Source: an uncultured Ilumatobacter sp. (GTDB lineage: Bacteria; Actinomycetota; Acidimicrobiia; Acidimicrobiales; Ilumatobacteraceae). From it: a stretch of DNA of 38,876 bases. Where the stretch lies: positions 1 to 38,876 of the forward strand of contig CALIOL010000191.1 in NCBI GenBank assembly GCA_938044705.1. The letters are read 5' to 3'. Below are positions 1 to 38,876 of this stretch, one piece after another; position 1 is the first letter of the stretch; every line of letters starts with the position of its first letter. Made by a program: the position numbers and the translations under genes. The notes under the pieces are model-generated. The model did no database searches, was not told the origin of the DNA, and saw only the letters and a program-made list of their open reading frames with translations.

Positions 1-39
1 TGCTGGTTGGAGTGTCGAGAACTGTCACCGGTCGAATGG

Positions 40-1059
40 TCAGGCAGTCGGTGCGGGGATGGTCGCGACGCACTCGGCGACCAGGGCCCGTCCGGCGGTG
101 GTCGAGCCATTGCCGTCGGCGACGAGCACGCGATGGCCGAGCGATGTCGACGCGAGCGCGGCGATGTCATCTGCGACGACGAAGCTGCGACCGTGCATTG
201 CGGCGCGGGCCCGAGCGAGCGACAGGAGCGAGACGCCAGCACGTGTCGAGGCGCCGAGGCGAACGGCTGGGTGGTTGCGGGTCGCTGTGAGCAGGTCGAT
301 GACGTAGGCGCCGATCGCGTCGGAGATCTGGACCTGGTCGACGATCTGGCGAATTGCTCGCACATGGTCGGGCGTTGCGATTGCTTCGATCGCGCCCAGC
401 ATCGAGCGGCCCCGCCTCCCGGTAAGAACATCGAGCTCGAACTCTGGAGCGGCGCGGCCTGGCGTGACCACGGCGGCGAATCTGTCGAGTGAACCCTCAC
501 CGAGCCCGTACGTGCCGGCGATCTCGATGGGGTTCTGGGTGGCGACGAGCATGAACGGGTCGGGCAGGCGGTGTGCCTCGCCATCGACGGTCACGGTGGC
601 TTCCTCGGCGGCTTCGAGCAGTGCGGACTGCGTCCTCGGCGTTGCTCGGTTCAGCTCGTCGAAGACCACGACGTTCGCGAAGACCGGTCCGGGTCGGAAG
701 CGGAGCTGGGTGCCACCCGCCTCGTCGGTGACCGGCATCATCGAACCGGTGACGTCACCAGGGAGGAGATCCGGCGTTCCCTGGATGCGCGAGAACGATC
801 CTCCAGCAGCGCGAGCGATCACCTGGGCAAGCAGCGTCTTGCCGACGCCTGGAATGTCCTCGATGAGGAGGTGTCCACCCGAGAACAGTGTCGCGACGGC
901 GACCTCGGCGATGTCGTGATGGCCTGCGACGACTGCATCGATCGCGCCGACGAGCTGTTGGCCCACCGTGCGGACGTCCGCTACCGGACGGTGCTCTGGC
1001 AGCGCCTGAGGTACCGGGCGGCCATCGATCACGGGCGGGGGTGGCGGAGGAGGCTGCAC
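40..1059 (-). CDS. MoxR-family AAA+ ATPase
   Basis: A 339-residue MoxR-type AAA+ ATPase, the usual length for the family. Visible motifs are Walker A IPGVGKT (residues 69-75), Walker B VVFDE (131-135) and the sensor-1 segment VATQNP (172-177), followed by the C-terminal helical lid. MoxR ATPases act as chaperone-like remodelers, usually with DUF58 or von Willebrand A partners that help mature enzymes or envelope proteins. No such partner lies on the visible side; it may lie beyond the left edge, downstream of this gene. The start used is a GTG at 1059 after a GGAG placed very close to it. A GTG at 1032 is an alternative, and the proline-rich first nine residues may not be translated. It is divergent from the small basic protein at 1346, with a shared regulatory gap. 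It is distinct from the two other MoxR-type ATPases in this window. Confidence 0.93.
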   Translation of the reverse strand: MQPPPPPPPVIDGRPVPQALPEHRPVADVRTVGQQLVGAIDAVVAGHHDIAEVAVATLFSGGHLLIEDIPGVGKTLLAQVIARAAGGSFSRIQGTPDLLPGDVTGSMMPVTDEAGGTQLRFRPGPVFANVVVFDELNRATPRTQSALLEAAEEATVTVDGEAHRLPDPFMLVATQNPIEIAGTYGLGEGSLDRFAAVVTPGRAAPEFELDVLTGRRGRSMLGAIEAIATPDHVRAIRQIVDQVQISDAIGAYVIDLLTATRNHPAVRLGASTRAGVSLLSLARARAAMHGRSFVVADDIAALASTSLGHRVLVADGNGSTTAGRALVAECVATIPAPTA

Positions 1060-1203
1060 ACTCCATCATCGGCCGTTTCCGATGGCATCTTGACGCAGAT
1101 GCGCCCCGATTTCGATGGCGTTCACACAACACGTGGTGACGAGTGGATGCCACATGATGTCGCGGTGGTCACCCCAAAGTGAAGCCGTCGACACAGAAAG
1201 TGA

Positions 1204-1219
1204 CGTGACGGCCGTCACA
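1204..1219. promoter_or_regulatory. CRP-like dyad upstream of moxR and the small basic gene
   Basis: The sequence CGTGACGGCCGTCACA matches the CRP/GlxR-type pattern TGTGA-N6-TCACA at nine of ten defined positions. Its core GTGACGGCCGTCAC (1205-1218) is a perfect 14-base palindrome. It lies in the 286-base gap between two divergent genes, so it could control either. The binding protein is not known from this window. Confidence 0.45.
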
Positions 1220-1277
1220 AAAAAGCGCGCACAATCGTTACACAACACCAACACGCGGCAAATATCGGGTGCTCTAA

Positions 1278-1290
1278 TGTGAATTTCACA
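1278..1290. promoter_or_regulatory. Second dyad, TGTGAATTTCACA
   Basis: TGTGAA-T-TTCACA is a perfect inverted repeat in a locally AT-richer stretch, 55 bases before the ATG at 1346. It touches a possible -10 box TCTAAT (1273-1278, five of six to TATAAT), so a bound protein would sit on the promoter. The half-site resembles that at 1204-1219 but the spacing is three instead of six. No convincing -35 box is seen. Confidence 0.4.
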
Positions 1291-1345
1291 GGAACCGAAT
1301 CCACCGCGGCGTTATCAACCTGTGCCGCAAAGTAGGAGGTCACCA

Positions 1346-1687
1346 ATGAGCCAGCGGAATCGCGACACCGACATGGTGCAGATGCTGCCACGACAGGAAC
1401 GGCGTGCGCACGCCCACAGCGAGCGCCACCGAATGCATGTCGAATTGCAGCATGTTGCCCAGACTGTGTCATCGGGCGTAGCGCCCGAAGATGTGCACGA
1501 ACCCGGGAGCGCCTGGAAGCCTTCGCATCATCACGATGCCGAAGTCGCCAAGAGCAAGCTCGCCAAGAAGGGCCGCACGAAGCGCCATTGGAAGACCAAG
1601 ATGTGGAAGCGCCGCACACAGCTCCGGTTGGAGAAGATCGAGGCGATTCAGATGGCGAGGGAGAATCCCACACTCGCCGGCTACTGA
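1346..1687 (+). CDS. Small basic protein of unknown function
   Basis: A 113-residue protein that I do not recognise. The ATG at 1346 is preceded by a strong ribosome site (AGGAGGT, 1334-1340); an in-frame GTG at 1322 would put that site inside the gene, so it was rejected. The protein is rich in His, Arg and Lys: an N-terminal part with scattered His (HAHSERHRMH), a central SHHHD run, then a strongly basic segment (KKGRTKRHWKTKMWKRR) and a mixed-charge helix near the C-terminus. There is no signal peptide or membrane segment. The basic stretch suggests nucleic-acid or membrane-surface binding, but this is inference. The two dyads upstream suggest tight regulation. It converges on the oxidoreductase gene with only 33 bases between stops. 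Confidence 0.75.
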   Translation: MSQRNRDTDMVQMLPRQERRAHAHSERHRMHVELQHVAQTVSSGVAPEDVHEPGSAWKPSHHHDAEVAKSKLAKKGRTKRHWKTKMWKRRTQLRLEKIEAIQMARENPTLAGY

Positions 1688-1688
1688 C

Positions 1689-1706
1689 CCGGACCGTTTG
1701 GTTCGG
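1689..1706. terminator. Possible hairpin between convergent genes
   Basis: CCGGACC-GTTT-GGTTCGG can pair over seven bases with one G-U pair, in the 33-base gap between convergent stops at 1687 and 1721. There is no T-run, so it is only a weak candidate for a shared terminator. Confidence 0.3.
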
Positions 1707-1720
1707 ATCAGCTCTCCGAA

Positions 1721-4700
1721 TCAGGATGTTGACGCCGTCGTCGCCCGAGCACTGGCTCGGGCGGCGGCGGCGTTTCTGTATTCCTGAACCCGCTTGAGCT
1801 TGAGGTCTTCGTAGCCGCGTACTTCCATGGGGAGTGCGAGTGCGGCGACGACGCCCGCTCGCTGGTCTGGCCTCGCCTCGAGGAAGGCCAGCTCATCGGT
1901 GAGTTGTTCTCGGTACTCGCCGATGAGTTCGCGCTCGATGCGGCGCAGCTCGGTTCGGCCGAATGGGTCGAGACGCGTTCCGCGAAGGCGTTTGCCGCGC
2001 GCCAGCGTGTGCATCAGCGGGCGACCGACCTTCTCGCTGACGCCGATCTTGTCGGTGCGGCCGATCGCTTTGAGCATCGGTGGGTGGAGCTTCCACGTGA
2101 CCTTGGCGCCTGCGCCTCCGACGCGTGCCGTCGCCGCCTGGGACTCGGGGGCGACCAGGAGTCGGGCGACTTCGTATTCGTCCTTGTACGCCATCAGCTT
2201 GTGGAGCGAGCGAGCCACGACCTCCACCAGTTCGAGATCGCCTGGATCCACGCGCTCGACGTCGTCGAGGAAGGCAGCGGCGTAGCTGGCGTGCTGATAG
2301 CCAACGAGGTCTGCTGTGAGCATCTCGATCACGGGACGAATCTCAGCGGGCAACGCTTCGACGCGCCGTGCAAGACGCTTGGGAAGCGGATCGACTTCCA
2401 CCACCGGCCGGGCTGCCGGGCGAGTCGCCGCCACCGTGTCGATCGTCGACGGGTCAACGACCCACGACCGCCCCCATCGCAGCGCTTCGATGTTCGCATC
2501 GGCCTGCACCCCGTTGAGACGGATCGCCTCTTCGACGGACGCTGCGGTCACCGGGAGCGCACCGTGCTGGATCGCGGCGCCTATCACGAAGATATTCGCA
2601 GCGGTTGCATTGCCGAGCAGCGCTTCCATGAGTTCGCCGGCGTCAGCGAGCCGCGTCGCCTCAGGGTTGCTCGATGTGTCGAGGCGCGCTCTGAGCTCGG
2701 CGTGGGTGGGCACACGCCGCTCCGGTCGACCCACCATGGACCCGGTCGGGGTTGCGGTGGTCGACCCGACCACGATCGTGTAGCCGTCACCGCACGCATC
2801 GAGGGTCTTCTGGCTGGCCGCCGTCAGGAGATCGAACGCGAGGAGGACATCTGCCGTGCCGTCACCGAGCAGGTTCGTGGCCGGGGTGGCCGCCGTCGAC
2901 AGGCGCAGGTCGCTGATGACCGGTCCGGCCTTCTGGGAGAGTCCGGTCTGGTCGAGACCGCGGCTGTCGAAGCCGTCCAGCATTGCTGCGGTCGCGAGGA
3001 TCTGGGCAGCGGTGACGACGCCCGTTCCGCCGATGCCGGCGATGCGAACGTCCACGTTGTCGACGGGGACACGCAGCACCGGCTCCGGGAAGTCCGTGGG
3101 AGCGAGTGGGGTCTCTGTGTTGACGAGTGTCGTCGAGTCCTCGGTGGACGGCTCGACGGTCATGAAGCTTGGACAGTCTCCACCCAGGCACGAGAAGTCG
3201 AGGTTGCAGGTGGTCTGATCGATCGTGGTCTTGACTCCGAGGGGCGTGTCGATCGCTTGTACCGACAGACAGTTGCTGACGACGCCGCAGTCGCCGCACG
3301 CTTCGCAGATCCGGTGGTTGATGACGACGCGCTCTGCGGGTGTCGTGACGTGGTCGCGTTTGCGCAACCGTCGGTTCTGGGCGGCGCACGCTTGGTCGTG
3401 GATCAGCACGGTGACGCCGGGGACGGCTGCGAGTTCTTCCTGGGCCGCGACGATCTCATTGCGGTCCCGAACAGCGACCTTGCCGGCGCCGTCGTCGGGC
3501 ATCTCGACGCCGCGGTACCGCTCGACGTCGTCGGTCGTGACGACGACTCGCTTGACGCCGTGTTTGATGAGCACTGCAGCGATGTCGGGCACGCTGAGCG
3601 CGGCAACGGAGTCCTGTCCGCCCGTCATCGCGACCGTGCCGTTGTGGAGCAATTTGTAGGTGATGTCGACGCCGGCGGCGACCGCTGCCTGGATCGACAA
3701 CTGACCGGAGTGGAAGAACGTACCGTCACCGAGATTCTGGATGAAGTGCTCTCGATCCACGAACGGCGCCATGCCGATCCACTGGGAACCTTCGCCACCC
3801 ATCTGGGTCAGGCCGGCGGTCTCGCCCACCTTCTCCTCGTCCATCATCAGCGTCATCGTGTGACAACCGATGCCCGCGCCGACGAGCACGTCATCTGGCA
3901 CCTTCGAGCCCCAGTTGTGTGGACAGCCTGAGCAGAAGTACGGCGAGCGTTCCACGCTGAGCGGTATCAAGGTGCGCTCGCGCGCGGCAGGAGGTTCGGG
4001 TGCGAGTCGATCGGCCAGCCGAAGGCCGAGTCGTCGTCGCAGTGCTGGGACGATGACGTCTGCGACGAGCACGCCGTAGTTCTGGATGAGCGGCGCTCCG
4101 GTGTCGTCACGCTTGCCGACGACCTCGGGAGCGTTCGCCGTGCCGTACAACGCGTCCTTGACGAACAACTCCAGGGTCGGGTCCTTCTCCTCGACGATGA
4201 TGATCTCTTCGAGGCCGTCGGAGAACCGGCGAGTGACGTCGGCATCGAACGGCAGTGGCAGTCGCAGATGGAGGAGACGGATGCCCGCTGACGCGATCTC
4301 GTCGTCGGTGCGCAACCCGAGTCGGCGCAGCGCCTCGCGTACCTCGCCGTAGGTCACTCCGGTCGACACGATGCCGACCCACGCCTCCGCAGGGTCGACC
4401 GTCACCCGGTTGAGACCGTTCGCGGCGGAGTATCGGCGGGCTCGTTCGAAGCGGACCGTGCGGATGTCGCGTTCGATCGCCATGTTGTTCGGCGGAAGTA
4501 GACGCGCGTCGGGGGTGTGGACGTCTGGCGCTCCCTCGATGGTCATGTCCGGGATCACGATCTGGAGGCGATCGGGAGAAACGTCGATCGTGCCGGACCC
4601 GTCGGCCACCGCGGCGACGATCTTCATCGAGGTCCACAGTCCTGTCGATCTGCTCATGGCGATCGCGTGGCGCCCGAGGTCGAGCGCCTCCTGTACGTCC

Positions 4701-5236
4701 TTCGGATAGAAGACAGGGAGGTGGAGATCCATGAGTGCCAGGTCGGAGCTGGACGGCACGGTCGAACTCTTTGCTGCAGGGTCGTCGCCGACGATGACCA
4801 CAGCGCCACCGTGCTGCGAGGCTCCCGCGTAGACGCCGTGACGGATTGCATCTCCGGCCCGGTCGAGCCCAGGGGCCTTCCCGTACCACAACCCGATGAC
4901 ACCGTCATGGCGTGCGTCGGGTTGGTCGGCCGCCAACTGGCTGCCCATGACGGAGGTGGCGCCAAGCTCTTCGTTGACGCTCGGCTGAACGACGAAGTTG
5001 ATACCGGGAGCTGCCTTTGCCGCCCGGGCGAACTCCTGGTCGAGCCCGCTCAGCGGCGACCCTTGATAGCCGGATGCAAAGGCGGCGGTGTCGAGACCGG
5101 CTGCTCGGTCGGCGCGCAACTGCTCGAGCGGAACTCGTGCGAGCGCTTGGATGCCGGTCATGAAGACGGTGCCGGCGTCCTCGGCGTAGCGGTCGCTCAG
5201 TTGGTATCGGGTTGCCCTGGCGGCGGTGTCTGACAC
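1721..5236 (-). CDS. Indolepyruvate ferredoxin oxidoreductase, fused alpha/beta type
   Basis: A single-chain 1171-residue 2-oxoacid:ferredoxin oxidoreductase. The family converts arylpyruvates or related 2-oxoacids to acyl-CoA and CO2 while reducing ferredoxin. The N-terminal pyrimidine-binding region carries GYQGSPLSGLD (56-66). The TPP region has CSGCPHN (435-441) and GDGTFFHSG (503-511). Iron-sulfur-type cysteines follow in CEACGDCGVVSNC (644, 647, 650, 656) and CNLDFSCLGGDCP (677, 683, 688). A gamma-like domain begins at GIGGTGVVTAAQ (about 734-745). Length and order match the fused form common in aerobic bacteria, rather than the two-subunit archaeal enzyme. The start is a GTG at 5236 with AGGGGGA just upstream. 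The protein looks intact. The true substrate cannot be read from sequence, since some family members act on branched-chain or other 2-oxoacids. Confidence 0.95.
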   Translation of the reverse strand: MSDTAARATRYQLSDRYAEDAGTVFMTGIQALARVPLEQLRADRAAGLDTAAFASGYQGSPLSGLDQEFARAAKAAPGINFVVQPSVNEELGATSVMGSQLAADQPDARHDGVIGLWYGKAPGLDRAGDAIRHGVYAGASQHGGAVVIVGDDPAAKSSTVPSSSDLALMDLHLPVFYPKDVQEALDLGRHAIAMSRSTGLWTSMKIVAAVADGSGTIDVSPDRLQIVIPDMTIEGAPDVHTPDARLLPPNNMAIERDIRTVRFERARRYSAANGLNRVTVDPAEAWVGIVSTGVTYGEVREALRRLGLRTDDEIASAGIRLLHLRLPLPFDADVTRRFSDGLEEIIIVEEKDPTLELFVKDALYGTANAPEVVGKRDDTGAPLIQNYGVLVADVIVPALRRRLGLRLADRLAPEPPAARERTLIPLSVERSPYFCSGCPHNWGSKVPDDVLVGAGIGCHTMTLMMDEEKVGETAGLTQMGGEGSQWIGMAPFVDREHFIQNLGDGTFFHSGQLSIQAAVAAGVDITYKLLHNGTVAMTGGQDSVAALSVPDIAAVLIKHGVKRVVVTTDDVERYRGVEMPDDGAGKVAVRDRNEIVAAQEELAAVPGVTVLIHDQACAAQNRRLRKRDHVTTPAERVVINHRICEACGDCGVVSNCLSVQAIDTPLGVKTTIDQTTCNLDFSCLGGDCPSFMTVEPSTEDSTTLVNTETPLAPTDFPEPVLRVPVDNVDVRIAGIGGTGVVTAAQILATAAMLDGFDSRGLDQTGLSQKAGPVISDLRLSTAATPATNLLGDGTADVLLAFDLLTAASQKTLDACGDGYTIVVGSTTATPTGSMVGRPERRVPTHAELRARLDTSSNPEATRLADAGELMEALLGNATAANIFVIGAAIQHGALPVTAASVEEAIRLNGVQADANIEALRWGRSWVVDPSTIDTVAATRPAARPVVEVDPLPKRLARRVEALPAEIRPVIEMLTADLVGYQHASYAAAFLDDVERVDPGDLELVEVVARSLHKLMAYKDEYEVARLLVAPESQAATARVGGAGAKVTWKLHPPMLKAIGRTDKIGVSEKVGRPLMHTLARGKRLRGTRLDPFGRTELRRIERELIGEYREQLTDELAFLEARPDQRAGVVAALALPMEVRGYEDLKLKRVQEYRNAAAARASARATTASTS

Positions 5237-5262
5237 GAATCCCCCTTGCTCGTTGCCCGCTC

Positions 5263-5284
5263 GCAGCGGCGACGGTGCCGCTGC
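5263..5284 (-). terminator. Eight-base-pair hairpin in the oxidoreductase leader
   Basis: GCAGCGGC (5263-5270) and GCCGCTGC (5277-5284) are perfectly complementary around a six-base loop. The hairpin sits 26 bases upstream of the oxidoreductase GTG, and about 95 bases after the stop of the preceding operon. It has no T-run. It could end the upstream operon or act in the oxidoreductase leader. Confidence 0.4.
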
Positions 5285-5380
5285 CCTTCCACCTTCTCAT
5301 TCACCCGACTCGGCGGCAAGGGCCTCGACGACTGGGCCAGGCATCGTTGCTACCTGGCGGAGGGTTGACACGCTGGGCTG

Positions 5381-6010
5381 TCAGGTTCGAGTGATCCAGG
5401 TGCGCACGATTTCGGACCGGCGTTCCTGCCATTCCTCGCTCGTGATCCCGTAGCGGACGTGGTCCTCCCACGTGCCGTTGATCTCGAGGTAGCGCTGGGC
5501 GACGCCTTCTTCACGAATGTTGAGCTTCTCCATGATCCGGCGACTGCGGTGGTTTCGCGGCACGATGCAGATCTCGACGCGATGAAGCCCCAGCTGTTCG
5601 AACGCGAACTGCATGACGAGTGCGACGCCTTCGACGGTGTACCCGTGGCCGGCATGATCCTGGTCGACCCAGTAGCCGACCGTGCACGACTGCATGGCGC
5701 CGCGGATGACATTGTTGAGGTTCACCTCACCTGCGACTCGGCCGTCGACGAACAACCCGAACTGGAACGCGGTTCCTGTCGTCCGATCTCGGTCGCGTTG
5801 TAGGCACCGCGATGCGAACGCGGACTTGTCGGTGGTCGGGTCCGGTTGGTGAGGAACCCGGCTGGGCTCCCACACGGTGAGCCACTCACCATTTCGCTTG
5901 CGGACCTCACTCCATTCGCGGAAGTCGTTGACGGCGAGCGGCCGCATCGTGATGCGTTTGCCGAACAGGTACACGGGAGCCGGGGCTCGGGAAGGATGCC
6001 GCAACGCCAT
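5381..6010 (-). CDS. RimJ/RimL-type GNAT N-acetyltransferase
   Basis: A 209-residue GCN5-related acetyltransferase of the Acetyltransf_3 (RimJ/RimL) group. Its members transfer acetyl from acetyl-CoA to amino groups such as ribosomal protein N-termini. The protein begins with the typical FGKRITMRPLAVNDF strand-helix and contains VGYWVDQDHAGHGYTVEG, which covers the acetyl-CoA pyrophosphate loop. The C-terminal part IVPRNHRSRRIMEKLN (helix then RimJ-type tail) and RYLEINGTWEDHVRYGIT complete the fold. The ATG at 6010 lies one base after the stop of the Ppx-like gene (TGACATG on the coding strand), so translation is almost certainly coupled. Open sequence upstream of 6010 is a shadow of the neighbouring gene. 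It is the last gene of the run starting at 8315. The substrate is unknown. Confidence 0.92.
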   Translation of the reverse strand: MALRHPSRAPAPVYLFGKRITMRPLAVNDFREWSEVRKRNGEWLTVWEPSRVPHQPDPTTDKSAFASRCLQRDRDRTTGTAFQFGLFVDGRVAGEVNLNNVIRGAMQSCTVGYWVDQDHAGHGYTVEGVALVMQFAFEQLGLHRVEICIVPRNHRSRRIMEKLNIREEGVAQRYLEINGTWEDHVRYGITSEEWQERRSEIVRTWITRT

Positions 6011-6011
6011 G

Positions 6012-6503
6012 TCAGATGGTCCCGGACTCGATCGAGATGTGGGTGAGTTCGAGTCGGCGCATCGCGGCGAGCACGACGCAGCAGGTTCCGATGATCGACT
6101 CGACGTGCTCGGGGCGAAGACCGGGGTTGTGGAGTCGTTCGGGGATCGGCTCGGCCACGAGCGTCCGGAACACTTCGTCCGCATCGGAGCGTTCGAGTGC
6201 GTAGCCGTCCGGGACGACGTCGGTGCCGAGTTCGACGTTCGCAAGCGAGATCGCATGCGACCCCGTTGCGATGACCGGGTCGGCATCGAGGACCATCGCC
6301 GACTCGCGGATGACGTCGTCGAGATGGTCCGACACGATCCCGAGGGCGTTGGTGAGCTGCTCGGGTGCAGGCCGCGATGCGTGTTCGAGTTCGCGCTCGA
6401 CCAACGTCAGCGGACCGACGGGCAAGGTCCATCGGCCGCCACCGATGAGTTCGATCTCGATCGCTCGGTCGTCGATGGCGACACGAAGCGTGCCCGGGGT
6501 CAT
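6012..6503 (-). CDS. Half-length Ppx/GppA-like protein
   Basis: A 163-residue protein resembling the C-terminal half of the exopolyphosphatase/pppGpp phosphatase ASKHA fold. The segment IELIGGGRWTLPVGPLTLVE aligns with the region after the DIGGGS phosphate loop in Ppx. VIATGSHAISLANVELG corresponds to the Gt..tlA segment. The end, LRPEHVESIIGTCCVVLAAM, matches the R.d.i..G..il..v helix of the family. The usual N-terminal half (about 130-150 residues, with the first phosphate loop and catalytic acid) is missing, and the usual GGGST is GGGRW. An active phosphatase therefore looks unlikely; a regulatory or degenerate role is my inference. Its ATG overlaps the DUF501 stop in ATGA. DUF501 and ppx are commonly adjacent in actinobacteria, which supports the assignment. 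Confidence 0.7.
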   Translation of the reverse strand: MTPGTLRVAIDDRAIEIELIGGGRWTLPVGPLTLVERELEHASRPAPEQLTNALGIVSDHLDDVIRESAMVLDADPVIATGSHAISLANVELGTDVVPDGYALERSDADEVFRTLVAEPIPERLHNPGLRPEHVESIIGTCCVVLAAMRRLELTHISIESGTI

Positions 6504-7003
6504 GTTCCGTCCTCGGAGTCCGCGTCCTCGCTCATCGCTGGTCGCCCCGGGGTGCCCGGTGGGACGCGGGCGAGCGTCCACCGACCGATCGCATCGTCGC
6601 CGGCGGCGAGATGGTTGGCGACATGGGCGTGCAGACATTTGACACCGATGCGCGTGCCGCCGACACCTCCAGAGGGACGCGGGCCGACGTGGCCCGCGTC
6701 GATGGCGGCGTCGCGTTCTCGCTCATAGCGCCGATGGATGTCGATGATCGTGTCATCGTCGAGCTCCGCCTCGACCTCGTCGACCGCTCCGGCCGACTCG
6801 ATCCGGCTGACTGCTTTCACGAGTTCTTCGCCCACGAGGTAGTAGCGAGTCGGCATCGGCGTGCCGTCGTCGAGGAACGGCGCGTTGCGCAGCACCACCG
6901 GATCGCCCGTCGCGTCGCGTGTCACGACTTCGAACGCACCGCGCGGTTCGCGGCCGAGCAGCTCGGCTACTCGCTCGCGATCGCTGCCGACCGGCTCGCC
7001 CAT
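6500..7003 (-). CDS. DUF501 family protein
   Basis: A 167-residue DUF501 protein. The family signature is clear: MPTRYYLVG (about 50-58), then GGTRIGVKCLHAHVANHL and AAGDDAIGRW. The conserved Cys and His residues in KCLHAHVANH could form a binding site, but no biochemical role is established that I know of. In many actinobacteria DUF501 sits between an FtsB/DivIC gene and ppx. Here the ppx-like gene follows, but the upstream neighbour is CoxG, and the FtsB-like gene is 13 kb away. The start ATG at 7003 shares one base with the CoxG stop (TGATG), and the stop overlaps the next ATG (ATGA), so the protein is made within a coupled polycistron. The C-terminal 20 residues are acidic and variable-looking. 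Confidence 0.93.
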   Translation of the reverse strand: MGEPVGSDRERVAELLGREPRGAFEVVTRDATGDPVVLRNAPFLDDGTPMPTRYYLVGEELVKAVSRIESAGAVDEVEAELDDDTIIDIHRRYERERDAAIDAGHVGPRPSGGVGGTRIGVKCLHAHVANHLAAGDDAIGRWTLARVPPGTPGRPAMSEDADSEDGT

Positions 7004-7701
7004 CAGCTCCGGCGGCGGAGGAAGAACAAGATGACGAGGAGCGCAGCGACAGCGGGTGCCGCGCGCTTCAGGATCGAGCTTCCGCTGACGTCCATCAGGT
7101 CGATCGGGTCCGCAGCGGGACCGTTGATCTTGCGGACGTTCTCATCGGGTTCGGCTGCTCCGGTGTCCGGAGCGGCAGCTGGTTCGGCCGGCACGTCCTC
7201 AGCGGGGGCTTCCTCCGCTGGGGCGGTCGCTCCGTCCTCATCGATCATCGTGTTGAGGTTGTCGGCGAACTGGTCGATCAACTTGGTACTCACGTCGCCG
7301 AGGATGCCTCGTCCGAATTGCGCGACCTTGCCGGTGATGTGCAGGTCCGTTGTGACGACCACCTTCGTGCTGGTGGGGGACAGGCTCTCGGCGTGTGCGG
7401 TGATGTCAGCAGAAGCGTTGCCGCGCCCGCCGGTGTCGCGACCCTTGCCTTTGAGCACGGTGCGGTAGTTCTCGTCGTCCTTCTCCACGAAGTGAGCGTC
7501 GCCCTTGAACTGCGTCGAGATCGCGCCGAGCTTGACCTTGACCACGCCGCGATACACCTCGCCTCGTTCCGGATCTTGGGCGATCTCCTGCAATTCGGCG
7601 CCAGGCAGACACGGAGCGATCTTCTCGACGTTCGTAATGATCGGCCAGGCCTCGTCAATCGGTCGATTGACGGTGAACTCGTTGTTCAGTTGCTCTGCCA
7701 T
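7003..7701 (-). CDS. coxG: CoxG-like SRPBCC protein with C-terminal membrane anchor
   Basis: A 232-residue protein of the carbon monoxide dehydrogenase subunit G (CoxG/SRPBCC) family. The N-terminal 150 residues form the START-like fold: NRPIDEAWPIITNVEKIAPC, then CLPGAEL, VYRGVVKVKLG, and GRGILGDVSTKLIDQFADNL. A long Ala/Pro/Glu linker (about 160-205) leads to a single predicted membrane helix (AAPAVAALLVILFF) and an RRRS tail. In CO-oxidizing bacteria CoxG helps recruit the hydroxylase to the membrane, which fits this anchor. The start ATG at 7701 has GGAGGA nine bases upstream; the longer reading from 7749 lies over the end of the MocA-like gene and was rejected. It overlaps the upstream MocA-like gene by 16 bases. 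Confidence 0.9.
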   Translation of the reverse strand: MAEQLNNEFTVNRPIDEAWPIITNVEKIAPCLPGAELQEIAQDPERGEVYRGVVKVKLGAISTQFKGDAHFVEKDDENYRTVLKGKGRDTGGRGNASADITAHAESLSPTSTKVVVTTDLHITGKVAQFGRGILGDVSTKLIDQFADNLNTMIDEDGATAPAEEAPAEDVPAEPAAAPDTGAAEPDENVRKINGPAADPIDLMDVSGSSILKRAAPAVAALLVILFFLRRRS

Positions 7702-8315
7702 CTCGTCAGATCCTCCACGGTATCGATGTCGTTCGGTGAACCTGTGCACGGTACTTCAACCACGAGGTCCGGACGAAGACGCATCAGGCCCCGCGCCCCT
7801 TCGTCGCCGCTTCGTTCCAGCATTTCCCAGACGCTGCGGTGCAGCGCGACGGGGTTGGCCCGGCGTCCGTCGTACGTTGCAACAGCGATTGCAGCGCCGG
7901 CGGTCGCGGCCTCGGCCACTGCGCGCCATGCGCTTGCCTCGATCCCGGGTTGGTCGGCAAGGCCGATCACCACGACGTGTGCATCGTCGTGATCGGCCGA
8001 CGTGATGCCGGCTCGTACCGAGGTCATCTGGCCGCGCTCCCAGTCGTCGTTGTGAACGATGCGCACGTCGACGCGGCCGGCGAGGCCGAGATCGTCGGCA
8101 TTCAGGCGCCCGGTGACCACGGTGACACGGCCGATGTCGGCGTCGACCGCCGCAGCGAGTGAGCGAGCGATCACCGTCTCAGGTGGTCGTGTACGGTCTC
8201 TTGACAGCTCGGCGGTCAACTTGTGACCGACGTCACGGAACCGGGATCCGCTCCCTCCAGCGAGCAACACCGGGACGACGACCGCCTTGGTGTCTGGCGC
8301 ATCGTCCCAGGTCAC
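7686..8315 (-). CDS. MocA/MobA-like molybdenum cofactor nucleotidyltransferase
   Basis: A protein of about 209 residues of the NTP-transferase group that includes MocA (molybdopterin cytidylyltransferase). Visible landmarks are the nucleotide loop LLAGGSGSRF (17-26), HNDDWERGQMTSVRAG (88-103, the N..W..G..SS segment), the metal-binding LADQPG (119-124), GRRANPV (150-156, a variant of GxxGHPV), GDEGARGL (170-177) and NDIDTVEDL near the end. MocA adds CMP to molybdopterin to make the MCD cofactor of xanthine-oxidase-type hydroxylases. Adjacent CoxG and the nearby CoxDE/XdhC genes support that role over MobA or the PQQ-like relatives. The start is a GTG at 8315 without a clear ribosome site; sequence upstream is AT-richer and non-coding in character. 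Confidence 0.85.
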   Translation of the reverse strand: MTWDDAPDTKAVVVPVLLAGGSGSRFRDVGHKLTAELSRDRTRPPETVIARSLAAAVDADIGRVTVVTGRLNADDLGLAGRVDVRIVHNDDWERGQMTSVRAGITSADHDDAHVVVIGLADQPGIEASAWRAVAEAATAGAAIAVATYDGRRANPVALHRSVWEMLERSGDEGARGLMRLRPDLVVEVPCTGSPNDIDTVEDLTRWQSN

Positions 8316-8386
8316 GAGGCCGCGCGGTCGGAATCGTGTGACGACATGTGTGTAGTTTGCATGACGAAAAGAGCAACGAGATGTCG

Positions 8387-8415
8387 GTCGGATGTCGAAG
8401 TTTAGACATTCCGAC
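8387..8415. promoter_or_regulatory. Imperfect inverted repeat in the mocA/NlpC divergent gap
   Basis: GTCGGATGTC (8387-8396) is followed, after eight bases, by GACATTCCGAC (8405-8415), complementary except for one extra base. It lies in an AT-richer part of the 217-base gap between divergent genes. It may be an operator or part of a transcript leader. Confidence 0.3.
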
Positions 8416-8431
8416 TGAAGTGTTTCGGTTT

Positions 8432-8459
8432 CGTGACGATACGTTACCCGTCCGTCACG
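8432..8459. promoter_or_regulatory. CGTGACG ... CGTCACG inverted repeat before the NlpC/P60 gene
   Basis: CGTGACG (8432-8438) and CGTCACG (8453-8459) form a perfect seven-base inverted repeat with 14 bases between, 74 bases before the NlpC/P60 ATG. A related CGTGATGACG follows at 8465-8474. The centre-to-centre distance is about two helical turns, which suits a dimer or a pair of dimers. No promoter boxes are certain. Confidence 0.35.
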
Positions 8460-8532
8460 AACTGTCGTGATGACGAGATCAGGCCGCACTGCTGCGTCAA
8501 CCGATCTCCTGCCGAACGGTTTCTTTCTCGAC

Positions 8533-9216
8533 ATGCCTCACTCCCTCACCCTGTCTTCCCGTCTGCGCCACCGAGCGCGCATCGGCGCACTCATCGTGGC
8601 GTCGTTCGGCTCGTTCGTCGCCGTCACCGCGGTCGACGCCGGCACGGTCGCTGCCGAGTCAGCCGAGCTGCCTGTCAACCAGCTCGCTCCCGAGATCACC
8701 ACCGCCGCATCTGCAGCTGTTGCCGCACTCGATGCCTACAACGCCACGGGGTCGGTCGAAGACGAGCGCACCCTTGCCTGGCACCGAGCGATCACCGCCC
8801 GCTACACCGCACGGCAGCTCGGCTACGACGAACTCGCGATGGTCGATGCGTGGAGCAGCGCTCCGATCGGCCACCAGCGGGCTGTGCTCGGAGCACTCAC
8901 GCAGGTCGGCGTGCCATACCGCACGAACACCAGCGTCGAAGGCGAAGGCTTCGATTGCTCGGGACTCACCTACTACGCGTGGCAGGGCTCCGGCGTCGAG
9001 CTGTTCCGCCAGAGTGGATCGCAGATCTCCGAAGCCAAGACGCTTCCCCGCGAGTCGGCCAAGGCCGGGGACCTGGTGCACTACCCGGGACACGTCATGC
9101 TCTACCTCGGAGTCGGCGACGCCATCCTGCACTCGGTGAATACGGGTCGGACCGTCGAAATCGACACGATCAGCCGCGACAGCGTCACCTTCGGCGACCC
9201 GACCGTCTCCTCCTGA
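8533..9216 (+). CDS. Secreted NlpC/P60 peptidoglycan endopeptidase
   Basis: A 227-residue exported cysteine peptidase. Residues 1-45 look like a signal peptide: basic RLRHRAR, a hydrophobic core (IGALIVASFGSFVAVTAV) and a likely signal peptidase site after VDA. A helical spacer follows, then the NlpC/P60 domain (about 112-227). That domain has the catalytic FDCSGLTYYAW (Cys142), the PGHVMLYLG motif (His187), and His200 in AILHS as the third polar residue. Such enzymes cut gamma-D-Glu-diaminopimelate links in peptidoglycan, usually during cell separation or wall turnover. The ATG at 8533 was chosen because it places the signal peptide at the N-terminus; earlier starts at 8467/8470 would add 21-22 residues. 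No good ribosome site is seen for any start. It converges on the response regulator. Confidence 0.92.
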   Translation: MPHSLTLSSRLRHRARIGALIVASFGSFVAVTAVDAGTVAAESAELPVNQLAPEITTAASAAVAALDAYNATGSVEDERTLAWHRAITARYTARQLGYDELAMVDAWSSAPIGHQRAVLGALTQVGVPYRTNTSVEGEGFDCSGLTYYAWQGSGVELFRQSGSQISEAKTLPRESAKAGDLVHYPGHVMLYLGVGDAILHSVNTGRTVEIDTISRDSVTFGDPTVSS

Positions 9217-9230
9217 GGACACCGAAGCCT

Positions 9231-9251
9231 GCTGAGGCCGTCATGCTCAGC
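9231..9251. terminator. Possible shared terminator hairpin
   Basis: GCTGAG (9231-9236) and CTCAGC (9246-9251) pair around a nine-base loop between the convergent stops at 9216 and 9255. There is no T-run on either strand. Confidence 0.35.
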
Positions 9252-9254
9252 GGC

Positions 9255-9890
9255 TCAGAGCAGTCGACGATCGGCTGCCCAGCGCGCCAGCTCGTTGCGG
9301 TTCGACAGCTGAAGCTTGCGCAACACCGCACTGGCGTGGGATTCGACGGTCTTGATGGAGATCGTCAACCGGCGGGCGATCTCCTTGTACGCGAAACCAC
9401 GGGCCAGCAGGCGCATCACTTCGCGCTCTCGCGGGGTGAGTTGATCGAGGTCCGGGTCGGCCTCGGGAAGCGTGAGTTGCCCGGCGAACGCATCCAGCAC
9501 GAACCCGGCGAGTTGCGGTGAGAACACCGCATCGCCCTCGGCGACCCGCGTGACGGCATCGATGACCTGCTCGGCATCGCTCGCCTTCGTGAGGTAGCCC
9601 CGTGCGCCAGCGCGGATCACCGAGATGACGTCCTCGGCTTCGTCTGACACCGAAAGCGCCAGGAAGGACGTGGTGACCCCTCGGGCGAGGGTTTGGGCGA
9701 TCACGTCGACAGCGGTGCCGCTTGGCAGGTGCACGTCGCACACCACGACGTCTGGGCGAGACGTGGCGATCATCTCGCTGGCATCGGGCACGTCATCGGC
9801 TTCGCCGACGATCTCGAAGTGCGTCGACAAGGTGCTGCGCAGGCCGGCGCGCAGCAGATCGTGGTCGTCGACCAGGGCGACGCGGATCAT
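9255..9890 (-). CDS. NarL/LuxR-type response regulator
   Basis: A 211-residue two-component response regulator. The receiver domain (1-120) has acidic pair Asp8/Asp9, phospho-acceptor Asp52 in VCDVHLPSG, Ser80 in LALS and Lys102 in GYLTKAS. The LuxR-type helix-turn-helix (about 150-205) reads LTPREREVMRLLARG then YKEIARRLTISIKTVESH. Its ATG overlaps the stop of the histidine kinase gene in ATGA, so the two are a coupled pair. Order and kinase architecture resemble LiaSR/VraSR-type envelope-stress systems. By analogy the regulator probably controls the divergent PspC gene and its own operon through the repeat cluster at 11153-11192; that is inference. Confidence 0.95.
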   Translation of the reverse strand: MIRVALVDDHDLLRAGLRSTLSTHFEIVGEADDVPDASEMIATSRPDVVVCDVHLPSGTAVDVIAQTLARGVTTSFLALSVSDEAEDVISVIRAGARGYLTKASDAEQVIDAVTRVAEGDAVFSPQLAGFVLDAFAGQLTLPEADPDLDQLTPREREVMRLLARGFAYKEIARRLTISIKTVESHASAVLRKLQLSNRNELARWAADRRLL

Positions 9891-11107
9891 CGAGCGACCT
9901 TGCCTGCGTCCGAGACCCTGAGCGGGAGGGACAACTCGACTTCGGTTCCCCGTCCGAGCTCGGATGTCACGGTCGCCGTGCCACCGGCACGGCGCATCCG
10001 TCCGACGATCGACTCGGCGACTCCGCGCCGATCGCTGGCGACGTCGTCGGGGTCGAAGCCCGACCCTTCATCACGGACGAACACTTCGACCACGTCCACG
10101 CCACGGTCGGCGAACACGCTGATCTGATCGGCGCCCGAATGGCGTGCTGCGTTGAACATCGCTTCTCGGGTTGCGTCGATCAACGGAGCGACGTCCTCTG
10201 CATCGAGGTCGTCGGTATCGCCGACCACCACGATGTCGAACACGGCGTCGGTGTGTTGTTCGACGTCGGCCGCTGCCTGTTCGAGCGCCGGTCGAAGCCG
10301 GTGGCCTTCGTCGTCGCTCGATGGCCGGTTGTACAGCCATCCTCTGAGTTCGCGTTCCTGGCGCCGAGCGAGCCGTCGTGTGCTCACCGGGTCGTCGCAC
10401 TGCTGTTGGATGAGTGTCAGGGTCTGAAGCACCGAATCGTGGAGGTGGGCGTTGATCCGCGCCCGCTCGTCCGACCGGGTTCGCTCCAGCCGCTCCGAGT
10501 CGAGGTCGCGGCTCATGCGCACAACGGACGGTGCAGCAACGATCGCCACACCGCCTGCGACCGTCACGAGAACGATCAGCGCAAGCACCGCATCGACGAC
10601 CTCGATCCGACTGAACGCAAACGTGGCGATGCCTGCGATCGCGACCACGACGCCGGCCACGACGCGAACCACGACGATGCTGCCGTCCTCGCCTGACCGC
10701 GTCCAGGCGATCAACATTCCTGACAAGACGAATCCGACCGGCCAGACCACGAGGGCGAACACCGAGCCCGTGAGCGGCAGGAGTCCGACCATCAGACCCA
10801 CCGTGATGAGCGCTACTGCGGCCACCCGGTGAGATGGCGTCGCAGCCTTCGGGCGAGGCACATAGCGGCCTTCTTGGCGGGAGCTGGCAAAGGCGAGCGC
10901 AGCCCAGGCCACTGCGTAGAGCACGAGGCCCCACCCGCCGACGACAGCGAGTGCCACGAAGGCCACCCGAATCACGACGGATTGGACTCCGATCTCGCGC
11001 GCAATCGCTGCAGCAACTCCGCCGACCCATCGAGCATCGCGGTCGAGTCGAGGAACCTGCCATCTCGGTGCCGCGACGGCCGACGGTGGGAACGGCGGCG
11101 ACTGCAT
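9887..11107 (-). CDS. PspC-domain sensor histidine kinase (HisKA_3 type)
   Basis: A membrane histidine kinase of about 406 residues. An N-terminal PspC domain (about 19-80) reads RWVGGVAAAIAREIGVQ followed by a hydrophobic helix. Four or more further membrane segments follow up to about 195. The dimerization box ARINAHLHDSVLQTLTLIQ holds the phospho-acceptor His223. The ATPase domain shows the N-box (DATREAMFNAARHSGADQ) and the G-box DEGSGFDPDD, then GRGTEVELSLPL. This HisKA_3 type pairs with NarL-class regulators, and one follows with an ATGA overlap. The ATG at 11107 was preferred because the extra 12 codons from ATG 11143 have poor codon use, but the 11143 start has a better ribosome site, so the N-terminus is uncertain. 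The signal is probably envelope or membrane stress. Confidence 0.94.
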   Translation of the reverse strand: MQSPPFPPSAVAAPRWQVPRLDRDARWVGGVAAAIAREIGVQSVVIRVAFVALAVVGGWGLVLYAVAWAALAFASSRQEGRYVPRPKAATPSHRVAAVALITVGLMVGLLPLTGSVFALVVWPVGFVLSGMLIAWTRSGEDGSIVVVRVVAGVVVAIAGIATFAFSRIEVVDAVLALIVLVTVAGGVAIVAAPSVVRMSRDLDSERLERTRSDERARINAHLHDSVLQTLTLIQQQCDDPVSTRRLARRQERELRGWLYNRPSSDDEGHRLRPALEQAAADVEQHTDAVFDIVVVGDTDDLDAEDVAPLIDATREAMFNAARHSGADQISVFADRGVDVVEVFVRDEGSGFDPDDVASDRRGVAESIVGRMRRAGGTATVTSELGRGTEVELSLPLRVSDAGKVAR

Positions 11108-11152
11108 CGGCACAGCATGACATGCGGACTGTCGAGTCCGCATCGGGGACCT

Positions 11153-11192
11153 ACCCTGAGATGACCCTGAGATCGGTGTCAGGGGTCAGGGT
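11153..11192. promoter_or_regulatory. Tandem and inverted ACCCTGA/TCAGGGT operator cluster
   Basis: ACCCTGA occurs at 11153-11159 and 11164-11170, 11 bases apart (one helical turn). The reverse-complement half-site occurs as TCAGGG at 11179-11184 and TCAGGGT at 11186-11192. The array is therefore nearly symmetric about 11173. It fills the gap between the divergent kinase and PspC genes, the expected place for a response-regulator site controlling both. Which protein binds is inferred. Confidence 0.6.
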
Positions 11193-11248
11193 GCGATCCG
11201 TGAAAGTCCCAATGGTGGGCGCCGGCTGCGGTGCAGAAGATGGATCGC

Positions 11249-12400
11249 ATGACCAACGAACATGACATCGACGCCCACAACGACGACAACGAGACGGGAG
11301 GAGCGACGACCACCATGGATCCGGAGAGCTCCTCCAGTGAGCCGCCGCCACCGGCGTCACCGCCTCCTCCCGGCTCGACCCCGCCGCCGGCCGGGGGTGT
11401 GCCGCCACGCATGCGACCGTCCCAACCGAACGGGCTCACTCGAGATCCGTACAGCGCGCTCGGCGGCGTTGCTTCGGGCATTGCGCACCGATACGGACTG
11501 AGCACGGCGCTCGTCCGGCTCGTGTTCGTCGTGGTGCTGCTCGCGACGTTCTTCTTCGCCCTTCCGGTCTATCTCGCAGCGTGGGCGATCATCCCCAGAG
11601 CGAGAGTGTGGCCGCCAGAAGCACTGCGGTTGCCCGGACAGAAGTTCTCCAGCCGTGATCTCGGCGTGATCGCCCTGATCGGCGGGCTCGTTGCCTTCCT
11701 GATCTTCGGCGTTGACGGCGTCGGGTCGGTGCTCGTGGCGCTGGCCTTCGTGACCGCAGGTGTCGCGCTGCTGTTGCAGCACGAGCGCAACCCCGCGCCA
11801 CCGGCACCAGACGCTGTCGTCGCTTCGTATGACGCAGCGCCCCCGACGGCGCCAGTTGGGCAACCCGTGCCGCCTCGCAGCGCAAAGCGGAAGTGGTTCC
11901 TCGGGCTGGGGATCGGTGCGGTCGTGCTGTTCTTCGCGTCGATCATCGCGGTGCCGTTCGCGATATTCGCCTGGGGGGATCTCGACGTCGATTTCGATTC
12001 GGGGACCTTCGACTTCCGTTTCGACGACGACCTCGCGTTGATCGATATCGAAGCCACTGACCTCGACGACCTCCCGGAGCCGATCGACGCTCAGGCCGGT
12101 GACATCAGCATCGACCTGTCCGGCATCGACCTCTCCGAGTTCGAAGCACTGGACGAGCCAGCGGTGCTCGACATCGAACTCGGGACGGGCGATGTGGACA
12201 TCGTGCTCCCCGAAGGACTCGAGTACACGATCGACGCGGATGTCGCCAACGGAGACATCGACACCGACCTCGATGGCGTGTCGCCGACGGTCGACCGTTC
12301 GAATCGCGGCGAGGTGGTCACCGTCTCGAATGGCGAAGCGGACTTCGATCTGCGTATCGACCTGCGTCGCGGTGACATCAACATCGAGACCGACAGCTGA
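11249..12400 (+). CDS. PspC-domain membrane protein with acidic beta-rich C-terminus
   Basis: About 383 residues. The first 65 are acidic then proline-rich and probably cytoplasmic. A PspC domain (about 66-118) has YSALGGVASGIAHRYGLS followed by a membrane helix and LPVYLAAWAIIPR. Two more hydrophobic segments lie at about 139-177, and another at 216-242 (WFLGLGIGAVVLFFASIIAV). The C-terminal 140 residues are acidic and repetitive in strand-like units (DISIDLSGIDL, LDIELGTGDVDIVLPEG, DFDLRIDLRRGDINIE), resembling DUF4097/LiaF toast-rack folds, probably outside the membrane. Together with the divergent PspC kinase and regulator it forms a LiaFSR-like module, in which this protein may modulate the kinase. 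Starts at 11231 (GTG), 11240 and 11249 are possible; none has a strong ribosome site. Confidence 0.88.
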   Translation: MTNEHDIDAHNDDNETGGATTTMDPESSSSEPPPPASPPPPGSTPPPAGGVPPRMRPSQPNGLTRDPYSALGGVASGIAHRYGLSTALVRLVFVVVLLATFFFALPVYLAAWAIIPRARVWPPEALRLPGQKFSSRDLGVIALIGGLVAFLIFGVDGVGSVLVALAFVTAGVALLLQHERNPAPPAPDAVVASYDAAPPTAPVGQPVPPRSAKRKWFLGLGIGAVVLFFASIIAVPFAIFAWGDLDVDFDSGTFDFRFDDDLALIDIEATDLDDLPEPIDAQAGDISIDLSGIDLSEFEALDEPAVLDIELGTGDVDIVLPEGLEYTIDADVANGDIDTDLDGVSPTVDRSNRGEVVTVSNGEADFDLRIDLRRGDINIETDS

Positions 12401-12437
12401 TCACACGGTCGAAAAGGCCTCGCGTCACCCGCGAAAT

Positions 12438-12454
12438 CGGCCCGTTCCGGGCCG
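12438..12454 (+). terminator. Compact GC hairpin after the PspC gene
   Basis: CGGCCCG-TTC-CGGGCCG pairs perfectly over seven bases, 37 bases after the PspC stop and just before the next gene's ribosome site. There is no T-run. It may be a weak terminator or a palindromic operator for the gene at 12470. Confidence 0.4.
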
Positions 12455-12469
12455 CACTACTGTCGGAGC

Positions 12470-13144
12470 ATGGCTGAAGCAGTCCGTGTGATGCTTGAGA
12501 CAGGTCGCAAGAAGCGGGTGGTCGCGAGTGCCTTCGATTGGCCTGGATGGGACCGCAGTGCCAAGTTGGGTGAGGACGCGGTCGAGGTGCTGGAGACCTA
12601 TCGGGACCGATTCGCCAGGGTCGCCGAACGGGCCGGTTACGGAGCCGAGTTCGCTCGACTGGGTGAGCTCGACGTGGTCGAGCAGGTCGAGGGCATCGGC
12701 ATGACGGACTACTACGGGGTCTCGGGCCGAACGGCTTCGGCGGAACTCGACCCGATGACCGACGCCGACTTCGAGCGCAAGGTCGCTCTGCTGAGGGCGT
12801 CGTGGAGCATCTTCGACGACACAGCGGAGCGCGTGTCCGATGAGCTCCGCAAAGGCCCTCGCGGAGGAGGCAGAGAGAAGGAGCGGATCATCCGACACGC
12901 GAACGGTGCAGAAATCGACGAGTTCGCGAAGAAGGTCGGCGTCAAGGTGCCGTTGGAGACCAGAGATGACCCGGAGGCCCTCGCGATCTATCGCGAGGAA
13001 TTCGCAGCGGCGATCCGTGACCACCACGATCGGGGAGCACCGGCACGATCGTGGGCGCTGCAATTCCTCATCCGACGCTGCGCGTGGCACATGCTCGACC
13101 ACGCGTGGGAACTCGAGGACCGGGATCTCACTCCCGATCGCTAG
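12470..13144 (+). CDS. Hypothetical protein, possibly DinB-like helical fold
   Basis: A 224-residue soluble, mostly helical protein with GGAG seven bases before the ATG. I cannot name it with certainty. The end of the protein (AWHMLDHAWELEDR, with His207 and His211) and an early helix VEVLETYRDRFARVAERAG resemble the DinB/MDMPI four-helix group, where three His bind a metal for thiol or DNA-damage chemistry. Other His lie at 143, 185 and 186. The family's usual short length (about 150-180) is exceeded by an insertion of charged residues at 125-150. It has no operon partner: the neighbour upstream ends 69 bases earlier, and the downstream gene converges with a single base between the two stops. 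Confidence 0.7.
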   Translation: MAEAVRVMLETGRKKRVVASAFDWPGWDRSAKLGEDAVEVLETYRDRFARVAERAGYGAEFARLGELDVVEQVEGIGMTDYYGVSGRTASAELDPMTDADFERKVALLRASWSIFDDTAERVSDELRKGPRGGGREKERIIRHANGAEIDEFAKKVGVKVPLETRDDPEALAIYREEFAAAIRDHHDRGAPARSWALQFLIRRCAWHMLDHAWELEDRDLTPDR

Positions 13145-13145
13145 T

Positions 13146-13982
13146 TCACGAGTGGATCGGTCCCGATGAGTCCTTCAAGCTGGGGACGCCTTTGCCGGTG
13201 CGCGCTGCGATGATCTCGGCGCAGATACTCACAGCGGTCTCCTCGGGCGTCCGAGCGCCCAGATCGAGCCCGATCGGCGACATCAGGCGATCGAGCCCCG
13301 CTTGGTCCACGCCGACCTCGGCAAGTCGTTGCATCCGCTTGTCATGGGTCTTGCGACTGCCCATCACGCCGATGTAGCCGACGCGAGTCGCCAACGCTCC
13401 CTGCACCGCTGGCACGTCGAACTTCGGGTCGTGAGTGAGGATGCAGACAGCGTCACGCGGACCCAACTCGCCGCCCAGTTCGTCGAAGATCGGGGTCGGC
13501 CAGGTGACCCGGACTGCGTCGGCCATCGGGAACCGGCGCTTGGTGGCAAACACCTCGCGGGCATCGCACACGGTGACGCGGTAGCCGAGCACTTTGGCGA
13601 CACGAGCGAGCGCAGCGGTGAAGTCGACCGCCCCGAAGATCCACATCTGCGGAGGTGGTGCGTGCGACTCGACGAAGACTCGAATCGTCGGCTGGTCGAC
13701 CAGGTCCTCAGGCGTGGTCTGCCCCTCGGGTCCATAGGAACGCACGCCAGATCGAGCAGCTTCCAACTCGGCGATGGCATCGCGCGCGACGACGCGATCC
13801 AGCTCGGGGTGGCCCAGCGAGCCGAGGGGCTCCGCCCCGTCGGTCGTGACGAGCAGTTTGGCGCCGACGCTGATGTCTCCGATCGCACCTTCGATCACGG
13901 TTGCCAGAGCAACCGGTTCTTCGGTGCGCAAGAGTTCGGCATATCGATCGAACACCGGCGAATCGGGAGGCGTCGAGCTCAC
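13146..13982 (-). CDS. XdhC/CoxF family maturation factor (Rossmann-domain form)
   Basis: A 278-residue XdhC-family protein. XdhC-type factors bind the molybdenum cofactor, help sulfurate it and insert it into xanthine-oxidase-type enzymes. The N-terminal part (about 10-90) resembles the XdhC N domain (VALATVIEGAIGDISVGAKLL, then GSLGHPELDRVVARDA) but lacks the usual GGCVE cysteine. The C-terminal Rossmann domain has MWIFGAVDFTAALARVAKVLG, VCDAREVFAT, TWP, ILTHDPKFDVPAVQGAL, YIGVMGSRKTHDKR and the end LDLGARTPEETAVSICAEII. The initiating GTG at 13982 overlaps the stop of the preceding XdhC-N gene (GTGA), so the two are made together. It is last in the coxD-coxE-xdhC run. Confidence 0.92.
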   Translation of the reverse strand: MSSTPPDSPVFDRYAELLRTEEPVALATVIEGAIGDISVGAKLLVTTDGAEPLGSLGHPELDRVVARDAIAELEAARSGVRSYGPEGQTTPEDLVDQPTIRVFVESHAPPPQMWIFGAVDFTAALARVAKVLGYRVTVCDAREVFATKRRFPMADAVRVTWPTPIFDELGGELGPRDAVCILTHDPKFDVPAVQGALATRVGYIGVMGSRKTHDKRMQRLAEVGVDQAGLDRLMSPIGLDLGARTPEETAVSICAEIIAARTGKGVPSLKDSSGPIHS

Positions 13983-14296
13983 CAGGCCAGTTCCTCGATG
14001 AAGAGATGGATCGTTCCACCGCACGTCAACCCGACAGCGAACGCCTCGTCGTCGGAGTAGCCGAACGTGACGACACGAGGCTCCGTCGAGCCGTCGAGGA
14101 TCGACAGGGCTTCGCCGACCACGGCGCCTTCGACGCATCCGCCGCTCACGCTGCCAGCGACCTCACCGGACTCGGTCACCGCCATGGCGGCGCCGGGCAG
14201 TCGCGGACCCGACCCTTCGATGTCGACGACTCGCGCAACGGCGATTCGCTCACCGGCGCGCTGCCATCGGTCGATGTCGTTCAACAGTTCCTTCAT
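13979..14296 (-). CDS. Short XdhC/CoxI N-domain protein
   Basis: A 105-residue protein consisting of the XdhC/CoxI N-terminal domain (PF02625-type) alone. It has VARVVDIEGSGPRLPGAAMA, a central GSVSGGCVEGAVVGEAL with the conserved Cys54, and a C-terminal FAVGLTCGGTIHLFIE with Cys92. The ATG at 14296 has a GGGGA ribosome-like site. It is not a broken fragment of the next gene: that gene has its own, diverged copy of this domain and its own start in a GTGA overlap. The short protein may supply the cysteine-bearing half of a two-protein maturation factor; this is inference. CoxE ends 52 bases upstream on the same strand. Confidence 0.88.
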   Translation of the reverse strand: MKELLNDIDRWQRAGERIAVARVVDIEGSGPRLPGAAMAVTESGEVAGSVSGGCVEGAVVGEALSILDGSTEPRVVTFGYSDDEAFAVGLTCGGTIHLFIEELAW

Positions 14297-14348
14297 CGTG
14301 TCCCCATTCTGTCGAGCGCGGTCGTCGCCGCCTCGCACCGTTCACCAC

Positions 14349-15509
14349 TCATTCGCTGATCACGCGGCACAACTCTTCCATCGCCGAGACCGAATGGCCC
14401 TCGACGAACGCATCGAGGTGGGGGAGCGCAGCTGCCATTCCCCGTGCCAACGGTGCATACCCAGGGGTGACCTTCAGCGGGTTCACCCACACCAGCCGAT
14501 GCGTGACGCGATGGAGGCGTTCCATCTGCGCATCCAGAACCTCGGGATCGCCGCGGTCCCAGCCGTCGGAGAGCACGACCACGATCGAGTTACGCGCCAG
14601 CCCGCGAACGCCCCACTCGTCGTTGAACTCCCGCAGCCCGTCACCGAGCCGAGTGCCGCCACTCCAGTCGATGACCCGCTCGGACGCCGCGGCGAGTGCG
14701 ACGTCGGGGTCGCGGCTGTCGAGCTCGCGCGTGATGCGTGTGAGTCGCGTGCCCAAGGCGAACGCTTCGACCTTCTGGCGGCCGGCCACCGCCGCGTGGA
14801 CGAACCGCAGCAGGGCTCGCGCATAAGGCTCCATCGAGCCGCTGACGTCGAGCAGCAGCACCAAGCGCCGCAACCGGGTGCGTGGCTGGCGGTGGTGTCG
14901 CTCGATCGGTTCGCCGCCCGAGCGGATCGCCGCCTGCATCGTGCGCCTGATATCGGGGCGGGTGGTCTGGCGTGCCGAGGGCCCGAGGCGCAGCGAGGCC
15001 CGCGGTGACCCCACGAGCCGCAGGTTCGACATCAACTCCTGAGCGAGCACGAGCTCGTCGGAGCTGTACTGAGCGAAATCCTTGTGGCGAAGCACTTCGG
15101 TGGTCGAGAAGCGCAGCTCGATGGTCGGGTCGTCGTTCGCGTCGGCGGTCTCCGGACCGTCGTCGCTCTCGTCGTCTTCGGCATCGACAGCAATGGTGAT
15201 CGAGAGCGGGTCGTCCTCTTCGGCGTCTTCGCCCGTCGAGCGGCGATGTTCGAAGAACACCTTGAACGCTCGGTCGAACACCTCGATGTCTTCGGGGCGA
15301 CGAGCCAGCGTTGCGCGACCGGACCAGTAGACGCCGTCGCGATCGTCCAGACCGACAGCGCAGAGTGCTTCGGCAAACGTGTGCGTGCAGCTCGTGGGCA
15401 CCTTCATGCCGGCACCTCGCAGCACACGGGTGAACGCCACAGCGATTTCAGCCGAGTCGCTGCGTTGCGGTGTCGACCGGTCAGCAGTCGATGGAGGCGC
15501 CCAATTCAT
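14349..15509 (-). CDS. coxE: CoxE-like von Willebrand factor A protein
   Basis: A 386-residue CoxE-family VWA protein, which works with the CoxD ATPase in building the copper/molybdenum centre of CO dehydrogenase or relatives. The N-terminal 90 residues are helical (AEIAVAFTRVLRGAGMKV, then YWSGRATLARRPEDIEVFDR). An acidic, variable linker follows (about 92-128). The VWA domain starts near 213 and has the metal-ion site DVSGSM (221-226), a Thr in SGGTRLGDG and Asp in LSDGWDRGDP, so all five usual metal ligands appear present. The ATG at 15509 has GGAG eight bases upstream. CoxD ends 19 bases before this start, and the XdhC pair follows, giving the common order coxD-coxE-xdhC. Confidence 0.94.
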   Translation of the reverse strand: MNWAPPSTADRSTPQRSDSAEIAVAFTRVLRGAGMKVPTSCTHTFAEALCAVGLDDRDGVYWSGRATLARRPEDIEVFDRAFKVFFEHRRSTGEDAEEDDPLSITIAVDAEDDESDDGPETADANDDPTIELRFSTTEVLRHKDFAQYSSDELVLAQELMSNLRLVGSPRASLRLGPSARQTTRPDIRRTMQAAIRSGGEPIERHHRQPRTRLRRLVLLLDVSGSMEPYARALLRFVHAAVAGRQKVEAFALGTRLTRITRELDSRDPDVALAAASERVIDWSGGTRLGDGLREFNDEWGVRGLARNSIVVVLSDGWDRGDPEVLDAQMERLHRVTHRLVWVNPLKVTPGYAPLARGMAAALPHLDAFVEGHSVSAMEELCRVISE

Positions 15510-15528
15510 CGGGTTGCTCCCACACGAG

Positions 15529-16446
15529 TCACCCGTGCATCAGCCCCTTCTCGAAGGCTTGTTTCACGACCGCGGCGACGCCGTGCTGGTCGACTCGCTG
15601 ATGGTCTTCTCGATACTTGAGCACTGTGCCGAGCGTGTTCGTCACCAGCGTGTCGTCGAGCTTGGTTGCGCCGAGCTTGCCGAGCGCCGCGGCCCAGTCG
15701 ATGGTCTCGGCGACCCCGGGTGGCTTGTAGAGATTGAGGTCGCGCATGGCCTCAACGGCGGCGGCGACCTGACGGGCGAGTCCGTCGTCGACGCCGGGGA
15801 CCCGCAGCTTCACGATTTCCACTTCGCGCTCGAACCCAGGATGCTCGACCCAGTGATACAGGCATCGACGCTTCAGAGCGTCGTGCACGTCGCGGGTTCG
15901 GTTCGACGTGAGGACGACGAGTGGCGGCCGCTCGGCTCGGAACACGCCGACCTCGGGCACGGTGATCTGGAAGTCGGAGAGCACCTCGAGCAGGTACGCC
16001 TCGAACTCGTCGTCGGCTCGGTCGATCTCGTCGATGAGCAAGACAGGCGGCGGCCCTTCGACCGGCGAAATCGCTCGCAGCAGTGCGCGCTTCACCATGA
16101 ACCGCTCGCCGTAGAGCTGAGCTTCGAGGTCGTCCGACGTCATCGACGCCGATTCCCCGGTCGCTTCGGTAGCGCGCAGATGCAACAGCTGGCGCGAGTA
16201 GTCCCAGTCGTACACCGCCTGGGCCACGTCGATGCCCTCGTAGCACTGGAGGCGGATCAGTTCGCCGCCGGTCATCGAAGCGAGCGCCTTGGCCAATTCG
16301 GTCTTGCCAACGCCGGCTTCGCCTTCGAGTAGCAACGGGCGCTGCAACGTCATCGCCAGGAACACGGCGGTGGAGATGCCCTCGTCGGGGAGGTAGCCCT
16401 GCGCTGCCAAGGAGGTGCTGACGGTGTTCACATCGCTCGACGTCAC
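15529..16446 (-). CDS. coxD: CoxD-like MoxR AAA+ ATPase
   Basis: A 305-residue AAA+ ATPase of the MoxR/CoxD type. Walker A is GEAGVGKT (42-49), Walker B VLLIDEIDRAD (135-145), and the sensor-1 segment is VLTSNRTRD. The features GIDVAQAVYDWDYSRQLLHLR and LYGERFMVKRALLRAI are characteristic of CoxD rather than generic MoxR. CoxD unfolds or remodels the apo-hydroxylase so that its metal cluster can be built, with CoxE as partner; that gene follows immediately. The start is a GTG at 16446 with no obvious ribosome site, facing the divergent secreted propeller gene across 123 bases. The large, middle and small hydroxylase subunits are not in this window. Confidence 0.94.
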   Translation of the reverse strand: MTSSDVNTVSTSLAAQGYLPDEGISTAVFLAMTLQRPLLLEGEAGVGKTELAKALASMTGGELIRLQCYEGIDVAQAVYDWDYSRQLLHLRATEATGESASMTSDDLEAQLYGERFMVKRALLRAISPVEGPPPVLLIDEIDRADDEFEAYLLEVLSDFQITVPEVGVFRAERPPLVVLTSNRTRDVHDALKRRCLYHWVEHPGFEREVEIVKLRVPGVDDGLARQVAAAVEAMRDLNLYKPPGVAETIDWAAALGKLGATKLDDTLVTNTLGTVLKYREDHQRVDQHGVAAVVKQAFEKGLMHG

Positions 16447-16569
16447 CGTGCCGAGACTACAGACCCGATGGGGCGCGCTCCCTGTGCAGCGATGAGCCGT
16501 GTCCCCCGAACCGGGTCGTGCGAACGTGTCACCTTCGCCTACTCAGAGCAACGAGCAGCGGGAGCGCGC

Positions 16570-17973
16570 ATGAGCGAACACGACCGACACCGACGAACCA
16601 CCGCAGACCGAGCGAGAGACGTCGCGCTCGGCGTGACCTCCGTCGTGGTGCTGACGATGGTCGTCATCCCCGCCGCCGCGGATGCGGCGCGATCCGTCGA
16701 GGCCTCCGGCCGCATCGACTCCGCAGCCGTTGTTTCAGCACCAGCGGAACGGGTCGACCCGCCGACCACCCCCACCGGCTCGACCCCGTCGGCCACCTTG
16801 CCGCCACCCGACGTGCCGACCGACCTGGTGACGGGGTTCGACGCCACACCGCCGTCGCCAACGTGGACTCGGCCTGCGCTCTTCGTTTCGTCTCCCGATC
16901 CTGCCTATGGCTCACTGGTTCGCCGAATGACCTCGGCAGACGGGACCCGGTTCGACCGCAACACCTACAGCCGCCGTCAGGCCGAAAACGCGGACGGCAC
17001 CATGTTCTTCACGTATCACGGCGACGCCGTGTACCGGGTGTACGACCGAGCGTCAGGCGACCTCATCCGCATTCTCGACATCCACCCCGACTCCGAACCG
17101 CAGTGGCATCCGACCGACCCAGACGCGATCAGACACATCGCGGGCTCGAACTCCTACGTCGGCGACCTCACGTACCTCGAGACCAGCGTCGGGAGCGGCC
17201 AACAGCGAACGATTGCTGACTTGACGACGCGAGTGCAGGCGGTGTTCCCGGCAGCGCTGTATCTCGCCGACAAGGCCGAGGGTTCGCCCAGCGCTGACGG
17301 GAACCGACTCGCATGGATGGTCCACGACGGCAACGAAGATGCCATCGGCATCGTGAGCTACGACCTCGCCGACGACGAGATCTTGGGGACGGCGACGCTC
17401 GACCCGACCGCAGGTCGTCTGGACTGGGTGTCTGCGTCGCCGACCGGTGAGTACGTGATGGCGGGCTACGTCGATGCGACCGTCGTGCTCGACGCTGACC
17501 TCACGCGGCCACGTCGGATCAACGACAAGGCCGACCACAGCGACATCGCACTCACCGCCGCTGGCCGCGACGCATACGTGTACATCGACTTCAGCGCCGG
17601 TGCGGACGGTGGTTGGCTGATGTCGGTCGAGCTCGACACACTCGCTCGAACGAGACTGTTCGACCTCTACGACGACGCGAACACGAGCGTCCACGTGTCG
17701 GGCAAGGGGTACGACCGGCCCGGCTGGGTCGTGGTCTCCACGTACAACTGCAAGGTCCCCGGCGCCTGGTCGTGCGAAAAGGTGTTCGCGGTGGAGTTGG
17801 CGACGGGCTTGATCGTGCATCTGGCCCACACGTACAACTGTGGCGACAACTACTGGACCGAGACGCATGCTGTCGTGAACCGATCCTTCACTCGCGTGTT
17901 CTTCAACTCTGATGCGGGGTCGTGCGGCATCGACGCTGAGGTCTACGAGATCGAGGTGCCGCCGCTCCCGTGA
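16570..17973 (+). CDS. Secreted beta-propeller-like protein, paralogue of the anti-sigma sensor domain
   Basis: A 467-residue exported or N-terminally anchored protein. The ATG at 16570 has GGGAG seven bases upstream; an in-frame extension to 16468 is not supported. Residues 1-25 are charged, then a hydrophobic stretch (ALGVTSVVVLTMVVIPAAADAA) forms a signal peptide or anchor. A Pro/Thr-rich linker leads to strand-rich repeats typical of a propeller (QAENADGTMFFTYHGDAVYR, YDRASGDLIRILDI, QWHPTDPDAIRHI). The last 90 residues hold four Cys (YNCKVPGAWSCEK, YNCGDNYW, GSCGID) that may form disulfides. Repeated local matches to the anti-sigma-like protein at 18008 (NADG, the SG..I..LD strand, W..TDP, LAH, VF.S..G..ID near the end) indicate common ancestry. 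No enzymatic motif is seen. Confidence 0.85.
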   Translation: MSEHDRHRRTTADRARDVALGVTSVVVLTMVVIPAAADAARSVEASGRIDSAAVVSAPAERVDPPTTPTGSTPSATLPPPDVPTDLVTGFDATPPSPTWTRPALFVSSPDPAYGSLVRRMTSADGTRFDRNTYSRRQAENADGTMFFTYHGDAVYRVYDRASGDLIRILDIHPDSEPQWHPTDPDAIRHIAGSNSYVGDLTYLETSVGSGQQRTIADLTTRVQAVFPAALYLADKAEGSPSADGNRLAWMVHDGNEDAIGIVSYDLADDEILGTATLDPTAGRLDWVSASPTGEYVMAGYVDATVVLDADLTRPRRINDKADHSDIALTAAGRDAYVYIDFSAGADGGWLMSVELDTLARTRLFDLYDDANTSVHVSGKGYDRPGWVVVSTYNCKVPGAWSCEKVFAVELATGLIVHLAHTYNCGDNYWTETHAVVNRSFTRVFFNSDAGSCGIDAEVYEIEVPPLP

Positions 17974-18007
17974 CGCCAGCCGGGCAGGGGAGAGCCGGTG
18001 CGGGACC

Positions 18008-19477
18008 TCAGTCGGGGAGCGAGATCAGGTACGTGTCGACGGCGTCGGCACCGAAGTTCGAACTGAACACCACGCTCGATCCGTCGGGAGCGATGGCGAC
18101 GTACGGGGTCGACCAATTGCCGAATTCGTCAGCGTCGAACATCCGGTGATGGGCGAGCCGGAACGTCGTGTCGTTCGCCAGGTCGATCACCAGTACCTCA
18201 TCGTCGAGCGTGCCCGGCTCGCTTGCTTCGGGAGAGGTGATGATCGCGACGAGCGTCGAGTCGGCGCCGCCTGCCACGCCGATGGTGGTGCCCGTCGGTG
18301 GGTACGGGTATCCGGTCGCTTGGCCGGTGATGACCTGCTGCTCTCCCGTGTCGAGGTCGATCTTGACGGCCGTGCCGATCAGGTCGCCGTCGGCGTCATC
18401 GAACACGGTGGCCACGAGGACATCTCGACCCTCGTCGTCGAGTGCGAGCGCCGCTGCGGACACCTCGACATCGACGACGACGCCGGTCGGTTCGAGGCCG
18501 GCGTCGAGGACGATGATCTCGTCGTCGTCGACGAGCACGAATCCGCGTCCTGAGGACATCGTCAGAGGAGTGTCGACGGTGCCGTTCGTCGACGTCAGCG
18601 CAGGCCGCCGTGCGGTGACGGTGCGCGTCGCCGTGTCGTACGCGATCCAGTCGACGGTGTCACCGGTGCGACACGCGATCGCCATCAGCGAGTTTCGCCC
18701 TGCCGATGCACCGGCGACGTCGCCGAAGTCGGCTGCGTCGCACTCGCCGGGTATCGGATGCACGGTTGTGTCACCGCCCACTTCCACCTCGACGAACGCC
18801 GCAAGCGATGAGTCCAGGTATCGAAGCAGGTTCGGGTCGGTTGCGTCCCAGGCGATGTCTTCGATGTCCGTCGCTGAAGACAGATCCAGTGTGTCGACGA
18901 TCTCACCGGAGGTGGGGTCGACGATGATGTGGCCCGGTGCGACGACGCCGGTGCGGTACAGCAAGAGCAAGCTGCCGTCGGCGTTGTACACCTGTGACGT
19001 CGACGACGCTGGTGCGATCACCGCGCCGGTTTCGGCGTCGGAGAGCTTCGTGACGGTCGTTCCGAAGTCTGGTTCGGTGAACGCGTCACCACGAGCGACG
19101 GGTGCGATCGGCGTGAGCGGTCGTGGTTCGAGGTCACTCACGAGCGGAGCGATCGGGTCGGCCGGTGGAAGCGGCGTCGCGGCAGACGTCGAAGGTGATG
19201 TCGCCGGCACGGTGGAGCCTGTCGTGCTGGCCGGCGGCGTGCTGGCCGGCTCGGTGAGCACGATGTCGTCGGCTGGGCGGCGAGCGACAAGGAATGCGCC
19301 GACGGCGAAGACGGCCACCAGCACCGCCGCAGCGACAAGCGGGATCGCCGAGCGGTCGCGATTCCGTGCCTGCTTAGCGGCGGGACGGCCGTCGACGAGA
19401 TGGGGTACCTCGATTCCATCGACCTCGCGGCGCAGCGATTCGGCCGCTGCTGACAGGCGGCGATCCAGCTCGTCCAT
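18008..19477 (-). CDS. Membrane anti-sigma-like protein with extracytoplasmic propeller domain
   Basis: A 489-residue single-pass membrane protein directly after an ECF sigma gene. The cytoplasmic part is short (about 1-44, LDRRLSAAAESLRREVDGIE). It is followed by one membrane helix (IPLVAAAVLVAVFAVGAFLVA) and a Pro/Ala/Ser/Thr linker encoded by near-identical 13-base repeats at 19223-19235 and 19238-19250. The remaining 360 residues are strand-rich with propeller-like repeats (QVYNADGSLLLLY, DPTSGEIVDTLDLS, IAWDATDPNLLRYL, VVFSSNFGADAVDTYLISL). The position matches an anti-sigma factor; a zinc-type HxxxCxxC motif is absent. The start is either GTG 19480 (GTGA overlap) or ATG 19477 (TGATG), both coupled to the sigma stop. 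The sensor part is paralogous to the convergent secreted protein. Confidence 0.85.
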   Translation of the reverse strand: MDELDRRLSAAAESLRREVDGIEVPHLVDGRPAAKQARNRDRSAIPLVAAAVLVAVFAVGAFLVARRPADDIVLTEPASTPPASTTGSTVPATSPSTSAATPLPPADPIAPLVSDLEPRPLTPIAPVARGDAFTEPDFGTTVTKLSDAETGAVIAPASSTSQVYNADGSLLLLYRTGVVAPGHIIVDPTSGEIVDTLDLSSATDIEDIAWDATDPNLLRYLDSSLAAFVEVEVGGDTTVHPIPGECDAADFGDVAGASAGRNSLMAIACRTGDTVDWIAYDTATRTVTARRPALTSTNGTVDTPLTMSSGRGFVLVDDDEIIVLDAGLEPTGVVVDVEVSAAALALDDEGRDVLVATVFDDADGDLIGTAVKIDLDTGEQQVITGQATGYPYPPTGTTIGVAGGADSTLVAIITSPEASEPGTLDDEVLVIDLANDTTFRLAHHRMFDADEFGNWSTPYVAIAPDGSSVVFSSNFGADAVDTYLISLPD

Positions 19478-20031
19478 CACGCCTGCCCTTCCAGCTGGGT
19501 ACGAAGTGTCGAGCGGCCGCGAGTCAGGTGTGTCTTGACGGACTCGGTGCCGATCTCGAGCACCCGCGCGATTTCTTCGTTGGCGAGGTCATCCCAGTAC
19601 CGCAGCGCGAGAACCTGGGCTTGACGTCGGGGGAGTGCTCGAACGAGATCCCACATCTCCCGATCGGATACGGGAATGTCGAGGTCGGGCGAAGGGCGTG
19701 AGCGAAGCCGCACCAACAGCTTCGCCTCGGTCGTCCGTCGCCGCCCTCTCGACGTGGCCGAGTTGGCGAGCACGCGCCGAGTCCATGCGAGTGGGTCGTC
19801 GTAGGAGCTGAGGCGGTTCCAGTTGTCGTGAACTTTGACGAACGCCTCTTGAACGAGTTCCTCGGCGACTCCCTTGTCTCCGCACAACACGATCCCGAGG
19901 CCGACCAGCGTCCGGTAGTGGGCCCGATAGAAGGTGTCGAAGTCGCTGCCGGCGGGGTCGTTCAAGGGCGCGACGGCAGTGGGTTGCCCAACGCTTTGGT
20001 CAGAGGTGGTGGGAGATCGACGAATCGTCAT
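19477..20031 (-). CDS. ECF-type RNA polymerase sigma factor
   Basis: A 184-residue extracytoplasmic-function sigma factor. Region 2 (about 30-95) has FDTFYRAHYRTLVGLGIVLC, then AEELVQEAFVKVHDNW and LAWTRRVLANSA. Region 4 (about 123-180) has LPRRQAQVLALRYWDDLANEEIARVLEIGTESVKTHL in one helix-turn-helix unit (written here across 37 residues: LPRRQAQVLA through SVKTHL). The spacing of regions 2 and 4 and the length match SigE/SigM-like ECFs. The ATG at 20031 follows an in-frame GTG at 20043 that could add four residues; neither has a strong ribosome site. The stop overlaps the anti-sigma-like gene, the standard arrangement. Target promoters cannot be assigned. Confidence 0.95.
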   Translation of the reverse strand: MTIRRSPTTSDQSVGQPTAVAPLNDPAGSDFDTFYRAHYRTLVGLGIVLCGDKGVAEELVQEAFVKVHDNWNRLSSYDDPLAWTRRVLANSATSRGRRRTTEAKLLVRLRSRPSPDLDIPVSDREMWDLVRALPRRQAQVLALRYWDDLANEEIARVLEIGTESVKTHLTRGRSTLRTQLEGQA

Positions 20032-20109
20032 CGCAGCGGACACACGATGACACGTTCGAGCGGTCTCTCGCGGGGGACGCGCTGCTGAAGTGAATTGCGA
20101 ACTGCTCGG

Positions 20110-20592
20110 TCAGCCTGCGCCGCGAGCTTCGATGATCTCGGTGACGACGTTGTAGGGCCAACCGTCGGGAAGATCTGTCGGCAGGTCGGGAAGCGGGAGG
20201 ATCGATGACCGTTCCTCACCCATTTCGACGTAACCGAAGTCCTCGCGAGCGGCTTCGCGGATCCCGTCGGCGGTTTCGAGACGGTTCGTCTCGGCTTCGA
20301 GCTCCGCATTCACGCGCTGCAGTTCGTCGAGTTGGGCTTGGCGTTGATCGATGTCCACGGACTGGTCTTGCCACGTGGGGATCGGAAGCACGAAGACGGC
20401 AAAGGCGATCGCGCCGACGATGCCCAGCGCAAAGATGCCCATGAATGCTGCGACGCGAGGCCGGCGCGAAATCCGTTTGTCCACCGGGATCGGCCGCGTG
20501 AAGTCGCCGAGCCGAGAACGACCTTCGTCAGCGGCCTTGACGCCCGCAGGGCGCGGGATCGAGGTGGTTTTCGAACGGGGCACAGCAGTCAT
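20110..20592 (-). CDS. FtsB/DivIC-family septum protein
   Basis: A 160-residue bitopic membrane protein of the FtsB/DivIC septum-formation-initiator family, part of the FtsQLB complex that activates septal wall synthesis. The N-terminal 47 residues are basic and cytoplasmic. A membrane helix spans about 48-70 (AAFMGIFALGIVGAIAFAVF). A coiled coil covers about 78-107 (DQRQAQLDELQRVNAELEAE), then the family signature IREAAREDFGYVEMGE (111-126). The ATG at 20592 is preferred over 20643, which would place extra residues in the intergenic hairpin region. In many actinobacteria this gene lies between eno and DUF501; here it follows a SulP transporter, and DUF501 is elsewhere. Confidence 0.9.
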   Translation of the reverse strand: MTAVPRSKTTSIPRPAGVKAADEGRSRLGDFTRPIPVDKRISRRPRVAAFMGIFALGIVGAIAFAVFVLPIPTWQDQSVDIDQRQAQLDELQRVNAELEAETNRLETADGIREAAREDFGYVEMGEERSSILPLPDLPTDLPDGWPYNVVTEIIEARGAG

Positions 20593-20636
20593 TGTGGCAG
20601 CACGGTGCAAGGTTTGGCGGTCATTCGCGACAATCG

Positions 20637-20657
20637 ACCTCACGTCAAGGGTGAGGT
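20637..20657 (-). terminator. Hairpin after the SulP gene
   Basis: ACCTCAC (20637-20643) and GTGAGGT (20651-20657) pair perfectly around a seven-base loop, 13 bases after the SulP stop at 20671 (minus strand) and before the FtsB-like start. No clear T-run follows. It could partly separate the two genes. Confidence 0.4.
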
Positions 20658-20670
20658 GGAGGGTCGAGTG

Positions 20671-22230
20671 TCAGTGGTTGCTGACTTCGCCCGAGGTGCG
20701 GTCGTGGAGGTCGGCGGCGTGAGGGTTGAGCCCCACGATGTGTGCGTCGATGCCACGTTCGGCGAATTTCGCCACGACGGCGTCCAACGCGACGATCGCT
20801 GAGGTGTCCCACACGCGGGCGTCGGTGAGGTCGATCTCGACCCGCTTGACCTTGACCGAGTCGTAGTCGAAGGCATGGACCAAGTCGTTGGTCGACGCAA
20901 AGAAGAGCTGCCCGGTGACGGCGTAGAGCCGCTCGTGGTTGTCGGGGTCGACGACGCTGGTGACGTTCACGAGGTGCGATACGTGGCGCACGAAGAAGAT
21001 CGCCGAGAGCAGCACACCTGCGGCCACGCCGTAGGCGAGGTTGTGGGTGATGACCACGATCGCAACGGTGGTGATCATCACTGCCGTTTCGGTCTTGGGC
21101 ATCTTCTTGAGGGTGGACGGCGCGATGCTCTTCCAGTTGAACGTCCCGATCGAGACCATGATCATCACGGCGACGAGCGCCGCCATCGGGATCCGAGCGA
21201 CGAGGTCGCCGAGCGCCAGGATGAGAATGAGCAAGAAGACGCCCGATGCAAGCGTCGAGAGGCGGGTGCGCCCACCGGAGCGATGGTTGATCATCGACTG
21301 GCCGATCATGGCGCAACCGGCCATCCCGCCGAGGAAGCCGGTGGCGATGTTCGCAACGCCCTGGCCGCGTGACTCCAGGTTCTTGTCGGAGTCCGTATCG
21401 GTCATGTCGTCGAGCAACTGCGCCGTGAGCAATGACTCGAGGAGGCCGACGAACGTCAACGTGAGAGCGAATGGGAAGATGATCCCGAGCGTCTCCAAGG
21501 TGAACGGCACGTCGGGCAGCGCGAAGAACGGGAGCGTGTCGGGCAGTTCTCCCATGTCTCCGACGTTGGGGAGCGTCCAATCCATGGCGATGGCCGAACC
21601 GGCGATCACGGCGATGGCGACGAGAGGCGACGGAACCGCTTTGAAGATGCGAGGAAGGCCGTAGATGATCGCGAGACCCACGAGGATCACGACGATGTTC
21701 ATGAACAGCTCGCGGTCGCGAACAGCGGAGGTTTCATCCGAGAGCAAGATGTGCGGCATCTGCGCCATGAAGATCAGGATCGCGAGCGCATTGACGAAGC
21801 CGAGCATCACCGTTCTCGGAACGAATCGCATCAAGGCCCCGATACCGAGCGCCCCGAAAAGGATCTGCATCGCTCCAGCGAGAATCGTCGCAGCGAAGAG
21901 ATAGCCGATGCCGTAGTCGGCAACGAGCGGCACGACCACGAGCGCCATGGCTCCGGTCGCGGCGGAGATCATGCCCATCCGGCCGCCGGTCATCGAGATG
22001 ATGATCGCGATCGAGAACGAGGCGTACAGGCCCACCTTGGGGTCGACGCCGGCGATGATCGAGAACGAGATCGCTTCGGGGATCAACGCGAGCGCCACCA
22101 CGAGACCGGACAAGATGTCGGCTTTCGGGTTCGAGAACCACGCGCTCTTCTGAAGCACGTGTGAGCGGTCTCGATCCTGAGACTCCTCAGGGTTCGCGAA
22201 CTCGGGCATGGACGAGTCGGTCACAGACAT
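20671..22230 (-). CDS. SulP-family anion transporter with STAS domain
   Basis: A 519-residue SulP (SLC26-type) transporter. The N-terminal membrane domain carries the family signature near [20 protein letters not shown] and [11 protein letters not shown], then [20 protein letters not shown], with about ten further membrane segments. A C-terminal STAS domain (about 415-519) has [23 protein letters not shown] written over 23 residues, from VKRVEI to VALD. SulP proteins move sulfate, bicarbonate or other anions; the substrate is not decidable here. The ATG at 22230 has AAAGGTG ten bases upstream; the longer open frame to 22293 was rejected. It is followed by the FtsB-like gene after a small hairpin and preceded by a 220-base gap. 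Confidence 0.95.
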
Positions 22231-22359
22231 GTTGGTTGCACCTTTTCCCTGTCGGGGTCTCGGACGTTCCGGACCACCGACCTGGTGGGCCACGCATCAC
22301 GACGCCGAACATTGGGGGCGCCTGCTCCGACATCTCTTCATCGGCAGCGAGACCAAGGT

Positions 22360-22375
22360 ACGAGAGTGATCTCGT
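22360..22375. promoter_or_regulatory. Palindrome upstream of the SulP gene
   Basis: ACGAGA-GTGA-TCTCGT is a perfect six-base inverted repeat with four bases between, 130 bases upstream of the SulP start in the AT-richer part of a 220-base gap. It is a plausible operator for a dimeric regulator. No promoter boxes are sure. Confidence 0.35.
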
Positions 22376-22407
22376 GAATTCGTGCAATGTCGCATGTGTC
22401 ACGCCCG

Positions 22408-22423
22408 AGCCGACGGGTCGGCT
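22408..22423 (-). terminator. Hairpin after dxs
   Basis: AGCCGA-CGGG-TCGGCT (stem extendable to seven pairs) lies 28-43 bases after the dxs stop at 22451. No T-run follows, so it is a weak terminator candidate. Confidence 0.4.
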
Positions 22424-22450
22424 GGAGGCGATGACCTGAGCCTGCGGGGT

Positions 22451-24412
22451 TCAGGCGTCGCGGATGGCGCCGACGAGTCCGTCAGCGTCGAGCCCGTAGC
22501 GAGCGTGGATGTTGTTCGCCTTGGGGTCATGAGGGTGGAACTTCGTCGGCAGCCCGAGCGGCGTCACCGGAACCGAGCCGTCGATCTCGCAGACCTCGGT
22601 CGCAATCGCCATACCGATCCCGCCGTCGCGAATACCGTCCTCGATCGTGATGACGGCTCGGTGTGCGGCTGCATCGGCGATCATCGCAGGGTCGAGCGGT
22701 GCGCAGCAGCGTGCGTCCCACACCGTCACGGCTGGACCGCCGTCATCGGCCAACACGCGTGCGGCCTTCTCAGCGGTCTCGAGCATCTTGCCGATCGCGA
22801 TCACGCACACTGCGTCGCCGGGGTCGGACGCGGCGACGACCTTGCGGCCCAGGGTGCCAACGCCGACTTCGTGCTCGGTGACCTGACGCGCTGCGCCTCG
22901 GGGATAGCGAATGACGACCGGACCCTCGTCTGCGAGCGCCGGAGCGTCGTGCAACATCTGCGTGAGCTCCTGGGCGCTCGACGGTACGAGGACCCGCATC
23001 CCGGGCACCTTCGACAGGAGCGCCATGTCGTAGACGCCGTGATGGCTGGCACCGTCCGGGCCGGTCAGCCCAGCACGGTCGAGACAGAAGATCACCGGCA
23101 GGCGGTGCATCGCAACGTCGTAGACCACCTGGTCCCAGGCTCGGTTGAGGAACGTGGAGTAGATGGCGACGACCGGGCGCAGGCCGCCCATTGCCATGCC
23201 AGCAGCGCTGGTGACGGCGTGCTGTTCGGCGATACCCACGTCGAAGAAGCGGTCGGGGAAACGTTCCTGGAACGGGATCAGCCCGGTGGGGCCCGGCATC
23301 GCCGCCGTGATCGCCACCAGACGCGGGTCGGCTTCGGCCTCTTTGACGATCGCATCGGCGAACGCCTGCGTGTAGCCCGTAGCGACAGCTTTCGGGGGTC
23401 CGACGGCAGGGTCGAACACCGGGGCGTCGTGGAGGTTCTTTTCGTCGTCGTCTTCGGCGGGTGAGTAACCGCGGCCCTTCTGCGTGAGCATGTGGACCAC
23501 GATCGGGCCTTCTTCGGACAGCTCGATGGCGTTGTGGAGCGCCTCTTCCATCTCCGCGACGTTGTGACCGTCGAACGGGCCGACGTAACGCGTCCCGAGC
23601 GCTTCGAAGAACGACGGCGGTTGCAGAAACTCGCGCACCCCGGCCTTGAATGCATCCATGGCGGATCCGGCCTGGTTGCCGACGACGGGCAGACCCTGAA
23701 GGAAGTCCTCGATCCTGCGCTGGCGACGCACGTACACCGGATTCTGGCGGATGTCGGTGAGCGCGTGGGAGAGCTTGCCCGTCACCCGGTCCGTGATGGT
23801 CGGACGCTCGATCGACGGGTGATTCTCCTGTTCGTCGTGGCCCTGGGAGTTCGCCGACAGGTTCGAGATCGTCGGCGCGTACGACCGCCCGTTGTCGTTG
23901 AGGATGACGATCACACCGCGGCGGTGGTGGCCCATGTTGTTGAGCGCCTCGTAGGCCATGCCGCCGGTCATGGCACCGTCGCCGATCACTGCGACGACGT
24001 GGCGGCGGTCGTTGGTGCCGAGATCGCGTGCCGCAGCGATGCCGTCGGCGTACGACAGCACGGTCGAGGCGTGGCTGTTCTCGATGAGATCGTGCTCGGA
24101 CTCTTCCCGGCTGGGGTAGCCCGACAAGCCTCCGGCCTGGCGCAACGTCTCGAATTGGGACTGGCGACCGGTCACGATCTTGTGGACGTAGGCCTGATGG
24201 CCCGTGTCCCACAGAATCGCGTCTTTCGGTGACTCGAAGACGCGGTGCAGCGCCAGGGTCAGCTCGACCGCACCCAGGTTGGATCCCAGGTGTCCGCCGA
24301 CTTCGGAAACGGCACCGACGATGAAGTCGCGGATCTCCCCGGCGAGATCTCCGAGTTGATCATGGTCGAGCGTCCGCAGGTCACTGGGTTGACGGATGCG
24401 CTCGAGGTACAT
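22451..24412 (-). CDS. dxs: 1-deoxy-D-xylulose-5-phosphate synthase
   Basis: A full-length 653-residue DXS, the first enzyme of the MEP pathway to isopentenyl diphosphate. It condenses pyruvate with glyceraldehyde 3-phosphate using thiamine diphosphate. Visible motifs are WDTGHQAYVHKI (His72), the TPP-binding IGDGAMTGGMAYEALNN (143-159) with LNDN (171-174), the substrate loop after SGYPSREESEHD, the pyrimidine-site segment GIAEQHAVTSAAGMA and DRAGLTGPDGASHHGVYDM. The end, GLPTKFHPHDPKANNIHARY, is typical. The ATG at 24412 gives the standard N-terminus, YLERIRQPSDLRTL. A methyltransferase gene ends 50 bases upstream on the same strand and may share its promoter. Nothing looks disrupted. Confidence 0.98.
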   Translation of the reverse strand: MYLERIRQPSDLRTLDHDQLGDLAGEIRDFIVGAVSEVGGHLGSNLGAVELTLALHRVFESPKDAILWDTGHQAYVHKIVTGRQSQFETLRQAGGLSGYPSREESEHDLIENSHASTVLSYADGIAAARDLGTNDRRHVVAVIGDGAMTGGMAYEALNNMGHHRRGVIVILNDNGRSYAPTISNLSANSQGHDEQENHPSIERPTITDRVTGKLSHALTDIRQNPVYVRRQRRIEDFLQGLPVVGNQAGSAMDAFKAGVREFLQPPSFFEALGTRYVGPFDGHNVAEMEEALHNAIELSEEGPIVVHMLTQKGRGYSPAEDDDEKNLHDAPVFDPAVGPPKAVATGYTQAFADAIVKEAEADPRLVAITAAMPGPTGLIPFQERFPDRFFDVGIAEQHAVTSAAGMAMGGLRPVVAIYSTFLNRAWDQVVYDVAMHRLPVIFCLDRAGLTGPDGASHHGVYDMALLSKVPGMRVLVPSSAQELTQMLHDAPALADEGPVVIRYPRGAARQVTEHEVGVGTLGRKVVAASDPGDAVCVIAIGKMLETAEKAARVLADDGGPAVTVWDARCCAPLDPAMIADAAAHRAVITIEDGIRDGGIGMAIATEVCEIDGSVPVTPLGLPTKFHPHDPKANNIHARYGLDADGLVGAIRDA

Positions 24413-24462
24413 ACAAGCGCAACGCTACTCCTCACGATCGCCGCGGTCACTGCGAGCGCAGA

Positions 24463-25221
24463 TCAGCCGGCGTCGACGCGGCCGAGTCGGTAGACCGTCA
24501 CGTGATGATCGGCGTCCCCGTCGAACGGCGTGCCTCCCATGTCGGCGTCTCGGCGCTCGACGCGGAACCCGGCGTTCGCGGCCATCTCGTCGAGTTCGCC
24601 AGGCGCTGCCCAGCGAATCGACCAGGGTCGGAGTCGAACACCGCCGGCCTCCGTGAATTCGACGAACTGGCCACTGGTGCGCTGTTCGTCGGGTCGATGA
24701 TCGGATACCGACAGCACGACTCGGTCGACGGTCATCGATCTCACGTTCACGTCGCGACCGGCCGGCGCCTGCTCATCGGGCACGATCGCCTCGACGACGA
24801 ACCTGCCACCCGGCCGCAACCGCGCAGCGACCTGGCGGAAACAACGGCGCTGAGCGTCGTCGTCGAGCAGATTGAAGATCGTGTTGTACGCGACGAGGCA
24901 CGCGTCGAATGGCCCGTCGGGCAACTCGTCGACCATGTCGCCGCACACCGTTGCGACCGGGGCGTCGTCCGCCAGCGCCCGCGCGGCGAGTCTGGAGAGC
25001 ATCGCCTCGCTCGAGTCGACGCCGGTGACCTCGAGGCCCGCCCGAGCCATCGGAACAGCGAGGCGGCCGGTGCCGACGCCGAGTTCGAGGACGCGGCCAC
25101 CGGCTCCTGCCACCTCCACCATTCGGGTGACGGTCGCATCGACGTCGGTCACGTCGGAGTACCACTCGTCGTAGACGTCAGCGAACCCGTCTCCGTAGCT
25201 CGTCGAGTCGTAGCCGTGCAT
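24463..25221 (-). CDS. Class I SAM-dependent methyltransferase
   Basis: A 252-residue methyltransferase. Motif I VLELGVGTGRLAV (44-56) is followed by an acidic VTGVDSSEAM after strand 2, GDMVDELPDGPFDACLVAYN (motifs II-III) and LRPGGRFVVEAIVPDEQ (motif post III). The C-terminal part is a small beta-rich cap ending HHVTVYRLGR. These motifs fit small-molecule methyltransferases of the Methyltransf_25 group; a substrate cannot be named. The N-terminal YGDGFADVYDEWYSDVTDVD is a common lead-in for sugar or antibiotic-type methyltransferases. It precedes dxs with a 50-base gap and is divergent from the membrane protein gene at 25307. Confidence 0.93.
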   Translation of the reverse strand: MHGYDSTSYGDGFADVYDEWYSDVTDVDATVTRMVEVAGAGGRVLELGVGTGRLAVPMARAGLEVTGVDSSEAMLSRLAARALADDAPVATVCGDMVDELPDGPFDACLVAYNTIFNLLDDDAQRRCFRQVAARLRPGGRFVVEAIVPDEQAPAGRDVNVRSMTVDRVVLSVSDHRPDEQRTSGQFVEFTEAGGVRLRPWSIRWAAPGELDEMAANAGFRVERRDADMGGTPFDGDADHHVTVYRLGRVDAG

Positions 25222-25306
25222 CGGCGGGCACGCTAGTACCGGCTTCGCGTCGAACGTGGAGGTCGAACGCCGGGTTCGGTGGTCGCTGTGGTGCGATGAT
25301 GGGGTG

Positions 25307-26296
25307 ATGACCGACGACGGCGGCGCCTGGGAGCGACTCGACGCGGCCGCCGCAACCCCTCGTGCGTTGAGCTCGCAGTCGGGCGTCGGAGACGGTCGTC
25401 GCGCGACGTCCTACCGCTTGCGCCGAAGTAGGGGCCCCTTGCTCGCGTCGCTCGATGGTGGCGGCTCGATCCTGCAGCGCAGGCTTCGTGACGTGATCGT
25501 CGGGGCCGCGGTGATCCTCGGACCGGCCGTGGCGCTGAACGTCTGGGTGACGATTCTCGGGTACGACCGGCTCGATCCGGACAGCTCGGCACTGCCATCG
25601 TTCATCAGCGACGACACCGGTGGCGGTATCGAGGACCTGGCGACGTGGATGTCGATCGTCTTCGTCAGCCTCGTCACCGCGGTGGTCGGCTACTTCGCAG
25701 CGCAGATTCTGCTCGGAGAACGCTTCCGCAACCCGGTCTCGTTGAGTCGAGCGCTGTCGCGCACGGCACGGCGACTCCCATCGATCGTTGCTGCGTGGGC
25801 ACTCACGCACTGGTGGTACCCGATCATGGTGCTCATCGTCGTCACGGCCGATTCAGACGTGGTCGGACTCTGGGTGTTCCTGTTCATCTTCGTTGCGTGG
25901 TTCTGCTCGGCAGCAACGCTGCTGGTGATTCCGGCGATGGCCGGCGAGCGCCTGGGCCCGCTCGCCGCTGCGAAGCGCAACTGGCATCTCGTCAAGCTGC
26001 GCTACGGGCTGTGCCTCTTGTTCGTCCTGGTCGCCACCACACTCGGATCCTGCTTGCTGTTCGGAATCGCCACCCTCGTCCCGCTGCTCGAGCAATTCGG
26101 GTTCCTCGAGCTGGGCAACGCCGGTTGGATCGTGCAGAGCGTGATGGTGCAGCTCGCCGTCCTCGTCGTCGTACCGCTCATCGCTTTGGGAACTGCGCAG
26201 GCGTACCTCGAGGTCCGTCTCGATGGCGAGGGCCTCGATCTGCAGATCGACGCCGGGCGAGCGTTCGGACCGAGTGTTGACAAGGTTCGATCATGA
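25307..26296 (+). CDS. Polytopic membrane protein heading the DUF4129-MoxR-DUF58 operon
   Basis: A 329-residue membrane protein with a charged cytoplasmic N-terminus of about 60 residues and six or so hydrophobic segments. Examples are VIVGAAVILGPAVALNVWVT, VFVSLVTAVVGYFAAQILLG, LWVFLFIFVAWFCSAATLL, CLLFVLVATTLGSCLLFGIA and VMVQLAVLVVVPLIALG. A conserved-looking PAMAGERLGPLAAAKRNWHLVK loop recalls glycerophosphodiester-phosphodiesterase-type or DUF975-type membrane domains, but I do not assign it. The ATG at 25307 (GTG at 25304 is possible) follows GGGG; the stop overlaps the next ATG (ATGA). It is the first gene of a five-gene coupled operon, so it probably belongs to the same envelope-related complex. 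Confidence 0.85.
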   Translation: MTDDGGAWERLDAAAATPRALSSQSGVGDGRRATSYRLRRSRGPLLASLDGGGSILQRRLRDVIVGAAVILGPAVALNVWVTILGYDRLDPDSSALPSFISDDTGGGIEDLATWMSIVFVSLVTAVVGYFAAQILLGERFRNPVSLSRALSRTARRLPSIVAAWALTHWWYPIMVLIVVTADSDVVGLWVFLFIFVAWFCSAATLLVIPAMAGERLGPLAAAKRNWHLVKLRYGLCLLFVLVATTLGSCLLFGIATLVPLLEQFGFLELGNAGWIVQSVMVQLAVLVVVPLIALGTAQAYLEVRLDGEGLDLQIDAGRAFGPSVDKVRS

Positions 26297-27057
26297 ACGC
26301 CGCAGCGCTCGCCGCTGTGTGGATCCGTGTCACGGATCCGCTCGGTCCGTCTGACATCGATCCCGATGATGCTCGCGATCGCGCGTGTGAGGTCACGAGC
26401 AGCGGGAGCATCTGCAACCCGGCTGAGCCTCCACCGCCTGAGCCGCCGCGCGATGCGCCCGACGTCGATCTCGACCCGGGTGTCGGAGCAGGCTTCTTCG
26501 GTCAGCTGTTGGTTGCGCTGTTGGTGATCGGGCTCGTGGTCGCCGTTGCCTGGCTCGTGATGCGATGGCTCGACGGATCTGGTGGATCAGCCGACGACAA
26601 CGACGACGGCGAGCTGCTCGACGTTGACGAAGCGGTGGACGAGATGGTGGATGCGCGGATCGTCGACCACGAGACGCCGCCGGACCGATGGCGCCGCCTG
26701 GCCGGAGAGGCGCGTTCCGCAGGAGACCATCGAGAGGCGGTTCGTTGTCAGTACCGTGCGCTCATCGGCGACCTCGCTCGGGCGGGGTATGTAGACGAGA
26801 TTCCGGGGCGGACGAGTGGCGAAGAGCGCGACCAGGTCGCAGAGATCGCGCCGCGACTCGGCGACGGCGGGCATGACGTCGCTCGCCAATTCGACGTTGC
26901 TGCCGACACGTTCGACGCCGCCTGGTTCGACGACGGCGTGGTGACCAGCGCCGACGACGAACGGTTTCTCGCTGCCGAGCGCGCCGTTCTCGACGTCGTG
27001 CTCACGGGTGCGAACAAGCGGGTGGCTCGCGACTCGACCCGAGTCGAGGTGTCGTAG
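26293..27057 (+). CDS. DUF4129 domain protein
   Basis: A 254-residue protein with a short exported or flexible N-terminus (1-65) and one membrane helix (FGQLLVALLVIGLVVAVAWL, about 69-88). The C-terminal cytoplasmic domain has the DUF4129 pattern WRRLAGEARSAGDHREAVRCQYRALI, given here as WRRLAGEA through YRALI, then the GRTSGEERDQVAE segment. DUF4129 proteins usually lie next to transglutaminase-like, DUF58 and MoxR genes; the transglutaminase partner is missing here. The ATG overlaps the previous stop in ATGA, and the TAG stop shares one base with the next GTG (TAGTG). Confidence 0.92.
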   Translation: MNAAALAAVWIRVTDPLGPSDIDPDDARDRACEVTSSGSICNPAEPPPPEPPRDAPDVDLDPGVGAGFFGQLLVALLVIGLVVAVAWLVMRWLDGSGGSADDNDDGELLDVDEAVDEMVDARIVDHETPPDRWRRLAGEARSAGDHREAVRCQYRALIGDLARAGYVDEIPGRTSGEERDQVAEIAPRLGDGGHDVARQFDVAADTFDAAWFDDGVVTSADDERFLAAERAVLDVVLTGANKRVARDSTRVEVS

Positions 27058-28313
27058 TGGCACGAACAGCAACGCAGAGCACCGGCGCAAGCGGCGGCGT
27101 CAAGGCTGTCGGCGCAATGGTCTTCGTGATCGTGATGGCGTTGGTGGTGCTGTTGTTGGTGCGCGCGAGACCTGCGAGCGAACCGTATGACCCACGCTCG
27201 GGCCAACCGGACGGCGCACGAGGGCTGGTGTTGACCCTGCAGGACGCTGGGGCCGATGTCGACTCGACGTCGGATGTGCCCTCGCCTGACCAGGCGGGTT
27301 CCGCTCGGATCTTGGTCCTGGACGACCGATTGGACGACGAACAACGCAACGCGGTACTCGACTTCGCCGAGGCCGGCGGTGTCGTGGTGGTCGCCGACCC
27401 ATCTTCGACACTGCACGGCGGGCCGGACGTCGACGGCGGCGCCGTCCCGATCTCCGGAGCCACGTCTGCTGCGGAGCGCCGTGATGCCGAAGCCGAACGC
27501 AACGTCGCTCCAGGTGAATGCACCATCGGCGCACTCGCCGAGCTGCGCGGTGTCTTCGTTCCGAGCGGCGTGCTCTTTCCCGTGGGTCCGGCCGAACCGC
27601 AGTGCTTTACCGACGCTCCCGGCGCAGACGGTCACGCGTTCGTGATCGCCCGAGAATTCGGTGCGGGGCTCATCGTCGGCCTCGGTGACAACGACGCCTT
27701 CGTCAACCTCTCTTTGCGGCGCGCGGACAATTCGGGCCTGATCGTTTCGCTGCTCGTCCCCACACGTGGCACCGATGTGGCATTCGTGACCGGCCGCGGC
27801 GCGAGCCCGACGGTGAGCGACGTCGGTTCTGGAGACGACACCTTGCGCGATCTCGTCCCGACTTGGGCCTGGATGTCGCTGGTGCTGGGAGCGATCGCCT
27901 TCGTCGTGTTCGCCGTGTCGCGAAGTGCCAGAGAGGGTCGGATCGTGAGCGAGCCGGTCGCGGCACCGATCGCTGGAAGTGAACTGGTTTCGGCGACCGG
28001 AAACCTGATGCAGCGCGCCGGTCATGCGTCGCGTGCGGGGTGGCTGCTGCTGTCTCGGCTGCACCGCGATCTCTGCCAGGCGCACGGCGTCGATGTCAAC
28101 GCGCCCCTGGAGGACCTCGATCGCGCCGTCGCCGAACGTTCTGGGGTCGCTCAGGGAGAGACCGAACATCTGCTTCGCCGCACGGCCTCGGACACCGCTT
28201 CACTCGTTGCGCTCACCGCCGCAATCGACCAGATGCGACGGCAGGTCTTCGGTGAGCCGCTCACTTCGAACAGTACGACCGCCCCGAATGATGAAAGGGT
28301 CACGACATCATGA
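27057..28313 (+). CDS. DUF4350 domain membrane protein
   Basis: A 418-residue protein with an N-terminal membrane helix (MVFVIVMALVVLLLVRA), a periplasm-facing DUF4350 domain (SGQPDGARGLVLTLQDAGAD, then ILVLDDRLDDEQRNAVLDF and GGVVVVADPSS, with FVNLSLRRADNS later), a second membrane helix (WMSLVLGAIAFVVFAVS) and a cytoplasmic tail. DUF4350 resembles the GIFT/class-I glutamine amidotransferase-like fold of related motility proteins, without an obvious catalytic Cys. It starts with GTG sharing the G of the preceding TAG stop, and its stop overlaps the MoxR start (ATGA). It is a standard member of MoxR-DUF58-DUF4350 operons in actinobacteria. Confidence 0.9.
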   Translation: MARTATQSTGASGGVKAVGAMVFVIVMALVVLLLVRARPASEPYDPRSGQPDGARGLVLTLQDAGADVDSTSDVPSPDQAGSARILVLDDRLDDEQRNAVLDFAEAGGVVVVADPSSTLHGGPDVDGGAVPISGATSAAERRDAEAERNVAPGECTIGALAELRGVFVPSGVLFPVGPAEPQCFTDAPGADGHAFVIAREFGAGLIVGLGDNDAFVNLSLRRADNSGLIVSLLVPTRGTDVAFVTGRGASPTVSDVGSGDDTLRDLVPTWAWMSLVLGAIAFVVFAVSRSAREGRIVSEPVAAPIAGSELVSATGNLMQRAGHASRAGWLLLSRLHRDLCQAHGVDVNAPLEDLDRAVAERSGVAQGETEHLLRRTASDTASLVALTAAIDQMRRQVFGEPLTSNSTTAPNDERVTTS

Positions 28314-29344
28314 ACCAGCCACCGGATCAACCGTTGCAGCCACCTCCACCCGCCCCGCCGAGCGACATGAGTACGGCATCTGTCGGAGAGTCAGCTGCTC
28401 GGCGGGCGGTGCTCGACGTCCGCGAGGAGGTCGGCAAGGTCATCGTCGGGCAGCAGGGAGTGCTCAGCGGGGTGATCACCGCGCTGTTGGTCAACGGGCA
28501 CGTCCTGCTCGAAGGCGTTCCCGGCGTCGCCAAGACGCTGCTTGCGAAGACCCTCGCCGCAGCGTTCGACATGCAGTTCTCCCGTGTCCAGTTCACCCCG
28601 GACCTGATGCCGTCCGATGTGGTCGGTCTCTCGGTTCTGGACCAGGTGCCCGGCCAGGCGCCCACGTTCCGCTTCCGTGAGGGCCCGGTCTTCACCAACC
28701 TGCTGCTCGCCGACGAGATCAACCGGACACCGCCCAAGACGCAAGCCGCGTTGCTCGAAGCGATGGAGGAGCGACAGGTCTCGATCGAGGGAACCACGCA
28801 CCCACTGCCGACCCCGTTCCTGGTGATCGCCACACAGAACCCGATCGAGTACGAAGGCACTTTCCCGTTGCCGGAGGCGCAACTCGATCGCTTCTTGTTC
28901 AAGCTCGTCGTCGGGTATCCCACGGAGGAACAGGAACACGACATGCTCGCTCGGCACCACGGTGGCATGAACCCGCACGCCACCGCCGATCTCATTCGTC
29001 CTGTTGCGTCCGCAGACGATCTCGCCGCAGCGCGACGCGAGGTCGACCGGGTCACCGTCGAGCCCGCAGTGTTGCGGTACATCGTGCAACTCGCCCGAGC
29101 CACACGAGAGTCGCCGTCGCTGCAGCTCGGGGTGTCCCCGCGCGGCATGACCTGGCTGCTTCACTCGGCCAAGGCTTGGGCATGGCTGTCCGGGCGCGGG
29201 TTCGTCACACCCGACGAGGTCAAGGCGATTGCCAAGCCGTGCCTGAGACACCGCGTGCTCGTCCGCCCCGAACTCGAACTCGAGGGGACCGCCGCCGATG
29301 CGGTGATCGACGGCCTGCTCGCGACGGTTCCGACGCCTCGCTGA
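28310..29344 (+). CDS. MoxR-family AAA+ ATPase
   Basis: A 344-residue MoxR ATPase: Walker A GVPGVAKT (69-76), arginine-rich and pore features VQFTPDLMPSDVVG, Walker B LLADEINRTPPKTQAALLE (132-150), sensor-1 VIATQNPIEYEGTFPLPEAQ (172-191), and a C-terminal lid ending LLATVPTPR. This is the canonical DUF58-associated MoxR, distinct from the CoxD-type at 15529 and the GVGKT-type at 40. It probably remodels a client together with DUF58, with the DUF4350 and DUF4129 membrane proteins as scaffold. The first 20 residues are Pro-rich. The ATG overlaps the DUF4350 stop (ATGA). Confidence 0.96.
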   Translation: MNQPPDQPLQPPPPAPPSDMSTASVGESAARRAVLDVREEVGKVIVGQQGVLSGVITALLVNGHVLLEGVPGVAKTLLAKTLAAAFDMQFSRVQFTPDLMPSDVVGLSVLDQVPGQAPTFRFREGPVFTNLLLADEINRTPPKTQAALLEAMEERQVSIEGTTHPLPTPFLVIATQNPIEYEGTFPLPEAQLDRFLFKLVVGYPTEEQEHDMLARHHGGMNPHATADLIRPVASADDLAAARREVDRVTVEPAVLRYIVQLARATRESPSLQLGVSPRGMTWLLHSAKAWAWLSGRGFVTPDEVKAIAKPCLRHRVLVRPELELEGTAADAVIDGLLATVPTPR

Positions 29345-29388
29345 CGCCGAATGCTCGTGTCCACCACGCAGCGAGACGTCTGTCCGCA

Positions 29389-30717
29389 ATGACCGCACGC
29401 CGCACTCGAAGCGTGCCGATACCGACCGGGTGGTCGGCGTTGTTGATCGCTTTGGTCGTCGTGCCGCTGGCGATCGTTCAGCCGGATCGTTGGCTGGTCA
29501 TGCTGGTGGCGCTGTTAGCGATCGCAGTGGCGATGATCGTCGACTTCGCAGCAGCACCGAATCCGTCGGGCATCGACGTCGTGCGGGAGTTCCCGTCATC
29601 GCTCACGCTCGGTGAGACCGGCGACCTGCGGTGGCTCGTCCAGAATCGCACGGGTCGCTCGGTTCGCGTGAGTGTCGCTGACGCACTGTGGCCGAGCTTT
29701 CAGGCGTCTCGCCGTTCGTCGCGCTTTGCGATCGCAGCGAACCGCCAACACCGGTTTGGTGCGACGATCGCGCCGCTCCGTCGCGGTCGCTTCCCGTTCG
29801 GTGCGATCACGTTGCGCACCACTGGTCCGCTGCGGCTGGTTCATCGTCAACAGACGCGAACGGTGCCCGACACGCTCGCTGTTCTTCCGGCGTACCCGTC
29901 GCGTGACCTGATGCGCACGCGAATGCGGATCCCACTCGAAACCGGTATTCGCAGCGTCCGGACGCGAGGAACCGGTACCGACTTCGACCAGCTCCGGGAG
30001 TATCGACCGGGAGACGACATCCGTCGAGTCGACTGGGCGGCCACCGCCCGGCAACAGAAGGCGATCGTTCGCGACTATCGAGCGGAGCGGAACCAGCATG
30101 TGGTCGGACTCCTCGACAACGGTCGACTGATGGCGGGCACCGTCGGTGGTGCACCGCGCGTGGAACACGCGATGGACGCCGTCTTGGGGCTGACCCAGGT
30201 CGCGTCGCAACTGGGCGACAACGTCGGGCTCATCACGTTCGACAACCAGGTGCGCGGCATCGTCCCCTCGTCCAACAGCAAGGCGCAGTTCGCACGTGTC
30301 ACCGAGGCGATGTATCTCCTCGATCCGCAGTACGACGAGAGTGCGTATCGCGTCGCGTTCACCACGGCGGCCTCGCGGTTCCGGCGGCGCTCGTTGTTCG
30401 TCGTGTTCACCGACCTCGTCGAATCTGTCGTCGTGGATTCGTTGCTGCCGGCACTGAAATCGCTGACGCGAACTCACCTGGTGATGGTGGCCGCCGTGCG
30501 TGATCCCGACGTGGCGATGTGGGCGTCGACGGCGCGCCACGACGATGCCGAGGCGTCCTATCGCTCCGCTGCTGCCGTTTCCTCGCTCGATGCTCGTGAG
30601 CGGACGATCGCATCGCTCTCGGCGTTGGGAGTCGTTGTCGTCGATGCGCGACCAGGCGAACTGGCGACAGGAGTGGTCGACAAGTATCTGGAATTGAAAG
30701 CGAAGGGGCGACTGTGA
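29389..30717 (+). CDS. DUF58 domain protein
   Basis: A 442-residue DUF58 protein. Two hydrophobic N-terminal segments (about 13-52, e.g. ALLIALVVVPLAIV and WLVMLVALLAIAVAMIV) anchor it. A beta-rich region (60-165) precedes the DUF58 core, with TDFDQLREYRPGDDIRRVDW (197-216), ATARQQKAIVRDYRAERNQH and a VWA-like fold containing LLDNGRLM. DUF58 proteins are paired with MoxR ATPases and may bind a metal through the VWA-like site. The ATG at 29389 was chosen at the start of the membrane anchor; the open frame back to 29176 lies inside the MoxR gene. MoxR ends 44 bases upstream, the only gap in this operon. Confidence 0.95.
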   Translation: MTARRTRSVPIPTGWSALLIALVVVPLAIVQPDRWLVMLVALLAIAVAMIVDFAAAPNPSGIDVVREFPSSLTLGETGDLRWLVQNRTGRSVRVSVADALWPSFQASRRSSRFAIAANRQHRFGATIAPLRRGRFPFGAITLRTTGPLRLVHRQQTRTVPDTLAVLPAYPSRDLMRTRMRIPLETGIRSVRTRGTGTDFDQLREYRPGDDIRRVDWAATARQQKAIVRDYRAERNQHVVGLLDNGRLMAGTVGGAPRVEHAMDAVLGLTQVASQLGDNVGLITFDNQVRGIVPSSNSKAQFARVTEAMYLLDPQYDESAYRVAFTTAASRFRRRSLFVVFTDLVESVVVDSLLPALKSLTRTHLVMVAAVRDPDVAMWASTARHDDAEASYRSAAAVSSLDARERTIASLSALGVVVVDARPGELATGVVDKYLELKAKGRL

Positions 30718-30733
30718 ACGTGGCGGGAACGCG

Positions 30734-31357
30734 ATGACAAAGAAGACGTTGGACCTGTGGGCAACGCAGGACGTACACGAAGGCGATCGTCTCCGTCTCT
30801 TCAGTGCGGTCGCACAGGCCGTGAAGGCAACGACGGTGCTGTACCCGGGGTGCTACGTGGATGTCGCGCCGTCCTTCGTCTTCGAATCGGTGACGTACGT
30901 CGACGTCGACAAACGGGCGGCGGGATTCTTCGGTGATGCCGACGGCGTCGCAGAGATCGTCGCAGCGCACGGCGGATTGCGTGACCCGGACGTGAGCTTC
31001 GTTCACGCCGACTACACCGATGACCTCGGATTCCCCGCCGAGGCGTTCGACCTTCTTGTTTCGCTCTATGCGGGGTTCGTCTCCGAGCACTGCACGCAGT
31101 ATCTGAGGATCGGCGCCACGCTGCTGGTGAACCCGAGCCACGGCGACGCAGCTCTCGCCTCGATCGATCCTCGCTACGAACTCGCAGGCGTCGTGATCAC
31201 CGCCGATGGGGACTACCGCGTCGTCACGTCGGAGCTGTGCGAGTACCTGGTTCCGAAGAAGCCGCAGTCGGTCACGGCTGATCGGTTGCACGCAAGCGGC
31301 CGCGGCATCGACTACACCCGTTCCCCGTTTGCGTACCTCTTTACGAGGGTGGCGTAG
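30734..31357 (+). CDS. Hypothetical protein with SAM-methyltransferase-like fold
   Basis: A 207-residue cytoplasmic protein. After a helix (RLRLFSAVAQAVKATTVL) comes YPGCYVDVAPSFVFESVTYV, where a glycine-rich motif I of a methyltransferase would sit, then an acidic VDVDKRAAGFFGD in the motif II position and VSFVHADYTDD further on. The usual GxGxG is replaced by YPGCYVD, so cofactor binding is uncertain. This kind of protein recurs in bacteria as an uncharacterized family; no function is known to me. It begins 16 bases after the DUF58 stop and could be the last gene of that operon. The stop is 11 bases from the convergent oxidoreductase. Confidence 0.85.
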   Translation: MTKKTLDLWATQDVHEGDRLRLFSAVAQAVKATTVLYPGCYVDVAPSFVFESVTYVDVDKRAAGFFGDADGVAEIVAAHGGLRDPDVSFVHADYTDDLGFPAEAFDLLVSLYAGFVSEHCTQYLRIGATLLVNPSHGDAALASIDPRYELAGVVITADGDYRVVTSELCEYLVPKKPQSVTADRLHASGRGIDYTRSPFAYLFTRVA

Positions 31358-31368
31358 GCATCGGCGAC

Positions 31369-32310
31369 TCAGCGGCCGCGGAGGGCGTCGACGATCGGAG
31401 CGAAGCCCTCCACGTCGCGGACCACGACGTGGGAGATGCCGAGTGTCTCTCGGAGGCGTTCGAGCTTGTCGACGATCTTTTCGATGGAACCGCTGAGAGC
31501 GAATGGGGTCTCCTCGACGACGTCCGTCTCCAGCCCGAACCGGCCAGCGAGCTCCTCGGAGCTCGGTGAGTCCGCTCCGACGGAGGTGAATTGAACGAGC
31601 AGGGACCGCTCGATTGATCGGTCGCCACTCGCCTGGGTCAGCCACGCGGCGCGTTCGGCGACGTCGGAGAGTGCGAAGCCGGAGGTGTTGGGCGTGCCGG
31701 TCACAGGGTCGTGCCCGAGTCCGGTGAATTGGAAGACGTCGGCGAAGCGGGCCGCGATGCGCACCATGCGCGGGCCATGTCCGCCGATCAGCAACGGGAG
31801 GTGTGACTGGTTCGGCCGTGCGCCGATCTCGTCGAAGTGCGCCGACTCGTACTGACCGTCGAAGTGCACCGAACCGGTGTCGAGCAGGGACCGGATGATG
31901 GTGAGGGACTCTTCGAAGCGTGTGACCCGAGCGCCGGGTGCTCGGATCGGTCTGCCGATTGCATCGTGTTCACCCGCTGCGTAGCCCGAACCCATTCCGA
32001 GGACCAGGCGACCGGCCGTCAGCTGATCGAACGAGAGCGCGCTGCGAGCGAGCAGCGACGGTACGTGGAACTCGTTGTTGATCACCAGCGGGCCGAATCG
32101 CAACGTCGTCGTGGCTTCAGCGGCCACGGCGAGCGGGAGGAACGGGTCGACCTGGTTGAGCGCCCCGTTCACCTGGAATACACCGATGTGATCGGAGGAG
32201 AACAACTCGTCGTAGCCGAGGGACTCGACCGTGCGAGCGTGGTCGCGGAGCGCGTCCGGTTCGTTGAACGGGCCACCCTGGATTGCGAACCGGAAGGGGA
32301 GCGGCGTCAC
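31369..32310 (-). CDS. F420-type luciferase-like (LLM) oxidoreductase
   Basis: A 313-residue LLM-class oxidoreductase of the TIM-barrel type common in actinobacteria, where members use F420 or FMN. It begins FAIQGGPF and contains ARTVESLGYDELFSSDHIGV, TTLRFGPLVINNEFHVPSLL, LTAGRLVLGMGSGYAAGEHD and ARPNQSHLPLLIGGHGPRMV, then a helical C-terminus DKLERLRETLGISHVVVRD. The substrate and true cofactor cannot be read from the sequence. The start is GTG at 32310 and the gene converges with 30734. It is divergent from a metallophosphoesterase across a 149-base gap. Confidence 0.93.
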   Translation of the reverse strand: MTPLPFRFAIQGGPFNEPDALRDHARTVESLGYDELFSSDHIGVFQVNGALNQVDPFLPLAVAAEATTTLRFGPLVINNEFHVPSLLARSALSFDQLTAGRLVLGMGSGYAAGEHDAIGRPIRAPGARVTRFEESLTIIRSLLDTGSVHFDGQYESAHFDEIGARPNQSHLPLLIGGHGPRMVRIAARFADVFQFTGLGHDPVTGTPNTSGFALSDVAERAAWLTQASGDRSIERSLLVQFTSVGADSPSSEELAGRFGLETDVVEETPFALSGSIEKIVDKLERLRETLGISHVVVRDVEGFAPIVDALRGR

Positions 32311-32459
32311 GAGCGATCAGCCGGCTGACTGGTCATACGGCGAAGCATCGCGCGCCGGAGTGTGCGGATCAATCGCAAGTCGACGGCCGGTGCGAGCATC
32401 GGGTCGAACGCCGACGGATGACGATGCGTCGTTGATGGTGCTGTGCGAAGCTCACGGAC

Positions 32460-33332
32460 GTGGCCACATCGACCTCGCCCGTGCTGATCGGGCAACTCAC
32501 CGACACCCACGTCGTCGCCGACGCCGATACCGCCGAGCACTACGTCGACAACAACGCACGACTCTCGTCGGCCGTTGCCTCGATCGTGGCCGAGGCACCT
32601 GCGCTCGACGCCGTGCTGGTCACGGGCGATCTCACGGACACCTCGCACCCCGAAGCCTTCGCCACGTTCCGTGACACGCTCGCTTCCATCGACGCTCCGG
32701 TGTTGCCGTTGCCCGGCAATCACGATGGAAGGAACGCCACTCGTCGAGCACTCCCCGATGTCGGCTGGGTCGACGCCGAGCACCTCAGCTGGGTGCACGA
32801 CGTCCGGGGTGTGCGCGTCGTCGGGCTCGATTCGACACGACGCAACTACGAAGGTGCCGAGTTCGACGCGGTTCGTGCCGAGTTCCTCGACAGCGTGCTC
32901 GCCGAGCCGCACGACGGCGCAACACTGCTCGCGATGCACCACCCGCCGTTTCCCAGTGGGATCGAGTGGATGGACGACGCCGGGTTCGTCGGGCTCGATT
33001 GGTTCCTCGAGGTGCTGGCAGCCCACCCGGGAGTGGTGGACAAGATCGTGTGCGGACATCTTCACCGGTCGGTCACGTCCGCGGTCGTTGGTGTCCCCGT
33101 TCAGGTAGGGATCTCGACCGTGCAGCACGTCGCACTCGACTTGGTTGCCGGCTCGGATCCAGCGCTCGTCTTCGACCCGGTCGGCTACCAGGTGCACCGC
33201 ATCACCGGATCAGGCATGGCGACGCAGGTGGCGACGCACACTCGATTCATCGAGACGGGCGAGTCACCGTTCGTCCCCGATTGGGCGGCCGACTACGACC
33301 CGACCGCGCCGGTGGTGACGAGCGAGCGCTGA
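32460..33332 (+). CDS. Metallophosphoesterase, cAMP-phosphodiesterase-like
   Basis: A 290-residue calcineurin-like phosphoesterase. Metal-ligand motifs are DTH (Asp15, His17), GDLTD (Asp57), GNHD (Asn87, His88), AMHHPPFPSG (His160/161) and GHLHR (His200, His202). The order and spacing match the CpdA/Icc and GpdQ class III phosphodiesterases, which cleave cyclic nucleotides or phosphodiesters. A candidate for cAMP turnover is of interest given CRP-like sites elsewhere in the window, but the substrate is untested. The start is a GTG at 32460. It converges on the amidase with 19 bases between. Confidence 0.93.
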   Translation: MATSTSPVLIGQLTDTHVVADADTAEHYVDNNARLSSAVASIVAEAPALDAVLVTGDLTDTSHPEAFATFRDTLASIDAPVLPLPGNHDGRNATRRALPDVGWVDAEHLSWVHDVRGVRVVGLDSTRRNYEGAEFDAVRAEFLDSVLAEPHDGATLLAMHHPPFPSGIEWMDDAGFVGLDWFLEVLAAHPGVVDKIVCGHLHRSVTSAVVGVPVQVGISTVQHVALDLVAGSDPALVFDPVGYQVHRITGSGMATQVATHTRFIETGESPFVPDWAADYDPTAPVVTSER

Positions 33333-33351
33333 CCCGAACGCCAGGCGCGCC

Positions 33352-34839
33352 TCAGGTGATCGTCTCGGCGCCCGGAAGGATGAACGAGCCGGCAGCTTCC
33401 ATCTGTGCTGCGATGCGGATCAACACGTCTTCTCGACCGTAGGCAGCCGCCAGTTGAACTCCGACCGGGCGGCCATCAGCGGTGACGTAGGTCGGCAGGC
33501 TGATCGCCGGTTGGCCGCTGGTGTTGAACGGCGGGGTGAACGCCACGAACTCGGCCGCTCGCTTCATGCCGGCCATCGGGTCATCGGGTTCCGCGTCGTG
33601 CTCGCCGATGCGGACCGGAGGTTCTGACAGCGTCGGCGTGAGCAGGAGATCCCATCCGTCGGCCCACCACCCTTGGAGCTTTCGTCGGTACTCATTGATC
33701 GCACCGAGCGCAGAACCGAACTCGGTGGCCGTCAGGTGCTTTGCGAACTCGGACATCGCCCAGTTCACGGGCTCTACGTCGTCAGCGGTGAGGGGGCGCC
33801 CGGCGAGTGCGCCGAGACGTTGAACACCGAGCGACATGTTCGTTGCCCAGATGGCCATGAACCGACCCGAGAACTCGGCGTCCTCCAAGACTGCAGGATG
33901 CGCCGCCTCGACGTGATGACCGAGCCCTTCGAGGGTCTCGGCGGCCTGGTTCGCGGCTGCGGCGCACTCCGGATCGACACGGCTGCCGAGCGGGTGGTGA
34001 GCGAGCACGCCGATACGAAGACGGCCCGGATCGGCGCCGACTTCTTCGGCGAACGGTCGAGTTGGTGCCGGGGCGATCACGTTGTCGCCGACGCCGGGCC
34101 CCGCGACGAGATCGAGGAGCCCTGCCGTGTCACGCATCGAGCGCGTCACGGCGAACGCCACGCTCAGGCCCGATTCATCGCGGTCGGGCCCGAGGGAGAT
34201 CCTTCCCTGCGAGGTCTTGAGTCCGATGAGGCCGCAGCACGATGCCGGGATGCGGATCGAGCCGCCGCCGTCGGACGCATTCGCGATCGGCACCATGCCG
34301 GCAGCCACCGAAGCAGCGGCACCACCAGACGAGCCTCCTGGAGTGTGATCGGTCGACCAGGGGTTGCGACTCGGACCGAACGACAATGGTTCCGTGACCG
34401 GCAACGACCCCAACTCGGGGCTGTTTGTGCGGCCGAGCGAGATCAACCCGGCGTCACGCAAGCGGGCAACGAGGTTCGAGTCGTAGTCAGAGACCGGCAT
34501 AGCGTCCTTCAGCGCGACGTTGCCGTTCGTTTGCGGGTGCCCCTTCGCTTCGGCCCAGAGGTCCTTGAGCAACGTCGGCACGCCGGCGAACGCGGGAAGT
34601 TCTTCGCCGGCGGCTCGTCGTGCGTCGACCTCTGCGGCGTCCTTGCGTGCGTCGTCATACCACTTGATGACCACCGCATTCAGGGGGCCGTCGAGGGCTT
34701 CGATTCGTTCGACCGCCGCATCGACCAGCTCGATCGCAGTGGTCTGCCCACCGGACACGAGCTCGGCCTGTGCCGTGGCGTCGAGCCAGCGGGTCTCCGC
34801 GGCGAGGCCGGTCAGGGAGGCGTTGGAGGGTTCCGTCAT
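33352..34839 (-). CDS. Amidase (amidase-signature family)
   Basis: A 495-residue amidase-signature hydrolase. The Ser-Ser-Lys triad is visible: Lys92 in PTLLKDLWAE, Ser170 in TPGGSSGGAAAS and nucleophile Ser194 in DGGGSIRIPASCCGLIGLK (given as DGGGS then IRIPAS). The length is typical. The C-terminal region (LLTPTLSEPPVRIG, FNTSGQPAISLPT) is characteristic of broad amidases, including 6-aminohexanoate and aryl acylamidases; GatA is less likely because gatB/gatC are absent. The ATG at 34839 has no strong ribosome site. It is divergent from the RND permease gene. Confidence 0.95.
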   Translation of the reverse strand: MTEPSNASLTGLAAETRWLDATAQAELVSGGQTTAIELVDAAVERIEALDGPLNAVVIKWYDDARKDAAEVDARRAAGEELPAFAGVPTLLKDLWAEAKGHPQTNGNVALKDAMPVSDYDSNLVARLRDAGLISLGRTNSPELGSLPVTEPLSFGPSRNPWSTDHTPGGSSGGAAASVAAGMVPIANASDGGGSIRIPASCCGLIGLKTSQGRISLGPDRDESGLSVAFAVTRSMRDTAGLLDLVAGPGVGDNVIAPAPTRPFAEEVGADPGRLRIGVLAHHPLGSRVDPECAAAANQAAETLEGLGHHVEAAHPAVLEDAEFSGRFMAIWATNMSLGVQRLGALAGRPLTADDVEPVNWAMSEFAKHLTATEFGSALGAINEYRRKLQGWWADGWDLLLTPTLSEPPVRIGEHDAEPDDPMAGMKRAAEFVAFTPPFNTSGQPAISLPTYVTADGRPVGVQLAAAYGREDVLIRIAAQMEAAGSFILPGAETIT

Positions 34840-35005
34840 GGTGCGTTGCTAGCACCGCGTTCGGTCTGGATTCGACCCGGACGTCGTCTGAGGTGTGACA
34901 ACTGTCCCCTGGATGGTTCAGTCGCTCGAGGTCTCGACTCCGAAGTGTTCGTTAGCGTCGATCCGAGCAGTACGAAGGCGTGGCGGGCCGTTGAATGGAG
35001 CACCG

Positions 35006-37750
35006 ATGAACACCGAAGCGACCGAGGCACGTTCCTCGATCATCACCCGCCTGGCCACAGGTGCCGCCCGCCGTTGGCAGATCACTCTGGCCTTCCTGCT
35101 CGTCGCCGTGTTCGCCGGCGGCTACTCGTACGGCTTCGGCCTCGATCGGGAAGGTTTCCCGCCGATCAATACGCCCCTGTCGATCGTGACCGGCACGTAC
35201 TTCGTCGACGACGCAGAGCGCGTCGACGTGGACGTCACCCAGGTGCTGACCGAGGCATTCGCCGATGTCGAAGACGTGGTGTCGATCGAGGCTCAAGCGC
35301 GCCCCAGTTCGTTCGGGGTGTTCATTGAATTCGACGACTCGATCGGTTCGAAGGAAGGGACGCAGCGACTGCTCGACGTCGGAGTGGAGTTCCCGCCAGA
35401 GGTGAGTGCCGCGTTGACGATCGACTATCGGGCGATCAACGCTGCGAAGTTCGTGAACGAGTACGACGTCCTCGTGTCGGTCATCGGGCCGGCGGGTGCG
35501 ACTGCGGCAGACCTCCAGGCGCAGGCCGATGGTCTCGCGGCTGCACTGCAGGATGAGTCGGACGTGGAAGCGGCCGACGTTCGTAACCTGATCACGTCGT
35601 CGATCGACCCTGCCACGGGTGAGGCCGAGGATCGCCTCACCCGCTTCACGCGAGTCGTGGTCGATGACACGGGTTACCAGGAAGCGATCTCGATCGGCCT
35701 CGTTCGTAACCCGGCTTCGGACCTCGATGTCCTCGACTTCAGCGATCTGATCGACGATCGACTCGACCCCGAGAACGCTCCGCTCGACGACGGGTACAGC
35801 GCTCAGATCACCGCCGACTTCGCCGTCGGGGTCGATCAGCAGATCTCGTCGCTGTCGAGCAACCTCCTGACCGGTCTCATCGCTGTTGCGATCGTGAGCT
35901 TGTTGCTCATCGGATGGCGTGTTGCGATCATCACCGCGGGCTTCATGGGGCTCGTCATGGTGGGCGCGCTCGTCGGTCTCTGGGCGATCGGCTTCACGCT
36001 CAACACGATCACGCTGTTCGGCTTGATCCTCACACTGGGTCTGCTGGTGGACGACGCGATCGTCATCTCCGAGTCGCTGGACGCGAACCGCGACAATCCC
36101 GACCTTTCGGCTGTCGACGGCGATCCCGCTGACGAATCGGTCGACACGTCGGTTGGCGTCATCAAGCGGGCGATCGATCGCGTCGGCAGTGCATCGTTTG
36201 CCGGAACGCTCACGACGGTCGTCGTGTTCAGCCCGATGCTGTTCGTCGGCGGAATCCTCGGCGAGTTCATCCGCCCGATCCCGACGACGGTGATCATCAC
36301 CCTGTTGCTGTCCTTCCTGTTCTCGATCGTGTTCATCCCGACGATCGCTCGGGTGTTCATCCTTCGTGGGTCCGGCAAACCGAACGCGATCGTTCGAGCC
36401 GAGCAGGCACTCGCTCGCAGGGTCGGCCGCCTTGCTGCGTACCCCTCGGGGAACGGGGTGAAGGGCATCGCTGTAGGCACGGGCCTCGCACTGCTCGCCG
36501 TGATCATGATCGGCGCTGGGATGGTCACCGCCGGCGGACTCGGGTTCAGCATCTTCCCGGCCGGTAAGGACGCCGTGGGTATGTCGGCAGCGGTCGAGTT
36601 TCCTCCGGGGACCACGATCGAGCAGGCGCAGGCCAAGGCGACCGAGATCGACGACATCATCCTCGACGTGTTGGGTGACGAGCTCGATCGCTCGCAGTAC
36701 ATCCGAGGAAACGAACGCGTCATCGAGACGTTCATCGATCTCTCGCCGATCGATTCTCGTTCGACGACCGCTCCCGAGTTCGTCGAGCAGATCGAGGAAC
36801 GCCTCGTCGGGATCGAAGGCGCACGCGTCACGGTCGGGATCACCGAGAACGGTCCTCCGGTCGTCGAGTTCCCGTTTGCAGCACAGATCACGGTGTCGGA
36901 CGAGGATGCCGAGGCCGGCCAGGCGCTTGCCGAAACGATTCGGACCGACCTCATCGGTCGCGAGATCGTGACCGGCGGCAAGACCGTCACCGTCACGGAT
37001 GCGATCGTCGGAACCGATGGCGAGATCTTCCGAGTGGACGGTCAACGCGTCTTGGAGGTTCGTGCTCAGTACGACGAAGACAGCGGGATCTCGGGGATCC
37101 TGAACGCGACCGAGGACTACGTGGCGGACGCCTTTGGTGAAGCCGAACTCGAAGCCGCGGGTCTTCCCGCTGGTGCACTCGATTTCGACTTCGGGTTCGA
37201 GTCGGACAACCAGGAGGACTTCGCAGCGCTGGGTGCAGCCGGCCTGGTCGCGCTGATCTTGATGCTGCTGCTGATCACCGTGCAGTTCCGCTCGCTCGCG
37301 CAATCGCTGTTGATCTTCCTCGCCGTACCGTTCAGCTTCTTCGGGGTGTTCAGTGCCTTGTCGGCGACCGACAATCCGCTGAGCTTCCTTGCAGTGGTCG
37401 GGTTCATCGCGCTGATCGGCGTGGCGGTGAACAACACGATCCTGTTGGTGGACGCGGCGAACCAGGAGCGACGCGATGGGGCAACGGCCAGCGAGGCGAT
37501 CTCGTCTGCGGTGACGTCGCGTTTCCGTCCGCTGGTCGCGACGACCATCACCACGGTGGCGGGGCTCCTGCCGCTCTCGATCAGTGACCCGTTCTGGGAA
37601 TCGCTCGGTTTCACCCTGATGGGCGGCTTGATCAGCTCGACGTTCTTGGTGCTGCTCAGCTTCCCCGCGTTCTACCTCGCGCTGGAAGCGGTACGGACGC
37701 CCGTGCGTAACGCAGTTCGCCGCCGTCGCGGCCGCCCCGAAATCGCCTGA
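35006..37750 (+). CDS. RND-family efflux permease (AcrB/HAE-type)
   Basis: A 914-residue RND permease with the internal duplication of the family. TM1 is at about 25-44, a large extracytoplasmic loop runs to about 285, and TM2-6 end in TLFGLILTLGLLVDDAIVIS, with the Asp-Asp pair (near 349-350) for proton flow. TM7 follows, with a second loop, and TM8-12 include VVGFIALIGVAVNNTILLVD and TTITTVAGLLPLSI. The loops are shorter than in AcrB (about 1050 residues). No membrane-fusion or outer-membrane partner gene is nearby. The ATG at 35006 has GGAG six bases upstream; an earlier ATG at 34895 lies in the divergent leader. Cargo is unknown. Confidence 0.94.
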   Translation: MNTEATEARSSIITRLATGAARRWQITLAFLLVAVFAGGYSYGFGLDREGFPPINTPLSIVTGTYFVDDAERVDVDVTQVLTEAFADVEDVVSIEAQARPSSFGVFIEFDDSIGSKEGTQRLLDVGVEFPPEVSAALTIDYRAINAAKFVNEYDVLVSVIGPAGATAADLQAQADGLAAALQDESDVEAADVRNLITSSIDPATGEAEDRLTRFTRVVVDDTGYQEAISIGLVRNPASDLDVLDFSDLIDDRLDPENAPLDDGYSAQITADFAVGVDQQISSLSSNLLTGLIAVAIVSLLLIGWRVAIITAGFMGLVMVGALVGLWAIGFTLNTITLFGLILTLGLLVDDAIVISESLDANRDNPDLSAVDGDPADESVDTSVGVIKRAIDRVGSASFAGTLTTVVVFSPMLFVGGILGEFIRPIPTTVIITLLLSFLFSIVFIPTIARVFILRGSGKPNAIVRAEQALARRVGRLAAYPSGNGVKGIAVGTGLALLAVIMIGAGMVTAGGLGFSIFPAGKDAVGMSAAVEFPPGTTIEQAQAKATEIDDIILDVLGDELDRSQYIRGNERVIETFIDLSPIDSRSTTAPEFVEQIEERLVGIEGARVTVGITENGPPVVEFPFAAQITVSDEDAEAGQALAETIRTDLIGREIVTGGKTVTVTDAIVGTDGEIFRVDGQRVLEVRAQYDEDSGISGILNATEDYVADAFGEAELEAAGLPAGALDFDFGFESDNQEDFAALGAAGLVALILMLLLITVQFRSLAQSLLIFLAVPFSFFGVFSALSATDNPLSFLAVVGFIALIGVAVNNTILLVDAANQERRDGATASEAISSAVTSRFRPLVATTITTVAGLLPLSISDPFWESLGFTLMGGLISSTFLVLLSFPAFYLALEAVRTPVRNAVRRRRGRPEIA

Positions 37751-37771
37751 GCCCGCCCAGCCGGACGGAAC

Positions 37772-38215
37772 TCACGCGGCTGCCGGCCACTCTCGCCCGC
37801 GGATCAACGTGCCCTGGCGTTCCAGTACGGTGCCAACCGGAAACGAGTCGCACACTTCGACGATGAGGTCGACGTGCTCGTCGACCATTGCATCGAGCAT
37901 GGCGTCGACGTCGTCGAACTCGCCCTCCGTGTCGACGTCGGCGGCACTTCGAAACAGCTCGGCCCAGCCGGCGGCGTCGAGCCAGTCAGCGATTGCGCCA
38001 CGCAGGTCGTCCTCGGAGAGGTGGGGGAGGTCGGCGACCATGGCCGTGGTGGTCGCCTTGTGGCTCGCCATGCCCGGCCACCCACGCCCGCATCCACACT
38101 CGTCAGGACTGTCGCACTCTGCGACCTCGACCAGCACGAGCTCGCCCTCGACCGTGTGGGCGTAGTCGTGGGGAGCGACTCCCTGGAATTGGTTGGTGGC
38201 GACGAGGACTCGCAT
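37772..38215 (-). CDS. Small Cys/His protein of unknown function
   Basis: A 147-residue cytoplasmic protein that I do not recognise. The ATG at 38215 has CGGAG about nine bases upstream, better than the upstream ATG at 38257. The N-terminus RVLVATNQFQGV looks like a first strand of an alpha/beta domain. A compact C34-x5-C40-x-C42 with GRGWPGMASHKATTT (His52, Thr55-57) could bind a metal. The remainder is acidic and helical (DVDAMLDAMVDEHVDLIVEV). It converges on the RND permease with 21 bases between stops, so it is not in that operon. Confidence 0.8.
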   Translation of the reverse strand: MRVLVATNQFQGVAPHDYAHTVEGELVLVEVAECDSPDECGCGRGWPGMASHKATTTAMVADLPHLSEDDLRGAIADWLDAAGWAELFRSAADVDTEGEFDDVDAMLDAMVDEHVDLIVEVCDSFPVGTVLERQGTLIRGREWPAAA

Positions 38216-38393
38216 GGTTGGCTCCGTTCGTTTCGAGGCGGGTACGAGCTCCATCAAAACGCGGGGGTACTTCAGAGATGATCACGTCGAGAATCCGGGC
38301 GTTTGGCAGGGACAGATGCGCCCTGCGTCGGCCGACACCGGCGAGCAGCTGAGCGCCGATCACGGCGACGTGAGTCCGGGATACGATGTGAGT

Positions 38394-38627
38394 ATGAGGA
38401 TCGTGCTCTCGGCCGTTGTGACGCTTCTGGCGACCCTCGGCCTGGTCGGCCTCTTTGTGGTTTCGCCCGGGTTCGCTCTGGTCGTCATCGTTGCGCTGCT
38501 CGTTGTCGCTGCGCTCTTGCTGAGGCGTCGGTCGGCTACTGAGGCGCGTGACGAAGTGGCGGGTGGCCTTCGCCGGGCCGGGGATCAGCAGCAACGTCAC
38601 TTCGGCTCGACCGCCGGACAGATCTAG
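38394..38627 (+). CDS. Small two-helix membrane protein
   Basis: A 77-residue protein with two adjacent hydrophobic helices (IVLSAVVTLLATLGLVGLFV and ALVVIVALLVVAALLL) and a basic, Arg-rich cytoplasmic tail. It is probably an integral membrane protein. The ATG at 38394 (GTG at 38388 also possible) is chosen because open frame further upstream overlaps the preceding divergent leader. No family is recognised. It is followed by a palindrome and the antitoxin-like gene. Confidence 0.7.
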   Translation: MRIVLSAVVTLLATLGLVGLFVVSPGFALVVIVALLVVAALLLRRRSATEARDEVAGGLRRAGDQQQRHFGSTAGQI

Positions 38628-38638
38628 CCTTTTCGTTC

Positions 38639-38652
38639 GGCCCAGCTGGGCC
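38639..38652. terminator. GGCCCAGCTGGGCC palindrome
   Basis: A perfect 14-base palindrome 12 bases after the stop of the small membrane protein, in a 79-base gap. It can form a short hairpin (five pairs, AGCT loop) or be an operator for the downstream gene. There is no T-run after it. Confidence 0.35.
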
Positions 38653-38706
38653 TGGCGACCGGGAGTTGCCGATCACATCCCGTTCGCCGGTCGGTATTGT
38701 CGAAGC

Positions 38707-38876
38707 ATGGGATTGTTGAACGCACGCAACCTCCGCCGGGCCAAGCAGCTGCTCGAAAAGAACCGCCACAAGGTCGGTGACGCCGTCGAGAAGGCAGGAA
38801 CTCAGCTCGACAAAGTGAGCAAGGGCAAGACATCGAACGTCACCGCCAAGGCGTCCGATGCGGCGAAGAAGTACTC
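38707..38876 (+). CDS. MT0933-type antitoxin-like protein (cut by window end)
   Basis: The first 56 residues of a protein resembling the MT0933-like antitoxin family (PF14013): MGLLNARNLRRAKQLLEKNR, KVGDAVEKAGTQLDK, KGKTSNVTAKASDAAKKY. Known members are short (about 60-100 residues), Lys/Asp/Ala-rich and largely helical, and some are annotated as antitoxins. No toxin gene is visible on the near side, so a toxin-antitoxin role is unproved; a plain stress or DNA-associated small protein is an alternative. The stop lies beyond 38876. Confidence 0.75.
   Translation, partial: MGLLNARNLRRAKQLLEKNRHKVGDAVEKAGTQLDKVSKGKTSNVTAKASDAAKKY

Follow-up and report, generated by a model that had tools for sequence, protein, structure and literature searches.

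Background

What purpose is served by the TCAGGG-type repeats that crowd the gap between two divergently oriented genes of an uncultured Ilumatobacter sp.? The gap lies in a stretch of 38,876 nucleotides, analysed here as a whole and called the window; its source genome (G000) is 82% complete, its 369 contigs adding up to 3.88 Mb. On one side of the array are the genes for a PspC-domain sensor histidine kinase (9887..11107, minus strand; Pfam PspC and HATPase_c) and a NarL/LuxR-type response regulator (9255..9890, minus strand; Pfam Response_reg and GerE), the latter being the presumed binding protein. On the other side is the divergent gene for a PspC/DUF4097 membrane protein (11249..12400, plus strand; Pfam PspC and DUF4097) in a position like that of LiaF or EsrI. 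PspC-kinase systems are widespread in Actinomycetota, and one described member was found, in Corynebacterium. The repeats are very probably the DNA site through which an envelope-stress sensor controls its own genes.

Results

Anatomy of the array

Two copies of ACCCTGA (11153-11159 and 11164-11170, with starts 11 bp apart), TCAGGG (11179-11184) and TCAGGGT (11186-11192) are all present, as an earlier note on this DNA had described. The cluster itself is real, whereas the limits of 11153-11192 given to it there were too narrow, since the operator covers about 72 bp and not 40. The array in helical phase extends from TCGGGG at 11143 to TCCCAATG, which ends at 11214, and its half-sites are TCGGGG (11143), CCCTGA (11154), CCCTGA (11165), TCAGGG (11186), TCCGTG (11197) and TCCCAA (11207), in steps of 11, 11, 21, 11 and 10. 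This in-phase array is mirror-symmetric, with pair centres at 11177.5, 11178 and 11178 and the centre of the gap at 11178. The search pattern formerly proposed, ACCCTGA-N11-TCAGGGT, is at odds with these spacings: the TCAGGG copies on the right (11179 and 11186) are 7 bp apart, and the partners in phase across the middle of the array (11165 and 11186) are 21 bp apart.

The array can be divided into a predicted kinase-side operator, TCAGGG-N5-TCAGGG-N5-CCCCGATG (11141..11170, minus strand), with three half-sites 11 bp apart, delimited from the sequence and from model R1 (see below), and a predicted PspC-side operator, TCAGGG-N5-TCCGTG-N4-TCCCAATG (11186..11214, plus strand), in which the first half-site is exact and the other two are degenerate. 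An extra TCAGGG half-site (11179..11184, plus strand) lies 7 bp before the next copy and out of helical phase. The kinase promoter also contains, in its spacer, a perfect inverted repeat without strand, TGCGGACT-N4-AGTCCGCA (11123..11142). It reads TGCGGACT-GTCG-AGTCCGCA and is flanked by the kinase-side operator and the -10 box of that promoter; the spacer that holds it showed no conservation in 44 aligned modules.

Four TCAGGG/CCCTGA hexamers lie inside 40 bp (11154-11191). None of 500 dinucleotide shuffles of the window reached four hexamers per 40 bp, and the maximum of three was obtained once. The window contains ACCCTGA nine times, a count that 1 of 100 shuffles reached (shuffle mean 3.48); the hexamer TCAGGG/CCCTGA is not in excess window-wide (14 against a shuffle mean of 16.9).

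Genes of the locus

Among the solved structures, those nearest to the regulator are NarL, VraR and DevR, and the HLHDSVLQ box of the kinase is kept in 13 aligned kinases. None of the kinase, the regulator and the divergent gene reached an NCBIfam cut-off among the matches listed. The kinase gene probably starts at the ATG 11107-11105 and not at the mechanically assigned ATG at 11143, because the former lies 33 nt past the end of the operator, which is the conserved distance. Similarly, the start of the PspC gene is probably the ATG at 11249 and not the mechanical GTG at 11231, because the match to model R1 ends exactly at the ATG 11249-11251.

A gene for a secreted NlpC/P60 peptidase (8467-9216) adjoins the regulator gene, and no operator was found ahead of it among the best model matches. 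The stress module is flanked by genes for CoxG (7003-7749), a MobA-like nucleotidyltransferase (7686-8534), XdhC/CoxI (13146-14138) and a CoxE-type protein (14349-15509), so that it interrupts a cluster of the carbon-monoxide-dehydrogenase maturation type.

Conservation upstream of homologous kinases

Kinase homologues were detected in 43 of 60 relatives (E<=0.001, partial matches counted), and those from named genomes are the best 80 of at least 570 matches, close ones among the matches listed being Acidimicrobiia MAGs (L031 and L033). We compared 94 gaps, made up of 14 of the 30 loci from the search of the 60 relatives and all 80 named-genome loci; loci with matches starting inside the kinase (L012, L015 and L017) and weaker or partial ones (L018-L030) were omitted. 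L068 contributes 146 bp of upstream sequence only, and the record of the window itself (L001) begins at 11144, so that its own kinase-side repeat is cut in the gap counts.

In these gaps, nearly all of them from Actinomycetota, TCAGGG/CCCTGA ranks first among all 6-mers. The earlier note had staked its reading on conservation of the array in orthologous gaps, and such conservation was found: 85 of the 94 gaps contain the hexamer, against a mean of 22.2 and a maximum of 33 in 100 shuffles (20.7 in the 20-shuffle ranking). Hexamer pairs at a distance of 10 or 11 bp are present in 33/94 gaps, with a shuffle mean of 0.01. The most frequent arrangements are direct repeats spaced by 11 bp (16) and inverted pairs spaced by 10 (13), 11 (7) and 22 (7). 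The exact hexamer is absent from 9/94 gaps and the dyad, at the cut-offs used, from 20/94. The gaps are not phylogenetically independent, because they include the best 80 of at least 570 loci and are rich in Streptomyces and Nocardioides. According to the record titles, they span Acidimicrobiia, Propionibacteriales, Pseudonocardiales, Streptomycetales, Mycobacteriales and Micrococcales.

At 96/96 loci a regulator homologue lies on the strand of the kinase, within 400 nt in 66 and in overlapping stop-to-stop frames in 30, and its helix-turn-helix is nearly invariant across the homologues of these loci; a divergent PspC open reading frame was detected at 81/96. Three records titled Polyangiaceae (L032), Dormiibacterota (L042) and Acidobacteria (L077) all carry the kinase and two of them the same motif, which may reflect either mis-binned contigs or transfer.

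Promoter grammar in relatives

The best-conserved element in relatives is TCAGGG-N4-CCCCGATG, also written TCAGGG-N4-CCCCGA(TG), an imperfect inverted repeat of 16 bp that lies over the -35 region. Often an extra TCAGGG-like half-site lies 11 bp upstream of it, with its C, G and G each kept in 29-30 of 44 modules. Start codons concentrate 33 and 34 nt past the dyad (ATG counts of 27 and 17 for 88 dyads at 61 loci), and a second ATG peak, at 25 nt, stems from the ATG that the -10 region itself contains (CGATGG). In the 44 non-redundant modules, the A and T of the -10 box are kept in at least 90%, and no -35 hexamer is evident under the conserved inverted repeat. As the start codon lies about 7 nt past the -10 box, the messages would be leaderless; the promoters are thus apparently of the leaderless kind.

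With up to 2 mismatches, the TCAGGG..CCCGATG dyad (11-bp spacing only) was found 80 times in 75 kb of gap, counted on both strands and distributed over 58 gaps, against 29 times in 1.29 Mb of flanks, which are mostly coding. When ATG or GTG at 33 or 34 nt was included, 55 dyads (in 45 gaps) stood against 2 in the same 1.29 Mb. This comparison is partly circular, because the element and the start distance were defined on the same gaps.

The window follows this grammar imperfectly, as its kinase-side repeat has one extra spacer base (17 bp) and its PspC-side repeat three mismatches. The distances to the start codons are kept: the ATG at 11107 lies 33 nt past the end of the kinase-side repeat and the ATG at 11249 lies 34 nt past that of the PspC-side repeat. 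The putative -10 boxes are CATGCT (11114..11119, minus strand), which is 22-27 nt past the end of the operator and precedes the ATG by 6 nt, and, from the module alignment and the model, GAAGAT (11236..11241, plus strand). Model R1, built from 44 modules of which none is from this genome, was scored over the window with filters off. The two window promoters rank first and second of 48 matches: 11136-11169 (minus strand, 11.9 bits, E 0.013), which spans the operator and not the -10 box, and 11207-11251 (plus strand, 11.6 bits, E 0.017), which spans only the stretch from the right half-site to the ATG 11249-11251. The third match has 8.4 bits.

Candidate regulon

The suggestion that the half-site could be used to find the regulon holds in relatives when the full promoter grammar is applied; in the own genome, which is incomplete, neither repeat patterns nor model R1 gave a second convincing site. 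Over the whole of G000, the model gave 9 matches at E<=1, the best at 0.148, and the two that were displayed lie elsewhere than in the window; the window sites (11.9 and 11.6 bits) are not expected to reach E 1 at whole-genome scale. These whole-genome matches are weak, and the window site is thus convincing by comparison and not by score alone. A pattern fitted to the kinase side, including the start codon, had one exact match genome-wide, the site at 11141-11170, and 48 others with 3 mismatches; its spacing was chosen after the site had been seen. When up to 3 mismatches were allowed, the direct-repeat pattern matched 229 times, against 104 in the reversed control, and is exact only in the window; the palindrome with up to 2 mismatches gave 69 against 34, none of them exact.

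In 19 chosen genomes, model R1 found 33 sites at E<=1e-3, of which 19 fall within the system's divergent gap and 14 outside it. None of these 14 was part of the model. ABC-transporter ATPase genes, all with Pfam ABC_tran, follow seven of the outside sites (G058 C190:18882, G051 C162, G142 1303214, G038 C42, G059 C287, G297 C22 and G050 C128). By its coordinates, the ABC gene of G058 lies just past the kinase and regulator genes, and those of G059 and G297 resemble each other closely and may not count as independent. The other outside sites precede genes for a DUF2807 lipoprotein-like protein (G058 C18), a DUF4870 protein (G418 C202), a DUF2157 membrane protein (G001 C151) and a membrane protein that matches no Pfam family (G028 C82), or have no convincing gene downstream (G058 C22, G049 C15 and G049 C17). 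Five genomes (G142, G418, G374, G297 and G241) entered this search after an exact direct-repeat search had found sites there, and three outside sites (G142 1303214, G418 C202 and G297 C22) were thereby pre-selected; with these removed, ABC ATPases follow 5/11 outside sites. On the assumption that ABC ATPase genes have a frequency of 3%, the binomial p is 6e-8 for 7/14 and 1e-5 for 5/11.

The exact dyad was present in 20/35 genomes with the kinase (E<=1e-40) and in 22/114 without it (Fisher p 3.3e-5; 149 genomes, uncorrected for genome size), leaving 15/35 kinase-positive genomes in which it is absent. Of the 50 exact dyads, 8 are found beside the kinase, no more than about 0.4 kb upstream of it. 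By itself the dyad is no diagnostic marker, because 22/114 kinase-negative genomes carry it. The exact 11-bp direct repeat occurs at 21 places in 19/396 genomes, with 1 in the reversed control; 7 of these places fall within the PspC gap, 2 stand before ABC ATPases, 1 before a DUF4870 gene and 1 before a gene for a secreted protein, and the remaining 10/21 are unexplained or inside open reading frames. Palindrome sites occur in 38/396 genomes, and the PspC gap holds 2 of the 30 loci fetched. Single repeats, direct or palindromic, were rejected as a regulon probe, being too unspecific alone. The pattern with a start codon, at 2 mismatches, matched 99 times in 16 genomes and 13 times in the control; most of the 99 look like chance occurrences within coding sequence, and a fair comparison would need a control other than the reversed one.

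Two further observations were made in these searches. Variant modules, TGGGGG..CCCCCGATG with a start codon, lie near second kinase homologues in L303 (G001 C151), G050 C104:2133 and G040 C29:91170, and look as if they belonged to a paralogous system with a shifted half-site. In G075, a genome of the same class as that of the window and without the kinase at E<=1e-40, an exact 11-bp direct repeat (L167, 1501-1518) lies upstream of a phosphofructokinase-like gene.

Discussion

The anatomy of the array, its conservation and its recurrence before the ABC-transporter genes of relatives are observed facts of the sequences. Their most natural explanation, which we hold with good confidence, would be that the array is an autoregulatory operator shared by the divergent genes of an EsrISR/LiaFSR-like envelope-stress three-component system. 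Likewise, the half-site conserved in 85 of 94 orthologous gaps argues for the autoregulated two-component operator suspected in the earlier note. Envelope stress would lead the kinase to phosphorylate the regulator, as is usual for the family, and regulator dimers would then bind TCAGGG half-sites that recur at intervals of about 11 bp on one side of the helix. The one closest to each gene would overlap the -35 region, some 21 nt upstream of the -10 box, and from that place the regulator would recruit RNA polymerase to both promoters. These two divergent, apparently leaderless promoters would serve the start codons at 11107 (minus strand) and 11249 (plus strand). In this scheme we infer the identity of the binding protein, its contact with DNA, the dependence on phosphorylation, the sign of activation and leaderless transcription.

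A different regulator, for example one of the OmpR family, might bind the array while the NarL-type neighbour acts elsewhere. OmpR-family regulators prefer direct repeats of 11 bp, which is indeed the commonest spacing here (16 pairs); furthermore, some exact repeats precede unrelated genes, one of them near an OmpR-type regulator gene (L182), and the dyad is also found in the 22 kinase-negative genomes. However, inverted pairs are nearly as common (13 at 10 bp and 7 at 11 bp), the best-conserved element is the inverted repeat over the -35 region, and the NarL-type regulator, the only DNA-binding protein that was searched for, accompanies the kinase at all 96 loci, and we therefore consider another regulator quite unlikely. 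We regard it as rather improbable that the NarL-type regulator binds the array mainly as a repressor in a negative feedback loop. The sites do overlap the promoter, the sign of regulation is not readable from a sequence, and EsrISR is reported, in the portion of PMC9960051 used here, to repress nlpC under stress. Against this, the conserved place over the -35 region without an evident -35 hexamer would suit activation, and the same module precedes ABC exporters. Such exporters are usually induced by stress systems.

A role of the repeats as a hairpin in RNA or DNA, a terminator or attenuator, in place of an operator is very improbable: ACCCTGA and TCAGGGT can pair, and a perfect inverted repeat is present at 11123-11142, but both predicted transcription starts are downstream of the array, direct-repeat copies also occur, and the spacing keeps the helical phase. 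The lack of a window-wide excess of the hexamer would agree with a cluster arisen by chance, to which we give practically no probability, since four hexamers per 40 bp did not arise in any of the 500 shuffles and the conservation in the gaps refutes it.

Returning to the shared autoregulatory operator, two-component autoregulation is an ordinary kind of feature, and here the promoter grammar is unusually clear and widely conserved. We lean towards the view that the PspC-kinase system has retained one grammar, with TCAGGG phased at 11 bp, the inverted repeat over -35 and a leaderless start 33-34 nt on, all the way from Acidimicrobiia to Streptomyces, Nocardioides, Amycolatopsis and Rhodococcus, and that this grammar identifies an ancestral core regulon consisting of the system itself, ABC exporters and small envelope proteins. 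If so, the PspC-kinase stress regulon would be directly readable from the genomes of uncultured Actinomycetota. The grammar would correct two gene starts and make the regulon predictable; a conserved operator that fixes both promoter and start codon could serve regulon and gene-start prediction in unculturable genomes, and it supplies short, defined DNA fragments suited to a binding test.

Several known systems can be compared with that of the window. In MacRS of Streptomyces, MacS is the best NCBIfam match of the kinase; with 101.7 bits against a cut-off of 300, the kinase is ruled out as MacS, and a MacR-type regulator was dismissed together with it. The MacR site, a TGAGTAC inverted repeat, differs from TCAGGG. 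An MprA-type regulator was also dismissed, the C. glutamicum motif being TKTTAAGAAM in the excerpt of PMC12113857.

The combination that characterizes EsrISR and LiaFSR, a PspC- or LiaS-type kinase with a NarL-type regulator, was found in the window from the Pfam domains and the HLHDSVLQ box, and the divergent PspC/DUF4097 protein in the place of LiaF/EsrI had no LiaF family match. The LiaFSR/VraSR/CesSR systems of Firmicutes resemble the window in their NarL-type regulator, VraR being among the nearest solved structures. According to the part of PMC4447274 drawn on, the lactococcal CesR motif is TCAGHCTnnAGDCTGA and S. mutans LiaR sites contain a 16-bp inverted repeat. The inverted repeat of the relatives shares the 16-bp geometry and the TCAG ends of that CesR site, whereas its half-site core is GGG in place of HCT. 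The LiaR/CesR site as given there was therefore rejected for the window, where the core is GGG/CCC and the kinase-side repeat is 17 bp. The same excerpt reports that S. mutans LiaR does not bind its own liaFSR promoter (PMC4447274). Unlike the systems of Firmicutes, that of the window has divergent symmetric promoters, phased half-sites and a PspC domain in the kinase. A literature search on the TCAGGG motif gave, among the entries listed, no description of it; the motif may already be in print with EsrISR.

The EsrISR three-component system of Corynebacterium glutamicum was reportedly described by Kleine et al. in 2017. The accounts of it drawn on here, each in part, are PMC7283102, PMC9960051, PMC9239133 and PMC10963414. 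Histidine kinases with a PspC domain are described as common in Actinobacteriota in the portion consulted of PMC9239133. The excerpt of PMC9960051 names nlpC as an EsrISR target repressed under stress in C. glutamicum, which the NlpC/P60 gene beside the regulator of the window recalls. The partner protein of the window, the putative inhibitor, combines PspC with DUF4097, unlike EsrISR. As far as these partial accounts go, EsrISR resembles the window in having a kinase with an N-terminal PspC domain, a paired regulator and a membrane protein partner. In C. glutamicum its direct targets are described as its own locus, heat-shock genes, ABC transporters and proteins that are membrane-bound or secreted (PMC7283102, in part), and the ABC-transporter targets of the relatives, 7 of the 14 outside sites, parallel the regulon as described there. 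The system of the window likely belongs to EsrISR proper.

Follow-up and report, generated by a model that had tools for sequence, protein, structure and literature searches.

In the 38,876-nucleotide stretch of DNA from an uncultured Ilumatobacter sp. analysed here (the window), genes for a sigma factor, an anti-sigma-like membrane protein and a secreted propeller form a real, linked trio (Table 1). Comparing these proteins with their relatives, we think it fairly probable that the extracytoplasmic sensor of the membrane protein is a degenerate, pseudoenzyme copy of the secreted propeller that switches on its intact relative (our main model), and this arrangement appears to occur in some environmental Actinomycetota.

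Gene arrangement and distribution

The coordinates and strands first given for the three genes check out. The start of the anti-sigma-like gene overlaps the stop codon region of the sigma gene (19477), and the secreted-propeller gene is convergent to this pair. An initial sequence-only reading had described an ECF sigma factor coupled to an anti-sigma-like membrane protein whose large part outside the cytoplasm resembles a beta-propeller, on which the genes, Pfam matches and AlphaFold models agree, and a convergent secreted protein with the same kind of propeller, which is borne out by homology and a common best PDB match.

Table 1. Positions of the trio and its promoter motifs in the window.
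Feature	Position	Strand	Basis or remark
ECF-type promoter of secreted-propeller gene, TGTCCCCC-N17-CGTGT	16500..16529	+	
Secreted beta-propeller protein, 467 aa, oligogalacturonate-lyase-like fold	16570..17973	+	no Pfam family
Likely Sec signal peptide	16570..16686	+	hydrophobic residues 19-33; helix 11-30 in model
Propeller domain of secreted protein, residues 99-467	16864..17970	+	model; carries polar set
Anti-sigma-like membrane protein with extracytoplasmic propeller, 489 aa	18008..19477	-	beside sigma gene in relatives too
Sensor propeller, residues ~125-489	18011..19105	-	without polar set of free copies
Transmembrane segment of anti-sigma-like protein, residues 47-65	19283..19339	-	hydrophobic segment and model
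Putative sigma-binding cytoplasmic segment, ~46 aa	19340..19477	-	predicted helix 2-20
ECF sigma factor, 188 aa	19477..20043	-	Pfam Sigma70_r2, Sigma70_r4_2
ECF-type promoter of sigma/anti-sigma operon, CGTCCCCC-N17-CGTGT	20050..20079	-	one mismatch to consensus

A search for the trio in related genomes, which the sequence-only reading had proposed, found the linked unit in many of them. Across 397 genomes of the order, both parts occur in 20, the secreted part alone in one, the sensor alone in one and neither in 375; both are thus present in 20 of the 22 genomes having either (Fisher p = 2e-31, uncorrected for kinship). The position of the secreted gene varies, being 3' of the anti-sigma gene at seven loci, 5' of the sigma gene at four, convergent at two and divergent at two, with overlapping genes at loci L013 and L018, and some genomes carry several free copies or have the gene at a distance from the sigma locus. 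Salinibacterium (L020) and a second genome (G605) have the secreted gene, with no sensor found in the former and no anti-sigma gene found in the latter. In Salinibacterium SWN167 only the free copy was found. One locus (L129) encodes a sigma-transmembrane-propeller fusion in a single frame, and two others (L090 and L130) encode transmembrane Ser/Thr kinases bearing the same propeller. A viral collection held no relative of the propellers, and plasmids gave one weak, unannotated match only.

The sigma factor and the anti-sigma-like protein

The sigma factor is small (188 aa) and, as expected of the ECF class, has sigma-70 regions 2 and 4 but no long region 3. Its Pfam matches are both above cut-off (Sigma70_r2, 36.3 bits, 5e-9; Sigma70_r4_2, 49 bits, 5e-13), and its score against SigE-fam_strep (TIGR02983), 132.2 bits, is below the curated cut-off of 141.55.

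A class I anti-sigma domain (ASDI) is understood here as a four-helix cytoplasmic domain of about 100 aa with a recognised profile. The cytoplasmic part of the window's anti-sigma-like protein is about 46 aa long with one predicted helix, and the protein matches no recognised anti-sigma domain in Pfam, which we count against the main model. Domains under 50 aa have been treated as possible class II anti-sigma domains (PMC7406223). Gene adjacency, transmembrane topology, an N-terminal pattern common to 22 relatives and the sigma fusion are the grounds on which we assign the protein a putative anti-sigma role.

Two propellers of one family

The secreted protein matches the anti-sigma-like protein by BLASTP with an E value of 9e-15 (24% over 441 aa), and the propeller parts alone score 54.3 bits, compared with at most 23.1 for 300 shuffled sequences and 16.5 when the sequence is reversed. 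Profile-profile comparison of the two propellers gives a probability of 99.8 (E = 3.5e-29). The motifs that had been noticed in the same order in both proteins (NADG, SG..I..LD, W..TDP, LAH and VF.S..G..ID) fall in register in the alignments. AlphaFold models both proteins as beta-propellers (mean pLDDT 78.7 and 77.7, the cores higher), and the two models have the same best PDB match. Neither of the outcomes named beforehand as fatal to the original proposal, unrelated folds or homologues of the secreted protein never lying beside such sigma/anti-sigma pairs, came about.

That best match is oligogalacturonate lyase (PL22; PDB 3pe7 and 3c5m), with Z scores of 27.2 and 26.8. The next fold follows at 21.3-21.6, leaving PL22 about 5 Z units above the other listed folds for both models, which have the PL22-type beta-propeller fold. 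The PL22 family PF14583 gave no match to either protein at E up to 1, and hhalign comparison of the profiles with PL22 sequences, namely those of PDB chains 3pe7 and 3c5m, was not significant. Pfam, NCBIfam and PHROGs have no family for either propeller, and a PDB sequence search with the propeller profile returned chance-level matches only. The PF14583 matches that we inspected in Actinomycetota were PD40/TolB-like by eye and not PL22.

Oligogalacturonate lyase is a cytoplasmic enzyme, whereas the secreted propeller is predicted to be exported; cleavage of its signal peptide near AAADA-ARS is our guess. Free copies of the propeller keep a polar set (N131, Y133, R135, Q178, E237, H323, H375, K379, Y428, E431 and H433). 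This putative active-site set is intact in 25 of 25 free copies and is partly or mostly lost in 24 of 25 sensor-borne copies, including the sigma fusion and the two kinase fusions. The exception is the L014 sensor, which has the whole set and which we count against the main model; the search used found no free copy in that genome.

Y428, E431 and H433 align on PL22 Q350, H353 and H355 in five alignments, and Y133 aligns on PL22 Y37. Within the PL22 metal ligands, which we take to be H287, Q350, H353 and H355, Q350 and H353 are thus replaced by Y428 and E431, and position 287 is not reliably aligned. A pairing made by hand, of E237 with H242 and of D325 with H287, was rejected when the alignments failed to reproduce it. 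The polar set of the secreted propeller lies partly at the position of the oligogalacturonate lyase metal site, and the link to PL22 consists of the fold plus three to four residues only. From these comparisons, the secreted propeller is probably a glycan-active enzyme.

A common promoter motif and a proposed wider regulon

One ECF-type motif, TGTCCC-N19-CGTGT, lies upstream of both the sigma gene and the secreted gene, and relatives have it before their sigma and free-propeller genes as well. The site before the secreted gene is the only exact TGTCCCCC-N17-CGTGT in the organism's own 3.88 Mb assembly. In the whole window, with up to two mismatches, there are 3 matches where 1.86 are expected, which is not significant; the support for the motif in the window comes from its position and its presence in relatives, not from the window-wide count. 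Neither a sigma-70 promoter nor a convincing terminator turned up when 16400-20200 was scanned.

GTCCC-N19-CGTG is present in 16 of 29 upstream regions (at most 4 in shuffles). Where the secreted gene is separately transcribed, 16 of 20 upstream regions score at least 10 of 11; where it lies 3' of the anti-sigma gene within the operon, one of seven does. The motif is absent upstream in Salinibacterium and G605. Exact sites were found in 20 of 27 genomes with propeller-system genes (42 sites, 2 control) and in 5 of 60 genomes without such genes. The common motif, taken with a polar set kept in free copies and lost in sensors, points to the secreted protein as the output and the sensor as its degenerate relative.

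Half of the extra motif sites in relatives (10 of 20) precede DUF1800 genes, with a DUF1501-like gene next each time, and others lie at genes with RGI_lyase-type, GH16, or weak GDSL and Polysacc_lyase matches. In the window's own genome we found three DUF1800 genes, all without the promoter, so that only the trio is visibly in the regulon there; this counts against the main model. In one genome (G038), three sites are near an unrelated ECF/transporter cluster, and it may be that the motif also serves other ECF paralogues, a point that we likewise set against the model.

Comparison with known systems

The suggestion that no system of this design had been described was too strong: SigI6-RsgI6 of Clostridium thermocellum is the closest known design. 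There, SigI6 recognises the Xyn10D promoter, the sigma gene is autoregulated, and the GH10-type sensor of RsgI6 has very low activity and is 57% identical to Xyn10D (PMC4711584). The trio resembles that system in having a membrane anti-sigma-like sensor module related to an enzyme-like putative target that carries the promoter motif of the sigma gene; the homology and the common motif are seen here, and recognition by the sigma factor is putative. In contrast to SigI6-RsgI6, the sigma factor here is ECF and not SigI, the sensor is a beta-propeller, and the free homologue adjoins the sigma locus in many genomes; there is also no Pfam match to RsgI_N in the trio.

In SigV-RsiV of Bacillus subtilis, a membrane anti-sigma factor with an extracellular ligand-binding domain controls an ECF sigma factor (PMC4183432). 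The trio similarly pairs an ECF sigma factor with an anti-sigma-like membrane protein that has an extracellular domain, although that domain is a propeller here, whereas RsiV binds lysozyme. To our knowledge, SigV-RsiV does not have a secreted sensor homologue among its outputs. ECF57 sigma factors carry C-terminal WD40-like repeats, according to excerpts of PMC8999054 that do not mention a secreted paralogue of the kind seen in the trio. They resemble the present system in coupling a sigma factor to a propeller-type domain, but in the system described here it is normally a separate membrane anti-sigma protein that bears the propeller, with the fusion in L129 only.

Proposed mechanism and alternatives

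Under the main model, the sigma factor would be tethered to the membrane at rest through the sensor protein's short cytoplasmic end. When the sensor propeller meets its ligand, the likeliest candidate being a glycan or oligosaccharide akin to the free copy's substrate, the sigma factor would be released, perhaps via regulated proteolysis. The sigma factor would then read TGTCCC-N19-CGTGT before its own operon and the secreted-propeller gene, and in relatives might also read the promoters of DUF1800-DUF1501 pairs and of exported carbohydrate-enzyme-like proteins.

In a possible, if somewhat unlikely, form of the main model, the sensor recognises an oligosaccharide that the secreted enzyme has cut from a polymer; the divergence of the sensor pocket would then be accounted for. 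This form fits the changes to the same pocket region in sensors and the other exported carbohydrate-enzyme-like proteins in the regulon, although sequence cannot tell it from direct sensing of the polymer.

We regard it as unlikely that the two propellers have peptides or some other non-glycan envelope component as ligand and share only a fold with PL22. Beta-propellers bind many ligands, the PF14583 and PL22 chain comparisons were negative as described above, and the DUF1800/DUF1501 and Zn-PLC-like part of the regulon has no proven glycan role; but both models independently set PL22 apart from the other listed folds, the three residues of the metal-site region align repeatedly, and the regulon includes RGI_lyase-type and GH16 domains.

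The trio as a linked unit is the part of the sequence-only interpretation that stands; its simplest model, in which the secreted copy competes with, binds to or is co-cleaved with the sensor, is disfavoured by the promoter shared with the sigma gene and the polar-set pattern. Direct binding between the two propellers is possible, but it is quite improbable that the secreted propeller damps signalling after induction, whether by binding the sensor or by competing with it for ligand: the similarity of sequence and fold and the regulon motif on the secreted gene are as expected of such a feedback element, yet the polar set kept in free copies and lost in sensors better fits a separate biochemical activity, and the distant or multiple free copies and Salinibacterium, in which no sensor was found, also speak against it.

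Returning to the main model, we tentatively suggest that a new, exported PL22-like family of glycan enzymes has repeatedly been turned into degenerate sensors for its own regulation (in anti-sigma proteins, a sigma fusion and kinases), with a regulon that offers a handle on the DUF1800-DUF1501 pair. If true, this would be the first functional handle on that so far unexplained pair, which would come under a defined signal, and the sharp promoter makes the regulon testable. It would also show that sensors are built from worn-out copies of the regulated enzyme outside Clostridium and with a different class of sigma factor.

Gene trio and predicted fold

The window is a single contig (C191) of a 3.88 Mb assembly with a completeness of 82%, and the genes and promoter sites that concern us are collected in the table. 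Judged from the sequences, the homology between the propeller of the secreted protein (467 aa, the source of all residue numbers below) and that of the membrane protein is well above chance level. The nearest relative bearing the trio is G088 (locus L010), a genome recorded as uncultured Ilumatobacter. XdhC-like, VWA-type and MoxR-type ATPase genes adjoin the trio in the window (13146-16446; names read from the sequence) and in G088 too. An additional 265-aa gene of G088 (L009:8312-9109, plus strand), sulfotransferase-like by eye, sits between an FtsB-like gene and the sigma gene, the latter without a clear promoter motif.

Features of the trio, with grouped loci from related genomes
Feature	Position or loci	Strand	Remark
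ECF sigma gene	19477-20043	minus	overlaps membrane-protein gene
Membrane protein	18008-19477	minus	46-residue cytoplasmic end, one transmembrane segment, large extracytoplasmic beta-propeller
Secreted protein	16570-17973	plus	propeller homologous to that of membrane protein; convergent to the other two genes
Promoter site before secreted gene, exact	16500-16529		sole exact TGTCCCCC-N17-CGTGT match in assembly
Promoter site before sigma gene, one mismatch	20050-20079
Free gene and pair on separate contigs (free/pair)	L015/L094, L016/L095, L080/L088, L082/L089, L087/L093
DUF1800 + DUF1501-like pairs under motif	L162, L164, L167, L168, L171-L175, L180

The AlphaFold models, built on alignments of 14 relatives for the secreted protein and 11 for the anti-sigma protein, are both propellers with well-predicted cores. 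For each model independently the top PDB match is oligogalacturonate lyase (PL22; Z 27.2 and 26.8), the best unrelated fold reaching Z 21.3 and 21.6; membership of either propeller in PL22 was not confirmed by sequence methods. Five alignments agree in placing Y428, E431 and H433 of the secreted protein on Q350, H353 and H355 of the PL22 structure 3pe7, which we take to be manganese ligands, and Y133 on Y37, further positions being unstable across alignments.

Degeneration of the sensor propeller

Conservation reaches at least 95% in 106 alignment columns among 25 free copies of the propeller, i.e. secreted proteins; every copy retains 96-100% of these columns. Sensor copies other than that of L014 miss from about one-fifth (L011, L086) to more than four-fifths of these columns. 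In nine sensors the propeller is of the secreted type (L011, L019, L075, L076, L086, L088, L089 and the kinases L090 and L130); their conserved cysteines and core residues are retained, H323, H433, Y133 and Y428 are missing from all nine, and E237, N131, K379, E431, Q178, R135 and H375 from seven or eight. Since the 18 columns most often missing in sensors were picked for that loss, the test is not the loss itself but the contrast with the distant free homologues L091 and L092, which, on a par with the worst secreted-type sensors, keep roughly 60% of the 106 columns, yet retain 13 of those 18. Of the alignment cells for N131, Y133, Y428, E431 and H433, 10 of 10 are intact in the distant free homologues and 3 of 45 in the secreted-type sensors. 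Since sensor propellers occupy two or more positions in the trees, the conserved set was probably lost more than once, although the deep branches are weak.

One 608-aa frame (L129:3550-5376, plus strand) joins an ECF sigma factor, a transmembrane segment and a propeller, while L090:4310-6841 and L130:3809-6217 (both minus strand) are transmembrane Ser/Thr kinases bearing a degenerate propeller of the same kind outside the cell, the kinase being identified by Pfam in the former and read from sequence in the latter. Because of this fusion and these kinases the propeller, going by gene content, is a sensor module in two signalling classes.

Distribution and linkage

Searched with two peptide patterns, 84,980 species genomes yielded 14 proteins related to the secreted one, 13 in the Acidimicrobiales and one in Salinibacterium. 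Secreted-type and sensor-type profiles match the same 22 of the 397 genomes of the order searched; because the two cross-react, matches were sorted by N-terminus and neighbouring genes, with the best four candidates scored per genome and many assemblies incomplete. Of the 397 genomes, 20 combine a free propeller with a sigma/sensor pair or fusion, one (G605) has the free propeller alone, one (G634) the pair alone, and 375 have neither (Fisher p 2e-31 for co-occurrence, without kinship correction). Five genomes have the free gene and the pair on separate contigs; in four others (L126-L129) the free gene was found apart from the pair or fusion. When the two are neighbours, co-directional, convergent and divergent orientations are all seen, with gene overlap in L013 and L018.

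L014, one of the 14 pattern matches, is an anti-sigma protein on inspection. Its propeller (L014:614-2083, plus strand) is the sole one on an anti-sigma protein to have the complete conserved polar set, and no free copy was found among the best four candidates scored in its genome.

A shared promoter motif

The motif TGTCCC-N19-CGTGT recurs upstream of sigma genes and of free-propeller genes that have a transcript of their own; GTCCC-N19-CGTG is present in 16 of 29 such upstream regions, as against at most 4 in shuffles. Scores of at least 10 of 11 were reached by 16 of 20 separately transcribed free genes and by one of the seven lying 3' of the anti-sigma gene, which would share its transcript. 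The motif was not found upstream of sigma genes with the free gene on their 5' side (L011, L075, L076), and Salinibacterium and G605 yielded neither a motif before the free gene nor an anti-sigma. In L010, L016, L075-L077, L080, L091 and L092 the motif stands exactly 37 nt upstream of the free gene's start codon, which follows the -10 element by about 7 nt; this spacing suggests that free-propeller transcripts are leaderless in many relatives. L181 (G038:C1:4466000-4484000) has three copies of the motif close to another ECF sigma gene and to an ABC transporter of peptide type, so other ECF systems may use the motif as well.

Exact sites number 42 in the 27 genomes with these genes, versus 2 for a reversed control; 20 of the 27 have at least one, versus 5 of 60 family members that lack the genes. 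DUF1800 genes (by Pfam in all ten cases) stand downstream of 10 of the 20 extra sites, which are drawn from related genomes and do not count as independent. Closely behind each DUF1800 gene comes a DUF1501-like gene whose start resembles a Tat signal; Pfam was run on one of them, the neighbour of the free gene in L022. DUF1800-DUF1501 pairs have been seen adjoining bacterial chitin synthases, with no function assigned there (PMC5122149). Exported proteins behind the motif include RGI_lyase-type (L163 and L166 above the cut-off, L169 slightly below), GH16 (L170, above the cut-off) and FG-GAP (L178) proteins, with weak GDSL, Polysacc_lyase and Zn-PLC matches among the others. Three DUF1800 genes were found in the window's own genome, and no motif was found upstream of them.

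Proposed mechanism

To our knowledge no ECF system with a PL22-like sensor has been described, and none appeared in the papers listed by searches of an open-access library for ECF or anti-sigma systems. The design of the trio works like that of SigI6-RsgI6 of C. thermocellum (PMC4711584), although the trio is not a member of that system, having another sigma class, no RsgI_N and another fold. The short N-terminus of the sensor protein, class II in size, would act as the anti-sigma, the sensor propeller would bind a ligand, and proteolysis would free the sigma factor to recognise TGTCCC-N19-CGTGT. That the sigma factor controls the secreted gene as well as the operon it belongs to seems to us very likely. 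The secreted protein may act as an enzyme, and that the sensor is a pseudoenzyme is a reading we consider fairly probable; a glycan is the slightly favoured ligand. A degenerate copy of an enzyme-like secreted propeller would serve as the sensor that controls the sigma factor and the intact secreted copy.
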